Shown: in pieces, positions 1-64,000 of the stretch
How the letters are laid out: each line of letters starts with the position of its first letter
How positions within the stretch are numbered: position 1 is the first letter of the stretch
Assembly: GCA_019058275.1 (NCBI GenBank)
Contig: JAHLVW010000066.1
Location: forward strand, 124,001-188,000
DNA: 64,000 bases
Source: Candidatus Heimdallarchaeota archaeon
GTDB lineage: Archaea > Asgardarchaeota > Heimdallarchaeia > JABLTI01
Direction: 5' to 3'
Notes under the pieces: model-generated
What the model saw: only the letters and a program-made list of their open reading frames with translations
The model's database searches: none
What the model was told of the DNA's origin: nothing
Program-made: the position numbers and the translations under genes

Positions 1-125
1 CAACACCCTCCTAAATAGAAGGAATTTAACTCTTCCCTTTTTAGCCAGCACGGACCGACTAGTAATTAGTAGTATGTTATTGATATTCTTATACTGAAAA
101 ACTTTAGAAAGGATAATTGAGTTTA

Positions 126-575
126 ATGCTATTGAAGATAATTAAGGAAGATCCTGTTTTGAGTTATGAATTTCTTGAACACACAGCCGATGTCATCATC
201 AATGCAAAAGGTAAAGATTTGAAAGAAGCATTCGAACAAGCTGCTTTAGGTTTTTATGATATGATTACGGATTTAGCAATTATTGATACAAAAATAGAAC
301 TGGAAATTGAATTTGAATCTGAAGACTACGAATCATTATTGTATGATTGGATTGATTGGCTTATCTATTATTTCGACACTAAACATTTTATTTCTAACAA
401 AATACAAGTAATAACTTTGGAAAAGATAAATGAGAGCAAAATTACCTTTAAAGCAACCTTAAAGGGAGAAAAATTTAATTTGGAAAAACACACTCAAGGA
501 ACAGAAGTAAAAGCAATGACTTATTCTTTTATGAAAATTGGCGATAATTTCGTTGAATTTACTCTTGATTTATAA
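126..575 (+). CDS. Archease
   Basis: Small soluble protein of the archease family, the cofactor that helps the RtcB RNA ligase form its guanylylated intermediate in tRNA splicing and RNA repair. The N-terminal motif YEFLEHTADV and the acidic C-terminal end (FVEFTLDL) are family hallmarks, and about 150 residues is the usual length. ATG 126 is preferred; an in-frame TTG lies 9 bases upstream at 117. No RtcB gene is visible in the window, so its partner must be elsewhere. The next gene (DP1) follows on the same strand about 100 bases downstream. Confidence 0.9.
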   Translation: MLLKIIKEDPVLSYEFLEHTADVIINAKGKDLKEAFEQAALGFYDMITDLAIIDTKIELEIEFESEDYESLLYDWIDWLIYYFDTKHFISNKIQVITLEKINESKITFKATLKGEKFNLEKHTQGTEVKAMTYSFMKIGDNFVEFTLDL

Positions 576-675
576 TATTATTAGCTTGAAGATAGACATA
601 ATAAACTGATAATGTTGTTCATGGTAATAATAAAACTCAAAAAGTACCTCCATATGAGCTTTGAAGAGTGAGATT

Positions 676-2301
676 ATGTCAAAGAGAAGAGATCTAGTTA
701 GAGAATTATTGGATAGACACTGCTTAATTACTCCTGAGTCCTACGAAATTCTCGAAGATCTTGATGAAGATGTTATAGATATTGATAAGCTTGCTGAGGT
801 TTTGAAGGATGAAATTGTTGTTACTGCTGAAAAATTAAATGAAGCCCTATCATCATTTGTAGAAATTCTCTCAGAGGGGGAAATTGATGCAGAATTAGAA
901 ATAAATCAACCTACAATAGAAATAAGACAAGAAATCGACAAGCAAGAGATTAGAGAGAAAAGTTCTGATGTAACAGAAATGAAAATAAAACCTAAGAAAA
1001 AAATTACAAAGGTTGAATTTGATCCAATAGGTAAAAAGATAAAACCTAAGATAAAAGTTCTGCAAGATTCTTCAGGTAAAACAACTATTGAAGGTACTAT
1101 TGTTGATTTTCGTAAATACTTTTTGAGTAGATATAATCAATTAAGAAATATTTTGAAGAAAAGAGGAGATATTGCAGGATTACTTAGCATTAGAGATTTA
1201 GATAGGGCAAAACTAGAAGCAAATGAACGGATTACTGTTATTGGTATTGTTACAGAAAAAAAATCTTTGAAAAATGGTGGTATGTTAATTGATGTTGAGG
1301 ATCCAACTGGGCACTTGACGCTAACAATTTCTGCTAAAAATCCTGAATTGGTAGGCAAATCAGGAACGCTATTACAAGATCAAATTGCTGGTTTTTATGG
1401 TAGGTTATACGAAGAAATGTTTATTGTTGAGGATTTGATTTTTCCAGACATCCCAATAAGCGCTACGAAACCAAAAATTTCAGATCAAATTAGTGTATGT
1501 ATGACAAGTGATCTACATATTGGTAGCAAAGAGTTTCTGGAAGATTCTTTCAATAATCTTTTGGATTTTCTTAATGGTCGAATTGATGATCCTTATCAAC
1601 AAACAATTGCTAGCCAGGTTAAATATCTAATAGTTAATGGTGACCTTGTTGAAGGTATAGGTATTTATCCAAAACAAGAAGATGATTTGTTAATTACAGA
1701 TATTTATGATCAATACAAACATGCTGCTAATCTTTTAGCGAAAGTACCGGATTGGATTAACATAATAATCACTTCCGGAAACCACGATGCTTGTCGATTA
1801 GCACTACCACAACCAGCTGTTAGCAAAGAGTATGCTCCAGATTTATGGAAGATGTCTAATGTCACATTTCTTTCAAATCCTTCGACAGTAGAAATTCATG
1901 GAAAAGTTTTCTTAATATATCATGGAAATTCATTTGAAGATGTAGCATCCTTAACTCCGGGTCTAAGTGTGAACGATCCAAATGGTCCCATGATCTACAC
2001 TCTAAGATATCGTCATTTAGCACCAACATATGGAAGAAGAAGTAGTATTGTTCCAACCCTGAAGGACGAACTAGTTATCGAAAAAGTTCCACAGGTTTAT
2101 CATACAGGGCATATTCACATTAATTCTCATACTCGATACCGGGGTGTTGAATGTATTAATTCAGGTACATTTCAATCGCAAACAGATTACATGTTGTCTA
2201 AAAACATAAATCCTACTCCCGGTAGAGTACCAATCTTAAATTTACAAACTAACAAATTGCATGAATTGGTGTTTTTTGAAAAGACTGAACCTAGGAAGTA
2301 A
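676..2301 (+). CDS. dp1: DNA polymerase II (PolD) small subunit DP1
   Basis: Small subunit of the archaeal replicative polymerase D, carrying the Mre11-like 3'-5' proofreading exonuclease. An N-terminal helical region of roughly 130 residues is followed by an OB-fold (around residues 175-265) and then a calcineurin-like phosphoesterase domain. The metal-binding motifs are all present in order: SDLHIG, NGDLVEG, SGNHDA, YHGNS and HTGHIH. Total length near 540 residues is normal for DP1. ATG 676 follows a GAGTGAG-like ribosome site; an in-frame TTG at 661 would add five residues. The large subunit DP2 is not in the window. Confidence 0.95.
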   Translation: MSKRRDLVRELLDRHCLITPESYEILEDLDEDVIDIDKLAEVLKDEIVVTAEKLNEALSSFVEILSEGEIDAELEINQPTIEIRQEIDKQEIREKSSDVTEMKIKPKKKITKVEFDPIGKKIKPKIKVLQDSSGKTTIEGTIVDFRKYFLSRYNQLRNILKKRGDIAGLLSIRDLDRAKLEANERITVIGIVTEKKSLKNGGMLIDVEDPTGHLTLTISAKNPELVGKSGTLLQDQIAGFYGRLYEEMFIVEDLIFPDIPISATKPKISDQISVCMTSDLHIGSKEFLEDSFNNLLDFLNGRIDDPYQQTIASQVKYLIVNGDLVEGIGIYPKQEDDLLITDIYDQYKHAANLLAKVPDWINIIITSGNHDACRLALPQPAVSKEYAPDLWKMSNVTFLSNPSTVEIHGKVFLIYHGNSFEDVASLTPGLSVNDPNGPMIYTLRYRHLAPTYGRRSSIVPTLKDELVIEKVPQVYHTGHIHINSHTRYRGVECINSGTFQSQTDYMLSKNINPTPGRVPILNLQTNKLHELVFFEKTEPRK

Positions 2302-2364
2302 CCATAATAGCTATTACCAAAAGCTTTTTCTTTTATTATATCTGCGAGAAAATGTTGATTTACA

Positions 2365-3294
2365 ATGACGAATCCTTGGATACGAATTATGCGACCATTC
2401 AATTGTTTTCTAATTACGATGTGTGCAATAGTAGGAATAATGGTTAGCAATCCTGAGGAATTTCTTTATGTGAATCAATTTCTCGATCATCTCCCTTCTT
2501 TAATAATGATTTTTATTGGTGGTTGGGCTCTAAGTGCTTCAGCAATGGTTTTGAATGACTATTTTGATATTGAAATAGATAGAATAAATGATCCAGATCG
2601 ACCTATTCCTTCTGGCCAAATAAAGCCAAAACAAGCATTGACATTCGGAATTATCTTGATAGTGATTGGTATCTTGATGGGAATTGGCATTGACTTGTAT
2701 GAACATTTTAAAGGTTTAGGATCCCAAATTGGCGTTTCAATGATTACTGCTGTTATTGGTGCATTTATGGCATCTCTCTATACTAAATATATGAAAAGAT
2801 ACTCAATTGTTGGAAATCTAGCAGTTTCTATTGGTGTTTGGTTGGGTTTCCTTTATGGCGATTTAGTTTTTGATTTTACACTTGAAGTTTTACCAGAATG
2901 TATGGCTGCATCAGCATTCTTTCTTAATTTTGGCAGAGAAGTTGCTAAAGGTATAATAGATGTTGAAGGTGATAGAGAAAATAAGGTAACTACTATTGCA
3001 ATTGCTTTAGGACCAAGATGGACAGCTATAATAGCTTCTGCAATTGTATTCTTAGCAATACCAACTTCAATTATTCCGGTTATCTTTGCAGGAGCAAGCT
3101 GGGTTTATCTAGGAACAATTATAGTAATTCAAGTATTAAGTTTGGTTACAATAATTTGGTTATTATCTGATCAAAGAGTTGAAACTGTTAAGAAAATTAA
3201 AACCTTAATACTATATGTGATGCTATTATCTTTGGTTTTTTTTACCCTAGAAGCATTTTTAGGTGGATTTGTTGTCCCACCTATTATTTCATAA
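2365..3294 (+). CDS. UbiA-family prenyltransferase, probable DGGGP synthase
   Basis: Integral membrane prenyltransferase, most likely (S)-2,3-di-O-geranylgeranylglyceryl phosphate synthase, which adds the second geranylgeranyl chain in archaeal ether-lipid synthesis. About eight or nine hydrophobic segments fill the 309 residues. The first aspartate motif is NDYFDIEIDR followed by NDPDRPIPSG, and the second is DVEGDRENK; these bind Mg-diphosphate in UbiA enzymes. The DPDRPIPSG form and the archaeal context favour the lipid enzyme over quinone or heme prenyltransferases, but substrate choice is inferred. It ends just before a convergent gene with a hairpin between them. Confidence 0.87.
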   Translation: MTNPWIRIMRPFNCFLITMCAIVGIMVSNPEEFLYVNQFLDHLPSLIMIFIGGWALSASAMVLNDYFDIEIDRINDPDRPIPSGQIKPKQALTFGIILIVIGILMGIGIDLYEHFKGLGSQIGVSMITAVIGAFMASLYTKYMKRYSIVGNLAVSIGVWLGFLYGDLVFDFTLEVLPECMAASAFFLNFGREVAKGIIDVEGDRENKVTTIAIALGPRWTAIIASAIVFLAIPTSIIPVIFAGASWVYLGTIIVIQVLSLVTIIWLLSDQRVETVKKIKTLILYVMLLSLVFFTLEAFLGGFVVPPIIS

Positions 3295-3308
3295 AAAAAG
3301 GATAAATT

Positions 3309-3327
3309 AGAGATGTATTACATCTCT
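3309..3327. terminator. Hairpin between convergent genes
   Basis: A perfect inverted repeat AGAGATGTA-T-TACATCTCT sits between the end of the prenyltransferase gene (3294) and the end of the convergent coiled-coil gene, overlapping the latter's stop codon at 3318. As RNA it would fold as a 7-bp stem with a 5-nt loop. Its position suggests a bidirectional terminator or mRNA 3'-end structure. No long T-run follows, so function is inferred. Confidence 0.45.
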
Positions 3328-4142
3328 GTTGGTGACTTTGGATCTGGAGCACCTTCGATTACTGGAGGTTTACTTTCTGTTGTTTTTGAGAGTTTGCTTT
3401 CACAATATGTCAATCTTTGGTTTATCAAATCAAAAGCACGTGATAATTTGCTTAACTCTTCTTTGATTCCAATCATATCAACAGTATCCTCAACGATTTC
3501 TCCTCCTATGGTTCTAGTAGTTATAGTTTTACCTTCAAGCTGAGAGATTTTACCTTCTAATGCTTCTATAGCTGTTAGAATGGAAGGAACTCTGTCATCA
3601 CCTTTAGTAGCAGCTAAGGATTCCTCAATTTTGTCAAGTCTATCATTAATATTTGAAATTAATTCTTCTTCACCTTTATCATCATTTTTGACGATTTCAG
3701 ATTCAAGTCTAGCAACTCGCTCATTTTCTAATGATTCTAATCTTTGGGAAATTCCATTTATGCTCTCTTTAAGTTCCTCATTGACATTTTCAATAGTATT
3801 TTCTAGTAAGTCAATTTTTTGTTTGATTTCATCTAAATCTTCACTATCAACAACTTCCTCAGGAACAGGAGTAGTTATTGGTAAACTTCTTTCTGCTTCT
3901 GCGAATAATTGATCACAAACATTCTTCAGTGGATATTTATCTATGACCAAACGTGAGTTATTGAGCAACTCATTTGCAGCTTTATTGATGCCGTTTTTGG
4001 AGAAGACTGGGACAATAACTTCGTTTTCAGCATCCCCTCGTAATAATAAAGATAAAATCCATCTACCTCTATCTGCAGCAAGTTGCAAATGATACATTGT
4101 TCCTGGAATTTGAATATTAACTTTATCAATGCTATGCGACAT
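3318..4142 (-). CDS. Unknown protein with N-terminal domain and long coiled coil
   Basis: I do not recognise this family. The first 95 or so residues look globular (MYHLQLAADRGRW, LLRGDAENEVIVPVFSK). From about residue 105 to 260 the protein is charged and heptad-like, rich in E, K, L and I, and predicted to form an interrupted coiled coil. No signal peptide or membrane segment is visible, so it should be cytoplasmic. The gene lies downstream of the thioredoxin reductase-like gene on the same strand with a gap of about 115 bases. Function unknown. Confidence 0.75.
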   Translation of the reverse strand: MSHSIDKVNIQIPGTMYHLQLAADRGRWILSLLLRGDAENEVIVPVFSKNGINKAANELLNNSRLVIDKYPLKNVCDQLFAEAERSLPITTPVPEEVVDSEDLDEIKQKIDLLENTIENVNEELKESINGISQRLESLENERVARLESEIVKNDDKGEEELISNINDRLDKIEESLAATKGDDRVPSILTAIEALEGKISQLEGKTITTRTIGGEIVEDTVDMIGIKEELSKLSRAFDLINQRLTYCESKLSKTTESKPPVIEGAPDPKSPTEM

Positions 4143-4258
4143 GGTTTAACCAATCCTTCAAAACTTCTTGATTTCTCATCAATAGTAACTTAAAAATGTA
4201 TATAAGAATTGTTAAGTCGGTAAATAAAGCAAATAATAATAAAAAAAGAATTGAAGAA

Positions 4259-5182
4259 TTAGAGTTCTTCAATATAATTCTGGGCATATGTAGCAGTAAT
4301 ACAACCATCACCAACAGCTGTTGCGATTTGTTTGATTCTACCACATACATCCCCTGCAGCGAAGACTCCTGGAATATTTGTTTCTAATGTTTCCATTTTC
4401 GTCACAATGAAACCACGATCGTTTACTTCTACACCAAGTTGATTTGCTAGTAAAGTATTAGGAACGCTGCCTGATTCAATGAAGATTCCTTCAACCTTTA
4501 CTTTTGTTTCTTCACCATCTTTCTTGTAGGTAAAGGAGGTAACGTATTCATCACCAGCAATTTCAGTAACTCTAGTTTTATAATGGATTTCGATATTTTC
4601 CTTTGTCTTTAAACGACTTTCGTAAATCGCTTCTGCTCCTAGCTCTTTCTTTGTTACAATTAAATATACTTTAGTTGAAATGTTTGAAAGGTAGAGAGCT
4701 GCTTTAGCAGCACCATCTCCATAACCTAAAACAGCTGTAGGTTTGTTTTGATAAAGTGCTCCATCGCAAACTGCACAATATGAAACACCTTTAGCATAGA
4801 ACTCCTCTTCTCCTGGGATTCTCATTTTTCTATGTCTTGCTCCCATTGCTAAGATAACTGTTTTAGCTTTTACTGTTTCATTATCATCTGTTTTGACAAT
4901 GAATTCTTTCTCTTTCTTCTCTATTTCAATTACATTATCGTAAACGATTTCAGCACCATTTGCTCTTGTCTGATTTTCCATTGCTTCCATCAGTTCTAAT
5001 CCTTGAACTCCTTCAGCAAATCCAGTATAATTTTCTATTAATCCTAGGTTTGCTACTTGAGATTCATAGGGATTACCAAAAACAATAGTTGACAAGCCTG
5101 CTCTTGCAGTATAAATTGCTGCTGTTAAGCCTGCTGGGCCTGCTCCAACTATTACTACTTGATATTCTTTTATTTCTGACAT
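4259..5182 (-). CDS. trxB: Thioredoxin reductase-like flavoprotein
   Basis: FAD-dependent disulfide reductase of the low-molecular-weight TrxR family (307 residues, typical size). The FAD dinucleotide motif GAGPAGLTAA is near residue 12, the redox-active CAVCD is mid-protein, and the second FAD contact FAAGDVCG is near the C-terminus. The second dinucleotide site reads GYGDGAAKAALYL. The HRRxxxR motif that recognises the NADPH 2'-phosphate in bacterial enzymes is replaced by a TKK-containing stretch with Ala in place of the last Arg. The physiological donor may therefore not be NADPH; some archaeal homologues use F420H2 or unidentified donors. No thioredoxin gene is in the window. Confidence 0.88.
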   Translation of the reverse strand: MSEIKEYQVVIVGAGPAGLTAAIYTARAGLSTIVFGNPYESQVANLGLIENYTGFAEGVQGLELMEAMENQTRANGAEIVYDNVIEIEKKEKEFIVKTDDNETVKAKTVILAMGARHRKMRIPGEEEFYAKGVSYCAVCDGALYQNKPTAVLGYGDGAAKAALYLSNISTKVYLIVTKKELGAEAIYESRLKTKENIEIHYKTRVTEIAGDEYVTSFTYKKDGEETKVKVEGIFIESGSVPNTLLANQLGVEVNDRGFIVTKMETLETNIPGVFAAGDVCGRIKQIATAVGDGCITATYAQNYIEEL

Positions 5183-5263
5183 TTCCCTTGCACCTGTTTT
5201 ATTTTTTTACAAATTAGTCATTTTTTTTGAGCAATATACTCGTAGAATTATATTAAATAATTG

Positions 5264-5277
5264 TGGTTAAGTAACCA
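5264..5277. promoter_or_regulatory. Inverted repeat upstream of trxB promoter
   Basis: TGGTTA-AG-TAACCA is a perfect 6-bp inverted repeat with a 2-bp centre. On the minus strand it lies directly upstream of an AT-rich TATA-like element (about 5246-5258) and about 82 bases from the trxB start. This is a normal place for an archaeal transcription factor site. Regulator unknown; a redox-responsive factor would make sense but is speculation. Confidence 0.4.
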
Positions 5278-5327
5278 TGGTTTTATATAACAAAAATCTA
5301 AATGTATAAAGTTTGAGTGATTGGATT

Positions 5328-6935
5328 TTACTCAGTAAATACTTTAGTTATTTTACCGATTCCTTTAGTTCTTCCTTCTCTAAAGATTATTTGCTGACCT
5401 ACTTTTAGAAATTCAGGAGAATATAGAAATCGAAATTTAACTGTTGCGTTATCTCCAGTTCTTATCACTTCTTTATCCATTTCAACTAATTTAGCTGTTT
5501 GTCTTATAGGTCCACAATGAATAACAGCTTGATAATTAACATGGATAGTCGTAGAATGATAAAGGATAATGACTTCTGCTTCAAATTCCTTGATTGCTGT
5601 AGGCTGCAAATCATTATCTAATAGAACCATTCCTTTCCTGATTGAATCTCTTGGAATTCTCCTTAGAGCAAAAGTCGCTGTTTTACCTGCAACTACACGT
5701 CTCACAGGTAATCTTTTACTTTGAATACTTTTCACTTTTACTTCTTTAAACTCACCAAAATCATCTGGACCAAGAAGTAAAATATCATCTATTGTTACAG
5801 CACCGCTAATAAGTGTACCAGCAACTACTGTCCCAACACCCGTAACTGAAAATGTTTCATCTATGTGAAATTCTACTGGTTTATCAAAGAATTCTTCCCA
5901 ATTCCGATAAGCCGGAATTAAATTCAAAAATTTCCTTAATAAATCTAAGTTTTCACCTGTAACATTTGATACTAGAAATATTGGTGCTATTCTTCCAGAA
6001 ACTAGATTCTTAGCACTAACAATAACATCATCATCATTTCGAGCTATGATTGGTATTTTATTTGATCCTGGAATCTTCAATAATTTAGTTAGATTATCAA
6101 TTGTTTGTTTCAAAATGTGTTCAGGACAAATGTCTACTTTAGTAATAACAACAATGATTGGAACTTTTAAAGCTAAAGCAATTCCCAAATGCTCTTTGGT
6201 CATGCCAACAATACCCATATTAGCTCCAACAACAAGAAGAACATAGTCGGGTTTGTGTCCAGTCAAACCAAATAAAGTTGTTTTAAGATATTTTTCATGT
6301 CCACCTAAATCAATAAACGTCAATACTTTCGAGCTTTCTTCGATTATTCTGGTCCATGATTGATTGCCAATTTGATTATAATTAACAATCTCACCCTTGC
6401 TGTTAAATCCAAGTATTTGCTGACTAACACTTGATGTTCTGCCTGTTTCAACCTCATGTTTATGTCTGAAAACATTTACTCGAGCAAGTCCTCTACCATT
6501 ATCTAAATTCCCTCGAGTAAGAACACCAACCAATGTACTTTTTCCACTATCAACATTACCAGCAACAGCTATTCTAATCTCAAGGAAATCTTCCTCAGCT
6601 AATTTTCTTACAAGAACTTCAGCTATTTTCCCTTTTTCACCTTCTCTTTCTCTAAGCACTGTAACACTTGCATTTAGCTCTTTAGCCATTTTTTTGAGTG
6701 TTTTAATAGATGACTTTAATTCACGTTCAGTTAGTCCTTTGGGATAGCCATTATCTTCAATTCCTATTTCATAAATAGCTTCTCCCAAGCCTTCTTGCAG
6801 TCGGAATTTCATTTGAGTTACAAGATGTACAAATCTAGTTGCAGTCGGATCTATCAGTTTTAATTTGTACTCTATATTTCCTTCTTCGGATTCTTGATCC
6901 ATTTTGACTGCTTTATTATTCTTTTTTGAAGTCAT
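5328..6935 (-). CDS. GTPBP1/2-like translational GTPase
   Basis: EF-Tu superfamily GTPase resembling eukaryotic GTPBP1 and its archaeal relatives. An N-terminal extension of about 125 residues precedes the G domain with G1 GNVDSGKST, a switch region containing GRTSSVSQ, G3 DLGGHEKY, G4 ITKVD and a later G5 serine. Two beta-barrel domains follow (VAGTLISG; TAKLVEMDKEVIRTGD), as in EF-1A-type factors. Length 535 residues fits the GTPBP1 group rather than EF-1A, SelB or aIF2-gamma. Human GTPBP1 is linked to ribosome rescue and mRNA decay; the archaeal role is not established. ATG 6935 is chosen; TTG at 6941 is an alternative. Confidence 0.88.
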   Translation of the reverse strand: MTSKKNNKAVKMDQESEEGNIEYKLKLIDPTATRFVHLVTQMKFRLQEGLGEAIYEIGIEDNGYPKGLTERELKSSIKTLKKMAKELNASVTVLREREGEKGKIAEVLVRKLAEEDFLEIRIAVAGNVDSGKSTLVGVLTRGNLDNGRGLARVNVFRHKHEVETGRTSSVSQQILGFNSKGEIVNYNQIGNQSWTRIIEESSKVLTFIDLGGHEKYLKTTLFGLTGHKPDYVLLVVGANMGIVGMTKEHLGIALALKVPIIVVITKVDICPEHILKQTIDNLTKLLKIPGSNKIPIIARNDDDVIVSAKNLVSGRIAPIFLVSNVTGENLDLLRKFLNLIPAYRNWEEFFDKPVEFHIDETFSVTGVGTVVAGTLISGAVTIDDILLLGPDDFGEFKEVKVKSIQSKRLPVRRVVAGKTATFALRRIPRDSIRKGMVLLDNDLQPTAIKEFEAEVIILYHSTTIHVNYQAVIHCGPIRQTAKLVEMDKEVIRTGDNATVKFRFLYSPEFLKVGQQIIFREGRTKGIGKITKVFTE

Positions 6936-7052
6936 ACTCAATTACTCAAGTAATTTGCTGGTTTTATTATAACTATAATTGAAAATGAATTTAAGTTATA
7001 TTAATACTTACAATATTCTTTTGGGATGTAGAAGTGAAAAAGAAGGAATTCT

Positions 7053-8243
7053 CTAATCTTTAATGTTAATCTTCACATCTTGATTAGTTAATCTTCTAAC
7101 ATTTCTTTGTATTTCAGCAGCTAAACTGACTATATACTCATTTAATTCATTGAGTTTATCCTTTAAATCATTAATACTTCTTTCTTTTCTATACTTGCTT
7201 TTTTCAAACTCTTCCTGTTTAGCTTCAAATTTTTGAATCTGCTTTTTCAATCCTGACTCTTCAACTTTTACTTCAATTTCCTTTCTCTTCTCAACTAATT
7301 TCAAAAGATCTGCGTGAAGATCATTTATTGATCCATTAATTATTCCTTTGGACAGAGTTATTGTCTTATTTTTCATAGAAGTTTTTAATTTCAGCTTATC
7401 TGCTTTAGTTGCTTCAATCAAGATTTCTAATAAATCATTGAGTTTCACATGACCAACCGAGCTGCTGTCTAAAGCTTTCAAAGGATTTTCTCGAAGTAAA
7501 TAAGCTAGATCAATCAGGTTAGGGGGAACCATTACTTTGCCATCTTGTGCTCTCGAGGCTAGTTTTTTTAATGGTTTATCTAAACCACCTATAGCCAATC
7601 TAAATTTATTACTAATAATTTTTAGCTCTTTGTTTATCTCATCAAGCTCACGAAGTATAGTTCCAGTTTCAAGATTTTCAGTATTTTCATTTAAATCTGA
7701 AATTTGTTTTTCGATATCCTCTCCTTCTTTAGTTTCACCTTTTATCTGTTTTTTGAGAAGTTCTCGACCCTTTACTTTTTGAATAAGTAATGTTATACTT
7801 TCAGAGGTATCATCGACTTCTTTTAACAAGACAGTTTTACCTTCGAGGAAGTTCTTGAATTCTTGATAACTCTTTTGAATGCGTGTTAATGCTCTGTTTA
7901 AAATGAAAACTCTATTACGATATTTTTTCTTCAGATTAGGTATAAATCTTTGACCTACAGTCATAACCCTTTGAAGAAATTTCTCTAAATCTTTAACAAA
8001 GTCCTCTGCAGTCTTGTAAGTGATTCCTTTAGGGAAAGTAAACTCCTCAACCATTTCAGTCATTTTTTCGTAAATGTTTTGTGATGATCTTGATTCTGCA
8101 TCTATAGTATCGCTTACCTCAAAATCTATAGCAGATATCTTTAAATCTTTAAAATTAGCTTTAATAATCTCGATTCTTTTACTTATTTCTGCTCTAACCT
8201 TTTTCACACTATTTTCCGTTTCGTTTTCAAACCAGTCTCTCAT
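7053..8243 (-). CDS. Long cytoplasmic coiled-coil protein, function unknown
   Basis: No family recognised. The roughly 396-residue protein is almost entirely helical, with heptad-like stretches through the middle and near the C-terminus, plus a short less-charged segment around residues 225-275 (AIGGLDKPLKKLASR, PPNLIDLAYLLRENP). No membrane segment or signal peptide is seen. Start MRDWFENE at ATG 8243 is preferred; a TTG at 8276 would add 11 residues. It is divergent from the MoxR-VWA pair with a shared upstream region of about 295 bases, so co-regulation is possible, but no functional link is shown. Confidence 0.75.
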   Translation of the reverse strand: MRDWFENETENSVKKVRAEISKRIEIIKANFKDLKISAIDFEVSDTIDAESRSSQNIYEKMTEMVEEFTFPKGITYKTAEDFVKDLEKFLQRVMTVGQRFIPNLKKKYRNRVFILNRALTRIQKSYQEFKNFLEGKTVLLKEVDDTSESITLLIQKVKGRELLKKQIKGETKEGEDIEKQISDLNENTENLETGTILRELDEINKELKIISNKFRLAIGGLDKPLKKLASRAQDGKVMVPPNLIDLAYLLRENPLKALDSSSVGHVKLNDLLEILIEATKADKLKLKTSMKNKTITLSKGIINGSINDLHADLLKLVEKRKEIEVKVEESGLKKQIQKFEAKQEEFEKSKYRKERSINDLKDKLNELNEYIVSLAAEIQRNVRRLTNQDVKINIKD

Positions 8244-8538
8244 CTTACTTAAGGAAATCACTTTAACTACCCACAAAACGTTTTTATCTGCTTTTTTCTT
8301 GAGGTTATTATATTACTATCACACTTTTTGCAATTTCTTTTTATTTATCTTTCTTTTTTCTCATCTATAATTATTACTGCATAGTTGATTTTTACTTTAG
8401 ATTATATAAAATGTTTCAATTGTATATTTAAAACATAGAAAAACTATTTAAGCTCATATATTCGCACAATAAAAGCTAGGATTACATTTAATTAATAGAA
8501 CTGATTTATGTTCTTTGGTATATCGTTCTCTATAGGTG

Positions 8539-9432
8539 ATGTTTAGCGTGCCCACAAAACAAGTAAATAAAACAAATTTAAAGGAATCAGTTGATGCCAT
8601 TAAAAAGAAATTTGGAATTATTGGTAGAACAGGTGAACTTATGCGAGCGTTAGCTGCCAAAGCTGCTGGAAGACATATTTTACTTGAAGGTCCAGTAGGT
8701 GTTGGGAAAACTGAACTGGCTCATGCACTTGCAGCATATTTAAATACAGAGTTTGTTAGATTTGATGGAGACGAAAGATATCATCCTGACAAACTTGTAG
8801 GGCATTTTGATCCTCCAGTTGTACTGGAAAAGGGTTATTCATTTGATTCCTTCGTTTCAGGACCATTAATTAGAGCAATGAAAGAGGGAGCCATCCTATT
8901 TGCAAATGAGATAAATCGATGTCCAGAATCAACGCAGAATGTTTTACTATCAGCTATGGATGAGGGAATGATTGTTATTCCTAAATTAGGAGAAGTCACA
9001 GCAAAAACAGGTTTCTTTATTATTGCCACCCAAAATCCAGTAGAGTTCATTGCAACAACTCCTTTGGGGGAAGCAATTAAAGATCGATTTGTATGGATTA
9101 GACTTGAATATCAATCAGAAGCTGAAGAAAAGCAAATCGTTGCAGCAAAAATGAAAGATACTTCACAAGATATCATAGATTATTCTGTAGCAATAGTCCG
9201 TGAATCAAGGCTTTCTACAAAACTTAGAAGAGGAGCAAGTATTAGAGGTGCCATTGATCTTGCTTCTATAATTAATGAGTTTGAAGAACGTACACTTAAA
9301 ACATGGATTGATATTAGTATAATGGCACTAGCAACAAAGATTGAAATTGAAGATGGTGTAGAAGAAAAAATTGAAACTGTAATTGAGGAATTAGTCAGGA
9401 AAATGATTGGCAAGTTTTTTCGGGCCAAATGA
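8539..9432 (+). CDS. MoxR-family AAA+ ATPase
   Basis: AAA+ ATPase of the MoxR group, chaperone-like enzymes that usually act with von Willebrand A partners. Walker A is GPVGVGKTE near residue 50. The Walker B region reads ILFANEINR: the usual Asp of DEINR is Asn, while the catalytic Glu is kept. Sensor 1 (IATQNP) and the following arginine-bearing region (AIKDRF) are present. Length about 297 residues is typical. The next gene encodes the expected VWA protein and starts 7 bases after this stop, implying co-transcription. GTG 8536 immediately before the ATG is an alternative start. Confidence 0.9.
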   Translation: MFSVPTKQVNKTNLKESVDAIKKKFGIIGRTGELMRALAAKAAGRHILLEGPVGVGKTELAHALAAYLNTEFVRFDGDERYHPDKLVGHFDPPVVLEKGYSFDSFVSGPLIRAMKEGAILFANEINRCPESTQNVLLSAMDEGMIVIPKLGEVTAKTGFFIIATQNPVEFIATTPLGEAIKDRFVWIRLEYQSEAEEKQIVAAKMKDTSQDIIDYSVAIVRESRLSTKLRRGASIRGAIDLASIINEFEERTLKTWIDISIMALATKIEIEDGVEEKIETVIEELVRKMIGKFFRAK

Positions 9433-9439
9433 AGTAGAA

Positions 9440-10498
9440 ATGCCTAGAACTCCTGGTAGGTTGCCACCTCAATTGGGTCGTATGACTCCAGAAAAATTAG
9501 TACAAGCAGAGATAGTTTCATGTACAAGATCGTCAAAAGATTATAATCAGATGACAAAAAATATGAGTTTTCCCCAGATCAAAAAAATGACTGAATTAGC
9601 TATTGAATATGACAATATTCCTGCATTAAAAGGCATAGCAAAAAGCAATCAATATGCTGTTGCTGAAGCCTTACAATCAAATGAGGGAGTTCGTATACTT
9701 GAACGAAGAGCTGCCAGAGGAGAGGGTAGTGCTCCTGAATTATTCTTTATGCTAAGAAGTAATTTTAATCCGCAGTATAAGAAAATCTATCGTAGATTAG
9801 CTAGAAAATCCGTTCTGAAATCATCGTATCGAGTGGTTGGTAGAGGATTAAAAGGAGAATTGCAAATTAAAAGAGAATACGAACCTGGTATGACTGATTT
9901 TGATATGGATTTGCTCATTGAGAAATATCTTGTTAATCGCTATATACAATATTCGGATATTGTGGCAATTGAAAGAAGGAGTAGAGAGAATATTGGTGTA
10001 TTAATGTTTGATACTTCAGGTTCTTTATATGGTGAGAAGTTTAGGAATGCTGCAATGGCTGTAGCAATTTTAGCTTATCATTTAGCAAAAGAAAAGTATG
10101 CAGTAATCCTATTTAATACAAAAGCTACTGTTATCAAGCTTATGGATGAAAAAATAAAGATTGATGATTTAATTGATAGAGTTCTTGAAAGTGAATCAGC
10201 TGGTTACACAAATTTGACTGATGCCCTTAAAGCGGGACTAAAAGAGCTAAGTAAAGAGAAACGTACAGAGAAATTTGGTGTTTTGATAACCGATGGTTGT
10301 TTCAACAGAGGAGATGATCCTAGACCATTTGCTAAAAACTATTTTAATTTACATGTTTTAGGTTTGCCAACAGAAAAAGAATGGGGAGAAGCTGTTTGTA
10401 GAGATTTAGCAAGGCTAGGCAAAGGACGTTTTATGGCAGTAAAAAGCATGAATCAAATACCCAGAATTCTTATGAGATTGTTAAGAAAAAAGAGTTAA
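9440..10498 (+). CDS. VWA-domain protein, partner of MoxR
   Basis: The C-terminal half is a von Willebrand factor A domain with an intact metal-ion-dependent adhesion site: DTSGS, the later threonine in AGYTNLTDAL, and the Asp in LITDG. The N-terminal 170 residues are basic and helical and resemble the leader region of MoxR-linked VWA proteins. There is no signal peptide, so it should be cytoplasmic. Together with the upstream MoxR ATPase it forms a standard pair thought to remodel or metallate client complexes; the client is unknown. A TTG at 9407 inside the upstream gene is in frame, but ATG 9440 after that gene's stop is preferred. Confidence 0.85.
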   Translation: MPRTPGRLPPQLGRMTPEKLVQAEIVSCTRSSKDYNQMTKNMSFPQIKKMTELAIEYDNIPALKGIAKSNQYAVAEALQSNEGVRILERRAARGEGSAPELFFMLRSNFNPQYKKIYRRLARKSVLKSSYRVVGRGLKGELQIKREYEPGMTDFDMDLLIEKYLVNRYIQYSDIVAIERRSRENIGVLMFDTSGSLYGEKFRNAAMAVAILAYHLAKEKYAVILFNTKATVIKLMDEKIKIDDLIDRVLESESAGYTNLTDALKAGLKELSKEKRTEKFGVLITDGCFNRGDDPRPFAKNYFNLHVLGLPTEKEWGEAVCRDLARLGKGRFMAVKSMNQIPRILMRLLRKKS

Positions 10499-10582
10499 AA
10501 TGATTCAAGTTATTCGAAAACAGCATATCCACTATACTATCAAAAATAAGAATAAAAAATAAAGAAAACAAAGATTTAGGAA

Positions 10583-10888
10583 TCAAAGATTGAACATTTT
10601 AGAAAAATCTTCTTCCTTATCTTCTTCTTTTGGTTTCTTCTTACGAGCATAAGCTGCAATTAATTCTGGATGACATTCTTGGACATGTTCACGCCAATTT
10701 TTAACCATTCGACCACAATAGCCACAAATACTAAGGGCTTCTTTTTCCTCTCTCTTTTGAAGATATTCAGCATATTTAGGATGCTTTCTTCTCATATGCT
10801 CCTCGACATCATCAACTAAGCACTGACAAATTTTACAAAACTTAAGACCTTGTCTCTTGTTTTGTATAATAGACGATTTTGCACACAA
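10583..10888 (-). CDS. Small protein with two C2H2 zinc fingers
   Basis: A 101-residue protein with two zinc-finger-like units of identical spacing, C-x2-C-x9-H-x4-H: CKIC...HMRRKH and CGYC...HVQECH. The linker is highly charged and the C-terminus is lysine- and glutamate-rich. It may bind nucleic acid or act as a protein adaptor, but neither can be shown here. The start is the TTG at 10888, supported by GAGG about 8-9 bases upstream; no in-frame ATG precedes the first finger. Single-gene unit, convergent with the VWA gene. Confidence 0.75.
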   Translation of the reverse strand: MCAKSSIIQNKRQGLKFCKICQCLVDDVEEHMRRKHPKYAEYLQKREEKEALSICGYCGRMVKNWREHVQECHPELIAAYARKKKPKEEDKEEDFSKMFNL

Positions 10889-11337
10889 ATTGAAATCCTC
10901 GGCAGATATTTTGAGTAAATTTAAGAATTTAGAGAAGTAAATTAATTACAACTCTGTACACAAAAACAAAGCTGGTGTTATGCTTTAAAAATCTTACCCG
11001 TGTGTTAGCATTTTACAACCATGGTTGAAACTTTGTAACTTTTATCGAAGTTTTTATATCACTTTGATACTATTTTAGCACCCGTAATATCTAATTATTA
11101 CCTTTTTATTGGAAAAAATGTCACAAATCAAGTGATTTATTGAAAATTTTTGTGGCAATTTTTGTCAACTTCAAACAATTATTTCATTAAATAAGTAAAT
11201 TTTTGTCTAATCTGATTAATAATGTAACTTTTTTAGACTAGATAGTATAATCTGCAAAGAATTCCAAAAAGAAGGGAAAAAATTAAAATCAGAGGAAATC
11301 AAGGTATGACTGCTTATTTAGGAGCAAATTGTAACAC
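10889..11337. other. Intergenic region, no gene seen
   Basis: About 450 AT-rich bases between divergent genes. It contains a 12-bp palindrome CAACCATGGTTG at 11016-11027, nested in a looser TTACAA/TTGTAA pair (11013-11038), and TATA-like stretches such as TTTTTATATC near 11046. I see no convincing open frame or tRNA fold. The flavoprotein promoter should lie in its right half. A short non-coding RNA cannot be excluded. Confidence 0.5.
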
Positions 11338-12246
11338 ATGACTATCAGAATAGCCTGGGGAATAACAGGCGCTGGATGTTGGTTGATAGAAAGTTTTGAA
11401 ATTTTGGGCAAGCTTCTTAAAAATACAAAAATTAGCTTAGATTTATTTTTTAGTGAAGCAGGTAGAGAAGTATCACAATTTTATGGTGTATTTAAATCTC
11501 CAGTGCCTTTGGAAACTCCTTTTGTAGATAAAGTACGAGAAATTCCTAATTTCAATCATGAAATTTTTGAAAAGGATTTTGTTAAGAAATTTCACTGGTT
11601 AGGAATAAATGAATCTCGAAAAATTATTGATTACTCTATTAGTAATGGACAAAAAACTACGAAAGAAGACGAATTTGATTATGATGAAGCATTTAATGAT
11701 GTAATTTTTGAGATTGATGAGGGGTCAAGCTTTCCAACTTCTGCAAGAGCAGCAAATAATTACTATGATTTTGTAGTTATAGGTCCTGCAACCGGAAATA
11801 CTGTAGCTAAGATTGCTAATGGCATAGCTGATAACTTACTTGCCAGTTTAGCTATCATGGGAAATAAAAGCTCAGATACACAAGTGATAGTCATTCCAAC
11901 TGATTTGAAGATTGGAGAATCAAAAAGCCATTTACCAATAATGCTTCACAGTGAGACTTGCAAAAAATGCTCTGAATGCTCTGCCCTATGGGCTTGCAAA
12001 CCAGGCGCAATAAGAAGAAAAAGAGGGAAGATACGAATCAATCGTTTGAAATGCATTGGATGTTTGGATTGCGTAAAATATTGTAGGCATGGAGTCATTA
12101 CATTTCTAGAGGAAATAACAGTTAATGTAAGAGATCGAGAAGAAAAAGCTGCAAAACAACTATCTGAACAAGAAGGATTCAAAGTATTTGAAACACCAAA
12201 TGAAGCCTATGAATATATCTGTAAAGCAATAAAGAAAATGAATTAA
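11338..12246 (+). CDS. Flavoprotein-ferredoxin, dihydromethanopterin reductase (AfpA/Dmr) type
   Basis: N-terminal flavoprotein domain (WGITGAGCWL; VIGPATGNTVAKIANGIADNLL) of the archaeoflavoprotein/dihydromethanopterin reductase family, then a C-terminal ferredoxin-like module with eight or more cysteines from about residue 204 (CKKCSECSALWACKPGAI; CIGCLDCVKYC), enough for two [4Fe-4S] clusters. Family members bind FMN, and one reduces dihydromethanopterin to the tetrahydro form. The neighbouring pterin-binding gene supports that role. The fused Fe-S module suggests electrons arrive from ferredoxin, which is inference. It is the first gene of a one-carbon block running to 17.4 kb. Confidence 0.8.
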   Translation: MTIRIAWGITGAGCWLIESFEILGKLLKNTKISLDLFFSEAGREVSQFYGVFKSPVPLETPFVDKVREIPNFNHEIFEKDFVKKFHWLGINESRKIIDYSISNGQKTTKEDEFDYDEAFNDVIFEIDEGSSFPTSARAANNYYDFVVIGPATGNTVAKIANGIADNLLASLAIMGNKSSDTQVIVIPTDLKIGESKSHLPIMLHSETCKKCSECSALWACKPGAIRRKRGKIRINRLKCIGCLDCVKYCRHGVITFLEEITVNVRDREEKAAKQLSEQEGFKVFETPNEAYEYICKAIKKMN

Positions 12247-12317
12247 TTATCATCTTTTAATGCTTTTACTCTTAGGAATACCTAAAATTGAATCAGATGT
12301 AATTCAATATAGAGGTA

Positions 12318-13955
12318 ATGATATTGAAAAAAGGCAACCAACTTGATAAAGCACCAAAAATCCTTGTAATAACAGGTAGAGCTGCTGAGCAAATAGTTCG
12401 CAAGTATATTCCTCACAACGTAGAAGTTAAGATATTATCTGTTGATGTTGCAGCATTCATAAACAAAAAACTAATTTTAGAAAATCTAGACAAAAAAACA
12501 GCACAACAATATGATATAGTTATGGTTCCTGGTTTAGTACAAGATGATTTATCATCATTGAAAGATCATTTTGGTGTTCATGTTGTTAAAGGACCAAGAT
12601 ATGCTAGTGATATCAAAAGTGCTATTCAGGATGTTGATCCTTATACATTATCTCCCAAAATTGCTGCAGATAAGTTACTTAAGAAACAGAAAATTGCTAT
12701 GACAAAAGAAGTTTTACATAAAGGATTCAATGACCCAATTGATAAATCGCAAACAGAGTATTATATTGGTTTCAAACACAAATTCCCAATTGGTATAAAC
12801 AGACCACCAACTGTAATGGCTGAAATCGTTGATGCAACTCATTTACCAATGGAAAAGGTAATCGAAAGGGCAGAATACTATCTAAAATATGGAGCTAATA
12901 TTTTAGATATTGGTGCAATGGCAAATGTCTCTGACCCTAACAAAGTGAAGAAAATAATTACTAAACTAAAATCAATGCAAGAAAAACATGAATTTGCAAT
13001 AAGCATTGATACATTGAATATTGAAGAAATACAAGCAGCGATCAAATCTGGAGTAGAATTGATATTAAGTGTAGATCATGGGAATATTGATCATTTAATA
13101 AATGATATTCCAAAAGATGTTGGTGTAGTTTTTGTTCCCACAAATACCCTAAAAGGGATTCTTCCAAAAACAACAGAAAAACGAATTGCTTCTTTATTAC
13201 AATTGAAGAAACGACTTCTGGATGCTGGGATTACTAAAATAGCAGCTGATCCGATCATTGAAATGCCTATATTTCCAGGATTCGCTAATTCTCTCGCACA
13301 CTATATCGAATATCGTAAAAGAGATACTATTACTCCAATGATGACCTGTGTTGGAAATGTGACAGAATTTATTGCTGCTGATCCGGTTGGTATAAATGCT
13401 CTTTTTGGTTGTTTAGCTGTTGAATTAGGAATACAATTAGTATTAGTTACTGATGTGAGTGTGAAATGTAGAGGAGGAATAAAAGAAGTAGTAAAAGGAA
13501 GAGATATGGCTTTTGTTGCAAAACAGAAAAATGCTCCACCAAAAGGTCATGGTATAGATGTGTTGATGGCTAAAAGTAGAATTGCTAATGATCTAGAAAT
13601 AGTTGATTTTGAAAAAGTAGAAACAATAAAGCTAACCGGTGACGACCATTTACTCTATCAGTTAGATTACGAACCAGATCCAAAGGGTAGTTTTACAATC
13701 TGGGTCGATTATCATAAACAAAAAATCTATGTAACTCATTTAAATCCCGAATCAAACAAACCTGATTTGCTTTTCATTTCAAATAAAGCAAGACACATCT
13801 TTGAGAAAATAGTTGAACTGAATCTAATAACCAAAATAGATCATGCTTTCTATATGGGAAGAGAGCTTGAGCGTGCTGAAGTCAGCTTATATCTTGGTAA
13901 ATCCTATATACAAAACAAGCAAACATTCAATGAGGAAAAACTAAACTTCGATTAG
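12318..13955 (+). CDS. Dihydropteroate synthase-related pterin-binding protein
   Basis: A 545-residue protein of the archaeal DHPS-related family (MJ0107-like). An N-terminal domain of about 150 residues precedes a TIM-barrel pterin-binding domain with ANILDIGAMA, SIDTLNIEEI and SVDHGN, equivalents of DHPS motifs, followed by a C-terminal extension not found in bacterial DHPS. These proteins are proposed to act in methanopterin synthesis or as pterin-dependent methyl carriers; exact chemistry is not settled. GAGGT at 12312-12316 is too close to ATG 12318 but ideally spaced for the in-frame TTG at 12324, so translation may begin there. Confidence 0.82.
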   Translation: MILKKGNQLDKAPKILVITGRAAEQIVRKYIPHNVEVKILSVDVAAFINKKLILENLDKKTAQQYDIVMVPGLVQDDLSSLKDHFGVHVVKGPRYASDIKSAIQDVDPYTLSPKIAADKLLKKQKIAMTKEVLHKGFNDPIDKSQTEYYIGFKHKFPIGINRPPTVMAEIVDATHLPMEKVIERAEYYLKYGANILDIGAMANVSDPNKVKKIITKLKSMQEKHEFAISIDTLNIEEIQAAIKSGVELILSVDHGNIDHLINDIPKDVGVVFVPTNTLKGILPKTTEKRIASLLQLKKRLLDAGITKIAADPIIEMPIFPGFANSLAHYIEYRKRDTITPMMTCVGNVTEFIAADPVGINALFGCLAVELGIQLVLVTDVSVKCRGGIKEVVKGRDMAFVAKQKNAPPKGHGIDVLMAKSRIANDLEIVDFEKVETIKLTGDDHLLYQLDYEPDPKGSFTIWVDYHKQKIYVTHLNPESNKPDLLFISNKARHIFEKIVELNLITKIDHAFYMGRELERAEVSLYLGKSYIQNKQTFNEEKLNFD

Positions 13956-14072
13956 ATTAGTTACCCAAAAGTTTTAAGAAATAATAATTATTCAAAATAT
14001 GAATAAGTTCTTAATAAAGAACTAAAAATGAATATTGTTTACTAAAGAATATCGATGAAAGAGGTCGACAAA

Positions 14073-14462
14073 ATGAAAACAGATGAGAATGCTAGATACT
14101 CAAAGACACATGAGTGGGCAAGAAAAGAAGATGATGTAATTGCCATAGGTATTACTGATTATGCTCAAAGTCTATTGAAGGATATAGTTTATGTTGAATT
14201 GCCTACTGAAGGAACAACATTTCAGAAAGGTGATAAAGTAGCAGATATTGAGTCTGTAAAAGCGGTAGAAGAGTTAAAGACTCCAATTTCAGGAGAAATT
14301 GCTGCTGTAAATAGTATTCTCGAAGATTCAGCTGAATCAATAAACGAAGATCCATATGGTGAAGGATGGTTCCTAAAAATCAAACCTAGTGATGCAACTG
14401 AATTTGATGAAATGCTGTCTTCAAAAGAATATGAAGAATATGTAAAAACTCTTGATCATTAA
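14073..14462 (+). CDS. gcvH: Glycine cleavage system H protein
   Basis: Lipoyl carrier of the glycine cleavage system, which shuttles the aminomethyl group from P protein to T protein. The lipoylation site is the lysine in DIESVKAVEEL, and the NEDPYGEGW segment is typical. ATG 14073 is chosen because GAGGT at 14061-14065 lies 7 bases upstream; the earlier ATG at 14055 has no such site. The P-protein subunits follow on the same strand after 24 bases. GcvT is missing from the window. The lipoate ligase at 47.6-48.7 kb could load the lysine. Confidence 0.95.
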   Translation: MKTDENARYSKTHEWARKEDDVIAIGITDYAQSLLKDIVYVELPTEGTTFQKGDKVADIESVKAVEELKTPISGEIAAVNSILEDSAESINEDPYGEGWFLKIKPSDATEFDEMLSSKEYEEYVKTLDH

Positions 14463-14486
14463 ATTACAAGGAGTACTGGTCTTTTC

Positions 14487-15869
14487 ATGAGTAAAGATAA
14501 GGAAGGATCAGCAAACGACACTCAAAAGGAAATGGAATCATTCCTTAGCATCGCAAGTACTGATGATTTATTCAAGGATATTCCAGATTCTATTCGTTTA
14601 AAACATCCTCTAAAATTATTAGGACCTATGTCAGAAAGAGACTTGTCAATCTATATTGATAAAGTTCTTTCTATGAATAAATCCGTTGTTTCTTTTCTTG
14701 GAGGAGGAGCTCAAGACCATTATATACCAGCTCTAGTTCAAGAAGTAATAACTAAACCTGAATTACTTAATTCTTACACACCTTACCAACCAGAAGTTGC
14801 GCAAGGTATGCTGCAAGGAATTTTTGAGTATCAAAGTTTAATCAGTGAATTAACAGGTTTGAATGTTACAAATTCAAGCATGTATGATTGGCCAACAGCT
14901 ATCGCTGAAGCACTGCTCATGTCTATAAGAATTATGAAAAAGAGACAAAAGGTTTTGATAACTACTAGCATTCATCCAGATAGGCTATCAGTTATCAAAA
15001 ATTACCTTATTGGTCCAAAAATAGAATTTGAGATGGTTGATTTTAATCCAAAAACTGGAGAAGTCGATTTAGCTGACCTAAAAGGAAAATTAACTGAAGA
15101 TGTTGCTGCGTTCTATTTTGAAAATCCAAATAATTTTGGAGTAATTGAAAGCAACGCAGAAGAAATTTGCAATATTGTTCATAATTTTGAAGCAAAGGTT
15201 GTAGTTGGTGTTGATCCAATATCATTAGGCATCTTAAAACCTCCTGGTGAGTATGGAGTAGACATTGCTGTTGGAGAAGGACAAGGTTTAGGAAATCCAA
15301 TTAGCTTTGGTGGCCCACATGTTGGATTCTTTTCAATAAATTACAATCGGAAAACAATTCGACAAATGCCCGGAAGACTTGTTGGGATGACAAAAACAAT
15401 AGAGGGAGATCAACGAGCATATGTTTTAACATTGTCAACTCGAGAACAGCATATAAGACGAGAAAAAGCAACAAGTAATATTTGCACAAATCAGGCAATT
15501 CTAGCGTTTGGTGCAGGTGTTTATTTATCACTGCTAGGACCAGAAGGTGTAAAGAAAACTGCTGAATATTGCTTATCTGCTGCCCATTATTTATCTTCTG
15601 AAATAAATAAATTGGTAAATTTCGATGCCCCAATTTTCAAAGGTTATCATTACAACGAGTTTATTGTTAGAGTCAAGAAGGGAACAATGGCTGATGTTGA
15701 ATCTAAACTAATAGAACATGGTTTAGTAGGTGGATATACTTTAGAGAAATGCCATCTTGAATTTGGCGAAACAGCCATCTTCTGTGTAACTGAAATGCAT
15801 ACTATGGATGATTTAAACAAATTGTTAGCTGTGCTTTCGGAGATAAATAAAGAGTTAGGAGGGCAATAA
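14487..15869 (+). CDS. gcvPA: Glycine dehydrogenase (decarboxylating) subunit 1
   Basis: N-terminal-type half of the two-subunit P protein; with GcvPB it decarboxylates glycine and loads H protein. The TPYQPEVAQG motif, the ENPNNFGVIE region and the glycine-rich SFGGPHVGF segment are characteristic. Length 460 residues is normal. AAGGAG lies about 12-14 bases upstream of ATG 14487. The GcvPB start follows its stop by one base, so the two are translationally coupled. An N-terminal extension of about 30 residues is longer than in many homologues. Confidence 0.95.
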   Translation: MSKDKEGSANDTQKEMESFLSIASTDDLFKDIPDSIRLKHPLKLLGPMSERDLSIYIDKVLSMNKSVVSFLGGGAQDHYIPALVQEVITKPELLNSYTPYQPEVAQGMLQGIFEYQSLISELTGLNVTNSSMYDWPTAIAEALLMSIRIMKKRQKVLITTSIHPDRLSVIKNYLIGPKIEFEMVDFNPKTGEVDLADLKGKLTEDVAAFYFENPNNFGVIESNAEEICNIVHNFEAKVVVGVDPISLGILKPPGEYGVDIAVGEGQGLGNPISFGGPHVGFFSINYNRKTIRQMPGRLVGMTKTIEGDQRAYVLTLSTREQHIRREKATSNICTNQAILAFGAGVYLSLLGPEGVKKTAEYCLSAAHYLSSEINKLVNFDAPIFKGYHYNEFIVRVKKGTMADVESKLIEHGLVGGYTLEKCHLEFGETAIFCVTEMHTMDDLNKLLAVLSEINKELGGQ

Positions 15870-15870
15870 T

Positions 15871-17412
15871 TTGACAACAGAAAAAACTACAAAATTAGCT
15901 TACTACAAAGAACCATTAGTTTTCGAAATGGAACCAACTAAATATGACAAATATTCGCCACCTAGCATTCCAAAAGAAATATCCAAGAAGGTAAAAGATC
16001 CATTAACTTTAATTCCTAAAGAAATGCAAAGAGAGAATCCTCCTAATTTACCTAAATTAGCAGAATTCCAATTAGCAAGACATTACCTACATTTAGCACA
16101 AATGAATTTTGCAGTGGATAGTGGTTTCTATCCTCTTGGTAGTTGTACTATGAAATACAATCCAAAGATAAATGATTTCATATCTTTAGATCACAGAGTA
16201 GCAATGGTACATCCATTCCAACCAGCAAGAACAGTTCAAGGTAACATTAGAATTCTATATGAAACTGAACAAATGTTAAATGAATTAGCTGGAATGGAAC
16301 GAACAACTTTACAACCTTCTGCTGGTGCTCATGGAGAATTCACTGGAATCATGGTTATTAGAGCTTATCATCAAGATCATGGTGAAGGAGATACAAGAAC
16401 AGAGATTATAGTTCCAGATAATGCTCATGGTACAAATCCTGCTACAGCAGCAATGGCTGGTTATAAAACTGTAGTAATTAAATCAAAAGAGAATGGTTTG
16501 GTGGATTTAGAAGCGTTAAAAGCAGCTGTGAGCGAAAAAACAGCAGCATTAATGTTAACGAATCCAAATACCTTGGGACTGTTTGAATCTGAGATTATTG
16601 AAATAGCTAAGATAGTACATGATGTTGGTGGTCTACTTTATTACGATGGTGCAAACTTTAATGCAATAATGGGTTTCTGTAGACCAGGAGACATGGGTTT
16701 TGATGCTATACATTTCAATTTACATAAAACGTTTGGTACTCCACATGGTGGTGGAGGGCCAGGATCAGGTCCAGTAGGGGTTGTAAAGAAACTAGTTCCT
16801 TATCTTCCCAAACCACTTCCAGAATTTGATAAGAAATCTGGGAAATATTATCTCAATTTTGATATGCCAAAATCAATTGGTAAAATCAAAGGGTATTGGG
16901 GTAATTTTGCTGTAATTGTTAGAGCATATGCCTATATGCTTTCACTTGGAGCTGAAGGTTTGAAACGAGTTTCAGAACAAGCAGTACTAAATGCTAATTA
17001 CCTCAAGAAGAAGCTTCTAGATTTAGGAGGATGGACATTACCATTTGCACCTGAGATTCCAAGAAAGCATGAGTTTGTGCTTGATGGAGAAGATCTAAAG
17101 AAAGAAACAGGTATAAGTACATTGGATGTTGCAAAAAGACTGCTAGACTTAGGATTCCATGCACCAACTGTTTACTTCCCACTAATTGTTCATGAAGCAT
17201 TAATGGTTGAGCCAACTGAAACTGAATCAAAACGAACTCTTGATACATTTGCTGAAGCAATGAAACAGATTCTAAAAGAAAGCAAAGAAAATCCAGAAGT
17301 AATTCTTAAAGCTCCACAAAATACTCCAGTATCTCGAGTAGATGAAGTTTTAGCTGCAAAAGAACCAATACTTACTTGGTTTATGTATAAGCAAAAAGAA
17401 GCAAAGAAGTAA
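15871..17412 (+). CDS. gcvPB: Glycine dehydrogenase (decarboxylating) subunit 2
   Basis: PLP-bearing subunit of the P protein. The cofactor lysine is in HFNLHKTFGTPHGGGGPG, about residue 286. GSCTMKYNPK and AHGTNPATAAM are further family motifs. It starts at TTG 15871 with GGAGGG inside the end of gcvPA, one base after that gene's stop. This is the last gene of the one-carbon block; a T-rich run (about 17426-17433) follows before the convergent NAD kinase-like gene. Confidence 0.95.
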   Translation: MTTEKTTKLAYYKEPLVFEMEPTKYDKYSPPSIPKEISKKVKDPLTLIPKEMQRENPPNLPKLAEFQLARHYLHLAQMNFAVDSGFYPLGSCTMKYNPKINDFISLDHRVAMVHPFQPARTVQGNIRILYETEQMLNELAGMERTTLQPSAGAHGEFTGIMVIRAYHQDHGEGDTRTEIIVPDNAHGTNPATAAMAGYKTVVIKSKENGLVDLEALKAAVSEKTAALMLTNPNTLGLFESEIIEIAKIVHDVGGLLYYDGANFNAIMGFCRPGDMGFDAIHFNLHKTFGTPHGGGGPGSGPVGVVKKLVPYLPKPLPEFDKKSGKYYLNFDMPKSIGKIKGYWGNFAVIVRAYAYMLSLGAEGLKRVSEQAVLNANYLKKKLLDLGGWTLPFAPEIPRKHEFVLDGEDLKKETGISTLDVAKRLLDLGFHAPTVYFPLIVHEALMVEPTETESKRTLDTFAEAMKQILKESKENPEVILKAPQNTPVSRVDEVLAAKEPILTWFMYKQKEAKK

Positions 17413-17435
17413 TTATCTTCTCTCGTTTTTTTTTA

Positions 17436-18602
17436 TTAATCTTCAATTCTCATAAGAAGATCTTCGTGGTAACTAGTAACTACACGAATAAAACCGTGTA
17501 ATTCTTTATCTAGTTCTAAATCCCCTGTATCAACTCTAAGCCTTTCTGTTTTCTCGAGTTTTGAAACAGTAGCAATTAAAATGATGTTACCAGTACCTAC
17601 CTTTTTTATCACGGCAGGTGAAATCTGTTGATTTCCTCTGCCAAAGATGAACCCTTGGTTTCCAATAACGGTAACAATTATTTTTGCTTCTGGGTATTTT
17701 TCTAATAATTTCAGCATTCCTTGTTCATTCAAATCCTTAGCAATTAGCTTACGATTATATAATGCATCAACACCCAGCAAGGTTTTTTCCAATTCCATAA
17801 AATCTGCAACAGCTTTGCATGTTGTTCCAGACCCTAACAAATACAACGTATCTCTTTGCATATCTTCTGATATTCTTTGAGCAATTACATTTTGATCATG
17901 TTTTTCATCGAATGAAGAAGGTGAGGCCATCTTTCCTCCTTGAAAAGCTGCTTTTAGATATGGTATAACAACCATTCCTTTTAGTTCTGCACTTAACCTT
18001 CCTGCTCTAAATGCTTCTTCATCAATATCCATTACCTCTGAATGAGTGAGATTTAATTGACCACTCTGGAATTGTTTAAAGATCATTCCTGCTATCTCAG
18101 GATTTAACGCAAAACAAGCGCTATGCATTTTTACACCACTGGGAACAGCCAATAATGGTGTTTTATCTTGCACAGCTTCATACATATCACATGCTGTACC
18201 ATCTCCACCAATGATTACAATTAATTTAACTCCTTTCTTGAGTAATTCCTTAGCTGCTTGTACAGTATCTTTTCTTGTTGGTTTTTTGTTCTTTATTTGA
18301 CCAATAATTTCGACATCAAATTCCATTTCTCTAAGAATATCTCCGCCCATTTCTCCGTCATAACTAAAGAAAATTATGTCATTTTTTAATTCAATAATAG
18401 TCTTTAGAAACCTTTTAGCACGAACATTTGAGACCTTTTGACCTTCACCACTTTCGAGTCTTTTCCAGATTTCTTTGGCATCATCACTGCCTTTTAATCC
18501 AATTTTTCCACCTACACCAGCGATAGGATTAATAACTAAACCTACAAGTAATTTCCTTTGATCTGAAATAGGTGTTCCTACATTCAATTTCGTTGTAGTC
18601 AT
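17436..18602 (-). CDS. ATP-NAD kinase-like protein
   Basis: Protein of the COG3199-type NAD kinase-like family (388 residues). The N-terminal INPIAGVGG motif and VIIGGDGTACDM match the phosphate-binding signatures of NAD and diacylglycerol kinases, and VPSGVKMHSACFALNP is typical of this subgroup. A C-terminal half (LGSGTTCKAV; LLGVDALYN) distinguishes it from canonical NadK. It may phosphorylate NAD, but members of this group are poorly characterised and the substrate is uncertain. ATG 18602 start. It is convergent with gcvPB. Confidence 0.8.
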   Translation of the reverse strand: MTTTKLNVGTPISDQRKLLVGLVINPIAGVGGKIGLKGSDDAKEIWKRLESGEGQKVSNVRAKRFLKTIIELKNDIIFFSYDGEMGGDILREMEFDVEIIGQIKNKKPTRKDTVQAAKELLKKGVKLIVIIGGDGTACDMYEAVQDKTPLLAVPSGVKMHSACFALNPEIAGMIFKQFQSGQLNLTHSEVMDIDEEAFRAGRLSAELKGMVVIPYLKAAFQGGKMASPSSFDEKHDQNVIAQRISEDMQRDTLYLLGSGTTCKAVADFMELEKTLLGVDALYNRKLIAKDLNEQGMLKLLEKYPEAKIIVTVIGNQGFIFGRGNQQISPAVIKKVGTGNIILIATVSKLEKTERLRVDTGDLELDKELHGFIRVVTSYHEDLLMRIED

Positions 18603-18749
18603 TTTAACCTCTCAGTATATTCTATCATGATTTAAATGAATTCAATGTTCTTCAGATGAATATAAATCTATTAGTTAGTTAAAAATTACTCATAATCGCT
18701 ATTTTGGAATAATATTCTTATTTGAGTAATCAATTACAAAATTAGCTTT

Positions 18750-18765
18750 AAGAAATCTTAAATAA
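18750..18765 (+). promoter_or_regulatory. Promoter-like element of the prolyl oligopeptidase gene
   Basis: AAGAAATCTTAAATAA combines a purine-rich BRE-like part with a TATA-like TTAAATAA, about 50-65 bases upstream of the TTG start. The same 16-mer occurs at 23020-23035 upstream of ribosomal L11. Start of transcription would be near 18788. No experimental support. Confidence 0.5.
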
Positions 18766-18815
18766 ATCAAAATATGCTTGTTAAGGCAGATTAGATAAGA
18801 TTAGGTGAATTAATT

Positions 18816-20864
18816 TTGCAATATCCTGAAACAAAAAGGGAAGAAGTAGTTGAAGAAATACATGGTGTGAAGATAGTTGATCCATATAGATGGTTAGAGA
18901 ATTTTGATCAACCTGAGGTTCAAGATTGGATAGATATACAGAACAACCATACAAAGGAGCTATTAGCTAAGATTCCAAACTATCAAAGTGCATATGATAG
19001 AATTAAGGAATTTCTCTCTTTAGGGACATTAACAGTGCCAAGTGAGAGGGAAGGTTACATATTTTATCAAAAATCTACTACAGAGAACCAACCAATATTG
19101 TATGAGCAAAAGGGTTTAGATGGAAAGACCAAAGTTCTACTCGATCCAAATGAATTAAGTAAAGAAAACCCAGTGGCATTGGATTGGTTCTTTATATCAC
19201 CAAAAGCCAAATACATTGTCTATGGATTATCAGAAGATGGAAATGAATGGTCTGTATTGCACATAAAAAACATTGAAACAGAAGAAATTTTAGAAGATAA
19301 AATACCTAGAACGAGATATTGCAGTTTGGCTTGGTTACCTGATGAAACTGGTTTTTATTATACAAGGTATCCTGAACCAGGAACTGTTCCAAAAGGACAA
19401 GAAAATTACAATAAACATCTGTTTCTACATAAAATTGGCAAAGACTGGTATGATGATGAGAAAATCTTTGGAGAAGGAAGACCAGGGACAAATCATTATA
19501 ATGTGGAATTGTCAGAAGATGGAAGATATTTGCTAATCTCTGTACACAAATATACAAAAAATGATCTTTATATAATGGATGTTGAGAACAGCAATAAATT
19601 ATCTGAGGTTATTGTGGGAGAAGATGTTCTGACAAATGCTTCTATGTTTGATGATGAATTATGGATTTTAACTAACAAAAATGTGCCTAGAATAGCCTTG
19701 TTTAAAACAAAAATCACTGATCCTACATTCGATAACTGGGAACTAGTCATTCCTGAAAGCGCTAATACAATTAATCAAGCTTTAGTAACCAAAGAGAAGA
19801 TTTTTCTAAAAATAATGAAAAATGCTTGTGATCATATTTTTATTTATGGCAAAGATGGTAAATTGATTTCTGAACTTCAGTTGCCAGAATTTTCAGGTAT
19901 AGTCAATATGGGAACTAGTAATCAAATTTCTGCAAAAGATACTAAGAGATTTTACTTTGGTTTACAAAATTTCTTCTATCCTAGAACAAATTATTGTTAT
20001 GAAATAGAGAAATCTAAACTATTGATTTTTAATGAAATTGAAAAACCACTAGATGTTAAAGATTATTCAGTCAAACAACTGTGGTATGAATCAAAAGATG
20101 GAACTAAAGTTTCCATGTATATAGCGCATAAAAAAGACATTAAACTTGATGGTACAAATCCTACAATGCTTTGTGGATATGGTGGTTTTAATATAGCAAT
20201 TAAACCTCCCTACCTAAAATATACAAGATTCTTCTGGTTGGAAAATGGCGGTGTAGTCGCTATAGCTAATCTCAGAGGAGGTTCGGAGTATGGAGAAGAT
20301 TGGCATAGAGCAGGTATGTTGGAAAAGAAACAGAATGTTTTCGATGATTTTATCTATGCAGCTAAATGGCTTATTGCTAACAAATACACCTCAGAGAAAC
20401 AACTAAGTATCAATGGACGAAGCAATGGAGGGCTTTTAACGGGTGCAGTTGTAACTCAAAAACCTGAGTTATTTGGTGCTGTTTATGTTGGTGTACCTTT
20501 GTTAGATATGATGCGCTATCATCTATTTAGTATCGCAAGGTATTGGATACCAGAATATGGTTCATCAGAAGATCCAGAACAATTCAAGTATATCCTCAAA
20601 TATTCACCTTATCATAATGTCAAGAAAGGAACAGAATATCCTGCAATAATATTAGCATCTGCTGCTTCTGATTCTCGAGTTGATCCTATCCATGCAATGA
20701 AAATGACTGCATTGCTGCAGTGGGCAAATTCATCAAAAGAGCCAATTTCACTTTTCATTGAAAAACAAGCTGGACATGGTATTGGCAAACCACTAGAGAA
20801 ATTAGCAGAAACAGAAACAGACTTGTACACTTTCTTGGGTTGGAAAACTGGATTAAAATTCTGA
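18816..20864 (+). CDS. Prolyl oligopeptidase (S9A)
   Basis: Serine peptidase cleaving after proline in short peptides. The N-terminal half forms the beta-propeller lid and the C-terminal third is the alpha/beta-hydrolase domain. The catalytic triad is visible: Ser about 536 in NGRSNGGL, Asp about 619 in SDSRVDP, His about 654 in QAGHGIGK. DPYRWLEN near the N-terminus and NLRGGSEYGEDWHRAG are diagnostic. Length 682 residues is usual and no signal peptide is seen, so it is cytoplasmic. The TTG start at 18816 has GGTGA 7 bases upstream. Confidence 0.95.
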   Translation: MQYPETKREEVVEEIHGVKIVDPYRWLENFDQPEVQDWIDIQNNHTKELLAKIPNYQSAYDRIKEFLSLGTLTVPSEREGYIFYQKSTTENQPILYEQKGLDGKTKVLLDPNELSKENPVALDWFFISPKAKYIVYGLSEDGNEWSVLHIKNIETEEILEDKIPRTRYCSLAWLPDETGFYYTRYPEPGTVPKGQENYNKHLFLHKIGKDWYDDEKIFGEGRPGTNHYNVELSEDGRYLLISVHKYTKNDLYIMDVENSNKLSEVIVGEDVLTNASMFDDELWILTNKNVPRIALFKTKITDPTFDNWELVIPESANTINQALVTKEKIFLKIMKNACDHIFIYGKDGKLISELQLPEFSGIVNMGTSNQISAKDTKRFYFGLQNFFYPRTNYCYEIEKSKLLIFNEIEKPLDVKDYSVKQLWYESKDGTKVSMYIAHKKDIKLDGTNPTMLCGYGGFNIAIKPPYLKYTRFFWLENGGVVAIANLRGGSEYGEDWHRAGMLEKKQNVFDDFIYAAKWLIANKYTSEKQLSINGRSNGGLLTGAVVTQKPELFGAVYVGVPLLDMMRYHLFSIARYWIPEYGSSEDPEQFKYILKYSPYHNVKKGTEYPAIILASAASDSRVDPIHAMKMTALLQWANSSKEPISLFIEKQAGHGIGKPLEKLAETETDLYTFLGWKTGLKF

Positions 20865-20894
20865 TTTATTTTAGCAAAATAAGGAGAATATCAA

Positions 20895-21401
20895 GTGAAA
20901 ATTCAGATACTCAAAGGTGATATAACCAAAATAGTGGCTGATGCTATTGTGAATGCTGCAAATAATGAACTTTGGATGGGTGCTGGTGTAGCTGGTGCTA
21001 TTAAACGAAAAGGCGGTATAGCAATTGAAGAGGAAGCAATGAAGAAGGGACCAATAAAACATGGTGAAGCAATTGAAACAACTGCTGGTAATCTCGATGC
21101 AAAATATGTCATACATGCAGCTGGGATGAGAAGTGATGGTTATATTACAGAGGAATCACTAAGGAAAAGCGTTCAAAATAGCTTACAATTGGCAGAAGAT
21201 TTGGAATTAAAATCAATTGCTTTTCCAGCAATAGGAACTGGAGTCGCAGGATTTTCTCCAAAAGAATGCGCGAAAATAATGCTGAAGACAATTGCTGATT
21301 TCAGTTTCTCATTTGTTGAAGAAATCAAGATAGTTTTATTCGATGATGATATGTTTAAATTATTCAAAGAAAGAGCAAAGAAAGAAAATATCAAGATGTA
21401 A
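20895..21401 (+). CDS. Macro domain protein (ADP-ribose binding)
   Basis: Single macro domain of 168 residues. GDITKIVADAIVNAANN at the N-terminus and FPAIGTGVAGFSP in the second half form the ADP-ribose binding loops; VAGAIKRKGG is the usual third element. Family members bind or hydrolyse ADP-ribose and its derivatives, or deacetylate O-acetyl-ADP-ribose. The GTG start at 20895 has AAGGAG about 8 bases upstream. It follows prolyl oligopeptidase by 30 bases on the same strand and probably shares its transcript. Target unknown. Confidence 0.92.
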   Translation: MKIQILKGDITKIVADAIVNAANNELWMGAGVAGAIKRKGGIAIEEEAMKKGPIKHGEAIETTAGNLDAKYVIHAAGMRSDGYITEESLRKSVQNSLQLAEDLELKSIAFPAIGTGVAGFSPKECAKIMLKTIADFSFSFVEEIKIVLFDDDMFKLFKERAKKENIKM

Positions 21402-21403
21402 AT

Positions 21404-22741
21404 CTATTCTTGTTGATCAAGGTTATCTTGCTCTTGACTTTCTTGAACAGATCCATCTTCAGGAGTTATTTCCTCAGATTTAGATTCTTCCTCTAGCAAA
21501 GCTTCCTTAGCTAATTTCTTTACATCTTCTCTTTTAGCTTCTTCCTCAACAATTCCCATTTCACGAGCGACCAAAATTTCAAGAATCTTATCTGATAACT
21601 TACTACAATCATCAATTATTAGTTCAGCATCTAAAGTATCAATGTGTAATTGCTCTTCATAACCCTTTATTAGTGGTAAAATGGTTGAAGACCAAATTGC
21701 TTTGGTTTCACTAAGCAAAGCTTGGGAATCGGCTGCAAACTCAGTAAGAGCTTCTCTCGAAGCTGTGCTGATAGTAAAAGGAGTCATTTTCTTTTTCAAC
21801 ATTTCATTTAATTGATCCTCATAATTTTTCAAGGCAGCTATAGCATTTCGCATTTCATCTCTTTTAGAAGCAACTATTTTTTCCATGCTTATAGGTGCTT
21901 CAATAGATGTCTCCACTTCTACAACTACAGGTTCAGGTGTATCAGAAGGTACATCAGAAATATCTTTTGGAGTTTTTACAGCTTTAGATTTTTCATCTAT
22001 TTCTTGTCGCTTTTTTAGCATAGCCTGTATTGCTTCACGCTCTTCACTTTCGAAAGACATCTCTCTTCCTTTAGATTTTTGTTTAGTGAAGAGTTCTTTT
22101 TCATCCCTCTCTAGTTCTATGCGTTTTGAAGATTCTCTAGGTCGAAATTGTCTAACAATGAGCAAAGCTCCTATTAAGAATAAAGTAACAATACCAGCAC
22201 TAATCAATATACCAATAATTAAGTTTCGATAATCTTTTGGTTCAGATAAGTCTGGAAAGTCTTCTGGATCGGTAGGATCAGTACCATGAGCAACTTCAAC
22301 ACCATCTGTAACTTGGTCACCATCTGTATCCGGATCAAGTGGGTTTGTATTATAAAATGATTCATACTCTGTAGTAAGACCATCATTATCAGGATCTGCA
22401 TTAATATCATCAACAACTAATGGATCCAAACCCCATTTTACTTCATACCCATCTGTAAGTAGATCGTCGTCTGTATCAGGATCGTTTGGGTCTGTATTAT
22501 AGATGTTAGTCTCATCATCATCTGAGAGTCCATCTCCATCGGAATCAACCTCATTACAGGGAAAAATCTCAGTTACTGAACTATCTAGAACCATTTTTTG
22601 ACAGAAGTTGATGTCCACTTTTGCGCTGGTTTTCGTGATTGCTAAAACACTTAACGAAACCATTAACAAAGTGATAATAAATAATGGACCCATTTTCAAT
22701 GGTTTAGATTTATTTCTTCTATCAATAAATGACTGGAACAT
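21404..22741 (-). CDS. Membrane protein with four TSP3-type repeats and cytosolic helical domain
   Basis: Predicted type-I-like membrane protein. Hydrophobic segment at residues 18-40 (signal anchor or signal peptide), extracellular part with four thrombospondin-type-3 calcium repeats (DSDGDGLSDDDE, DTDDDLLTDGYE, DPDNDGLTTEYE, DTDGDQVTDGVE), membrane segment at about 172-195, then about 250 cytoplasmic residues that are helical and acidic at the C-terminus. The cytoplasmic domain has no family I recognise. The layout suggests a calcium-stiffened surface stalk linked to an internal adaptor. It is convergent with the macro gene, with only 2 bases between them. Confidence 0.8.
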   Translation of the reverse strand: MFQSFIDRRNKSKPLKMGPLFIITLLMVSLSVLAITKTSAKVDINFCQKMVLDSSVTEIFPCNEVDSDGDGLSDDDETNIYNTDPNDPDTDDDLLTDGYEVKWGLDPLVVDDINADPDNDGLTTEYESFYNTNPLDPDTDGDQVTDGVEVAHGTDPTDPEDFPDLSEPKDYRNLIIGILISAGIVTLFLIGALLIVRQFRPRESSKRIELERDEKELFTKQKSKGREMSFESEEREAIQAMLKKRQEIDEKSKAVKTPKDISDVPSDTPEPVVVEVETSIEAPISMEKIVASKRDEMRNAIAALKNYEDQLNEMLKKKMTPFTISTASREALTEFAADSQALLSETKAIWSSTILPLIKGYEEQLHIDTLDAELIIDDCSKLSDKILEILVAREMGIVEEEAKREDVKKLAKEALLEEESKSEEITPEDGSVQESQEQDNLDQQE

Positions 22742-23179
22742 CAGTAACCAAACATCCTACAATTTACTAATATATGTGAATTTACTAGAAAAAAAGCTTT
22801 GTATAGAGCACTAAGGAAAAAAAATTCTTGATTCTTTTCAGAAGGAAATCTTCTTGATACAATAAAAATCATTCAATCACTGTTGGAAACTTAAATCTAG
22901 ATGAAAAAACAAGAATAAGAAACTTCTAGTTTGGATTTTTCTTTGATAAAATTGTCAATTATTTTCTCTCACTAAGAATTCATAATTATCCTACCTATTT
23001 GGAAATTAATCAAAATAAGAAGAAATCTTAAATAACCAATCTTTTAGTTTTTGCGTGTCGACGATCTCAGTATTTAAGAATTATACTAATGTCTTGGTTT
23101 AGACTTAGGAAAAACTTCTTAAAATGAATTCACTCGACGGTTAAATAATTAATATTAGTACACAATTAGGTGCTAAACA
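22742..23179. other. Intergenic region upstream of L11
   Basis: About 440 AT-rich bases between divergent genes, with no open frame or tRNA that I can support. It holds a promoter-like 16-mer at 23020-23035 and further TATA-like stretches near 23071 and 23145. If the 23020 element is used, L11 mRNA has a leader of roughly 120 bases, long enough for an autoregulatory structure, though I see no clear L1- or L11-type fold. Confidence 0.5.
23020..23035 (+). promoter_or_regulatory. Promoter-like element upstream of ribosomal L11
   Basis: AAGAAATCTTAAATAA is identical to the element at 18750-18765 before prolyl oligopeptidase. It has the BRE plus TATA pattern of archaeal promoters. Distance to the L11 ATG is about 145 bases, so another TATA-like box nearer the gene could be the real one. 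Confidence 0.45.
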
Positions 23180-23668
23180 ATGGCTGATCAAGAAATAAAA
23201 GTTCTCATTGAAGGCGGAAAAGCATCTCCCGCTCCACCATTAGGTCCGGCGTTAGGTCCAACTGGTGTAAACATTGGTGCAGTAATTGGTAAAATCAATC
23301 AAGAGACTTCCCAATTTAGAGGTATGAAAGTACCCGTAAAGATAATCATTCATCCTGACAAATCCTTTGACCTAGATGTAGGTATACCGACCACAAGCGG
23401 TTTAGTTCTGAAAGAAGCAGGATTAGCAAAGGGAGGTCATGGATCAACCGAAGAAGCACCAGAAGAACCTTTTGTAGGTAATCTTAGTTGGGAACAAATC
23501 TTCAAAATAACTGAAATCAAGAAACAAGCTAGTTTTGCTTCTAGCAAGAAGACATTAGTTAAAGAAATTTTAGGAACAATGTTAAGCTGTAAAGTATCTT
23601 GTGAAGGTAAAGATCCTCGAGAAGTACAAAAAGAAATCGACAAAGGTGTCCATGATAGTCGCTTCTAG
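23180..23668 (+). CDS. rpl11: Ribosomal protein L11 (uL11)
   Basis: Large-subunit protein of the GTPase-associated centre. The N-terminal GGKASPAPPLGPALGPTGVNIG and the C-terminal RNA-binding domain (IKKQASFASSKK; VKEILGTMLSCKVSCEGKDPREV) are clear. Length 162 residues matches archaeal L11. It starts at ATG 23180 and ends with TAG. Unlike many archaea, no L1, L10 or L12 gene follows; the next gene is an acyl-CoA synthetase about 215 bases on. Confidence 0.97.
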   Translation: MADQEIKVLIEGGKASPAPPLGPALGPTGVNIGAVIGKINQETSQFRGMKVPVKIIIHPDKSFDLDVGIPTTSGLVLKEAGLAKGGHGSTEEAPEEPFVGNLSWEQIFKITEIKKQASFASSKKTLVKEILGTMLSCKVSCEGKDPREVQKEIDKGVHDSRF

Positions 23669-23881
23669 ACAAAAGAAGTAAATACTGACATTACCCAAAC
23701 TTTTATTTTTCTCTTGTTTTGAGTTAAGCTGTGTATGCTACTAAGTATACATTTGAGCCAAAAAAATAACGAACAAAATTGATTTAGAGAAAGACAATGA
23801 ATTTCATCGTTAATCATGAGCTTTACTCTAATGGTTAAATGTTTCAATTTAAGGTTAATATAATTTGAAACCATGTAAGAG

Positions 23882-26014
23882 GTGTTAAAAATTACAAAAT
23901 ATCCTGGTCTGAAATTTATGTTCAGACCCAAAAGTATCGCAGTTATCGGTGCTTCTAAGAAACCTGGGAAAATCGGTTATGAGATAGTGGATAACATTAT
24001 TTCTTATGGTTTTAAAGGAGAATTATATCCTGTCAATCTAAAAGAAACGGAAATTCTCGGGAAAAAGGTTTACAAAACAATTTCTGATGTTCCTGGAGAA
24101 GTTGATTTTGCTGTCATTTCAATTCCTGCAAAATTCGTACCTGCAGCCTTGGAAGAATGTGGAAAGAAAGGTGTCAAATCAGCTGCAGTCATCACAAGTG
24201 GTTTTGGGGAAGTAGGTGACCATGAAACTGAACAAAAACTAGTAGACATTGCTATAAAGTACAATATACCTTTCATCGGACCAAATATCTTTGGTATGGT
24301 ATACACTCCCGCAAACTTAAATGCCTCATTTGGACCTGGTGATGTTAAACCTGGAAAATTAGCTTTTATTACACAGAGTGGTGCATTAGGTATTGCTTTG
24401 ATGGGATGGACTATTACAAATAAAATTGGTCTTTCTGCATTAATTAGCATTGGTAACAAAGCGCAAATTGGTGAGAACGAGCTCTTAGATAGTTACTTGA
24501 AAAACGATCCAAATACAAAAGCAATACTTTTGTATGTTGAGGGATTGAGAGAAGGGCAATTAGCAATGAAGATTTTCAAGGAGGTTGGTTTGAAAAAACC
24601 AATTATTGCTTTAAAATCGGGACGATCAGTAAGAGGAGCAGTTGCAGCAGTAAGTCATACAGGCAGTCTTGCAGGTTCTGATAAGATATATTCTGCTGCT
24701 TTCAAACAAATGGGTGTGCTTAGAGCAATTGATGCTTCCGAAGCTTTTGATTGGGCAAGATGTATCACAAATAACCCACGACCTAAAGGACAGAATGTTC
24801 TTATTATCACAAATGGTGGTGGAGTAGGTGTTATGGCCACAGATGCTTGTGAAGATCACAACATTGAACTTTACAATGATCAAGAAAAACTCAAAGAACT
24901 ATTCTTCAAACCAGAAATAATGCCTCCTTTTGGTTCAACAAAAAATCCTGTTGATATTACTGGTCAAGGTGGGGAATTGGCCTATAAGCGAGCAATTGAA
25001 GCAGCCTATCAAGCTGATGAAATAGATGCAATTGTTGTTCTTTATTGTCAAACTGCTACAACAAATCCTGATTTATTAGCAGATTACGTTATTGAAGAAG
25101 TTAATCAACATAAAGGAAAGAAACCGTTTGTAATTGCTAGTATCGGTGGAGAAGCTGTTGAAGCAATGGTTGATAAATTAAACGAGGAAGAAATTCCTGC
25201 ATTTGATTTGCCTGAAAAAGCAATTTCCGCAATGGCTGCACTATATCGTTGGTCCAATTTCATTGAAAGACAAGAAAGGTTAGGAAAAGATACACTAATG
25301 AAATTGCCATTAGAGGAAATTAACAAGATCATTAAACCGATAAGAAAAGAGGGTCGGGCTCAAATGCTTGAGCACGAAGCTAAAGAATTGTTCAAGCTTT
25401 GTGGTTTAGAAGTTCCTCCATTTGCTTTAGTACAATCTGCAGAAGAAGCTGGTGAAGTGGCGAAAAAAGTTGGTTTCCCGGTTGTTATGAAAATAGTATC
25501 TGAAGATATCATTCATAAGAGTGAAGCTGGTGGAGTTATCATTGGTTTAAATGATATCCTTCATGTTGAAGAAGCATATGACAAAATCATAGAGAATGCT
25601 AAAGCATACAAAACAGGCGCAAATATTCGTGGAATTTTAGTAACACATATGGTACCAAAAGCAACAGAGGTAATTATCGGTGTTACAAGAGATCCATCTT
25701 TTGGACCAGTAGTTATGTTTGGTCTCGGAGGTATCTACGTAGAAATTCTTAAGGACGTCGTTTTCAGAGTTGCTCCATTCCCACCTGATGAAGCTCAACA
25801 TATGATTGATGGAATTAAAGCAAAAGACATGCTTTATGGTGCTAGAGGAAAGAAATCATGTGACATTGATGCACTTAGACATACAATTCACTTAATAAGT
25901 CAATTAGTATCACAAGTAGACGACATAAAAGAACTAGATATCAATCCACTATTTGCTCTTGAAGAAGGAGCAAGTGTTGTGGATGCAAGAATTACTTTAA
26001 CTGATAACAAATAA
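23882..26014 (+). CDS. ADP-forming acyl-CoA synthetase, fused alpha-beta (Acd)
   Basis: Converts acyl-CoA, ADP and phosphate to the acid, CoA and ATP, the archaeal route to ATP from acetyl-CoA and amino-acid-derived CoA esters. The alpha part (residues 1 to about 470) carries the CoA-binding fold (PKSIAVIGASKKPGKIGY) and the phosphorylated histidine in VSHTGSLAG, about residue 259. The beta part (from about 490) is an ATP-grasp domain (VVMKIVSEDIIHKSEAGGV). Fused single-chain forms of about 700 residues are common in archaea. GTG 23882 is used; ATG 23918 is an alternative. An intrinsic-looking terminator follows immediately. Substrate preference is not readable. Confidence 0.92.
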   Translation: MLKITKYPGLKFMFRPKSIAVIGASKKPGKIGYEIVDNIISYGFKGELYPVNLKETEILGKKVYKTISDVPGEVDFAVISIPAKFVPAALEECGKKGVKSAAVITSGFGEVGDHETEQKLVDIAIKYNIPFIGPNIFGMVYTPANLNASFGPGDVKPGKLAFITQSGALGIALMGWTITNKIGLSALISIGNKAQIGENELLDSYLKNDPNTKAILLYVEGLREGQLAMKIFKEVGLKKPIIALKSGRSVRGAVAAVSHTGSLAGSDKIYSAAFKQMGVLRAIDASEAFDWARCITNNPRPKGQNVLIITNGGGVGVMATDACEDHNIELYNDQEKLKELFFKPEIMPPFGSTKNPVDITGQGGELAYKRAIEAAYQADEIDAIVVLYCQTATTNPDLLADYVIEEVNQHKGKKPFVIASIGGEAVEAMVDKLNEEEIPAFDLPEKAISAMAALYRWSNFIERQERLGKDTLMKLPLEEINKIIKPIRKEGRAQMLEHEAKELFKLCGLEVPPFALVQSAEEAGEVAKKVGFPVVMKIVSEDIIHKSEAGGVIIGLNDILHVEEAYDKIIENAKAYKTGANIRGILVTHMVPKATEVIIGVTRDPSFGPVVMFGLGGIYVEILKDVVFRVAPFPPDEAQHMIDGIKAKDMLYGARGKKSCDIDALRHTIHLISQLVSQVDDIKELDINPLFALEEGASVVDARITLTDNK

Positions 26015-26016
26015 TT

Positions 26017-26039
26017 GAGTGAACTCTGTTCACTCTTTT
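26017..26039 (+). terminator. Intrinsic-type terminator after acyl-CoA synthetase
   Basis: GAGTGAAC-TCT-GTTCACTC is a perfect 8-bp stem with a 3-nt loop, followed by TTTT. It begins 3 bases after the synthetase stop codon, so it very likely marks the transcript 3' end. Confidence 0.65.
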
Positions 26040-26126
26040 ACTAATTTTTCTTCTTCGATAATTTAAAAAACACTTAAGTCCATCAGAGATAATTGAGAAA
26101 GAAGTTGTGTTGAATTCCAGTAAAGG

Positions 26127-27317
26127 GTGGTAAGTACAATATACAAATTCTATTACAAAAATGGCCTACAATTTGATTTTCCTAATAATCAAAGATTGCT
26201 TATTGATGGAAAAAGTTCTAAGGTTCCTTTAAATGCCCAGACTATTGTAACACATGCTCACTCTGATCATTTCACTTTTATGTATTCTACTCCGAATACT
26301 CGAGCAACACAAGAAACAATTGACCTATTTCTATGTCAAAAAAAGCCAAGTGGTTCAATAAAATTTGAACCAGTTAATTTTAATGAAAAAGTTGAGTTTC
26401 TATCATCGTTAGATGATTTGGATATACGATTAATTCCCTCAGGGCATATTCTTGGTTCTGCATCTGTCTTGATAAGTTATAAAAGCAAAAACATTCTCTT
26501 CACTAGTGATATAGGTGGAAAAGGTCAGCTTACAGTAAAAGACTCAATGAAGGTGCCAAAAGCAGACATCTTGATTATTGAAGCAACATTTGGATCACCT
26601 GAATTATCATTTCCATCAAGAGAAGAAATTTCAATGGACATTTTGAAATGGTCTGCAGATGTAGTTAAAGAAAAAAGAAATGTAGTGTTTTTTGCAGGGA
26701 AAATTGGTTCAGCACAAGAACTGATTAAGATGTATAATAATCTAACAAATCTTCGAGTTATTACACATGGTGAAGTTACTCCTGTTAGTGAAGTCTATCA
26801 GAAACATGGTATAAAATTAGAGTTCTTTGATTCAAAATCTGAGGAAGGGAGAGAAATTCTAAGAGATGGTGAAGCAATCGTTATACAGCCTCGAGGAAAG
26901 AAAATGGTTCCCTTTTTCATTAAAGAACATGTTAATTGTCGTAGTGCAATTGTTACTGGAATGGCCTCAAGGTTTCAATACAAGGATTTTGATGCTGCAT
27001 TCCCATTATCTTCACATGCAAATTATGCTGAATTAGTAGATTACATTAATACAGTATCTCCTGAAATAATCTTTACAATGTATGGTCTCGAGAAGAAACT
27101 TGCAAATGCTATTACAAATGAACTGAAAATTGAAGCAATACCTCTAAGAGAAAAAAAAGAAGAACCTAATATTCAGCAAACAACAAAGATATCTTATGTA
27201 AAGAAAGAAAAATCTCTCACAAGAGATCAGCAAGATTTTAATCAAAAGAAGGATTTACCATTAAAGAAAGATTCCAAAAAAGTAACAACTTTAGATGATT
27301 TCTTTAGTAAAGAATAA
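26127..27317 (+). CDS. MBL-fold/beta-CASP nuclease with PIP-box-like tail
   Basis: Metallo-beta-lactamase-fold nuclease resembling archaeal YSH1-like and DNA-ligase-associated exonucleases. The zinc motif HAHSDH is at residues 43-48, followed by SGHILGSAS, FTSDIGG and the later LSSHANY, typical of beta-CASP enzymes. The C-terminal 60 residues are lysine-rich and probably disordered, ending in TTLDDFFSKE. TLDDFF resembles a PCNA-interacting peptide, although the leading Gln is absent. This favours a DNA repair or replication role over mRNA processing, as inference. Start is GTG 26127. A small ParB-like gene follows. Confidence 0.82.
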   Translation: MVSTIYKFYYKNGLQFDFPNNQRLLIDGKSSKVPLNAQTIVTHAHSDHFTFMYSTPNTRATQETIDLFLCQKKPSGSIKFEPVNFNEKVEFLSSLDDLDIRLIPSGHILGSASVLISYKSKNILFTSDIGGKGQLTVKDSMKVPKADILIIEATFGSPELSFPSREEISMDILKWSADVVKEKRNVVFFAGKIGSAQELIKMYNNLTNLRVITHGEVTPVSEVYQKHGIKLEFFDSKSEEGREILRDGEAIVIQPRGKKMVPFFIKEHVNCRSAIVTGMASRFQYKDFDAAFPLSSHANYAELVDYINTVSPEIIFTMYGLEKKLANAITNELKIEAIPLREKKEEPNIQQTTKISYVKKEKSLTRDQQDFNQKKDLPLKKDSKKVTTLDDFFSKE

Positions 27318-27333
27318 TTTCTTGAGGGATATG

Positions 27334-27741
27334 ATGACTGAAGTTTTCTATATGGATTTAGAGCAAATCCAACCTAGTCAACTGTATATTAGCAAACGAA
27401 AATTAAGGAAAATACAGAAAGCAATTGATCCAACAGATGTGTCAACATTAGAAGTGGTTCCAATTAAAAAATTAGGCTCTGATATTATCTATACCGATGG
27501 TCATACTAGAGCATATGCTGCTTATTTAGCTGGAATTACTAGAATTAGAGTCGAATGGGAAACCGAGGATTTAGATTGGGAAATGTATGAGATTTGTGTT
27601 GGTTGGTGTAAGGAAGCAGGTATTTTCACAGTTGTGGATTTTAAAGGTAGAGAGATCGATCAAAAATCCTATAGAAAATTGTGGTATAAACGATGTGCAC
27701 TAATGCAGAATGAAATTAATGAAAACCGAATGAAAGTATAA
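27334..27741 (+). CDS. ParB/sulfiredoxin-fold protein
   Basis: About 135 residues with a ParB-like N-terminal fold: MDLEQIQPSQLYIS, then VVPIKKLGSDIIYTDGHTRAYAAYLAGI, matching the GxxR nucleotide-binding loop as DGHTRA. There is no helix-turn-helix domain, so it is not a full ParB; similar stand-alone proteins are nucleases, CTPases or kinases. ATG 27334 is chosen because GAGGGA at 27324-27329 lies 4 bases upstream; ATGs at 27331 and 27295 are in frame. It follows the MBL nuclease by 16 bases and is likely co-transcribed. Confidence 0.72.
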   Translation: MTEVFYMDLEQIQPSQLYISKRKLRKIQKAIDPTDVSTLEVVPIKKLGSDIIYTDGHTRAYAAYLAGITRIRVEWETEDLDWEMYEICVGWCKEAGIFTVVDFKGREIDQKSYRKLWYKRCALMQNEINENRMKV

Positions 27742-27753
27742 TTCAATGTTTCT

Positions 27754-28623
27754 TTATATTATTTTACCATATTTAATATCCCGTGCTTTAATAATTTCAA
27801 TATCACGAGTTAAGCATCCATCTTTTATCTTTTGAATTAACTCAGCATTTAAACTACTTCTATCAATAATTACCCATTTAACTTTCTCATATGTTTTATC
27901 AATCATCTGTCCTACAATTTCAGCTGTTAAATTATTTTTTTGGTATTTAGGCAGAATGTGACCAATTGCTACAGGAGTTAATTCCATGAGTTCATTAAAA
28001 CGAGTTGCATAATGGCCCCCACCAAAACAAATGCTAGGAATAATTTCTTCTTTATCTTGATTTAAACAAATATTCATCAAAGTACGAGCTACCGCTAAAA
28101 CTGCTTTTTCATTATTATACTCTACTTCTGTACTCCCAACTTCAACAAATAGCAAAGGAGTTTTCATACTTGTAGGTCCATGATGAGTAGCTTCTACTGT
28201 AACATCAAATTCATCTAAATCAAGTAAGTCTTTTTCCTTCTTCAATCCCAAATATGATTCTCTGATAGCTCGAGTGCATGCATAAGCTAATTCAACTGGA
28301 TTTCCGCCATGGCTGTTATCCTTGCCTAAATTCCCGGTTACGTGAGTTAATAGACTTGGTTTATTTGCTTCACTTTTATGACGAGAACCATATAGTAGCA
28401 AATCAGAATTCAAAATATCACAATGATCAGCGTTAATAACATCTTTCTCAGAATAGACTAAACGAATCCCCCTAAATTCGTAAATTGGTGTTCCATCAAA
28501 AGCCTCTTCAGTTTCCACAAAATCCCAATTATCCAATAGCGCTTTTCTTATATTTATACCACAAACATTTTGTTTCGTTGTGAGAATAACTGGTTTCTTA
28601 AGCTTCATATTAACACACATCAT
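27754..28623 (-). CDS. dtdA: D-aminoacyl-tRNA deacylase (DtdA/GEK1)
   Basis: Archaeal/plant-type deacylase that removes D-amino acids from mischarged tRNA. Conserved blocks are GSRHKSE, ATHHGPTSMKTP, FVEVGSTE and CFGGGHYATRF, which supply the zinc and catalytic residues. Length 289 residues is typical. Start at ATG 28623 is 2 bases from the stop of the broken PfkB gene upstream; an in-frame ATG at 28608 is also possible. The two were probably one transcript. Confidence 0.93.
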   Translation of the reverse strand: MMCVNMKLKKPVILTTKQNVCGINIRKALLDNWDFVETEEAFDGTPIYEFRGIRLVYSEKDVINADHCDILNSDLLLYGSRHKSEANKPSLLTHVTGNLGKDNSHGGNPVELAYACTRAIRESYLGLKKEKDLLDLDEFDVTVEATHHGPTSMKTPLLFVEVGSTEVEYNNEKAVLAVARTLMNICLNQDKEEIIPSICFGGGHYATRFNELMELTPVAIGHILPKYQKNNLTAEIVGQMIDKTYEKVKWVIIDRSSLNAELIQKIKDGCLTRDIEIIKARDIKYGKII

Positions 28624-28624
28624 T

Positions 28625-29538
28625 TTACATCGTTTGTTTACTTTTGATAAACTCTTCTACTTCATCCTTTTTCAGCATACCATCTCGAGCATTTGAAAGA
28701 GTAATTTGCAGTGCTGCACAAGCTGCAGCTCTTGTTCCGATGTCTTTTAAATCTAAACCTTCAAGGTAATAGTGAATGAAACCAGTTGCATAGGCTTCAC
28801 CTGCTCCAGTTGTGTCGATTACAGGGACTTTATAACTAGGGATTTCGATTATTTGTCCATCAGCTAATATATATGATCCATTTTCACCCATTGTTATATT
28901 AAAAATATCAACATTTTATTCATTGCTTTTTTTAGTACAACTTTATTAATTTCTGGAGCATTAAATGCTCTTTGAAATCCTAATTGATTCATAAATACAA
29001 TAGAGTAATCAGCTATAGCTTGTAAAATTTGTTCGCTTGATAAAGACATCATTTATCCTCCTAAATCGATGGAAGAGATTATGTTGAGTTTTTTACACAG
29101 CTTAACTACTTTGAGAGCAATCTCTGCATTAACACTTGAGACATGTACTATTTTCACATTATTCAGCAAATTAGTTGTAATTTCTTTGAGTGAAAGCAAT
29201 TCATTTGCTTCTCTATAACCAATCTTTATGGATTGTCCGTTCTTATCAACTAGTATTATAACAAAACCTGTTGGTACATCAACCTCAACAACAACGTTCG
29301 TAGTATCAACGTTTTCTAAAATGAGCGATTCGATTCCTTTCTTGCCATTATGATCATTACCAACATGGTCAAAAAGTGATACATCAGAACCCAATCTTGC
29401 TAATCCTACTGCAAAATTACAAGCACCACCACCAGGAACGATAGAGAGATTAGATACGATTACTTTGTCATCTGGTTTTGGCAAATGTGGCACTGAGCAA
29501 ATAATATCAACGTTAATATTCCCAATTGTAAGAATCAA
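28625..29538 (-). pseudogene. PfkB-family sugar/nucleoside kinase, interrupted by TAA and a frameshift
   Basis: About 303 codons of a ribokinase-family kinase in three pieces. N-terminal part 29053-29538 (GNINVDIICS; PGGGACNFAVGLARLGSDV) ends at an in-frame TAA (29053-29055). The same frame continues at 29052-28894 (MMSLSSEQILQAIADYS, FMNQLGFQRAF) and then runs out. The C-terminal part continues in another frame, with NVDIFNITMGENGS and the catalytic DTTGAGEAYATGF. One extra A near 28912-28920 (AATAAAATG on the gene strand) would restore the frame. The catalytic motif is intact, so decay would be recent. Sequence error or coupled re-initiation are alternatives. Confidence 0.8.
29057..29062 (-). 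promoter_or_regulatory. Strong internal Shine-Dalgarno at the PfkB break
   Basis: AGGAGG on the minus strand sits 4 bases before ATG ATG (29052 downward), which directly follows the in-frame TAA. Its Gly-Gly codons are part of the upstream reading frame. The arrangement would permit termination followed by re-initiation, giving a split kinase, if the downstream frameshift is also resolved. Confidence 0.4.
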
Positions 29539-29664
29539 TTTACTCTCAATCCTTAATCATTTATATTTTTGTAGACAAGAATTTGGTTGCTACTTTAATC
29601 TTTTGAAACTGCTAATAAAAAATAAAGGAGGGGAGAACCCCAATAAAATTCATTTTTGTTATTC

Positions 29665-30606
29665 TTAATCTTTCATGAAAGCAAGTAAAACTGCTTTTTG
29701 TGAATGTTTTCGATTTTCAGCTTCATCAAAAACTACACTTTGTTTACTATCAATAACTTCGTCAGTTACTTCATAACCACGATGTGCCGGTAGACAATGT
29801 AAGAATATTGCATCACTCTTTGCATGGCCCATTAATTCTTTGTTTACTGTGTAGTCTTTGAATATCTTCAATCGAATTTCTTTTTGTGCTTCATCGCCCA
29901 TGGAAATCCAAGTATCAGTGTATACAACATCTGCATTCTTAACACCAGAAGGTATGTCTTTAGTTATTTCTAATTTTGTTCCCATTTTCTTAGCAATTTC
30001 TAGAACTTTCTTGGTGATTTTTTCATCTGGTCTGTAATCATCTGGACATACAACTGAAACATCCATGCCCATCTTAGTGCAACCAATCAAAAGTGAATGA
30101 CAGACATTATTGCCATCTCCAACATAAACAAGTTTCAATCCTTTTAATTTGCCTTTATGCTCACGAATTGTTTGTAAGTCAGCAAGAATTTGACAAGGAT
30201 GATAAAGATTGCATAAGCCATTAATAACTGGAATAGTAGAATACTTTGCAAGATCTTGTAGTGTTTTGTGTTTGTATACTCGAGCCATGATACCTCCCAA
30301 ATATCTCGAGAGAACTTGTGCAGTATCACCTGGAGTTTCTCCAGTTCCTACAAGTTGAGTATCACGAAAACTCAAGAAAATTGGTTGACCACCAAGCTCC
30401 CAGATGCCTGCCTCAAAAGAAACTCTAGTTCTAGTTGATGTTTTTTCAAACATCATTCCAAGGCTCTTCTTCAATGGCTCTCTGTTGGGATGCCCACCAT
30501 GTTCTTTAAACTCTTTTTTCAATTCACCCCCTAAATCTAGAAAATACTTTATTTCTTCAGTGGTAAAATCAAATAGAGTTAATAAGTGACGTCCTTTAAA
30601 GTCCAT
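29665..30606 (-). CDS. argF: Ornithine carbamoyltransferase
   Basis: Transfers the carbamoyl group to ornithine, giving citrulline in arginine synthesis. The carbamoyl phosphate motif STRTR, the HPCQ motif, the ornithine-loop HCLPAHRG and DTWISMGDE identify OTC rather than aspartate carbamoyltransferase. Length 313 residues is standard. No other arginine genes are nearby. A TTTTAAAA TATA-like stretch about 50 bases upstream on the minus strand could be its promoter. Confidence 0.96.
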   Translation of the reverse strand: MDFKGRHLLTLFDFTTEEIKYFLDLGGELKKEFKEHGGHPNREPLKKSLGMMFEKTSTRTRVSFEAGIWELGGQPIFLSFRDTQLVGTGETPGDTAQVLSRYLGGIMARVYKHKTLQDLAKYSTIPVINGLCNLYHPCQILADLQTIREHKGKLKGLKLVYVGDGNNVCHSLLIGCTKMGMDVSVVCPDDYRPDEKITKKVLEIAKKMGTKLEITKDIPSGVKNADVVYTDTWISMGDEAQKEIRLKIFKDYTVNKELMGHAKSDAIFLHCLPAHRGYEVTDEVIDSKQSVVFDEAENRKHSQKAVLLAFMKD

Positions 30607-30980
30607 AATTATTCCTCGTTCAATATTTTTTCAAGTACAGCTGTTTTAATTCATCATTTTAAAATCTGCTGTAGGCTTAAATTCTTTTCACTTCTTGCGA
30701 CCGAGGAAAAGATAAACTCGGATTCACTTGGTTTCAAATAACAACCACTAATAAAATGTTCGTTCTAACTCGAAATTGAATTTTCTGCACATAAGAATGC
30801 TTTTTTTCTCTGAACTGTGAATTATTTGTTACATTTTTTCAGAGAATAAGTTGAAGTGAAAAATTATTAAGAGGTTATTCTTATAATTATAAGAAAAAAC
30901 TTATAAAAAGATTCTAAAATAAAATAAATATCAACTGTTAAATAATTCGTGGTAGATAATTGTATAGAGATGGTAAATAA
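30607..30980. other. Divergent promoter region, argF and TSP3 gene
   Basis: About 375 AT-rich bases between argF (minus) and the surface protein gene (plus). It holds TATA-like elements for both directions and an 18-bp palindrome at 30878-30895. No open frame or RNA gene is apparent. Confidence 0.5.
30878..30895. promoter_or_regulatory. 18-bp perfect palindrome upstream of TSP3 gene
   Basis: TTCTTATAATTATAAGAA is a perfect palindrome. Five bases further on is CTTATAAAAAG (30900-30910), a good TATA box about 70 bases before the start codon. A dimeric regulator binding next to BRE/TATA is the natural reading, but AT-rich palindromes also arise by chance. Confidence 0.5.
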
Positions 30981-33900
30981 ATGATGAGTAAAAGGAACCA
31001 AATAGTATATTGTTTAATATTTGTTAGTTTCTTTTTATTTAGTACTGCTTCTTTTGATTTAAAAGTGTCTTCGGAATCTAATATAAAAATGATTGATCCT
31101 AATTCTGGTTTATTCATCTTTCCTGACATTCATAGCATAGCTGATGAAGAATTAGAGGTATATGCAAAATCGGAACATAACTACGGTTCTGTATTAGAAC
31201 CAAATTATGAGATGATTGGTTCTTATGGTTGGGAAGATAAGGAAGTAGTAGATGACTATGCACCTTTGAACGATTTAAAAATCGCAGTAGACGGCGATGA
31301 TAATATACATATCTTTTGGTCAGGAATTGTTAGTGGGAATTATTACTTGTTCCATCGAATGAAATACAATTCCACAGGATTATGGGGAGAAAAGGAAACC
31401 CTAGGTACTACTAATAGTGAAATTCGTGGACTGATGGATGCTGAAACTGATCCAGATGGAAAAATCCATTTAACTTGGGTGCAATATAATGGGTTGATAA
31501 GATACAAGATTTATGATTATGGAACTTGGATTGACAGAATTGATAACGGCTATGGTTCTAAACCAATTTTGGTGTTTAATGCTGAAGGTGATGCTAAATT
31601 ATTGTATTCCACAAATCCAACACCATATTCGATAGATTTCAAATATTCACAATTTGTTTCTGCAAGTCAAAGATGGATGACGGAAACAATACCTCCTATC
31701 TCTTATAGTTGGTCTTCTCAAGCAAAAAACTATGATATACATATAATTGAGAAGGATGGAAACGATCAAGTATTTTTCATGGTTAGCTCTATTATGCGTC
31801 ATGGTGGATATTATAGTTCATACTATACAGCAGAATATTTTATGCTCTGGAAAGAAAACAGTTCTACAGGATTTGTTGGGGAAGGGTTGTATAGATCAAT
31901 CAATTTGTCAAGCAATTTCTACAATATGCCCCGACCACAGATATTTAGTACACCAAATGGGAATTTGCATGTAATCTATATAGTTCCAAAAGATGGTACT
32001 AGTGCAAATATAGTCTACCAGAAGAGAAAAAGTACTGGATGGACTGAACCAAACGTAATTTCAAGGAATGCTTCCATTAACTGTTACCTATCTGGCTACG
32101 TTGATGATGTCGGAAGAATTATTCTACTCTGGAATCATGTAGATTATGATGGAACAACAGATGCAGCAGTATACACTAAAATTTACAATTCAGCAAAAAA
32201 CGAATGGACAAATGATGCTTTGGTAAATCCAGGGTATGCTTATAGTCAACTTCCAGCGATGGCATTGGATTCAGAAGGAAACATCCATGCAGCATGGATA
32301 AGACAAGATGGAACAGATAGAATTTTGTACTATCGTAAGGGTTGGACAGATTCTGATGATGATGGCTTGTTGAACATAGATGAACGAGAAATCTATGGCA
32401 CTGATCCCTATGATGACGACACCGACGATGATCAAATGCTAGATGGAGAAGAAATAGATAATGGATTTGATCCATTAAATCCGGATGAAGATAGTGACGG
32501 TATGGCAGACGGTTATGAATTTCACTATGGGTTGAATTGGACTACAGATGATGCTTATGATGATCTAGACAGCGACCTTCTACTAAATATCGAGGAATTT
32601 TGGAACAATACTTTACCAAATGATAATGACACAGACAATGATTTAGTTTCAGACTATGATGAAGTGGTAGTTTATCGAATAGATCCTCATAATACAGATA
32701 CAGATGATGACATGGTACCGGATGGCATAGAGGTACATGTTTTAGGTTCCAATGCAAACTCAACTGATACAGACAATGATACAATGAATGACTACTATGA
32801 ATGGTCTTATGGTTTGAAGATACTAGAAAATGATACTTTAGAAGATCCTGATAATGATTTACTGATTAATATTCTAGAGTATCAGCATGGCATAAACCCT
32901 AAGAAAGCAGATCATGATGATGATGGACTTTTAGATGGTCTGGAAGTGCTTGTTTGGTTTACAAATCCAATAGTTAAGGATACTGATATGGACAGCTTAA
33001 AGGATGGTAAGGAAGTCTATGGAATTTATGCTCCAACTAACCCTGGAGCAAATGCAACAGGTTATATTTTTACACATCCAAATAAATATGATACAGATGA
33101 TGATTTCTTGAATGATGGCACTGAATCAAGAAATGATCTTGATCCAAATGATAACGATACTGATGATGATTTGATGGTTGATGGTTATGAGTATAAATAC
33201 AGATTAAATTCAGAAAAGGGGTATATCCCTGGATTAGATCCTTTAGATCCCTCAGATCCGGATTATGATTATGATGGAGACACTTTGACAAATTATGAAG
33301 AATCATTGCTGTGGACAAATCCATTTAGTATAGATACAGATGGGGATAAATTCACTGATCCTGAAGAATTAATTTTGGGCACTAATCCAGCATTGGCAGA
33401 TACAGATGGGGATGGAATTACTGATTATAATGAACTAGTAATTTTCAAAACAAATGCTACCAATGTTGATACAGATTATGATGATTTGGATGATTATTCA
33501 GAAGTTCATATTTATGGTTCTGATCCGTTAGTCACAGATACCGATGGTGATGGTATTCTAGATGGAATAGAGGTTCACACTTATGGAACTCATCCAGCCC
33601 TTACTGATACTGATGGTGATTTAATCGATGATAATGTCGAATTAGTTTTCGGTTCAGATCCAACCAAAAAAGATACCGATTATGATGGAATGGATGATTA
33701 TTTCGAATGGCTATATAATCTTGACCCTAACTATGATGATTCTCACAAAGATGAAGATGGTGACGGGGTAGTTAATATTGAAGAATACATCCATAAAGCC
33801 AATCCTTTAGTGAATGATACAGACAAAGATGGTTTGACAGATTTTCAAGAAATATTCATCTACTACACATTACCCAATAAAGCAGATACAGACGCAGACG

Positions 33901-34361
33901 GTATTACTGATTACGAAGAAGTATACATCTATGAGACTTTTCCACATGATCCTGATACAGATGATGATCTAGTTTTGGATGGAGAAGAAATCGCTTTGGG
34001 AACTGATCCAAAAAATATCGACAGCGATGGTGATGGTGTTAGCGATGGTAAAGAGTTAAGTGATGGAACTGATCCTTTAGATGCTTCCGATAATAAGAAC
34101 TTAGTTCGATTAAGACTTATTTTAATTACTTTCGGTTCTTTTCTTGGAGCTATTCTTATCTATTATCTCAGTCCATTAGTTATCACTAAACTCTCTCAAG
34201 AGGAAGAAGTCAAATGGGTTCGACAAGGTATTCTCTGGCGTCAAAACAAGAGTAATAATCTTTTCAATAACAATAAGACTGAAGAAACCGATAGTACAGA
34301 TGCTAGTGAAGAAACGACCAAAAATGTTGATAATGATATATCGAATGAAAATGGCAGTTAA
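30981..34361 (+). CDS. Large surface protein with beta-propeller-like domain and 24 TSP3-type repeats
   Basis: An 1126-residue secreted, membrane-anchored protein. A signal peptide spans residues 1-30. Residues about 75-455 form a repeated beta-rich, propeller/sialidase-like region (DGDDNIHIFWSG; DPDGKIHLTWVQ; DSEGNIHAAWIRQDG). Residues about 457-1040 hold 24 calcium-binding TSP3-like units of the DTDGDGITDYNE type. A membrane segment at about 1044-1067 precedes a short polar cytoplasmic tail. Calcium should stiffen the stalk and present the propeller away from the cell; ligand unknown. The two ATGs at 30981 and 30984 are alternatives. A bidirectional terminator follows. The TSP3 protein at 21.4 kb is a smaller analogue. 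Confidence 0.85.
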   Translation: MMSKRNQIVYCLIFVSFFLFSTASFDLKVSSESNIKMIDPNSGLFIFPDIHSIADEELEVYAKSEHNYGSVLEPNYEMIGSYGWEDKEVVDDYAPLNDLKIAVDGDDNIHIFWSGIVSGNYYLFHRMKYNSTGLWGEKETLGTTNSEIRGLMDAETDPDGKIHLTWVQYNGLIRYKIYDYGTWIDRIDNGYGSKPILVFNAEGDAKLLYSTNPTPYSIDFKYSQFVSASQRWMTETIPPISYSWSSQAKNYDIHIIEKDGNDQVFFMVSSIMRHGGYYSSYYTAEYFMLWKENSSTGFVGEGLYRSINLSSNFYNMPRPQIFSTPNGNLHVIYIVPKDGTSANIVYQKRKSTGWTEPNVISRNASINCYLSGYVDDVGRIILLWNHVDYDGTTDAAVYTKIYNSAKNEWTNDALVNPGYAYSQLPAMALDSEGNIHAAWIRQDGTDRILYYRKGWTDSDDDGLLNIDEREIYGTDPYDDDTDDDQMLDGEEIDNGFDPLNPDEDSDGMADGYEFHYGLNWTTDDAYDDLDSDLLLNIEEFWNNTLPNDNDTDNDLVSDYDEVVVYRIDPHNTDTDDDMVPDGIEVHVLGSNANSTDTDNDTMNDYYEWSYGLKILENDTLEDPDNDLLINILEYQHGINPKKADHDDDGLLDGLEVLVWFTNPIVKDTDMDSLKDGKEVYGIYAPTNPGANATGYIFTHPNKYDTDDDFLNDGTESRNDLDPNDNDTDDDLMVDGYEYKYRLNSEKGYIPGLDPLDPSDPDYDYDGDTLTNYEESLLWTNPFSIDTDGDKFTDPEELILGTNPALADTDGDGITDYNELVIFKTNATNVDTDYDDLDDYSEVHIYGSDPLVTDTDGDGILDGIEVHTYGTHPALTDTDGDLIDDNVELVFGSDPTKKDTDYDGMDDYFEWLYNLDPNYDDSHKDEDGDGVVNIEEYIHKANPLVNDTDKDGLTDFQEIFIYYTLPNKADTDADGITDYEEVYIYETFPHDPDTDDDLVLDGEEIALGTDPKNIDSDGDGVSDGKELSDGTDPLDASDNKNLVRLRLILITFGSFLGAILIYYLSPLVITKLSQEEEVKWVRQGILWRQNKSNNLFNNNKTEETDSTDASEETTKNVDNDISNENGS

Positions 34362-34385
34362 TAATTTGAATAAAAAAGAAAAGAG

Positions 34386-34422
34386 AAAAAGGCAAAACTT
34401 GCTATTTTTTGTTTGCCTTTTT
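34386..34422. terminator. Bidirectional terminator
   Basis: AAAAAGGCAAA and TTTGCCTTTTT form an 11-bp perfect stem around a 15-nt loop between the end of the TSP3 gene and the end of the convergent LVIVD gene. T-rich sequence lies on both strands beyond the stem. Confidence 0.65.
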
Positions 34423-36591
34423 TTGTTTAATTCTTTTTGACAGATTAATAATCGGTTTTATTGAAATCCCTATAATTATTGGTATTGATAGTAAACTAAG
34501 GTATTTCAATTGCTGTTCATAATAATCAGCAATTCCATTAGCGTTCTTATCACCATTGAATATTACTAAACCTTTGTCTGCACAAGCAGTAAAATAGAAA
34601 TCTTTGTATTTTGTACATCCACGATAACGATTATTTTGATTAGATACACCCGCGATAAGTGTAGGATTAGCTGGAAAAGTTATATTAAAAATCAGAAGTT
34701 TATATGCTGAAACAAAAAGTAGGTCGCCGTTTTTTCTAATGTCATATGCAAAGCCATCAAGGATTACTTTATTTTGAATAACAGGATTTGTTGTATTACT
34801 GATGTCACATGAAATGAGGAACTCTTCAGTTTTAATATATAGATTTTTTTCAGAAATAGTTATCTTCGAAATGTCATGACTCAGATATACTGTTGATATT
34901 GGTTTTGGATTTGCTAAATCTGAGATATTCACTAGCAAAAATCCTTTAGTTGAATAATGATGAACCAAGTACATTGTATTATCGCAAACTGCAAAATCAA
35001 TAATAGACTCATTACTAAAACTGAATTCATTGATTATCCTAGGTGCTTTGGGATCTGTTGCATTAATAGCAATTATTCCGTTAGTGTTATTTGCTACAAG
35101 TACATTACTTTTGACTACTATTACTTTCTTTATAATTCCAATGTTACTAAGTTGTCCGATTTTTACTGGAAAAGCTGGATTTGAAATATTATAATCCTCT
35201 AAACCATCAATACCATCCACGACGAATGCTAGAGTACCATTTAAACATAAATCATTAGCAAAACCTCCATCACTTAAACTCCTTATTTCACTTGGTTTTG
35301 TTGGTTTTTTTAGATCTAATACCTCAAATCCCTTAGAGCCACTAGCTAAGTAAAGGAAATCATTGTTAATTTCTAAATCATAACATAACGCAGAGAAGCT
35401 GAATTGCCAATCAGTGCAATATTTGTTGGATCTTTAATATTGTATATTTGAAAACCTACCTTTCTGCTTGCTACTAATAAATAATTGTCTTTAAAGCAAA
35501 AATCTCTAATAATCAAATCTTGGTCAAACGTATATTGATTTTGGATTTCAAATTCATCATTAAAATCTAAAATCAAAAGATCAAGCTTATCACCACCAGT
35601 TATAAAAACAAAATTGTCTTGAACATTGATATTAAATGAAAGTGTGGAATTATAGCTATTTATGAGGGAAATACTAGTTGGATTAGTTGCATTAAGGATA
35701 TTCATAGAAAATATATGTGTAGTATAAACAATTTTATCTTTCACTATGATATCAAAGATATATCCAATTGATGGTGTACTACTGATTAGTGTTAGTTTAT
35801 GAGGTTGACTGACATCGAATATTAGAAAATCGCCATCAAGATCAAAGTAGAGTAAATTATCTTCTATGCACCCTTTGCAAAACCTTTTGTCACCTTCAAC
35901 TGTATAACTATCAACAATGTTGAGGTTATTAGGATTTGAAATGTCGACAATATGAAATGAATTTTGCCAATTTGGTATGTAAACTACTGAATCTTTGTGA
36001 ATAATTTGATCACCAAACAGATCGATTTTGTGCAAAAACCTTGGATTTGATGGATTACTTACATCGAACGATGTTAAACCGAATTCGTCGATTTCGCAGA
36101 TACAACAACACAAGTTACATCTTTTCCATAAACGCAATTCTGAAGCTTACGTTTTGTACGTAGACGCAACCATCAGAATAACAGACGTCAAGACACCCCA
36201 TACTACCATCATCATATTTACCAATTTTCCCAATTATTGTTGGTAAATGAGGATCAGTAATATCTGCGATTATCATTCCATCGTCATCTGCAACAAGAAA
36301 AGCTGCAGTGTCAGAAAAACAAATTTTGTGGATAGACCTGTAAATATTGCCAAAGTTATAAACTTCAACAAGTTCTTCCCAGGATCCATCACCATTATTT
36401 AATGTAAGGAACTCTGGGTCGACAATTACCGGATTTACAGAATCTGATACACCGTTTAGCTCATTAGGCGCATTCGAATTTATTGGATATAAAGTGAAAC
36501 AGAGAACTATAATAGAAAGCAATGTAATAAAAGCTAATCTTTTGAGCAAAGAATGCGCTCTATGTTGGTTAAATGTAAATATCCCCTTCAT
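34402..36591 (-). pseudogene. Surface LVIVD-type beta-propeller protein broken by several frameshifts
   Basis: About 730 codons that read as one secreted propeller protein if frame changes are allowed. The first part (36115-36591) has a signal peptide and the repeat VADDDGMIIADITDPHLP. The second (35373 to about 36096) has DEFGLTSFDVSNPSNPRF and several DISNP/DVSQP repeats. The last (34402 to about 35385) continues as CYDLEINNDFLYLAS through GIDGLEDYNISNPAFP, ending in a C-terminal membrane segment and basic tail. Breaks lie near 36121-36126, probably near 36095-36097, and near 35376-35390; each looks like a one-base change. Either a recent pseudogene or sequence error. Confidence 0.75.
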
Positions 36592-36968
36592 AGTTCTCCC
36601 CCACTGAGATATATCGTGAGCGCAAGCTATAATGCTCCTCTTATTTTAAAAATATTATCATATAAAGTCTAGTCAAAAATAATTCTATTTAATAAGAACG
36701 TTTAAGAAAAAAAGGATTTCTCATTAAATTACAAAAAATTGGAGGTAAGTAAAGATGACAGAATTTATGATATTGAGATTGATGTTAATTCACAAGAGTA
36801 TTACTCACAATTTACCTACCTCCGAAAATAAACTATGAATAAGCTTTATTTTTTGAGATTGGTAATTTTCTTGATCACTAGTATATATAATTTGGATTAT
36901 AATACAGTAAATCTAATTTCAAGTGAATTTTGTTTTCCTTACTGACCTCATTAACGAGGTAATTATGA
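36592..36968. other. Intergenic region with inverted repeat and possible micro-ORF
   Basis: About 377 bases between the broken LVIVD gene (minus) and the interrupted acetyltransferase (plus). The notable content is the inverted repeat at 36741-36823 enclosing a 27-codon frame. Otherwise AT-rich, with a TATA-like TATATATAA near 36883 and a short ACCTC/GAGGT repeat at 36946-36960 beside the acetyltransferase ribosome site. Confidence 0.45.
36741..36823. repeat. Imperfect inverted repeat around a 27-codon frame
   Basis: GGAGGTAAGTAAA (36741-36753) and TTTACCTACCTCC (36811-36823) pair over 13 bases with one mismatch. The left arm holds a perfect Shine-Dalgarno, GGAGGT, 8 bases before ATG 36755, which opens a 27-residue frame ending at 36838. 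Pairing would hide the ribosome site. It could be a small regulated peptide, a regulatory RNA or the remnant of a small mobile element; none is proven. Confidence 0.4.
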
Positions 36969-37934
36969 ATGAAACAACAAATGAAAATTTCAATAAATGA
37001 ATGGAATGATTCTATTCTAAAAGAATTGGTGAAATTTACAGTTCCAATTTGGCGCGAACAGAATCCAAATATTACAGAAGTTAGGTTTGAAAATTGGTTT
37101 AAGAACTTGGAACTAGATAATCCTCCACTAGCTATTATAGCTAAAAAGAAGAATGAGCTATTAGGTTGGATTTTCTTAGTTTTCCACAATAATTCTGAAG
37201 ACGAGATTAATCCTTGGGCTTTGGGTGGGCATCCTATTATTTCACTAAATCACCTAAAGAACATAGAAATAAAAAAAGAGCTTATACTTGAAGCTATAAA
37301 ACATGCAAAAAATAAAGGAATAACTCAAGTAGATATACATTTTAGAAAAGAAGAAGGAAATGTAGAAAATCATTATGATTTCTACAACTCATTAGACTTG
37401 AGACTTATCGAGGAAAATTGTCATATGAGACAAGATGTATCCAAAACGAAAATCGAATTTGATGGATTCCCAGAATGCTTAACTCAAAGTACTGTCAAAC
37501 AAGTAGATCAGACTGAATTATAGAAATGCTATTATGAATCATTCAGAAATTCAGATGACCGTTGGATGACAGATAAAACTGATGAAGAGATGAAAGACTA
37601 TTTCAATACACAAATTATCAAGAATCACTTTCCATTAATCGAAGATGCTTCTGTAGCCTTACTTAAGAATAATCAGGTTATTGCTTTTGCATTTGTACAT
37701 CAATCTCATGGAGATAAAAATGGTCAACTATGGATAATGGGTGTTCGTCCCAACTTTAGAAGACAAGGTTTTGGTAAGGGTATGTTAAATCACATAAAGA
37801 CCACACTAATAAAACAAGGCTTTGTAAGTACAAGTTTAAATGTTGATATATCCAATACTTCAGCTTATAATTTGTATCTCTCACAAGGATATGTTAAAGA
37901 TTGGACACTTGTCAATTTTGCTTGGACAAAATAG
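36969..37934 (+). pseudogene. Tandem GNAT acetyltransferase interrupted by in-frame TAG
   Basis: Two GNAT domains in one frame separated by a single TAG at 37521-37523. The N-terminal half (184 residues) has GWIFLVFHN and ALGGHPII. After the TAG the frame continues KCYYESFRNSDDRWMTD and then a complete GNAT core, IMGVRPNFRRQGFGKGML, with the acetyl-CoA loop RRQGFG. The (C)YYxSFxNSDDRW linker is what I would expect inside an uninterrupted tandem protein, so TAG replaces one sense codon. TAG ends several intact genes here, so recoding by pyrrolysine is unlikely. GAGGT 8 bases upstream supports ATG 36969. An independent start at 37566 is possible. Confidence 0.75.
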
Positions 37935-37948
37935 GTTTAAAAAAACCT
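37933..37948. terminator. Short hairpin between convergent genes
   Basis: AGGTTT-AAAA-AAACCT overlaps the acetyltransferase stop and reaches the stop of the convergent tautomerase gene. A T-run follows at 37954-37959 on the plus strand. Weak stem; a plausible terminator. Confidence 0.4.
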
Positions 37949-38145
37949 CATCCCTTTTTCATTTCAGATAATAATATTCCATTTGAGCCAATATTTTCAG
38001 GTTTGTTTTCATTTATGATTACAATAATATGCTCAAAATCTTCAGGATAACCATAAGCTTCCTTTAAAGCACTTGTTAGCATTTCAACGAGCCTTTTCTT
38101 TTGTTCTACACTTCTAGATGGTCCTTCTACTGTTATTATTGGCAT
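37948..38145 (-). CDS. 4-oxalocrotonate tautomerase family protein
   Basis: 65-residue tautomerase. The catalytic N-terminal proline must follow the initiator Met, so the start is ATG 38145, giving M-PIITVEGPSRSVEQKKRLVE; an upstream in-frame TTG would bury the proline. Such enzymes form hexamers or dimers and catalyse keto-enol changes; the natural substrate here is unknown. It lies downstream of ftsY by about 140 bases on the same strand. Confidence 0.88.
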   Translation of the reverse strand: MPIITVEGPSRSVEQKKRLVEMLTSALKEAYGYPEDFEHIIVIINENKPENIGSNGILLSEMKKG

Positions 38146-38284
38146 TGATATCAATCCATTTCATACTAATATCTTAATATTATACAAGTCTTAATAATAA
38201 ACTAATTTGCCCTAGATGAAGTGCACATCCTTTCACAAGAGAATTTAGTTGACAATATGAAAAGAAATTTGTATTTTAGAAAAT

Positions 38285-39199
38285 TTACTTGTCAGGGATG
38301 ATAGATTCAGCAAACCAATTGGAATCAAATGGTTTAAAGTCTGAATACTTTTGACCGACTCCAATATAGATTATTGGGGCTTTAGTAGCATAAACAACTG
38401 ATAAAGCTGTTCCACCTTTTGGATCTGCATCAACTTTAGTTAGAATACTTGCATCAATGCCAACTATCCGGTCATATTCTTCAGCTTGCAATGCTGCATC
38501 ATTACCTGTTAAAGCATCAGCAACGAAGATATTTAAGTCTGGTTCAGCTACACGTACGATTTTTTCTAATTCCCTCATCAAATTCTTATTTGTTTGTAAA
38601 CGACCAGCTGTATCTGCAATAACTACATTAATGCCTTTAGCTCTTGCATGTTGAATAGTATCATAAATCACTGCTGCAGGATCTGATCCATAATCTTGTT
38701 TTATAATTCTCACACCTAGCTTTTTACAATGTTTACTAATCTGATCTATAGCACCTGCTCTGAATGTATCACCTGCTCCAATAACTACAGTATAATTATT
38801 ATCTATAAGGAATTGAGTTAGCTTTGCAATAGTGGTTGTTTTTCCAGCACCATTTGGACCAAAAATAGCTAGGACAGTTGGCTCACCTGCTTTTTTATTC
38901 TCCTCAATTATCTTTAGTAGATCAACCTCTTCACCGGGAGATTCAAGAATATCAATTATTGCTTTCTTTAAAGCTTCAAAAGTAATTTTCTTTCTAGAAG
39001 TTAGCCTTCCAACTTTGGTTTGAATAAGAGCTTGCTCAACCTCTTTTGTAATCTTTTCAGCAATAGGAACAGCAACATTGTTAGCAATTAAAGCAAGTTG
39101 CAAATCATAAAGGTGTTTCTGTAGATTTTTTTCTGTTAATTCTTTCTGAGAAATTTTTTCTACAGCACTATCAATTCCAGATCTGAATTTTTTAAACAA
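38285..39199 (-). CDS. ftsY: Signal recognition particle receptor FtsY
   Basis: SRP-type GTPase that docks ribosome-SRP complexes at the membrane. The NG domain has G1 GPNGAGKTTT, DTFRAGAIDQ, DTAGRLQTNK and TKVDADPKGG. The protein is short (304 residues), with almost no acidic A domain before the N domain. The start is TTG 39199. It ends the conserved archaeal block aIF6 - LX - prefoldin alpha - FtsY, linking translation, folding and secretion. Confidence 0.96.
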   Translation of the reverse strand: MFKKFRSGIDSAVEKISQKELTEKNLQKHLYDLQLALIANNVAVPIAEKITKEVEQALIQTKVGRLTSRKKITFEALKKAIIDILESPGEEVDLLKIIEENKKAGEPTVLAIFGPNGAGKTTTIAKLTQFLIDNNYTVVIGAGDTFRAGAIDQISKHCKKLGVRIIKQDYGSDPAAVIYDTIQHARAKGINVVIADTAGRLQTNKNLMRELEKIVRVAEPDLNIFVADALTGNDAALQAEEYDRIVGIDASILTKVDADPKGGTALSVVYATKAPIIYIGVGQKYSDFKPFDSNWFAESIIPDK

Positions 39200-39327
39200 T
39201 GATAATCAAAGCTCCAATTTTTTATTTCAATTCAATTGCTAATTATTCTTGACACAATTAGCTATTTTTAATCGAATATTTATATTATCACTTTTAATAT
39301 TACAAATTAAATAAAAAAATCTGAAAT

Positions 39328-39792
39328 TTAACTGACCAAATTTGGATCATATTGTGGTTTTGAAGGTCCTTGAAGTTGTTTGTAAATCCCTTGAGCATGT
39401 TGTTCTAAACTACTAATCCTACTAATTATTTGGTTCAATTGATCAGCTAAGTTTATTCTTTGTTCTTCAGCTTCGTTTATTCTTCCATCAATATCCTTTA
39501 TAGCTTCATCAATTGATTTTGGGACTATAACATCCGCCCCGACACTATAAAACACCTTATCAGTTTCTAGTGGTTTGGCTTTTAGCATAACTCCTGATCC
39601 AAGAGGTATCAATGTTTCTTCGATGTTCTTCTCTTCCTTTAAACCTGCAAGAGTACCTTTTGATCGAGTTAAATCTATCAAATAATTTTGTAACTTTTCA
39701 ATTTGAATCTGGATTTGTTTACCAAATTCATCATATTGTTGCAATTCTGAAGAAATCTGTTGTAATTCCTTTCTTAATTCGTCTTCACTCAT
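39328..39792 (-). CDS. pfdA: Prefoldin alpha subunit
   Basis: Two long helices at the N- and C-termini flank the central beta-hairpin region (LIPLGSGVMLKAKPLETDKVFYSVGADVIV), the standard alpha-prefoldin layout. With beta-prefoldin it forms the jellyfish-shaped hexamer that delivers unfolded proteins to the thermosome. Length 154 residues is normal. ATG 39792 start. It sits between ribosomal LX and ftsY, as in many archaea. Confidence 0.93.
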   Translation of the reverse strand: MSEDELRKELQQISSELQQYDEFGKQIQIQIEKLQNYLIDLTRSKGTLAGLKEEKNIEETLIPLGSGVMLKAKPLETDKVFYSVGADVIVPKSIDEAIKDIDGRINEAEEQRINLADQLNQIISRISSLEQHAQGIYKQLQGPSKPQYDPNLVS

Positions 39793-39847
39793 TTAGCGCA
39801 CCGATTTCAATTCTTAAGAGATTCTTTTGGTTTAAGTGAACTCTTAT

Positions 39848-40117
39848 TTATTTTGTAAGATGTATTTTCCCCTTATCATCTGAAGCAATTTCTTTGAGAA
39901 TTGGATTCTTTATTTCATCAATAGATATTTCTTTGATGGAATGAACTTTCAACAATTGTCGTGGAACTCTATGTTTACTACCAATTCTTGAATATGCTTG
40001 AGTAAGAGCATCTTTTTCAGTAATAGCTCTAACATCTACTTCATATTTGATTTTATTTTTTAGTGGCTTCTTGAAGAAAGTTATTCGGTAGTTTTTTACT
40101 TGTACTTCTTTTGACAT
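39848..40117 (-). CDS. rplX: Ribosomal protein LX (eL20/L18a)
   Basis: Small large-subunit protein (about 89 residues). VKNYRITFFKKPLKNK and DALTQAYSRIGSKHRVPRQLLKV fit the L18Ae/LX family. ATG 40117 is preferred; TTG at 40126 would add three residues. It sits between aIF6 and prefoldin alpha in the same order as in other archaea, which supports the call more than the modest sequence similarity does. Confidence 0.88.
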   Translation of the reverse strand: MSKEVQVKNYRITFFKKPLKNKIKYEVDVRAITEKDALTQAYSRIGSKHRVPRQLLKVHSIKEISIDEIKNPILKEIASDDKGKIHLTK

Positions 40118-40200
40118 TTCTAACAACTCTCATTATTTTTGAACTGCTTGAACAGCTTGCATGCTGTTTTTATTATTTTTGGATAGGATGATTAATAGTG

Positions 40201-40875
40201 TTACGTACCTCTAAGAGTTTGATAAAGTCTTTGTAATTCTGGTCCTGTTGTTTCTTTACCAACAATTGCTCCTTTTGAATTCGCAAAGCAGCCAATACTA
40301 ACAAAGGGAACACCTCTGTTCATTGTTCCAACATTGACAGGAACACCTAAACTTTCGCTTAACCAGTTTAACTCCATCTCAGTTGTAAGAGGATGAGCTA
40401 TAATTCCTTTATTAGTAGATAATGCATGAGAACCTACAAGGGGTGATTTTATGATATTACCTTTTTCAACATCTACTTCAAGTGTATCTTTAATAGTTCT
40501 TACAGCGTTAGGTTCGAATTTTTCGTGAATAATTGCTCCATTGTCGTTTGTCACGATACAATTACCTAAGCAAGTTATTTTGCTTTCAACAATACCAATG
40601 TTAACTTTATCACCAAATACTGCTTCTAGTTTTTCAAGCTCTCGAGGAGCAACAATATGTGGCAGTAAAATTCCTTTTGAATTTGCTGCAATTAGAATTC
40701 CTACTAAAGATGTATCACCTATATTTAGTTTTGAGAGTGGTACTTCTAAAGCATTGGTTATTGCTTCTATTGCTTTATTGGTCCAAAGCTCTGAAACAAT
40801 TGCGAATTTATCAGTGACAACTCCAAATGCACCTACTGAAACTAAGCCATTTACAGATGTTCTGATAATATTCAT
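40201..40875 (-). CDS. eif6: Translation initiation factor aIF6
   Basis: Anti-association factor that binds the 50S subunit near L14 and keeps it from joining 30S. The pseudo-fivefold repeat is visible in recurring elements such as GNCIVTNDNGAIIHE, GSHALSTNKGIIAHP and IGCFANSKGAIVG. Length 224 residues is typical. It starts the aIF6 - LX - PfdA - FtsY run. The L39e and L31e genes that often precede aIF6 are not upstream here. Confidence 0.95.
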   Translation of the reverse strand: MNIIRTSVNGLVSVGAFGVVTDKFAIVSELWTNKAIEAITNALEVPLSKLNIGDTSLVGILIAANSKGILLPHIVAPRELEKLEAVFGDKVNIGIVESKITCLGNCIVTNDNGAIIHEKFEPNAVRTIKDTLEVDVEKGNIIKSPLVGSHALSTNKGIIAHPLTTEMELNWLSESLGVPVNVGTMNRGVPFVSIGCFANSKGAIVGKETTGPELQRLYQTLRGT

Positions 40876-41078
40876 TTTAATACACCAATTATTCTTAATC
40901 TAATATTAATCACTAAATTCCTACAATAACGACTAATAGTATAGGTTTCTCATTTTGCCTCGAACTAGAAATGAATATTTAAATCATTGCGAAAGAACGA
41001 GTTTTTAATGAAAGTGACTACTTACAATTAACTACGCATAGAGAGAAATTTAAACAATGGATGTTCAAGTAAATAATT

Positions 41079-42005
41079 ATGGCAAAACTAAAGGTTGTTT
41101 CAGTCTCTCATCAAATTGATCCAGATGGAATAGGTTCTCAAGCAATCATCTGTAGATATTTTAAGGAATTAAAAATAGAACCTATATGTTTCCTAGCAGA
41201 TTACTACAATTTTGAGGAAATTCTGAAGAAAGCTATTGCAGAGAAACCCAATGTTCTAATAGTTAGTGATATAGGTTTGAATAGTAGAATACTTCACAAC
41301 ATAATAGAACCTCTACGAAAGCTGAAAGCTCGGAAAATTTGGATTGATCATCACAAAGCACCAACAGAACTGAAAATTTTGCTAACTGAAGTTTTAGATG
41401 AATTCATACATGATACCACTGTTGCAGCAGCTGATTTAGTATGCAAACGTTTTATGCCAAATGATAAGATATCAAAACAAATAGCTCAAATAGGTCATAA
41501 TGGTGATTTTGACATACATGATAGACTTACCAATGTTTTTTACACTCTCATTGATTTTCATCGATTGTCTATGAAGGATTTAGAACGAATTAGAGAGATA
41601 TTTATTAGAGGTGATTTTGAAGAACCTTCAGTTTTTGAAGAATATTTAGAAGCCTATAAAATGTTTGAAGCAGAAAGGGATAGAATTCGAAATAATCTGA
41701 AAGTGCTTACAATTTCAGGTAAAACGGTTGCTATTGCAGAATCTGCATTGTTACCAAGAGGTAAGGTAACTAAATTCCTATCAGAAATCTGTAAAGAAGA
41801 TATTTTACTAGCAATTGATACCACTAATTTTAGAATTGGACTAAGAAGCGATAATTGTGATGTAGCAGCAGTTGCTGCTAAATTTGGAGGTGGAGGACAT
41901 ATACACCGTTCAGGATTCACATACAAAGATACACTAACTGAAGATAACGAATTATCACCTGAATTTCTCAAAGCTATAAAAGAGGCCATTTCCGAAAACA
42001 TATAG
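41079..42005 (+). CDS. DHH-family phosphoesterase
   Basis: DHH/DHHA1 phosphoesterase of 308 residues. The N-terminal motif SHQIDPDGIGSQA replaces the usual DxDxD form, followed by VSDIG, IDHHK and the C-terminal DHHA1 loop FGGGGHIHRSGF. Relatives hydrolyse oligonucleotides, cyclic dinucleotides or pAp; stand-alone archaeal forms include RecJ-like and NrnA-like nucleases. Exact substrate cannot be told. The next gene on the same strand is a peptidase 64 bases downstream. Confidence 0.85.
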   Translation: MAKLKVVSVSHQIDPDGIGSQAIICRYFKELKIEPICFLADYYNFEEILKKAIAEKPNVLIVSDIGLNSRILHNIIEPLRKLKARKIWIDHHKAPTELKILLTEVLDEFIHDTTVAAADLVCKRFMPNDKISKQIAQIGHNGDFDIHDRLTNVFYTLIDFHRLSMKDLERIREIFIRGDFEEPSVFEEYLEAYKMFEAERDRIRNNLKVLTISGKTVAIAESALLPRGKVTKFLSEICKEDILLAIDTTNFRIGLRSDNCDVAAVAAKFGGGGHIHRSGFTYKDTLTEDNELSPEFLKAIKEAISENI

Positions 42006-42069
42006 CTTTTCTAGTTGAGAAGTAATTTTATTTATGTGAAAGTCTAATTGGATATATTCAAAGATAGAG

Positions 42070-43161
42070 ATGGATAGAATGATAGTAGATCGCCAAAAAA
42101 AATTAAAGGGTTTGATGGAATCAACAGGCTCTGATTGCTTGATTCTATTTGCAGGTGTTGATTTATTCTACGCAACTGGATTAATGACTCATGCAAGTGA
42201 AAGATTAACATGTTCAATAATACCTCAAGAAAGTGAACCAATTCTAATCTGTCCAAGTTTTGAGAAGAGTAGAATGGAAAAAGGTATTCAAACAGGATCT
42301 ATCAGAACTTGGGAAGAAGATGAAAATCCATTTCAAATGTTGGTAGCTATAATAAAGGAATTGGAAATTGACAATAAGAACATATCATTAGATAATAAAT
42401 TATGGTTTGATTGGTTTCTCAGAATAAGCGAACAACTCCCAAAAGCAAATTTCGTAAATGCTACAGACATTGTGCAAGTAGCTAGACTAGTTAAAACTGA
42501 AGATGAGATTGTTTTAATGCGAGAAGCAACCAAAATAGCTTCCGATTCAATCATTAAGACCTTCGATCAAGTTACACCAGGAATGACTGAAACTGACGTT
42601 TCAAAAATAATCCAAGAAGAATTATCGAAAGCTTGTAGACCTGCCTTTGGGTTAGTACAATCGGGTCCTAATTCAGCTCTTCCACATGGTTCCCCAACTG
42701 GACGAACAATTGAGAAAAACGATGTGTTGCTAATTGATGCTGGTCCAATTTACAAAGGTTATTATGGTGACATAACGATTACCTCTGTAATTGGTGAACC
42801 TTCTGGAAAATTCAAGAAAATCTATGATAGTGTCTATAGAGCCAATAGAGCATCTTTTGAAACCTCAAAAGAAGGTGTGAAATGTGAAGATGTCGATAAG
42901 GCTGCAAGAGAAGTCATTACAAAAGATGGATATGATAAGTACTTCACTCACAGATTAGGTCATGGAATTGGTATCGAAGGGCATGAAGCACCTTACATGG
43001 TTAATGGAAATAAGCTAGTGCTAAAAGAGGGAATGTGTCATACAGTAGAACCTGGAATTTATATCGAAGGAGAATTTGGAGTAAGAATAGAAGACGACGT
43101 AGTTGTAAGAAAAGACACTTGTGAATTTCTTTATGAAACTCCAAGATTTTTGTGGAAATAA
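42070..43161 (+). CDS. Xaa-Pro aminopeptidase/dipeptidase (M24)
   Basis: Creatinase-type N-terminal domain and a pita-bread M24 catalytic domain. Metal ligands are visible: the Asp pair in DAGPIYKGYYGD, His in HRLGHGIGIEGHE, and the two Glu in HTVEPGIYIEGEFGVRIEDD. Length 363 residues fits prolidase or aminopeptidase P. It could complement prolyl oligopeptidase in peptide turnover. ATG 42070 or 42079 may start the protein. The end overlaps the region where the DUF123 gene begins. Confidence 0.93.
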   Translation: MDRMIVDRQKKLKGLMESTGSDCLILFAGVDLFYATGLMTHASERLTCSIIPQESEPILICPSFEKSRMEKGIQTGSIRTWEEDENPFQMLVAIIKELEIDNKNISLDNKLWFDWFLRISEQLPKANFVNATDIVQVARLVKTEDEIVLMREATKIASDSIIKTFDQVTPGMTETDVSKIIQEELSKACRPAFGLVQSGPNSALPHGSPTGRTIEKNDVLLIDAGPIYKGYYGDITITSVIGEPSGKFKKIYDSVYRANRASFETSKEGVKCEDVDKAAREVITKDGYDKYFTHRLGHGIGIEGHEAPYMVNGNKLVLKEGMCHTVEPGIYIEGEFGVRIEDDVVVRKDTCEFLYETPRFLWK

Positions 43162-43193
43162 TTCAAAGTTTATTGCACTTCCAGGGTGAAAAA

Positions 43194-43676
43194 TTGAGTA
43201 ACAATAAGGGAACATATCTTCTTTTTTTAGAAGTAAAAGAAGACATTACGATCGAGATAGGTTCTCTTGAAAACAACCATTTCCAAGAGAGCAATTACAT
43301 TTATGTTGGATCAGCCCTAAGTCCAGGTCGTTTTAAAAAAAGGTTAGATCGTCATAAAAGGAAAGAAAAGAAGATTTTTTGACATATTGATTATCTTTTA
43401 GGAGATGAAAAATGTACAATTAAGGCTATTGGAAATTTAACTTCTGATGAGAAAATCGAATGTGTATTGAACTCAAACATAAGAACAATTTTTTCTGAAG
43501 ATGTAATTTATCCTATCAAAGGTTTTGGATCATCTGATTGTAAGTGCGAAAGCCATTTGTCATTAATTAGGAATTTAACTATTGAAAACATTATAGAAAC
43601 TATTCAAAAAAAACTTGATTTTCAATTGGATTTTGTAAAAGCTAAATCTTCAACTTTTAATCTCAGTAGTTCTTAA
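43194..43676 (+). pseudogene. DUF123/GIY-YIG-like nuclease interrupted by in-frame TGA
   Basis: One frame from TTG 43194 (GGTGA just upstream) to 43676, broken only by TGA at 43380-43382. N-terminal part: KGTYLLFLEV, NYIYVGSALSPG, LDRHKRKEKK. After the TGA: HIDYLLGDEKC, then GFGSSDCKCESHL, both DUF123 hallmarks. The family normally has WHIDYLL, so TGA stands exactly where TGG (Trp) belongs, a one-base change. TGA ends several normal genes nearby, so it is unlikely to be sense genome-wide. DUF123 proteins are often fused to endonuclease III. Confidence 0.8.
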
Positions 43677-43753
43677 TGAGAACTCTTTTATTTCTTAAAC
43701 AATCTACAATAAATGCTGAAGTATTAGTATAAAAGCGAGATTTGGTTATTATA

Positions 43754-44323
43754 ATGTCTGAAGTTGATACAATAGTATATTTCAAAGAACCAGGAAAAGC
43801 TAATACAGAAAAAGCATTAAAATTAGCATATGAGTATTCAGAAGAATACAAAATCCCTAAAGTTGTGATTGCTACTTCTAAAGGTGCAACTGCATCTAAA
43901 GCATTAGATATTTTTACTGATCTAGAAAAACTAGTAGTTGTAACACATGTTTTTGGTTTTATCAAACCTGGCAAAAATGAAATGGACCAAGATTTATTGG
44001 AATTGCTAAAAAAGAAAAATATTGCAGTACTCACTACAACACATGCTTTTGCAGGAATAGATAGAGCAATTCGTAGAAAACTTGGGACTTGGCAAATCGC
44101 AGAATTAGTAGCTGAAGTGTACAGGACTTTTGGACAAGGAACAAAAGTTTGTGCAGAAATAGTACTAATGGCAGCTGATGCGGGACTAATTCCAATAGAT
44201 CAAGATGTTTTAGCTGTAGGCGGTACGGGACGTGGAGCTGATACAGTCTGGCAAATATCACCAGCAAATACATTTAACTTCTTAGACTTAAAAATGAAGA
44301 TATGTTTATGTAAACCAATGTAA
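43754..44323 (+). CDS. Pyruvate kinase alpha/beta-domain-like protein
   Basis: About 189 residues resembling the C-terminal domain of pyruvate kinase as a stand-alone protein (COG1751-like): ANTEKALKLAYEYSEEY, VIATSKGATASKALD, VTHVFGF and VGGTGRGADTVW. The domain lacks the catalytic barrel, so it is not a pyruvate kinase; it may bind a phosphorylated effector. ATG 43754 is preferred to TTG 43742. It is convergent with the next gene, 3 bases apart. Function unknown. Confidence 0.78.
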   Translation: MSEVDTIVYFKEPGKANTEKALKLAYEYSEEYKIPKVVIATSKGATASKALDIFTDLEKLVVVTHVFGFIKPGKNEMDQDLLELLKKKNIAVLTTTHAFAGIDRAIRRKLGTWQIAELVAEVYRTFGQGTKVCAEIVLMAADAGLIPIDQDVLAVGGTGRGADTVWQISPANTFNFLDLKMKICLCKPM

Positions 44324-44326
44324 TGT

Positions 44327-44794
44327 CTAATGAAACCTTTCTGCTGCATTCTTCAAATAATCTCTAGCATTATCTCGAGAGCCTTGTTTAAGTATCATTT
44401 CTTTGAAATATTGATATTTATCATCAGTTAAATCGAATTTTTCTTTTAGTAGATTCTTAATTTCAGTTTCGGAATAGTCTCGAGGTAATTCAGCAATATA
44501 TTCTGCAACGTCAAGAATCGAAGCATCTTTCATAATTTCTTTTTTAGGTTCACCAAAAATTTGTTTTGAAAGAGTTTCATGGTCATCATTCCACGTTCGA
44601 ATAATTATTTCAAAATGCTCTCCACCTTGTTTCGGGAAAACTTGAATTTCTAAGGATCTATCGTCATTACGTAAACTATAACCAAAACAATCTTCTAAAC
44701 TATCTTTTTTTAACTCAACCCTTTCTTCAAATCTGTTTAGAAGAGTTTCTACCTCAGTATTGGAATTCAAATGAAAAACTAATTCCTTTACCAA
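44327..44794 (-). CDS. Small protein of unknown function, possible paralogue of 47047-47496
   Basis: 155 residues with no recognised family. N-terminal beta-rich half (LEIQVFPKQGGEHFEIIIRTW), C-terminal helical half (VAEYIAELPRDYSETEIKNLL, LTDDKYQYFKEMI). The C-terminal pattern resembles that of the protein at 47047-47496 (FAKEVMSIP..., EEINDIL, DDEFQQYYKQL), and both flank the secreted PLD gene on the same strand. No signal peptide. Confidence 0.65.
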   Translation of the reverse strand: MVKELVFHLNSNTEVETLLNRFEERVELKKDSLEDCFGYSLRNDDRSLEIQVFPKQGGEHFEIIIRTWNDDHETLSKQIFGEPKKEIMKDASILDVAEYIAELPRDYSETEIKNLLKEKFDLTDDKYQYFKEMILKQGSRDNARDYLKNAAERFH

Positions 44795-44945
44795 ACAGTT
44801 TCACCAAAATCATATTCTTTAGGTCAATGCTATTATTTATCATTGGTTCATCCTTCTATTTAACTAATTAGGTATTTTTCATAAAAGCGCAATAATAAAA
44901 AAAAAGTAGGAATTTGGAGAACCAAAATTCCTTCTGTTTTATAGT

Positions 44946-46976
44946 TTAACGTTTTTTGATTCGTTTTAGAACTATTGTAACAACTGTTGATGAGAAAATT
45001 GATATGATAGCAATATAACCTGGTGATGTGGCTGTTGGTGTAACAGTTATGTAAACTAATCCTGGATTTGGAGTATCTGCAATGAAATCAACAGAGCAAT
45101 CATCAGTATCATGGTTTGCAGGATCTCTTTGTATACTCAAGGTTTCATCAATAGTTCCAGTCCATGGTATTACTCCTGTATATGATCCAGAACCCCAAAC
45201 AACAGCATCAACATTTCCATGTGGACCATTGAGTATAAGTTCATCACCGGAATTACCTAATAGTAACCCCTCATAAACAAAATCATATGCAGGAGAAGTG
45301 TCACCTAAATCATTCATTTCGGTTGTATAAGCAGCTGAATCTCGAACGAAAACTAGAATATCTTCAGCAGAAAATGTTGTGCCATCAGGTATAGTATATA
45401 TGTCTTCACCATCTGTTACTTCCCATCCACCAATAGCTACATCAAAACTAAAGCCATTATATAACTCAAAGAATTCACCATCAGGTTCTGTTACAGCATC
45501 AAAGCGAACCTCTGAAATAAGTAAATGCCACCAATCCAAATTAACAATATTGAAATCGTATTCGTCAATTACTGGATCTCCAACAGTAGGAGTTCCTATT
45601 ACCTTAATTTGATGTATACCATCGTCATAAGCAGTTGTATCAAGATTAAAGGTTTCTGAACCATCTGGTATGGACCAAGTGTGCACTAAAACATTATCAA
45701 TGTATAATGTTCCTGAAGTGAAAGGTCCAATATAGAATCCTGCTTCAATTTCAAAAGCATTATCAATTACAGTGTTAGGTAATGGTTTGATGATTTCAAC
45801 TTCAGGTAGAAATCCTGAAGGTATTTCGGTATAATTCTCCCAATCCCACTCGAATACATCTCCCAAATAACTAGCAATCTTAGTATTTTTTACAATAGCT
45901 CCTGCTTCTCGATTTTCCCATACTGAACCATTTGACCAATTAATACTTGAGACGGAAACATACTCCCCATCTACTCGTAAGAATTTATTATGATTATAAA
46001 GACTTTTAGAGAACCTGACTTCAATGCCATTTTGTAAAAGCAACTCCGTAACATTTTTTGAAGCTGTAGTTGGCTCTGGATATATCACTCTTACATCTAT
46101 TCCACTAATTGCTGCATCTATTAAATCGTATGTTAAATCACATGTATGTGTTAAATACTGTTGTTGTACATCAATTGTTGAAGTTGCATTTTCAATTAAG
46201 GATGATAGCATTGCATAACTATTGTTTGGTGAGAAAATAGGTATGACTTCCATGTATTCTGTAATAGATAAAGGATTAACTTTAACAGGTACATATGTAC
46301 CAGAGCTTTCACTAGGTAATGTATAATCAGGATCTGTCCCTGAATAAGCTGTTGCTTTTCCATAATCTTCCCAAAAAATATCTTCATAGATGGTAGCAAT
46401 ATCAGTATCATCAAACATCAAACCCATTTCTCTATTTTCACGTGCACCTGTATCAGCTGGCATACTTGTAGGTGCCCAATTACCTGAATAAACATAGGTA
46501 TATTGTGAATCTACAACCCAGAATTTTGCATGTGTAAAATCATAATTTAGTGTTGTCCATAGTACTTCAATATCAAAACTGCTTAGTTGAAAAGCTGCTT
46601 CCTCAGTATAATCATCCTCATATCCATTGACATGGTCTTGTTCCAGAAGAACAATTACATCTACACTATTTGTCTCTTTAGCATAAATCAAAGAATTAAT
46701 CAAATTTTGACTTGAAAGAGTGTAAACTTCAAGATAAAACGTAGATGTAGCTCCATGAATAGAAGCATTCACTACATCAAATACATTATCAGGACCTACA
46801 AAGGCTTTTGTAGGAATTGTACCTTTGACTTTTTCTGTAAAATTTTCAATAGCATAATTCTCTATATCTAGAGGATTTTCACATGCGCTCACATTCTCTT
46901 TTTTCATCCAAGTAGAAGTAAAAGGCAGCAATAAAAAGCTGACTGTTACAACTAACAAAAACTTTCTATTCATCAT
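44946..46976 (-). CDS. Secreted phospholipase D-like protein with lamin-tail domain
   Basis: 676-residue exported protein. Signal peptide at residues 1-31, then a two-copy PLD-type region with both HKD motifs, HAKFWVVD (followed by SGNW) and HNKFLRVD (followed by SSINW), so the active site is complete. A beta-sandwich segment follows, then a lamin-tail-like domain (LISEVRFDAVTEPDGEFFELYN; GGWEVTDGEDIYTIP), and finally a membrane segment with a basic tail. It should act outside the cell, tethered, on phosphodiesters such as extracellular DNA or lipids. Combination with a lamin-tail domain is also known in secreted bacterial nucleases; the substrate is not determined. Confidence 0.85.
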   Translation of the reverse strand: MMNRKFLLVVTVSFLLLPFTSTWMKKENVSACENPLDIENYAIENFTEKVKGTIPTKAFVGPDNVFDVVNASIHGATSTFYLEVYTLSSQNLINSLIYAKETNSVDVIVLLEQDHVNGYEDDYTEEAAFQLSSFDIEVLWTTLNYDFTHAKFWVVDSQYTYVYSGNWAPTSMPADTGARENREMGLMFDDTDIATIYEDIFWEDYGKATAYSGTDPDYTLPSESSGTYVPVKVNPLSITEYMEVIPIFSPNNSYAMLSSLIENATSTIDVQQQYLTHTCDLTYDLIDAAISGIDVRVIYPEPTTASKNVTELLLQNGIEVRFSKSLYNHNKFLRVDGEYVSVSSINWSNGSVWENREAGAIVKNTKIASYLGDVFEWDWENYTEIPSGFLPEVEIIKPLPNTVIDNAFEIEAGFYIGPFTSGTLYIDNVLVHTWSIPDGSETFNLDTTAYDDGIHQIKVIGTPTVGDPVIDEYDFNIVNLDWWHLLISEVRFDAVTEPDGEFFELYNGFSFDVAIGGWEVTDGEDIYTIPDGTTFSAEDILVFVRDSAAYTTEMNDLGDTSPAYDFVYEGLLLGNSGDELILNGPHGNVDAVVWGSGSYTGVIPWTGTIDETLSIQRDPANHDTDDCSVDFIADTPNPGLVYITVTPTATSPGYIAIISIFSSTVVTIVLKRIKKR

Positions 46977-47046
46977 AATACTTAGTAAAATGTTTTGTTT
47001 TTAAATATGTATTTGTAGAAAAAATAAAAGAAAATCAATTTATTAA

Positions 47047-47496
47047 TTACTTGCTAAGAATTTCATATACATCAAGAATTGCTTGAGGTCCATGTCCTCT
47101 TTTACCAAATCGTTCTAATTGCTTATAGTATTGTTGAAATTCATCATCTTCAATATCTAATATATCATTGATTTCTTCTTTACTTTTGGTTTTAATTTCA
47201 GGAATACTCATTACTTCTTTAGCAAAATCATTCAAACTTAATTTTTCTTGACTAATTTTGATAGGATTTCCTATTATTCCATTTATAAAAGTAATATCTT
47301 CATTAGAAGCACCTTTAATTCTCAAGACGTATTTAGTTTCATCCACTCTTTGTATAATTCTAATTTCAGATGGAACAGAAATAATTTTTGTTGTATCATC
47401 TTCAAGAGTTTTTACTATTGTTCCAAATTTTTCTGCTATTTTCACTAACATTGATTCAATATCACTATCTTTTGGGAGTTCATATTGTGCTTTCAT
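47047..47496 (-). CDS. Small protein of unknown function, possible paralogue of 44327-44794
   Basis: 149 residues, no recognised family. A beta-rich N-terminal half (IISVPSEIRIIQRVDETKYVLRIKG) is followed by helices (LNDFAKEVMSIPEIKTKSKEEINDIL; DDEFQQYYKQLERFG). The arrangement matches the protein at 44327-44794. Cytoplasmic by prediction. It lies between the PLD gene and the lipoate ligase on the same strand, with separate intergenic gaps. Confidence 0.65.
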   Translation of the reverse strand: MKAQYELPKDSDIESMLVKIAEKFGTIVKTLEDDTTKIISVPSEIRIIQRVDETKYVLRIKGASNEDITFINGIIGNPIKISQEKLSLNDFAKEVMSIPEIKTKSKEEINDILDIEDDEFQQYYKQLERFGKRGHGPQAILDVYEILSK

Positions 47497-47554
47497 ACAA
47501 TATTTAACTCACAAGTCTTTTTATAGCTATCTTTAGGAGAAAAACTATGCACTT

Positions 47555-48664
47555 TTAGAATAAATCCTTTACTGATAATTCGATAGCTTTTACGAAATCA
47601 TCTGGAGTTACAAATGGTATATCTATGTTTTCTGATTGATAGACTTGAGCAACATTAGAATAGATGTGCTTAGGGTTTACAAGCTTACCAATTAATGCAT
47701 TCTCTATTAGTTCTGGAGCATTCATTGGATTAGCTGAAAAATCACCACTAATCATAACATCTTTGAAGAACTCATTTTCGACCTCAAAGAATACTCGAAT
47801 AAGTCCTCCTTGAGCTTTGTAAACAGATTCATAGATTTGAGTTGATGCAGAAATTTTGACTTTACGTTTCTCCATTAGCTCTGATCTTCGATGATCTGCT
47901 ATGTTTAACCATTCATCACTTCTATAACATTCAAGAAGCCCGTCATTTATTTCTTGTTCTCTTGGTGAAAACTTGTTATCTATTTTGAACTTCACATCTA
48001 GGACTTTCTCAAAATCCTCAATCAATATTTTCTTGACATCTTGCCTGTCTGGTAGATTTTCGAGAAAACCTTTTATAGTTCCTAATCGTTCTTTCAAACT
48101 TGAAGCTATTTTATCTCTGAATTTTTCATTGGGAACTTTCAAGATTTTAGACATTTCCTCAACATTAAAATCAAAAATCAAATTGCCAGTAAGAATACGT
48201 CCACCACCTACTTCAGCAGCACCATTACCGGAGATTTTCTTACCATCAGCTACAATATCATTAACCGGGGCATATTGAGCATCAATGCCAATTTGCCTGT
48301 AAGTATTGATTGGTGCTTGGAGTATTTTTTCATATAATTCGCTAACATTTCTAGGAATTTTTTTACTGTCTAAACGAGAAATGACTTGATAGAAAAGCTG
48401 TCCACTATCAAGATAAACTGCTCCACCACCAAGAGGTCTTCGAACGATCGGGATATTGTTCTTCTTGCAATAATCAGTATCAACTTCTTCCTCGATTATT
48501 TGATGATACCCTACACATACAACAGGATCTTTGGGCCAACATATGATTATCGTATTCTCAATATCATCATATTTTTCCATTGCTAATCCTACAGTGTGAT
48601 AAACAGTTTGAGATTCAATACCTGGTAATCCATCAAATTCCAAAAGACGCCATTCTTCAATCAT
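47555..48664 (-). CDS. lplA: Lipoate-protein ligase A with fused C-terminal domain
   Basis: Activates lipoate with ATP and attaches it to carrier lysines. Signature RRPLGGGAVYLDSGQLFYQVI near residue 75-95 and DGKKISGNGAAEVGGGRILTGNLIFD with the catalytic lysine. A C-terminal domain of about 100 residues (VYKAQGGLIRVFFEVENEFFKDVMISGDF) corresponds to the LplB/CTD that some archaea encode separately. GcvH at 14 kb is a natural substrate. ATG 48664 with GATGG upstream is chosen; TTG at 48673 is in frame. Confidence 0.9.
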   Translation of the reverse strand: MIEEWRLLEFDGLPGIESQTVYHTVGLAMEKYDDIENTIIICWPKDPVVCVGYHQIIEEEVDTDYCKKNNIPIVRRPLGGGAVYLDSGQLFYQVISRLDSKKIPRNVSELYEKILQAPINTYRQIGIDAQYAPVNDIVADGKKISGNGAAEVGGGRILTGNLIFDFNVEEMSKILKVPNEKFRDKIASSLKERLGTIKGFLENLPDRQDVKKILIEDFEKVLDVKFKIDNKFSPREQEINDGLLECYRSDEWLNIADHRRSELMEKRKVKISASTQIYESVYKAQGGLIRVFFEVENEFFKDVMISGDFSANPMNAPELIENALIGKLVNPKHIYSNVAQVYQSENIDIPFVTPDDFVKAIELSVKDLF

Positions 48665-48782
48665 AATAAACAACCATCATTCTTGTTTCTGTTTTGTTTT
48701 AATTATATAGCTAATTAATTTTTCCAAATGACTTTTAAAACTAATATGCTTTAGAAAATGTAAAGCTTTCTTTGGGATTAAG

Positions 48783-49148
48783 ATGAAAATAGAGAAAACT
48801 AAATTTGGTTCGATAACCATTGATGGTATCAAATACAAACATGATATATACATCAACGTTGATGGTTCTATCTCTAAGAGAAAAAAAGAATTATCAAGAC
48901 CAATTAGTAAAGGTCATACTGTTTTAGGACCTTTAGAAATACAGCATCTACTAGATCAAAAACCAGATACTCTTGTTATTGGAAAGGGACAATATGGAGT
49001 TTTACCAATGCCTGAAGAATCACACAAATTACTTGAAAAATCTAAAATCATAGTTATTAAAGATAAAACTCCAGTTGTTATACATTTGTTAAATAAATTG
49101 GTTGAGGAAAAAGCTAAGGTTGTAGCAATATTGCATCTAACTTGCTAA
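48783..49148 (+). CDS. Mth938/DUF498-like domain protein
   Basis: 121 residues matching the Mth938/AAMDC-like fold: FGSITIDGIKYKHDIYI at the start and VIGKGQYGVLPMPEESHKLLEKS in the middle. The family is widespread in archaea and eukaryotes but without an agreed biochemical function. It is divergent from lplA, sharing a short AT-rich region of about 118 bases. Single-domain, cytoplasmic. Confidence 0.85.
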   Translation: MKIEKTKFGSITIDGIKYKHDIYINVDGSISKRKKELSRPISKGHTVLGPLEIQHLLDQKPDTLVIGKGQYGVLPMPEESHKLLEKSKIIVIKDKTPVVIHLLNKLVEEKAKVVAILHLTC

Positions 49149-49239
49149 GGTCTCATGAGAAATTTTCATACTTGAAGTGTAATATCTAAATAATTGAAAT
49201 GCACTAATGGTTATTAGATAAGAACTGAGGTAAAATATT

Positions 49240-50442
49240 ATGATCTCAACAACCGAGTTAACTGAAAAGGTTTTCACAATTAGAGATCCAAGTTATACTA
49301 AAGTTACCTCGCCAAAAATTATTGCTGCTGAAAAGAGAATAAACAAGTTTCTGAAACGTAAGGATGTTGAATCAACTGCAACACCCAACAATGATGGAGA
49401 AATACTAGTTTTATTCATCCATGGATTTGCTGCATCCAAGTACTGCTGGTTAGATCCAGATATTGGTAACATGGGTTGGGTAAAGGATTGCAAGAATGAT
49501 CCTGAACACATTGATTTTGGTTGGCATGCTTTACCACCTCCACCATATATTCCTGTTGCTTGGACAATGTCTGAGCAGCTTGTTCCAATCGGTGCTACAC
49601 AAATAATGGATAAAAATGGAATAGAATGGCTTACATATTCACAAGAATCAGCATTCGGTGATATTGAGGTTTCAGTAAAAGAATTAGATACAGTTCTAAA
49701 AGCAATTAAGGAAATCTATGGAAATAGAAGAATAATCATTATTGCTCATTCTCGAGGAGGATTACTTTCTAAAAGATATCTTGACATTGCAGAGAAAACT
49801 AACATAGAAAAATTAGTAACTTTTGGAACACCATATGGTGGTTCATTCATGTCTGCTTTTGAATTATTTAGACTTCCCTCTAAACATTTTTTGAATAGAG
49901 TGAAAACTGCAAGAAAGCTATGGGATGTTTCTCAAGAAAGGAAAGTTGAATCTATTGCAACAAAACAGCTAGCTCCAGATTCTGATTTCCTCAATGAACT
50001 TTCAGCATCAGGGTGCAGAGATGATGTAAAATATGTTAATGTTGCTGGAACATCATCACTCATATCTTACATCTATGCTTGGAGATGGAAGACATCCTCA
50101 CTTAAACCAAAATACAAAATAGCAAAACAAAAAATGAATGAACGTAAAAAACTAATAGATCAGAAACAACCAATTATCGATTGGTATAATTTACCAAGTA
50201 ATTATCTACTTCATCCTTTTAATTGGTTGTTGGAAGCAAGAAAAATCATGCAGATTTATCCTAAAATTGGTTATCATGAAGTATTGCAGGGAGATGGAGC
50301 AGTCTCAATAAAGAGTGCATTAATGTCCAATGAAGAAGTAAAGCATTATATCATAGATAAAAATCATGTTGATATGACTTGTTCAAAACCAGGTTATGAA
50401 ATAATGATTAGAGAAGTTAATGAAAGTATAAACGACAAATGA
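49240..50442 (+). CDS. Alpha/beta hydrolase, lipase-like
   Basis: 400-residue alpha/beta hydrolase. The oxyanion region is VLFIHGFAASKYCW; the nucleophile elbow is AHSRGGL (Ser) as in triacylglycerol lipases and acyltransferases; TFGTPYGGS follows. A plausible catalytic His is in DKNHVDMT near the C-terminus, and an Asp may lie in LQGDGAVS. No signal peptide is seen, so it is probably cytoplasmic, perhaps acting on lipids or esters. Substrate unknown. Confidence 0.82.
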   Translation: MISTTELTEKVFTIRDPSYTKVTSPKIIAAEKRINKFLKRKDVESTATPNNDGEILVLFIHGFAASKYCWLDPDIGNMGWVKDCKNDPEHIDFGWHALPPPPYIPVAWTMSEQLVPIGATQIMDKNGIEWLTYSQESAFGDIEVSVKELDTVLKAIKEIYGNRRIIIIAHSRGGLLSKRYLDIAEKTNIEKLVTFGTPYGGSFMSAFELFRLPSKHFLNRVKTARKLWDVSQERKVESIATKQLAPDSDFLNELSASGCRDDVKYVNVAGTSSLISYIYAWRWKTSSLKPKYKIAKQKMNERKKLIDQKQPIIDWYNLPSNYLLHPFNWLLEARKIMQIYPKIGYHEVLQGDGAVSIKSALMSNEEVKHYIIDKNHVDMTCSKPGYEIMIREVNESINDK

Positions 50443-50539
50443 TATCGTGCAAGGCTTAAACTCAAGATTTGTTATCAGAAGTAGCATACAAATTTTATAA
50501 TGGACATTTAAGAGAAAAAGATGTGAGAAATAAAATTCA

Positions 50540-51547
50540 GTGGATGGAAAGGAATTGGTCGATAACAAATCTGTAAAAATCAAGAAGGTTGGATTGTTTA
50601 GAATACTTAGTTTTACAGATTTGAATATGCAAATACATCGCAAGGATCCGATTTTTAGGGAAGCATCAGATTCTACTTGGAAAAGTATCAAATTCTTTAC
50701 AAATTTTACATTGAAGGTGTTAAAACAGTCAAAGTATCATCTAATTGTAGACAATAAAGTTGCTGGTGCTCTTGCATTAGAGAAGAAAGGTAATTCCATT
50801 TTTGTTTATGCTATTGGTGTAAAAGAAGAATATAGACGTCAAGGATATGGTTCATATCTCATGCAATTTACTGAGCAATTTGCAAAAAAACATAATAAGG
50901 CCTATGTTTGTTTTTCAGTACTTTTAGAAAATAAACCTGCTATTGCAATGTATAATAAACTGGATTACAAATCATTGGGTATAGGTTTAACTTTAGTTCG
51001 AACATTTTTATGGAAACTTGAAGATAAAATGCCTTCTGAACACAATCTCAAAATAGGATTTAGGAAAATAGAAAATCAAAAAGAAGTTAAAGAGAAAACC
51101 TATCATTGGTGGACTGAGGAAATTGAAGCTTTTGCTGGTATGGAAGCTTGTGAACTTGCCAAAAAAGATTCTTTATTGGAACTTGATCTTAAAGCAGAAT
51201 GGTCTGTTTATGAAATAATCACTGATAATGTTGCATCGGGAGTTTTAGCGATTCTTCCTTCTGATTTATTTCAATCTATAGTTTTGTTCTCTGATCCATC
51301 CAGAACTTGGAATCAAGATTGGTCATTTGCATTCATATCTACACTACAAATACAAAAACTCATAGCTCTAAATCAAAATAGAAAAGTGACTGATAGCAGT
51401 AAGCAATTTAAATTAAACAATTCTTCGATTTTACAATTCTTCTTAACACAACAGCACAAAGATAATATGATAGCAAGTTTGGGTAGTTCAAATCTTTCAC
51501 ATAATTCAAATGAGGATAGACAGATTTTATACAAAAAAATAGTTTAA
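50540..51547 (+). CDS. GNAT acetyltransferase with C-terminal extension
   Basis: 335 residues. The N-terminal half is a GNAT domain with the acetyl-CoA loop VKEEYRRQGYGSYL and the later AMYNKLDYKSLG. The C-terminal half (about 170-335) looks like a degenerate second GNAT-like domain without a clear acetyl-CoA loop (ETYHWW-like KTYHWWTEEIEAFAG; ASGVLAILPSDLFQ). Start GTG 50540. It resembles in architecture the genes at 36969-37934 and 52292-53290. Substrate unknown. Confidence 0.8.
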   Translation: MDGKELVDNKSVKIKKVGLFRILSFTDLNMQIHRKDPIFREASDSTWKSIKFFTNFTLKVLKQSKYHLIVDNKVAGALALEKKGNSIFVYAIGVKEEYRRQGYGSYLMQFTEQFAKKHNKAYVCFSVLLENKPAIAMYNKLDYKSLGIGLTLVRTFLWKLEDKMPSEHNLKIGFRKIENQKEVKEKTYHWWTEEIEAFAGMEACELAKKDSLLELDLKAEWSVYEIITDNVASGVLAILPSDLFQSIVLFSDPSRTWNQDWSFAFISTLQIQKLIALNQNRKVTDSSKQFKLNNSSILQFFLTQQHKDNMIASLGSSNLSHNSNEDRQILYKKIV

Positions 51548-51654
51548 GTAACTAAAGAATTAAAAACTATTGAAATAAAACAACTGACCATCAGAAATAC
51601 ATAAACTGATATTAAATACAATTAGTTATCATCTTTATAGTTTGGTGCTAAGTT

Positions 51655-52278
51655 ATGAGTGATACATCTTCAAATAACTTCTTAACAGAAAGAAATGGTG
51701 AACAGATCTTAAAACACTCAACCAGGAGAAGAATTCTTGAATTAGTATTTATGTTAATCTTTCTTGCTGTAGGAGTGATGGCTATTGTATTTGGAGCAAT
51801 TTTTACAGATCAAAGCAATTTTTTCAGAATAGCATTAATTATATTGGGATGCATAATCGCTTTGATTTATTTAGAATCTTTCATATCAATAATGCTAAAC
51901 AAAATCATAGTTAGTTCTGAAGGTATAAAATTAAGAAGTTTTTTCAGATGGAACGTTGTTTCTTGGGTAGAAATAGAATCATTTGAAGCAGAAAGAAAAG
52001 GTACAAAACCAACCAAAGAAGGAATGGATACCAGATATTCTTCAATGCAAATCAACACAGTTAGCGGAGAACAAATCTTATTCCCAATATTTCGATTTAG
52101 ACCACAAGAAGCAGAGATAATAATTGCTGTTATAAAGGAAACATATAAACAAACTCAAAGCAAAAGATTACTCGAAGAAGTTGTAAAACCAAAATCCCCT
52201 GATCCTCCAATTACTAATGAAGAAATTGAAAAACAAATTCCTCCAAAAGTAAATGAAAATGAAATTGAAGTTGATTAG
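51655..52278 (+). CDS. Membrane protein with PH-like domain
   Basis: 207 residues: short N-terminal cytoplasmic part, two adjacent membrane helices (about residues 28-50 and 58-80), then a bacterial PH-like beta domain (LNKIIVSSEGIKLRSFFRWNVVSWVEIESFEAE) and a charged proline-rich tail. Such proteins resemble the YdbT/DUF304 and related membrane PH families, but I cannot place it exactly. Ends with TAG and is convergent with a GNAT gene 13 bases away. Confidence 0.7.
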   Translation: MSDTSSNNFLTERNGEQILKHSTRRRILELVFMLIFLAVGVMAIVFGAIFTDQSNFFRIALIILGCIIALIYLESFISIMLNKIIVSSEGIKLRSFFRWNVVSWVEIESFEAERKGTKPTKEGMDTRYSSMQINTVSGEQILFPIFRFRPQEAEIIIAVIKETYKQTQSKRLLEEVVKPKSPDPPITNEEIEKQIPPKVNENEIEVD

Positions 52279-52291
52279 AATCTTCTTTTTT

Positions 52292-53290
52292 CTACATGAT
52301 TAAGTAACTACAAATGACAATCCATTCACTGGAATGATCATATGATTTTATGTCTTCACTAAATTTCACCATACGAAGAATTGCTGATCTTATATGAAAT
52401 CCATAATTGTTAATTAGATGTTGATATGCTAACCAGTAGCTAGAGTTTATGCTTAATCTCACACCTACTTTTCCGTGTTCCTCACCATATTGCTCACAGA
52501 TATAAAGAAGATAATCTAAAACCATCGGATTTTTTATGTCCTTATCAATCACCAGGTTCTTGATTTCAAGATAAGGCTCACTTTGATCATTATCATGCCT
52601 TACAAATGTCCTACAAACAGCATAGCCAATAATGAATCCTTCACGTTTAAGTAAAATTGTTTCACCAAAATTATATTCATCACCAATAATTATTTCTGAT
52701 TTATGATCTAATCCATTTACAATATTACTTGATAACCAATTCATTCTTGTAAAAGCATCTTCTTTATTTTCTTCTTGAGAGAAATAAACAACTTCAAGAT
52801 CATATGCTTCTGCAAATTCCTTCATTGCAACTGTTTTCTTTGACGTAACAGTAATTGGTTTATTTAATCGAATAGTTAGAAAAGCAGGTTTGAATCCCAA
52901 TTTACTATACAACCCAATATTAGAACTGCTATCCGGCATTGTTTCCAGACATAAGGTTGTAACATTTTTTTTCTTGTCTAAATACTTAATAGCCTTTAAC
53001 ATTAATTCCTTTCCAATACCTTTCTCTTGAAAATCTGGGTGAACACCAAAAGTACCTATCCAACCAAATTTTCCCCAAACATGTGTAAATATAGCACCAA
53101 TTACTTGCGTTCTCTCTAAAGCTACAAAACATCCCTCAGATTCAATATCCAAATAGGGATAAAAACATTCAGGTTTGCGTTTACGACTTCGAGATCTTCC
53201 TCTCCTTTTCAAAAACCAATCACTAAAAGCTGCTGTAAGAACTTCAATTACATGAGGAATATGTTTCTTTTGCATACGAGAGATTCTCAT
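52292..53290 (-). CDS. Tandem GNAT acetyltransferase
   Basis: About 332 residues. The N-terminal GNAT domain has FGVHPDFQEKGIGKELM (acetyl-CoA loop) and IGLYSKLGFKPAFLT. The second domain (about 180-332) is more divergent: GYAVCRTFVRHDN, then LVIDKDIKNPMVLDYLL. ATG 53290 is preferred, with AAGGTTG upstream; TTG 53299 adds three residues. Third acetyltransferase of two-domain design in the window. Target unknown. Confidence 0.83.
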   Translation of the reverse strand: MRISRMQKKHIPHVIEVLTAAFSDWFLKRRGRSRSRKRKPECFYPYLDIESEGCFVALERTQVIGAIFTHVWGKFGWIGTFGVHPDFQEKGIGKELMLKAIKYLDKKKNVTTLCLETMPDSSSNIGLYSKLGFKPAFLTIRLNKPITVTSKKTVAMKEFAEAYDLEVVYFSQEENKEDAFTRMNWLSSNIVNGLDHKSEIIIGDEYNFGETILLKREGFIIGYAVCRTFVRHDNDQSEPYLEIKNLVIDKDIKNPMVLDYLLYICEQYGEEHGKVGVRLSINSSYWLAYQHLINNYGFHIRSAILRMVKFSEDIKSYDHSSEWIVICSYLIM

Positions 53291-53325
53291 TTTAATCAAC
53301 CTTGGAATTTTTTCTTATAGTGTTG

Positions 53326-53847
53326 CTATGATTGCGCAAAGATCTTTAGACCATTAGTTAGAAGCAATATAACACCAATGAGAAGTAACATTGCTCCAAA
53401 AATTCTGCCAAGAATATTGGCATTTTTCAAGCCAATACTCCGAACAATTCTATTTCCCATTAGTGGCACTATCATTAATCCAATACCTAGTGACATAAAA
53501 ATAGGAAACACGTAAAGGAGGTTATAAAATATAGCTGTTAAAATTGCAAGAATAAGTGGAAAAACTAGAACAAATGTAAAGTAAATATAATAGATTTTCT
53601 CTGAATAATTAAAGAATTGTTTAACCATCATTTCATGTTCAACTGAACAACTGTGAAACTGTGAAGGAGTCTCTTGATTTTTTCTATAAAGTTCACTAGG
53701 GAATAAATCATCTACTTCATCCTTTGTTTTATGACACCAATAACAACGAGGAGTATCAGCTAAGTCTTCTTTATCATTAGTTTCAGGTTCTTCCTCTAAT
53801 TGGAACGAATCATCAAGTTCAACTTTATTTTCTTCTTTGGATGACAT
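53326..53847 (-). CDS. Membrane protein with N-terminal cysteine motif
   Basis: 173 residues. Acidic N-terminus, then a possible zinc site (CYWCHKTKDEVDD ... HSCSVEHE), then three or four hydrophobic helices from residue 82 onward. The zinc site should face the cytoplasm. I do not recognise the family; the cysteine part resembles small treble-clef or zinc-ribbon modules found on membrane proteins. Start ATG 53847. It precedes the GNAT gene at 52292-53290 on the same strand by 35 bases and is likely co-transcribed. Confidence 0.72.
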   Translation of the reverse strand: MSSKEENKVELDDSFQLEEEPETNDKEDLADTPRCYWCHKTKDEVDDLFPSELYRKNQETPSQFHSCSVEHEMMVKQFFNYSEKIYYIYFTFVLVFPLILAILTAIFYNLLYVFPIFMSLGIGLMIVPLMGNRIVRSIGLKNANILGRIFGAMLLLIGVILLLTNGLKIFAQS

Positions 53848-53969
53848 AAGCAGAAATAATATTATAAAATTATAATTCTTTTCCCATTGTTGCTAAAAAG
53901 GGGTGTTTTTTAATTTTCTTGCAAACTATTTTTGTGAATGTTTATACCAAAAACCATAAATAAATACAG

Positions 53970-54007
53970 AAGTTATTTATTCTAACAAACTTAAAAGTAA
54001 ATAACTT
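53970..54007. promoter_or_regulatory. Inverted repeat upstream of the zinc-ribbon gene
   Basis: AAGTTATTTA and TAAATAACTT form a perfect 10-bp repeat with an 18-bp spacer. A TATA-like CATAAATAAATA lies just upstream (53955-53966), so the repeat would overlap the transcription start. It ends 38 bases before the ATG. Operator or 5' UTR hairpin; not proven. Confidence 0.45.
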
Positions 54008-54045
54008 TTAATAAAACCTTATCATAGTAATCATGGTGAAATATT

Positions 54046-54189
54046 ATGCCTTACTCATGTCCAAAGTGTGGAGCAGAAAACATAAAAGAAGTTGAAGATA
54101 AATCAAAAGTTTTGGGGTACGCAGGCCATAACCCAATCTATGCAAAAGTAAAAGTTTGCAAAGAATGCGGTAATAGATTTACAGATTAA
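54046..54189 (+). CDS. 47-residue zinc-ribbon protein
   Basis: Very small protein with two CxxC knuckles, CPKCGAE near the start and CKECGNRF near the end, separated by about 33 residues; a single zinc ribbon fills the chain. GGTGA at 54035-54039 lies 6 bases before ATG 54046, a good ribosome site. Such mini zinc ribbons can bind RNA, ribosomes or RNA polymerase, but the partner is unknown. A possible stem-loop (TTGAGAAT 54190-54197 with ATTCTCAA 54233-54240) directly follows. Confidence 0.75.
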   Translation: MPYSCPKCGAENIKEVEDKSKVLGYAGHNPIYAKVKVCKECGNRFTD

Positions 54190-54319
54190 TTGAGAATTTA
54201 GAACTCGATTTTTTTGTAGATTTATTCTACATATTCTCAAATGATTTTATATTTTTCAACTGCTTAATCTTTTTACTAATTTTTCTTGTTTTTTTGATTC
54301 TAATGATATTAATTTAGTG

Positions 54320-54502
54320 CTATTTCTCCCAAATTACTTCTCTAACTTTGGCTTGTTCTGCCTTTACTAATACAGGTGGTTTAACAATTAACTTCAATCG
54401 ATATTTGTATGATAATTCATTTAGTTTTTCTTTTGCATCTTCCATTGCATTTTCGATTGTTTCTTCAACAAGATAAAGCAATGTATCATAATCTATAGGC
54501 AT
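54320..54502 (-). CDS. Possible small helical protein
   Basis: About 60 residues: MPIDYDTLLYLVEETIENAMEDAKEKLNELSYKYRLKLIVKPP. The first 40 residues form an amphipathic helix and the rest a short beta-like segment. ATG 54502 follows a GTGGAAAAG stretch; GTG 54526 is in frame. No family recognised. The codon pattern looks genuine, but short length keeps confidence moderate. It is convergent with the zinc-ribbon gene. Confidence 0.5.
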   Translation of the reverse strand: MPIDYDTLLYLVEETIENAMEDAKEKLNELSYKYRLKLIVKPPVLVKAEQAKVREVIWEK

Positions 54503-54667
54503 CTTTTCCACTTCTTTTTTATCCACTATTAGAAATCTTTCATTATAAATTTAATTCCTCTTACTTTTATTGAATAATTACGAACTTTTTAGTTATAATA
54601 ATCAAGAAAAGATAAATGAAAAACAAATAATAATGAAATAGCTATTTATGAATTAGAGGTTTTAATA

Positions 54668-55204
54668 CTGGTAAACTACATAAAAGCAGCTTTACACTCG
54701 CTTATATCTTTAGTAATAGGTCTCATTCTGACTTTCCCAATTTTCTATCTCGTTACTAATCATAGAGCTTTGTTTTGGTTTTTGTTAATTTTCATATGGG
54801 GAACTATCAGCTCAATAAATGGTTATTTACTTAAGGATAAACTTGATGGTTTGATCGTCACCCTCTTTCTGAGTAGCTTTCAATTCATCTTTCTATTTTT
54901 AATGTTGTTAATTTTTAATAGCTTTGCAACTATCTTTTTGGAAGTTTTGAACTTTTCAGAAACTAGTGGTATAAATAAGGGTGGTACGTTTATACAATCA
55001 TTTTTGATAACTTTAATAATAATGTCAATAATGGCAGTTATATTAATAATATTTACAATTCTTGGCACGTTAATTGATACATTAATAAGTAATTTAAAAC
55101 TGGAACAGTCAGCAATGAATAGTGAAACAGATTTTTACAAAAAGTATGAGAGTCCTGCTGATGCAGGTCGATATAGATCAAAAGAAACAGATGATTTTGA
55201 TTAG
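54668..55204 (+). CDS. Four-helix membrane protein, probable CTG start
   Basis: Membrane protein of unknown family with helices near the N-terminus, at about 34-50, 56-84 and 107-131, and a charged cytoplasmic tail. The only conventional start, TTG 54770, falls inside a hydrophobic stretch and lacks a ribosome site. The same frame continues upstream as VNYIKAALHSLISLVIGLIL, an additional helix, back to CTG 54668 with GAGG about 8 bases before it, and no ATG, GTG or TTG is available. A CTG start is therefore likely, though a sequence error near the true start is possible. Confidence 0.6.
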   Translation: MVNYIKAALHSLISLVIGLILTFPIFYLVTNHRALFWFLLIFIWGTISSINGYLLKDKLDGLIVTLFLSSFQFIFLFLMLLIFNSFATIFLEVLNFSETSGINKGGTFIQSFLITLIIMSIMAVILIIFTILGTLIDTLISNLKLEQSAMNSETDFYKKYESPADAGRYRSKETDDFD

Positions 55205-55279
55205 ACATCTGCTTATTTAATAAGTGTTTTATATCATTTCAACTTCTTATTACATTGTATAATTAAAATTGTGATTATA

Positions 55280-55783
55280 ATGAGCAAAGGCAAAGTTGCA
55301 TTAGGAGCACTAATTGGTTCCTTGATTGGTGTCGGTTTGTTAGTTCTAGGCATTTATTTAGCTAGTTCTACAGGTATATTTTGGTTGGTATTCCTTATAG
55401 CTGTTGTAGGTTGGTTAATAGCTGGACTGACAGCAGGTTTAATAGCTACTTCTCCCGGTAGAGGTGCTTTAGCAGGTTTTATAACAGCAGTATTTACGTT
55501 TATTATTAATTCAATTGTAATAGTATTCTTGACTACCGTAACTGCTTCAGGATTCTTTATACTATTAGTCGAAATTCTTACACTCGGAATGTATGATGGA
55601 TCTTCTATCCCAACAGAAGTTGTTATCATTTTTGTTCTAATTGGGTTATTAGTATCCTTTATTGTATCATTATTTTCAGGTGTTTTCAATATTGTTGGTG
55701 GACTAATAGGAGGAGCAATAAGAAATCCAAACAAAAGACAACAAGATGCCTATCAAGAGTATCCAACTGAAGATTATCGCTAA
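55280..55783 (+). CDS. Small membrane protein with four hydrophobic segments
   Basis: About 167 residues with hydrophobic segments near residues 5-25, 32-55, 60-85 and 115-145, rich in glycine and alanine (ALGALIGSLIGVGLL; GLTAGLIATSPGRGALAGF), resembling DUF5518-type archaeal membrane proteins. The C-terminus is polar. ATG 55280 is preferred to GTG 55271. It follows the previous membrane protein by about 75 bases on the same strand. Function unknown. Confidence 0.72.
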   Translation: MSKGKVALGALIGSLIGVGLLVLGIYLASSTGIFWLVFLIAVVGWLIAGLTAGLIATSPGRGALAGFITAVFTFIINSIVIVFLTTVTASGFFILLVEILTLGMYDGSSIPTEVVIIFVLIGLLVSFIVSLFSGVFNIVGGLIGGAIRNPNKRQQDAYQEYPTEDYR

Positions 55784-55942
55784 AGTATAATAAAATTAGT
55801 AACTAAATCAGTAAGAAATGTCTTTCATTTAATGATTTAGTTGTTCTTCTTTTTCTTTTTAACAGTTAATTTTATTATTTGAAAATCGTTAATATAATTA
55901 CGAAAATCGCAGCTTATCTTAAAGTAAGAAGTTGATGCAGAA

Positions 55943-56368
55943 ATGATCGATAAAATTGACAAAAAAATAATTGATCTCTTATTAGAAGACTCTCGAGTCA
56001 CTAATGTTCAAATAGCCAATAAAATAAAGCGAAGTGAATCGACTGTAAGACAAAGATTGACCAAATTAACTGACAAAGGTATTATAAAGAAATTTTCAAT
56101 TATTTTGAATCCAATAGCCTTTGGTTATAATACTGTTGCTTTTGTAGGACTAAACACTCATCCAGGAAAGCTATTAAAAGCTATCAAATCGCTTAAAAAA
56201 ATCGATGGTATTGTCTCAATATCTACAACGACAGGTGATTATATGATTCTTTGTGAAATTTGGGCTGAAGATGGAGTTCATCTCTCAGATATTATAGACA
56301 AAATAGAGGATATTGATGGGGTATTAGAGGTTTTACCTTCAATAATACAAGAAAAACATAAAGAGTAA
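55943..56368 (+). CDS. Lrp/AsnC-family transcription regulator
   Basis: 141 residues with the standard layout: N-terminal helix-turn-helix (DKKIIDLLLEDSRVTNVQIANKIKRSESTVRQRL) followed by the RAM ligand-binding domain (VAFVGLNTHPGKLLKAIKSL; STTTGDYMILCEIWAED). Likely a homodimer or octamer controlling amino-acid metabolism or itself; target genes are not evident from neighbours. ATG 55943 start. Its stop lies inside a bidirectional terminator shared with the convergent GTPase gene. Confidence 0.92.
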   Translation: MIDKIDKKIIDLLLEDSRVTNVQIANKIKRSESTVRQRLTKLTDKGIIKKFSIILNPIAFGYNTVAFVGLNTHPGKLLKAIKSLKKIDGIVSISTTTGDYMILCEIWAEDGVHLSDIIDKIEDIDGVLEVLPSIIQEKHKE

Positions 56369-56390
56369 TTTGACAGAGGGTCAAATTACT
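56364..56390. terminator. Bidirectional terminator between Lrp and GTPase genes
   Basis: AGTAATTTGAC-AGAGG-GTCAAATTACT is a perfect 11-bp stem with a 5-nt loop that covers the stop codons of both convergent genes and is followed on the plus strand by TATCTTTTA. Confidence 0.65.
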
Positions 56391-57348
56391 TATCTTTTAT
56401 TATATCAAGAGGATAGTTATCTTCTAGTAATTGCTTCAAGCATTCCTTTTTACTATCAGTAAATATACGTTCAACTTTATCGCTAAGTGTTTTAAGGATT
56501 TGAACAGCTCTTGCTGCTGGATCATTTTCACCAACAATAATACCTATGACGATATTTTCTTTCTTAATAATTATTAGCTGATTTTTGTGAGCTTGTAATA
56601 ATGTTTCAGCTTTAGGATATTGCTCCATTTGACGAATAAATCTACTTAGTTCATACTTTCCTCTTTTAAAAAGCTCAACACGTTTAGCTTGTGTTTTAGG
56701 TTTACCAAGAATTACCGTTTCAATTTCTGTTCCATCGCTATCAAAAATAAAACCACCTAGTATCTTGACATTGGTCAATGGAAGATCTTGATCAGCTGCC
56801 AAGTTATGGGTTAACCAATCCCAGCTCTCAAAAAGGTCTTCACCTGTTAATGCAGAGCATCTCGAGAAATTATACTTTCTTTGTAATCTAATTAGCTCTC
56901 CAAAATCAATAACATCTAAAACATCATCAGAACTTGCGGCATCTTCTAAATCAATCTTATTAGATAAGAACAAAACAGGTGCTTCTTGATTATAACTTAG
57001 AGCATTATTGAACTCTTCTGCAGCAATATTAAAACGCTTTTTATCTGCTGAATCCAAAACAAAGACAAGACCATCTGCGCTTGAGACAAATTTTTCCCAT
57101 AAAGTTTCACGTAGAGGCATTTGTCCTCCTAAATCATAGACAACAAACTCTAATGATCGGTATTTGTAAATCTCTATGTTAATACCAAAAGTAGGTCGTG
57201 TTAAATTGAATTCGGAACGCAATAACCTGTTAATAATTGTAGTTTTTCCTGCTCCATCTAAGCCAACGATCGCTACGGTTTTTTTATTCTCATTAGAATC
57301 ATCTTCTTTTGAATCGCGTCCTTTCATTATCTTCCTAAACAAAGTCAT
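56386..57348 (-). CDS. Arf-like small GTPase with extra C-terminal domain
   Basis: 320 residues. The G domain (about 23-185) carries Arf-type motifs: G1 GLDGAGKTT at 29-37, switch-I threonine in RPTFG at 53, G3 DLGGQ at 72-76 (Arf form rather than Ras DTAGQ), G4 NKID at 130-133 and G5 SAL at 165-167. Residues about 193-320 form an extra alpha/beta domain (VKILGGFIFDSDGTEIETVILG; LIIIKKENIVIGIIVGENDPAARAV) reminiscent of longin or roadblock-type profilin-like folds. No lipidation signal (no Gly2, no C-terminal Cys). Such GTPases are a hallmark of Asgard archaea and relate to eukaryotic membrane traffic proteins. Confidence 0.88.
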   Translation of the reverse strand: MTLFRKIMKGRDSKEDDSNENKKTVAIVGLDGAGKTTIINRLLRSEFNLTRPTFGINIEIYKYRSLEFVVYDLGGQMPLRETLWEKFVSSADGLVFVLDSADKKRFNIAAEEFNNALSYNQEAPVLFLSNKIDLEDAASSDDVLDVIDFGELIRLQRKYNFSRCSALTGEDLFESWDWLTHNLAADQDLPLTNVKILGGFIFDSDGTEIETVILGKPKTQAKRVELFKRGKYELSRFIRQMEQYPKAETLLQAHKNQLIIIKKENIVIGIIVGENDPAARAVQILKTLSDKVERIFTDSKKECLKQLLEDNYPLDIIKDK

Positions 57349-57603
57349 TGTAACATAATCCTGTCTCTTAATAGAAATGGTCGATATTGTTAGAAATGTC
57401 TTAATAACTGTTTTTTATAAATTCGATATGTAAACTATCCGTTAAAAGTCTTACTTAAGAGGAAGAAAGAAAAAATTCTTGTATGTCTACAAGAAAATAT
57501 ATCAATTTGCAGTCAGCAGATATATTATAAAATTTGTAAGTAATAGAGTAATCAATAAAATAGCAATCAACGTTAATTAAAATGATATAAAAGGTGAATC
57601 TTG

Positions 57604-58533
57604 TTGAGCCAGCAAAATGTAATCGAAATAATGGGTTTAAAGAAAACTAGAGAAGATGATGAAATACTAGCTGGCATATCTTTTAATGTTCAAAAAGGAG
57701 AAATTTTTGCTTTACTAGGTTCGGATGGTTCTGGTAAAAGCTCAATTATGGAAATCCTAGTAGGATTGCAGAAACCAACAGAAGGAGATGCTACAGTCTT
57801 AGGATATGATATTAAAAGCAAAATCAAAATGAGGGAAATTAAAAAATTAATCGGTGTTTTACCACAAGAATTTCGAACTCACGATAATCTCACAGTGAAG
57901 GAAAACATCCTTTTTTGGGGCAAAATGTATGATAAAATGATTGAGATAAATGAGCTACTAGCTTTACTTCAATTAGATAATGTTAAGGGTGAACAATACA
58001 AAAAATTACCTCTAAATGTAAAAAGAAGAGTAGGTCTAGCAATTGCTTTTGTAAATGATCCTGAAATTGTTTTTCTTGACGAACCTTCTGCTGGATTAGA
58101 TCAATTCTCGAAAAAAGAAGTATGGGAGATTCTTAAAGCATTTAATAAACAAGGGAAAACAATTTTTTTGACAACAAATGATGCTCTTGAGCCACAAGCA
58201 ATAGCAAATAGAGTGGCTATAATTCATAGAGGTTTAATAAAGGATATCGGAACTCCTATGGAGTTAATAGATAGATTTAGTACCGGAAATAAAGTAATAG
58301 TACGTTGTCCAAATGAAGAAGTAAAAGCATTAGCAATTGAAACACTTCAAAGTGTATGTCCGATAGAAATTATCGATGATGACATCGTCATATCTAGTGA
58401 AGAAATAACCTTATTGGAAATTTTAGGGAAATTGGATAAAGCAGATGTACGTTATTCTGATATTGTGACAAAGAGACCAACACTAAATGATGTCTTCATA
58501 ACTTTAACAGGAGAGACTTTGAGCAAACGATAA
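57604..58533 (+). CDS. ABC transporter ATP-binding protein with degenerate motifs
   Basis: ATPase of an ABC-2-type exporter. Walker A GSDGSGKSS, Q-loop VLPQE, Walker B EIVFLDEPSAGLD and D-loop are intact. The LSGGQ signature is replaced by LPLNVKRR, and the H-loop, normally TTH, is TTN. About 90 residues follow the core and resemble the DUF4162-like tail of these ATPases. The TTG at 57604 is 6 bases after AGGTGA; TTG 57601 is an alternative. Two permease genes follow, so the transporter is probably a permease heterodimer with two copies of this ATPase. Substrate unknown. Confidence 0.88.
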   Translation: MSQQNVIEIMGLKKTREDDEILAGISFNVQKGEIFALLGSDGSGKSSIMEILVGLQKPTEGDATVLGYDIKSKIKMREIKKLIGVLPQEFRTHDNLTVKENILFWGKMYDKMIEINELLALLQLDNVKGEQYKKLPLNVKRRVGLAIAFVNDPEIVFLDEPSAGLDQFSKKEVWEILKAFNKQGKTIFLTTNDALEPQAIANRVAIIHRGLIKDIGTPMELIDRFSTGNKVIVRCPNEEVKALAIETLQSVCPIEIIDDDIVISSEEITLLEILGKLDKADVRYSDIVTKRPTLNDVFITLTGETLSKR

Positions 58534-58562
58534 ATTTGGTGAAGGAAATTTGAGCAAACGAT
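58518..58562 (+). repeat. 14-bp direct repeat at the ATPase-permease junction
   Basis: TTTGAGCAAACGAT occurs at 58518-58531 and 58549-58562. It encodes the end of the ATPase (LSKR) and the start of the first permease (SKR). This suggests that a short duplication created or moved the permease start. Confidence 0.5.
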
Positions 58563-59734
58563 CTAAGGAAAATTCCAGAAATAATAATAAAGGAGAATTT
58601 TCTGAAAGTCGGTTTACCATTTTTATGAAAAAAATTCGTTCAAGTTTACGAAGAATAACTAATCAAGTTAAAGGTATAAGCTTAAGACATTTTAGATCTC
58701 CAAGTTCAATCTTTTGGTCTGTAGTTTACCCAATAATTCTTATTCTTTTATTTGGATCAATGTTTGGTCGCTCTATAGATACATCCTATAATCTAGATGT
58801 TTTGGATTGGGATGATAGTAAAGAATCAAATGATTTTATTCAATATTTAGGAAATCTGACATCTCTTACAATAAATATAATTGAAGAGCAAGTTATCATT
58901 CCTGAAAACTGGCTAAAAGAGAACAATAAGGATATTTTACTTGTGATACCTTTTAACTGGGGCAATCGTCTTTCGTTAAATCTAACAAGTAATTTAACTG
59001 TCTACTCAGATCCTTCATCTTCGACAGCAAAAGCGATTTTGGTTATAATTGAAGAAGCAGTTACAGAATTAAACTTCGATCTTCTTAATTTGGAGACAAG
59101 ATTTGGATTCTTAGTTGAAAGTTACTATATTGAAGAATTAAGTTTCATTGACTCTTTTGTTCCTGGCATTATTATGATTTCAGTAACAACAATTGCCCTT
59201 TTTACAGGATTAAGCTATGATTTAGAAGAAAAACATAGTGGCATTTTGCTAAAACTAGCTACAACACCGACAATGAAATTTGAGTGGATATTATCAAAAC
59301 AGATTTGGCAAGTCATTTTAACTTTAATTGCAAGTACACTAACTATTCTGTTTGCGTTAATATTTGATTTTACTGCAACAAGCCTGCATCCAATGATGAT
59401 TGTTTTTGTTATTTATGGAACTATGACTTTTACAGGAATAGCAATGATTCTAGTAAGAATAATCACGAATCCTGATGGAGTTATTCTAGCTTCCGTATTG
59501 CTTACAATACCTCAGATATTCCTAAGTGGAGCACTATTCCCATTGGATACATTACCTCAATTTCTACAGTATATTGGACGAATATTTCCTTTGTTTTATT
59601 TAACTGAAGGTATAAGAGCTTTAATGCTTGATTATACGAAAACACAATTTTGGTTGTATTTCAGCATCTCAACCATTTTAGCATTTGGATTGTTTATATT
59701 AGGGATACTTGTTACCAATTGGAAGAAGGAGTGA
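58550..59734 (+). CDS. ABC-2 type permease (first)
   Basis: 394 residues: one membrane helix at about 55-75, a large extracellular domain (about 80-200), then five C-terminal helices, the ABC-2/YhgE-like exporter layout. GIILLKLATTPTMKFEWILSKQIW is the characteristic cytoplasmic segment. The start TTG 58550 lies in the direct repeat noted separately and has GAAGG just upstream. The second permease begins 7 bases after its stop. Predicted exporter of a lipid, peptide or drug; substrate unknown. Confidence 0.88.
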   Translation: MSKRSKENSRNNNKGEFSESRFTIFMKKIRSSLRRITNQVKGISLRHFRSPSSIFWSVVYPIILILLFGSMFGRSIDTSYNLDVLDWDDSKESNDFIQYLGNLTSLTINIIEEQVIIPENWLKENNKDILLVIPFNWGNRLSLNLTSNLTVYSDPSSSTAKAILVIIEEAVTELNFDLLNLETRFGFLVESYYIEELSFIDSFVPGIIMISVTTIALFTGLSYDLEEKHSGILLKLATTPTMKFEWILSKQIWQVILTLIASTLTILFALIFDFTATSLHPMMIVFVIYGTMTFTGIAMILVRIITNPDGVILASVLLTIPQIFLSGALFPLDTLPQFLQYIGRIFPLFYLTEGIRALMLDYTKTQFWLYFSISTILAFGLFILGILVTNWKKE

Positions 59735-59740
59735 TTAAGG

Positions 59741-60904
59741 ATGAATGATGAAAGTAAAATCAAATTGGCTGGAAGAAAAATCCTGAATTTCTTCATACAT
59801 CTTAGTCATAGTTTTAGACGTATTGGTAACCACATTAATGCTTCTTTCAAATTATTCTATCGTTCACGAATAACAGTGTTCTTACTCCTCTTCTATCCTA
59901 TTATACTTCTTCTGTTATTTGGTTCTATATTTGCAAAACATGACATATACTCATTTAATTTAGAAGTTCAAGATAATGATAATACAATTATTTCTGAAGA
60001 ATTAATACTGAACCTAACAGCTATAGATATTTTAGAGATAAATCGTTTATCTAGTGATGTTGATCCAAAGGAATACCTTCAAGAAAATGGGTTGTATGCT
60101 TGTCTAGTTATACCGGAAAATTGGACGTTGCATTCATATAACCCTAGCTTTTCTTCATCAAATGTTACATTAATAATTGATCCATATTCTTCAAGTGCTC
60201 AAAGTGTAGTACATATAGTTATGAAAACGATAAAAGATTTCAATATCCAACAAAATGGTTCAATACCTCGAGTCAATATTGAAACTGAAAATTTCTATTC
60301 AGATACTATTAGTTACATAGATTTCTTTCTACCAGGGATAATTGGCATCACAATTATGAATGCAGGTATTTTGGGTACAATTTTCAGACAAGCTCACTTC
60401 AAACAATCAGGTTTGTTTAGGAAATATGCAACAACACCATTAACAAGGTGGGAATATGTCTCTGCAGAAATTACTTGGCAATTCCTTTTAGCATTTATAG
60501 CAACGACTCTAACAGTCTTTACAGCTTGGCTAGTTTTTAGTTTCAGTTGGGTTAGTTTCAGTGTGTTAATTATTCCAATAATTCTCGTAGGTGTAGTTCT
60601 CTTTTCAGGGATAGGATTATTGATTAGTCAAATAATTAGAAATCCAAAAAACTCTCTTGTAATTGGTACATTGTTCACTATTCCAATGTTATTTCTTAGC
60701 GGAATCTTTTTCGATTTTACAGGAATAAAGACATTAAGGATAATATCCAAATTCTCGCCATTAACTTTCATAGTTGAAGCATTAAGATCTAGTATGATAA
60801 CAAGGGATATTGGAAATGCTTGGATGAACATAGGTATAGCTTTTGGAATAGGAATTGTAGCAATCGTTATTGGTGTATTTCTCACAAAATGGGAAAGAGA
60901 CTAG
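59741..60904 (+). CDS. ABC-2 type permease (second)
   Basis: 387 residues with the same layout as the upstream permease: helix at about 47-66, extracellular domain, then five helices. The segment SGLFRKYATTPLTRWEYVSAEITW matches the first permease, so the two are paralogues from a duplication and should pair as a heterodimer. GGAG and AAGG lie before ATG 59741. It ends with TAG; the pyrophosphatase gene follows 33 bases on. Confidence 0.88.
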   Translation: MNDESKIKLAGRKILNFFIHLSHSFRRIGNHINASFKLFYRSRITVFLLLFYPIILLLLFGSIFAKHDIYSFNLEVQDNDNTIISEELILNLTAIDILEINRLSSDVDPKEYLQENGLYACLVIPENWTLHSYNPSFSSSNVTLIIDPYSSSAQSVVHIVMKTIKDFNIQQNGSIPRVNIETENFYSDTISYIDFFLPGIIGITIMNAGILGTIFRQAHFKQSGLFRKYATTPLTRWEYVSAEITWQFLLAFIATTLTVFTAWLVFSFSWVSFSVLIIPIILVGVVLFSGIGLLISQIIRNPKNSLVIGTLFTIPMLFLSGIFFDFTGIKTLRIISKFSPLTFIVEALRSSMITRDIGNAWMNIGIAFGIGIVAIVIGVFLTKWERD

Positions 60905-60937
60905 CATAGTACAACTCATAAGGATGATATCAGAAAC

Positions 60938-61507
60938 ATGACAAATAGAAGGAAACTAACTTTCGTTACTAAAAACAAAGAAAAAATCTCAGATATAACA
61001 AAGATGCTAGGAGATAAAATTGATTTAAAATTCCTATCCGAGTTAGAGTTGCTTGAGATTCAATCCTTATCTGTTGAAGAAGTTGTTGCTTTCAAAGCTA
61101 AACAAGCACATGAAATTCTAGGTGTTCCTGTTGCTGTTTCGGATAGTGGTTTGGAAATAAAATCCTTAAATAATTTCCCTGGAGCTTTAGTGAAATTTGT
61201 AAATGAAACGATTGGACAAGAGGGTATAGTAAGGTTGTTAGAAAACAATCAAGATAGAAAATCTTTTTTTGTTGCAGCTATCGGATACTGTGATTCAAAA
61301 CATGGAACAAAAGTTTTCGTTGAAAGAGATGAAGGGACAATTGCACAAGAACCAAGAGGGAAGGGGTGGCATTTTGATTGTATATTTGTACCAAAAGGAG
61401 ATACGAGAACTTGGGCTGAAATAGGACGAAAAAGAAAAAATGAAGATTCTGCTTTTAGAAGAGCTTTAGAAAAAATGTTTAATTTCTTGCTGAAAAATGA
61501 TAAGTGA
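60938..61507 (+). CDS. rdgB: XTP/dITP pyrophosphatase (RdgB/HAM1)
   Basis: House-cleaning enzyme that hydrolyses ITP, dITP and XTP to their monophosphates. FVTKNKEK at the N-terminus, the catalytic VSDSGLEI, FPGALVKF and the C-terminal GWHFDCIFVPKG with SAFRRALEKM match the family. Length 189 residues is normal. ATG 60938, with AAGGATG upstream. It may share the ABC transcript; this is a placement effect rather than a known functional link. Confidence 0.93.
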   Translation: MTNRRKLTFVTKNKEKISDITKMLGDKIDLKFLSELELLEIQSLSVEEVVAFKAKQAHEILGVPVAVSDSGLEIKSLNNFPGALVKFVNETIGQEGIVRLLENNQDRKSFFVAAIGYCDSKHGTKVFVERDEGTIAQEPRGKGWHFDCIFVPKGDTRTWAEIGRKRKNEDSAFRRALEKMFNFLLKNDK

Positions 61508-61525
61508 TGAAAAATAGCAGTTAAG

Positions 61526-62863
61526 CTATAATTCATCAACATCTGAAACTGGAGATCTTGTAAAGATCATGAATGAGTAAATGAGAAAGGCAACATAGAG
61601 CAATTTCATGATTATAACTATCATTGAATGAATAGATTTTATTTCTTTAGCATAGAAAAATAAGTATGATGCAACAAGAATTCCCATTAATGAGCTAGCA
61701 ACAATGATCAATAGCATGTTTTCATATTTTTCCAATCTTTCTCGTTTAATACCTGACTTGATTCCAAGAACAACTGACAACCCACCTATAGGTGCAATAA
61801 TTAATTGTGATAATCCAATTGGTATCAAGAGACTTCTGCCAATAATCTGTTTAATATCATAGTAGTATCGTCGTAAATCTTCAAATTGTCTATTCAAAAG
61901 GGTTCTATGGTCTTTCTTAATCCTTCGACGGTACCAATCTGAAATTCTTCTTCTTCGACCAGTTAGAACTTTTGGCGCAATGTCTTTTTCAGGATTCCTA
62001 AATAATTTAACTGCAGGAATAATATAGAACGTAATAATTGATACAGCAGCGATTATCCCCTTGTATATTTCATTTATTAAATCAAGTGTTCCGAGAAATC
62101 CAACGACATTTTGCAAGAATTCACTTGCTGGAATTGTTGAACCAGGCCAAACAATAATTGCTCTAATTATAGTGAAAAGTGATAATACAATTCCAAGAAT
62201 CATCATAACATAAAGTGGGACTAGCATTATTAGCTTGAATTTTCTAGGTTCTAGTTCCTCTTGTCTATGAATAACCCTTTCAGCAAATTTCCCTCTATAT
62301 TCTTTCTTTATCTCATCAATTTTCTCTTTCTCTTTATCAACTTCAGTTTCAAATTTCTTCTTTTCCTTCTTTAATTCAAGTCTTCTGTCTTCCAGTTTTT
62401 CCTTTTCACGTTTGATTTTTCTTTTTGACCAACTTCCAGCAGCTATTTTTTCTTCAATCAATTTTTCTTTTTGATCTAACTCTTGATCTAATTTTTTATA
62501 TTCTTCTTTTTTCTTATTCTCAACTTCATCTAATCTTTCTAATTCTTTCTCCAATTTTAGGATATCTTTTTCACTATATGCTTTCTTCTTTGCTGATCTA
62601 GTAAGACTACCAATTATCTTTTGAGCTATTGGCACATAACCAGTGATAAATCCGAAACCACTCAAAACTTGTTGAAAAATGAAATAAACTAACAGCGGAT
62701 AAAATACTATGTCTAGATAAGTAACATTCTCGCCTTTCAAAGTAGCTACTAAAACTATTGTGATTATTAAAACAATTAATCCTGTAGTGAAAGCAATGTA
62801 ATAGCTCTTGTCAACTTTTTTTACTGCTTCACTAATTCGATCGTATTTTCCTTTACCATTCAT
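61526..62863 (-). CDS. Membrane protein with cytosolic coiled coil
   Basis: 445 residues: two N-terminal membrane helices (about 22-42 and 50-70), a long charged coiled coil (about 92-205, rich in E, K, L), then about five more helices with a basic stretch (GRRRRISDWYRRRIKK) between the fourth and fifth. No family recognised. The coiled coil should project into the cytoplasm. Start ATG 62863. It is convergent with rdgB. Confidence 0.75.
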   Translation of the reverse strand: MNGKGKYDRISEAVKKVDKSYYIAFTTGLIVLIITIVLVATLKGENVTYLDIVFYPLLVYFIFQQVLSGFGFITGYVPIAQKIIGSLTRSAKKKAYSEKDILKLEKELERLDEVENKKKEEYKKLDQELDQKEKLIEEKIAAGSWSKRKIKREKEKLEDRRLELKKEKKKFETEVDKEKEKIDEIKKEYRGKFAERVIHRQEELEPRKFKLIMLVPLYVMMILGIVLSLFTIIRAIIVWPGSTIPASEFLQNVVGFLGTLDLINEIYKGIIAAVSIITFYIIPAVKLFRNPEKDIAPKVLTGRRRRISDWYRRRIKKDHRTLLNRQFEDLRRYYYDIKQIIGRSLLIPIGLSQLIIAPIGGLSVVLGIKSGIKRERLEKYENMLLIIVASSLMGILVASYLFFYAKEIKSIHSMIVIIMKLLYVAFLIYSFMIFTRSPVSDVDEL

Positions 62864-63010
62864 AGTTATAGAAGATTGTAGTTGGAAACAAAAAGATTTC
62901 GCTAGTTATTTTTGAATCAGTATTTAACATTAACTTTTAGTAACACTAGACATAAGTTAGAATTGGTTTTCCTGAATCATATAATGAAATTACCTTTAGA
63001 AGCGATCTAG

Positions 63011-63526
63011 ATGAAATACAATATTCGAAAAGCGACAATTTATGATATTAATCAAATATATGAAATTGAGAATCTATGTTTTAATAAAATAGATCGTTTT
63101 AGTAAAGATTTTTTCTACTTGTTCTTGTTAGGAAGAAAATATGAAATATTCTTAGTAGCTACAATTGAGAATACAAAAGAGGAGATAGTCATAGGTTTCA
63201 TTGTTGCTTATCTAAATTCAATTAACAATTATGAAATTGCTACTGTTAATGTTCATCCAGAATGGCGTCGAATAGGAGCAGGATATAATTTAATGTTACA
63301 ACTGGAAGAAGCTGTAGTTATAATTGTACCAGAATTAAGAAATCGAAAGATGATTGATACGAATTCAGAAGAAATCACAATAGAACTAACAGTTCAAACT
63401 GAAAACGAAGCTGCAAAGAATATCTACCATAAATTAGAATACAAGCAAATAGAAGTAATACCTGATTACTATAAAAAAGGAAGTGCTGGCATTCGTATGG
63501 TTAAGAAATTAAAAATAAGTCTTTAA
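63011..63526 (+). CDS. RimI-like GNAT acetyltransferase
   Basis: 171 residues, one GNAT domain. VNVHPEWRRIGAGYNLML is the acetyl-CoA loop, and ELTVQTENEAAKNIYHKLEYKQI is the usual beta5 motif of RimI-type N-terminal acetyltransferases, as in archaeal Ard1/NAT. An insertion of about 15 residues (VPELRNRKMIDTNSEE) is present between the core elements. ATG 63011. Substrate probably protein N-termini, by family resemblance only. Confidence 0.85.
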   Translation: MKYNIRKATIYDINQIYEIENLCFNKIDRFSKDFFYLFLLGRKYEIFLVATIENTKEEIVIGFIVAYLNSINNYEIATVNVHPEWRRIGAGYNLMLQLEEAVVIIVPELRNRKMIDTNSEEITIELTVQTENEAAKNIYHKLEYKQIEVIPDYYKKGSAGIRMVKKLKISL

Positions 63527-63637
63527 TAACTTCCAAAAACATAGTAAATTAAAACGGAAACCGTCTATACACATACATTTTTATCTAAGTCTAGAAAAAA
63601 GAATGTTAAGCGTTAAAGATCGGAGTAATGTACAAAT

Positions 63638-64000
63638 ATGAATCCTGAAGTTGAGCAGGAAGGCGATGAAAAAGATATTGCAGATAAGGATAGAAGTTAT
63701 CTGTTATCTTATACTCGTCATTTAGAACGCAAGATTAGAACTCTCGAAACAGAGAAGCAGCTAATTGATAATGAGCGCATGCGTATGGAGCGCGAAATTG
63801 CTTCTATGAGAAATGATCTTGAGCAAATGAAAAGAAGCCCATTAATAACTGGTACCATTGTAGATTCTTTAGATGATGGCAGAGCAGTAGTAAGAAGCTC
63901 AAGTGGTCCAAGTTTTGTTGTAAATGTAATTAAATCAATTGATAAAGATTTGTTGAAATCAAATTCAAGAGTTGCTTTAAATCAAAGGAATTTTGCGATA
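63638..64000 (+). CDS. pan: Proteasome-activating nucleotidase PAN, N-terminal part (truncated by window end)
   Basis: First 121 codons of PAN, the hexameric AAA+ unfoldase of the archaeal 20S proteasome. Residues about 20-65 form the coiled coil (RHLERKIRTLETEKQLIDNE) and SPLITGTIVDSLDDGRAVVRSSSGPSFVVNV opens the OB-ring domain; both are diagnostic. The AAA domain lies beyond 64000. GGAG at 63622-63625 lies 12 bases before ATG 63638. A short ACGG-AAA-CCGT repeat (63554-63564) lies in the upstream region. Confidence 0.92.
   Translation, partial: MNPEVEQEGDEKDIADKDRSYLLSYTRHLERKIRTLETEKQLIDNERMRMEREIASMRNDLEQMKRSPLITGTIVDSLDDGRAVVRSSSGPSFVVNVIKSIDKDLLKSNSRVALNQRNFAI

What the first reader, a model, noticed from the sequence alone, without database searches (positions are those of the whole stretch)
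56386..57348. Arf-like GTPase fused to a longin/roadblock-like domain
The G domain has Arf-specific motifs (GLDGAGKTT, DLGGQ) and a C-terminal domain of about 128 residues whose strand pattern suggests a profilin-like longin or roadblock fold. In eukaryotes such folds regulate Arf/Rab GTPases as separate proteins, so a cis fusion in a prokaryote bears on the origin of membrane-traffic control.
Basis: partly seen in the sequence, partly recalled or inferred. Interest (0 to 1): 0.75.

Follow-up and report, generated by a model that had tools for sequence, protein, structure and literature searches.

The report
Archaeal Arf GTPase with longin tail
This Asgard (Heimdallarchaeia) gene encodes a eukaryote-like Arf switch protein joined in one chain to a longin-type partner domain; such fusions are already known from Asgard archaea, but relatives of this one occur in a conserved cluster where a switch-competent copy sits beside a copy with a ruined switch, which resembles the paired Rag switches of our own nutrient-sensing machinery.

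Summary
The 320-residue ORF 56386-57348(-) is real, conserved in all nine genomes of its genus and under purifying selection. Residues 21-182 are an Arf-family G domain with every nucleotide-binding motif intact (GLDGAGKTT, PTFG, DLGGQ, NKID, SAL). Residues 195-311 fold, in AlphaFold2 (pLDDT 83), as b1-b2-a1-b3-b4-b5-a2-a3, which is longin topology. The 50 PDB fold matches shown are longin/roadblock-type chains or complexes containing them; full-length, the best match is RagA.

Eukaryotic Rag GTPases already carry this fold in cis, and Arf-like GTPases fused to longin domains have been reported in Lokiarchaeota since 2016 (five cases) and in MK-D1 (26 GTPases fused to roadblock or longin domains). 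This is a new member of a known kind.

What I could not find described is the family's anatomy. In two sister families a paralogue 'A' (DLGGH, as in Sar1) is followed by 'B', the same architecture with its G3 motif destroyed, then a longin-like protein 'C': 21 of 23 and 7 of 9 genomes. The window gene is a stand-alone duplicate of A that has Gln. My best reading is a GTP switch whose longin domain is a built-in Rag-like dimerisation platform (about 50%). Pairing itself is untested.

The parts
56386..57348 (-). Arf-like GTPase with C-terminal longin-type domain ('W', 320 aa, stop included)
   Evidence: ORF; orthologues in 9 of 9 genus genomes; dN/dS about 0.1
57319..57348 (-). N-terminal segment MTLFRKIMKG (family pattern M-S/T-x-L/F-R/K-R/K-L/I), possible short membrane or regulatory helix
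   Evidence: conserved in W, A and f2 homologues; hydrophobic moment of the window copy is not above shuffles, so membrane binding is only a suggestion
56800..57288 (-). Arf-family G domain, residues 21-183
   Evidence: PF00025 1.5e-40; PDB Arf1 matches
57238..57264 (-). P-loop GLDGAGKTT, residues 29-37
   Evidence: alignment, same in W orthologues
57121..57135 (-). G3/switch II DLGGQ, residues 72-76, with the Gln76 position kept
   Evidence: A paralogues have DLGGH, B and D paralogues have lost the motif
56413..56766 (-). longin-type domain, residues 195-312
   Evidence: AF2 model of residues 186-320; Foldseek hits shown are of longin/roadblock type
56401..56415 (-). conserved C-terminal motif YPLDI, residues 312-316, role unknown
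   Evidence: [YFW]P[LI][DE] in W, A, D and f2 homologues, absent in B

Best explanation
A GTP-driven molecular switch of the Arf family whose C-terminal longin domain is a permanent dimerisation and docking platform in cis, working like the G domain plus C-terminal domain of Rag GTPases. Shown by sequence: the G domain keeps every residue class needed to bind and hydrolyse GTP. Shown by prediction: the C-terminal domain has the longin fold. Inferred: two longin domains pair, either in a homodimer or with one of the degenerate paralogues (B or D), so that one competent switch is held beside a weak or dead one; GTP hydrolysis changes which longin/roadblock partners or membrane effectors are bound. 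The window gene (W) would be a genus-specific duplicate of the operon gene A that acquired or retained Gln at the catalytic position.
For: Arf G domain with intact motifs. Longin fold of the C-terminal domain. The full-length model matches RagA, RagC and yeast EGOC chains across both domains, 307-317 alignment columns (overall TM is low, 0.29-0.34, because the domains are oriented differently or poorly placed). Paralogues of identical architecture are encoded in tandem as A-B-C in 21 of 23 f4 genomes and 7 of 9 f1 genomes, with 3- and 14-base gaps in f4. B has lost G3 in every copy (EADEE/EAGEE/EASEE in f4, D[LI]G[KEN][DE] in f1) while keeping the P-loop GK[ST]. B's C-terminal domain is homologous to that of the others: E down to 1.3e-8 with a profile built without B. 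A G-domain tree puts W, A and D together (96/89) and W with f1 A (84/65). An operon pair of Rag-like GTPases in MK-D1 was predicted to form a Gtr1/Gtr2-like heterodimer (PMC10933270).
Against: No dimer was modelled or measured here. The window gene itself stands alone: its neighbours are an AsnC-type regulator and an ABC transporter, in conserved synteny, so its partner is unknown. Profile-profile comparison finds no sequence link between this longin domain and the RagA C-terminal domain (only two Rag sequences). The full-length model is poor over the G domain (mean pLDDT 64). The longin domain could instead act on its own G domain.
Confidence: 0.5

Rival explanations
1. The longin domain is a cis regulator: it packs on the switch regions of its own G domain and acts as a built-in GAP or lid (MglB/TRAPP-like logic made covalent), released by a ligand, membrane or partner.
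For: MglB roadblock dimers regulate MglA in trans (abstract of PMC11016934), and longin/roadblock domains commonly contact GTPases. The linker between the domains is short, about 11 residues (184-194). The conserved PLDI tail could be a latch.
Against: The degenerate B and D paralogues lost their switch motifs but kept the longin domain, which is hard to explain if its job is to regulate hydrolysis of its own switch. No confident interdomain packing in the model.
Confidence: 0.25
2. The protein is a membrane-bound Arf in the eukaryotic sense: the N-terminal segment inserts into the membrane on GTP binding and the longin domain recruits a coat or tether-like effector.
For: Arf-type DLGGQ and following R/W pattern; an N-terminal hydrophobic-basic segment is conserved in W, A and f2 members; the amphipathic character is significant for two f2 members (shuffle p 0.024-0.026).
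Against: The window copy's hydrophobic moment is no better than shuffles (p 0.43). There is no Gly2 myristoylation site. Asgard proteins tested as GFP fusions did not go to membranes in HeLa cells (PMC10933270).
Confidence: 0.15
3. The G domain is really Rag-like or MglA-like and only looks Arf-like.
For: PF04670 also passes its cut-off (25 bits versus 22); RagA is the best full-length fold match; AU tests do not exclude joining with Rag (p 0.099) or MglA (p 0.054).
Against: Arf scores 139 bits against 25 for Rag. MglA has YTVPGQ where W has YDLGGQ (sequence checked). The genome has separate, better Rag-like genes (120 bits). Nearest non-fused rows in the tree are Arf-like proteins.
Confidence: 0.08

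Closest known systems
Lokiarchaeal Arf-like GTPases fused to longin domains (five reported; Dey et al. 2016, PMC4917890, citing an earlier genome re-examination) and the GTPase-longin/RB architectures of 'Ca. P. syntrophicum' MK-D1 (Tran et al. 2024, PMC10933270)
   Same: Same architecture: Arf-annotated G domain with a longin-type domain in one Asgard polypeptide; MK-D1 also has an operon pair predicted as a Rag-like heterodimer.
   Different: This is a Heimdallarchaeia family. Its domain profile finds strong matches only in families f1, f2 and f4. It includes a conserved asymmetric A-B pair with a G3-less member and a third longin-like protein; I found no description of that.
Rag/Gtr GTPases (RagA-RagC, Gtr1-Gtr2)
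   Same: G domain followed by a longin/roadblock-type domain in cis; best full-length fold matches; paired paralogues.
   Different: G domain is Arf-like (139 versus 25 bits); C-terminal domain has longin topology and no detectable sequence link to the RagA domain; the partner B has lost G3, whereas RagC is a working GTPase (general knowledge).
Arf/Sar1/Arl family, including single-domain Asgard ArfR proteins (PDB 8ouk, 8oum)
   Same: Motifs and sequence of the G domain, 29-36% identity in fold matches. The DLGGH of operon gene A is the motif of human Sar1A.
   Different: The Arf, Sar and ArfR entries matched are single-domain GTPases; none ends in a longin domain.
MglA-MglB of bacteria
   Same: Small GTPase working with a roadblock-fold regulator; the MglA-MglB complex chain 6h5b_B appears among the fold matches of the C-terminal domain.
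   Different: Separate chains; MglA has an atypical G3 (TVPGQ) and is far from W in the tree.

Membership tests
Arf-family GTPase | Match to Pfam PF00025 above cut-off and well above other GTPase families | tested here: met
   139 bits (cut-off 22.3); next best SRPRB 47, Ras 38, Rag 25
Arf-family GTPase | DxGGQ switch II with following R/W pattern, NKxD and SAx motifs | tested here: met
   DLGGQMPLRETLW, NKID, SAL, conserved in orthologues
Arf-family GTPase | G domain groups with Arf/Sar to the exclusion of Rab, Rag and MglA | tested here: inconclusive
   Sits among Arf-like rows in the tree, but deep branches are weak, Rab/Rag long branches fall inside, and AU tests do not exclude Rag or MglA
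Arf-family GTPase | N-terminal myristoylated amphipathic helix | tested here: not met
   No Gly2; hydrophobic moment of residues 1-11 no better than shuffles. Not universal in the family: Sar1 lacks Gly2
Longin domain | b1-b2-a1-b3-b4-b5-a2-a3 topology, no helix before b1 | tested here: met
   DSSP of the AF2 models; topology definition from PMC10933270
Longin domain | Sequence match to a curated longin family | tested here: not met
   No Pfam match for the window domain; only insignificant longin/roadblock matches for relatives (Intu_longin_2 0.14 and Robl_LC7 0.15; MAPKK1_Int 0.011 for an f2 relative)
Roadblock/LC7 domain | Helix before b1 and a single C-terminal helix | tested here: not met
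   No helix at residues 184-195; two helices after b5. Fold search does not separate roadblock from longin
Rag/Gtr GTPase | PF04670 G domain as best family | tested here: not met
   25 bits against 139 for Arf; other genes in this genome are the better Rag-like ones
Rag/Gtr GTPase | Obligate heterodimer through the C-terminal domains | not testable with these tools
   Only single chains can be modelled; the tandem A-B pair is suggestive
MglA-type GTPase | Atypical G3 lacking Asp (TVPGQ) and MglA sequence similarity | tested here: not met
   W has DLGGQ; a phmmer search with MglA itself finds only MglA and weakly a few Arf/Sar/Arl chains

The most novel reading that the evidence does not exclude
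Heimdallarchaeia run a Rag-like heterodimeric switch built from Arf-type parts: a GTPase-competent Arf-longin (A, DLGGH) locked through longin domains to a G3-less pseudo-GTPase Arf-longin (B), with a third longin-like protein (C) from the same operon as regulator. The window gene W and paralogue D are later solo members of the same system. This would mean asymmetric paired GTPases evolved from Arf stock independently of, or before, Rag.
Probability: 0.35. Interest if true: 0.65.

Novelty: new member of a known kind. Interest (0 to 1): 0.4.

Why it matters
Eukaryotic membrane traffic and nutrient sensing rest on small GTPases and on longin/roadblock partners. Asgard archaea, Heimdallarchaeia among them, often join the two in one chain. 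A compact, conserved family with both competent and ruined switches gives a definite set of two- and three-protein complexes that can be expressed and tested to ask whether paired GTPase control predates eukaryotes. The single fused protein is not itself a surprise.

Tried and rejected
(1) Sequence-only searches of the C-terminal domain against PDB and Pfam gave nothing significant; only the fold comparison identified it. (2) NPRL2/GATOR1-type identity of gene C, suggested by its FxxxxGP start, was tested with Pfam NPR2 over the window genome (no match, but no control rang either) and with a PDB profile search (nothing); left as unproven. (3) A common ancestral A-B-C cluster for the whole class was not supported: the C homologues examined in other families (f2, f3, f6, f7) have no A or B next to them. 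(4) A membrane-inserting amphipathic helix in the window copy is not supported by shuffling. (5) My first domain profile contained one B sequence, so its B hits were partly circular; repeated without it, B is still found. (6) A strong phylogenetic verdict on Arf versus Rag versus MglA was not obtained.

Full report
Observation. The ORF at 56386-57348 on the minus strand reads 320 residues from ATG. The genome is a 4.1-Mb MAG in 118 contigs. Its close relatives are deposited as 'Candidatus Heimdallarchaeota'. The first 20 residues are a short basic/hydrophobic start and a spacer, residues 21-182 are an Arf-family G domain (PF00025, 139 bits, 1.5e-40), and residues 184-194 are a linker. The remaining 126 residues have no Pfam match. 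The best PDB sequence relatives are Arf1 chains at about 1e-29. All nine genomes of the genus have an orthologue, with conserved neighbours where read: an AsnC-type regulator on one side, an ABC transporter on the other. Pairwise dN/dS is about 0.1, lower in the G domain (0.05-0.10) than in the C-terminal domain (0.15-0.22). The gene is real and both parts are maintained.

Fold of the C-terminal domain. Only the window protein and five loci from the search for related loci could be given to the structure predictor. The full-length model is modest (mean pLDDT 64), but its C-terminal part is good. Modelled alone, residues 186-320 reach pLDDT 83 and pTM 0.78. The order of elements is strand, strand, helix, strand, strand, strand, helix, helix, with no helix before the first strand. 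By the definitions in Tran et al. 2024 (PMC10933270) that is longin rather than roadblock. Foldseek against PDB gives E-values near 0.001 and TM 0.3-0.57. The 50 matches shown are zeta-COP, AP sigma/mu and other adaptor chains, Vamp7 longin, LAMTOR/Ragulator and EGO subunits, Rag complex chains, Asgard and bacterial roadblocks, an MglA-MglB complex chain, MglC, and dynein or axonemal roadblocks. The full-length model matches RagA first, along both domains, then Arf1 chains and yeast EGOC.

G domain. W carries GLDGAGKTT, PTFG, DLGGQ, NKID and SAL, essentially unchanged among its orthologues. In a maximum-likelihood tree W groups with its paralogues (W+A+D 96/89) and the whole fused family forms one clade with moderate support (83/76), next to Arf-like proteins of the same genome. 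Deep branches are weak. AU tests do not exclude joining the core of the family with Rag (p 0.099) or MglA (p 0.054). The Arf assignment therefore rests on similarity scores and motifs rather than on the tree.

Family and anatomy. A profile of the C-terminal domain finds relatives in 58 of 228 genomes of the phylum, strong ones only in families f1, f2 and f4 of the same class. In f4 (21 of 23 genomes) and f1 (7 of 9) there are two genes in tandem, A then B, followed by a third, C (sequences). In f4 the gaps are 3 and 14 bases in the example read, which suggests one transcript. A has DLGGH, the motif of Sar1, so it need not be dead. B keeps the P-loop but has lost G3 altogether (EADEE, EAGEE or EASEE in f4; D[LI]G[KEN][DE] in f1) and the switch-I threonine pattern. 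A further f1 paralogue, D, has also lost G3 (DLKNS, DLKDH, DLDDH or DIIDS). W, the f2 solo gene and one further f2 copy keep DLGGQ. B's C-terminal domain is homologous to that of the others in a profile search that excluded B (best E 1.3e-8 in 719 proteins), although direct profile-profile scores between A and B are low. C homologues are widespread in the class but were not next to A or B elsewhere.

Mechanism. Shown: a competent-looking Arf switch and a longin-type domain in one chain, with paralogues of the same build, some with ruined switches, kept side by side. Inferred: the longin domain is the pairing and docking surface, as in Rag, and the pair couples one working switch to one silent one. 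I hold this at about 0.5 for W, because W's partner is unknown. The rivals are a cis regulator and a classical membrane-inserting Arf.

Comparison and novelty. The architecture is not new. A 2016 review reports five longin domains fused to lokiarchaeal Arf-like GTPases (PMC4917890). Tran et al. report 26 GTPases with roadblock or longin domains in MK-D1, many of the Rag/Arf class annotated as Arf, with one operon pair predicted as a Rag-like heterodimer (PMC10933270). 'Arf-like GTPase', 'longin domain' and 'NPRL2-like longin domain' are listed Asgard signature families (PMC9834061). The finding is therefore a new member of a known kind. The conserved competent/ruined pair with a third protein is the part I did not find described, in nine searches of a library that lacks most subscription journals.

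Noticed in passing
L084:5039-8075 (G000:C51), L087:6376-10031, L085:6445-9230, L088:6218-9019: Conserved A-B-C gene cluster (Arf-longin with DLGGH, G3-less Arf-longin, longin-like 256-267 aa protein), followed in f1 by a Rab-like 173-175 aa GTPase.
   Followed up: yes
L119:989-2272 (G179:C124): An Asgard ORF joins an N-terminal longin-type domain to an alpha-alpha toroid whose closest PDB relatives are Rab geranylgeranyl transferase beta subunits (1.8e-17; PF00432 5.4e-30). Only the longin half recurs among listed hits in the phylum. By eye it seems to lack the zinc-ligand D-x-C motif; a MAG artefact is possible.
   Followed up: partly
L111:1382-2494, L114:2294-3415, L116:2211-3341: Proteins whose first about 245 residues look like several membrane helices (one weakly GPR180/TMEM145-like in Pfam) end in a related longin-type domain, so a possible receptor-like plus longin architecture in other Asgard families.
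   Followed up: partly
L096:6675-8769, L097:4692-6713, L108, L109: Paralogue D (switch motifs lost) lies just downstream of a protein with one apparent membrane helix and (in the copy read in full) a long proline-rich tail, beside 2-oxoacid:ferredoxin-oxidoreductase-like genes, in all four f1 genomes read. A membrane-tethered pair is possible.
   Followed up: partly
A4 alignment; e.g. L164:4884-5681, L162:4835-5563: Gene C belongs to a class-wide family starting with a VxxFxDxGP...N pattern, with no Pfam or PDB sequence match. It may be the 'NPRL2-like longin' category named in PMC9834061; not proven.
   Followed up: partly
56401-56415: A short C-terminal motif [YFW]P[LI][DE] after the last helix is conserved in W, A, D and f2 members but not in B; role unknown.
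   Followed up: no
L122, L123 (G000:C55:246249-249090): The same genome has a divergently oriented pair of better Rag-like GTPases (120 and 84 bits to PF04670) about 1.8 kb apart.
   Followed up: no
29053-29538: Short (161 aa) PfkB-type sugar kinase ORF, about half the usual length; may be truncated or frameshifted.
   Followed up: no
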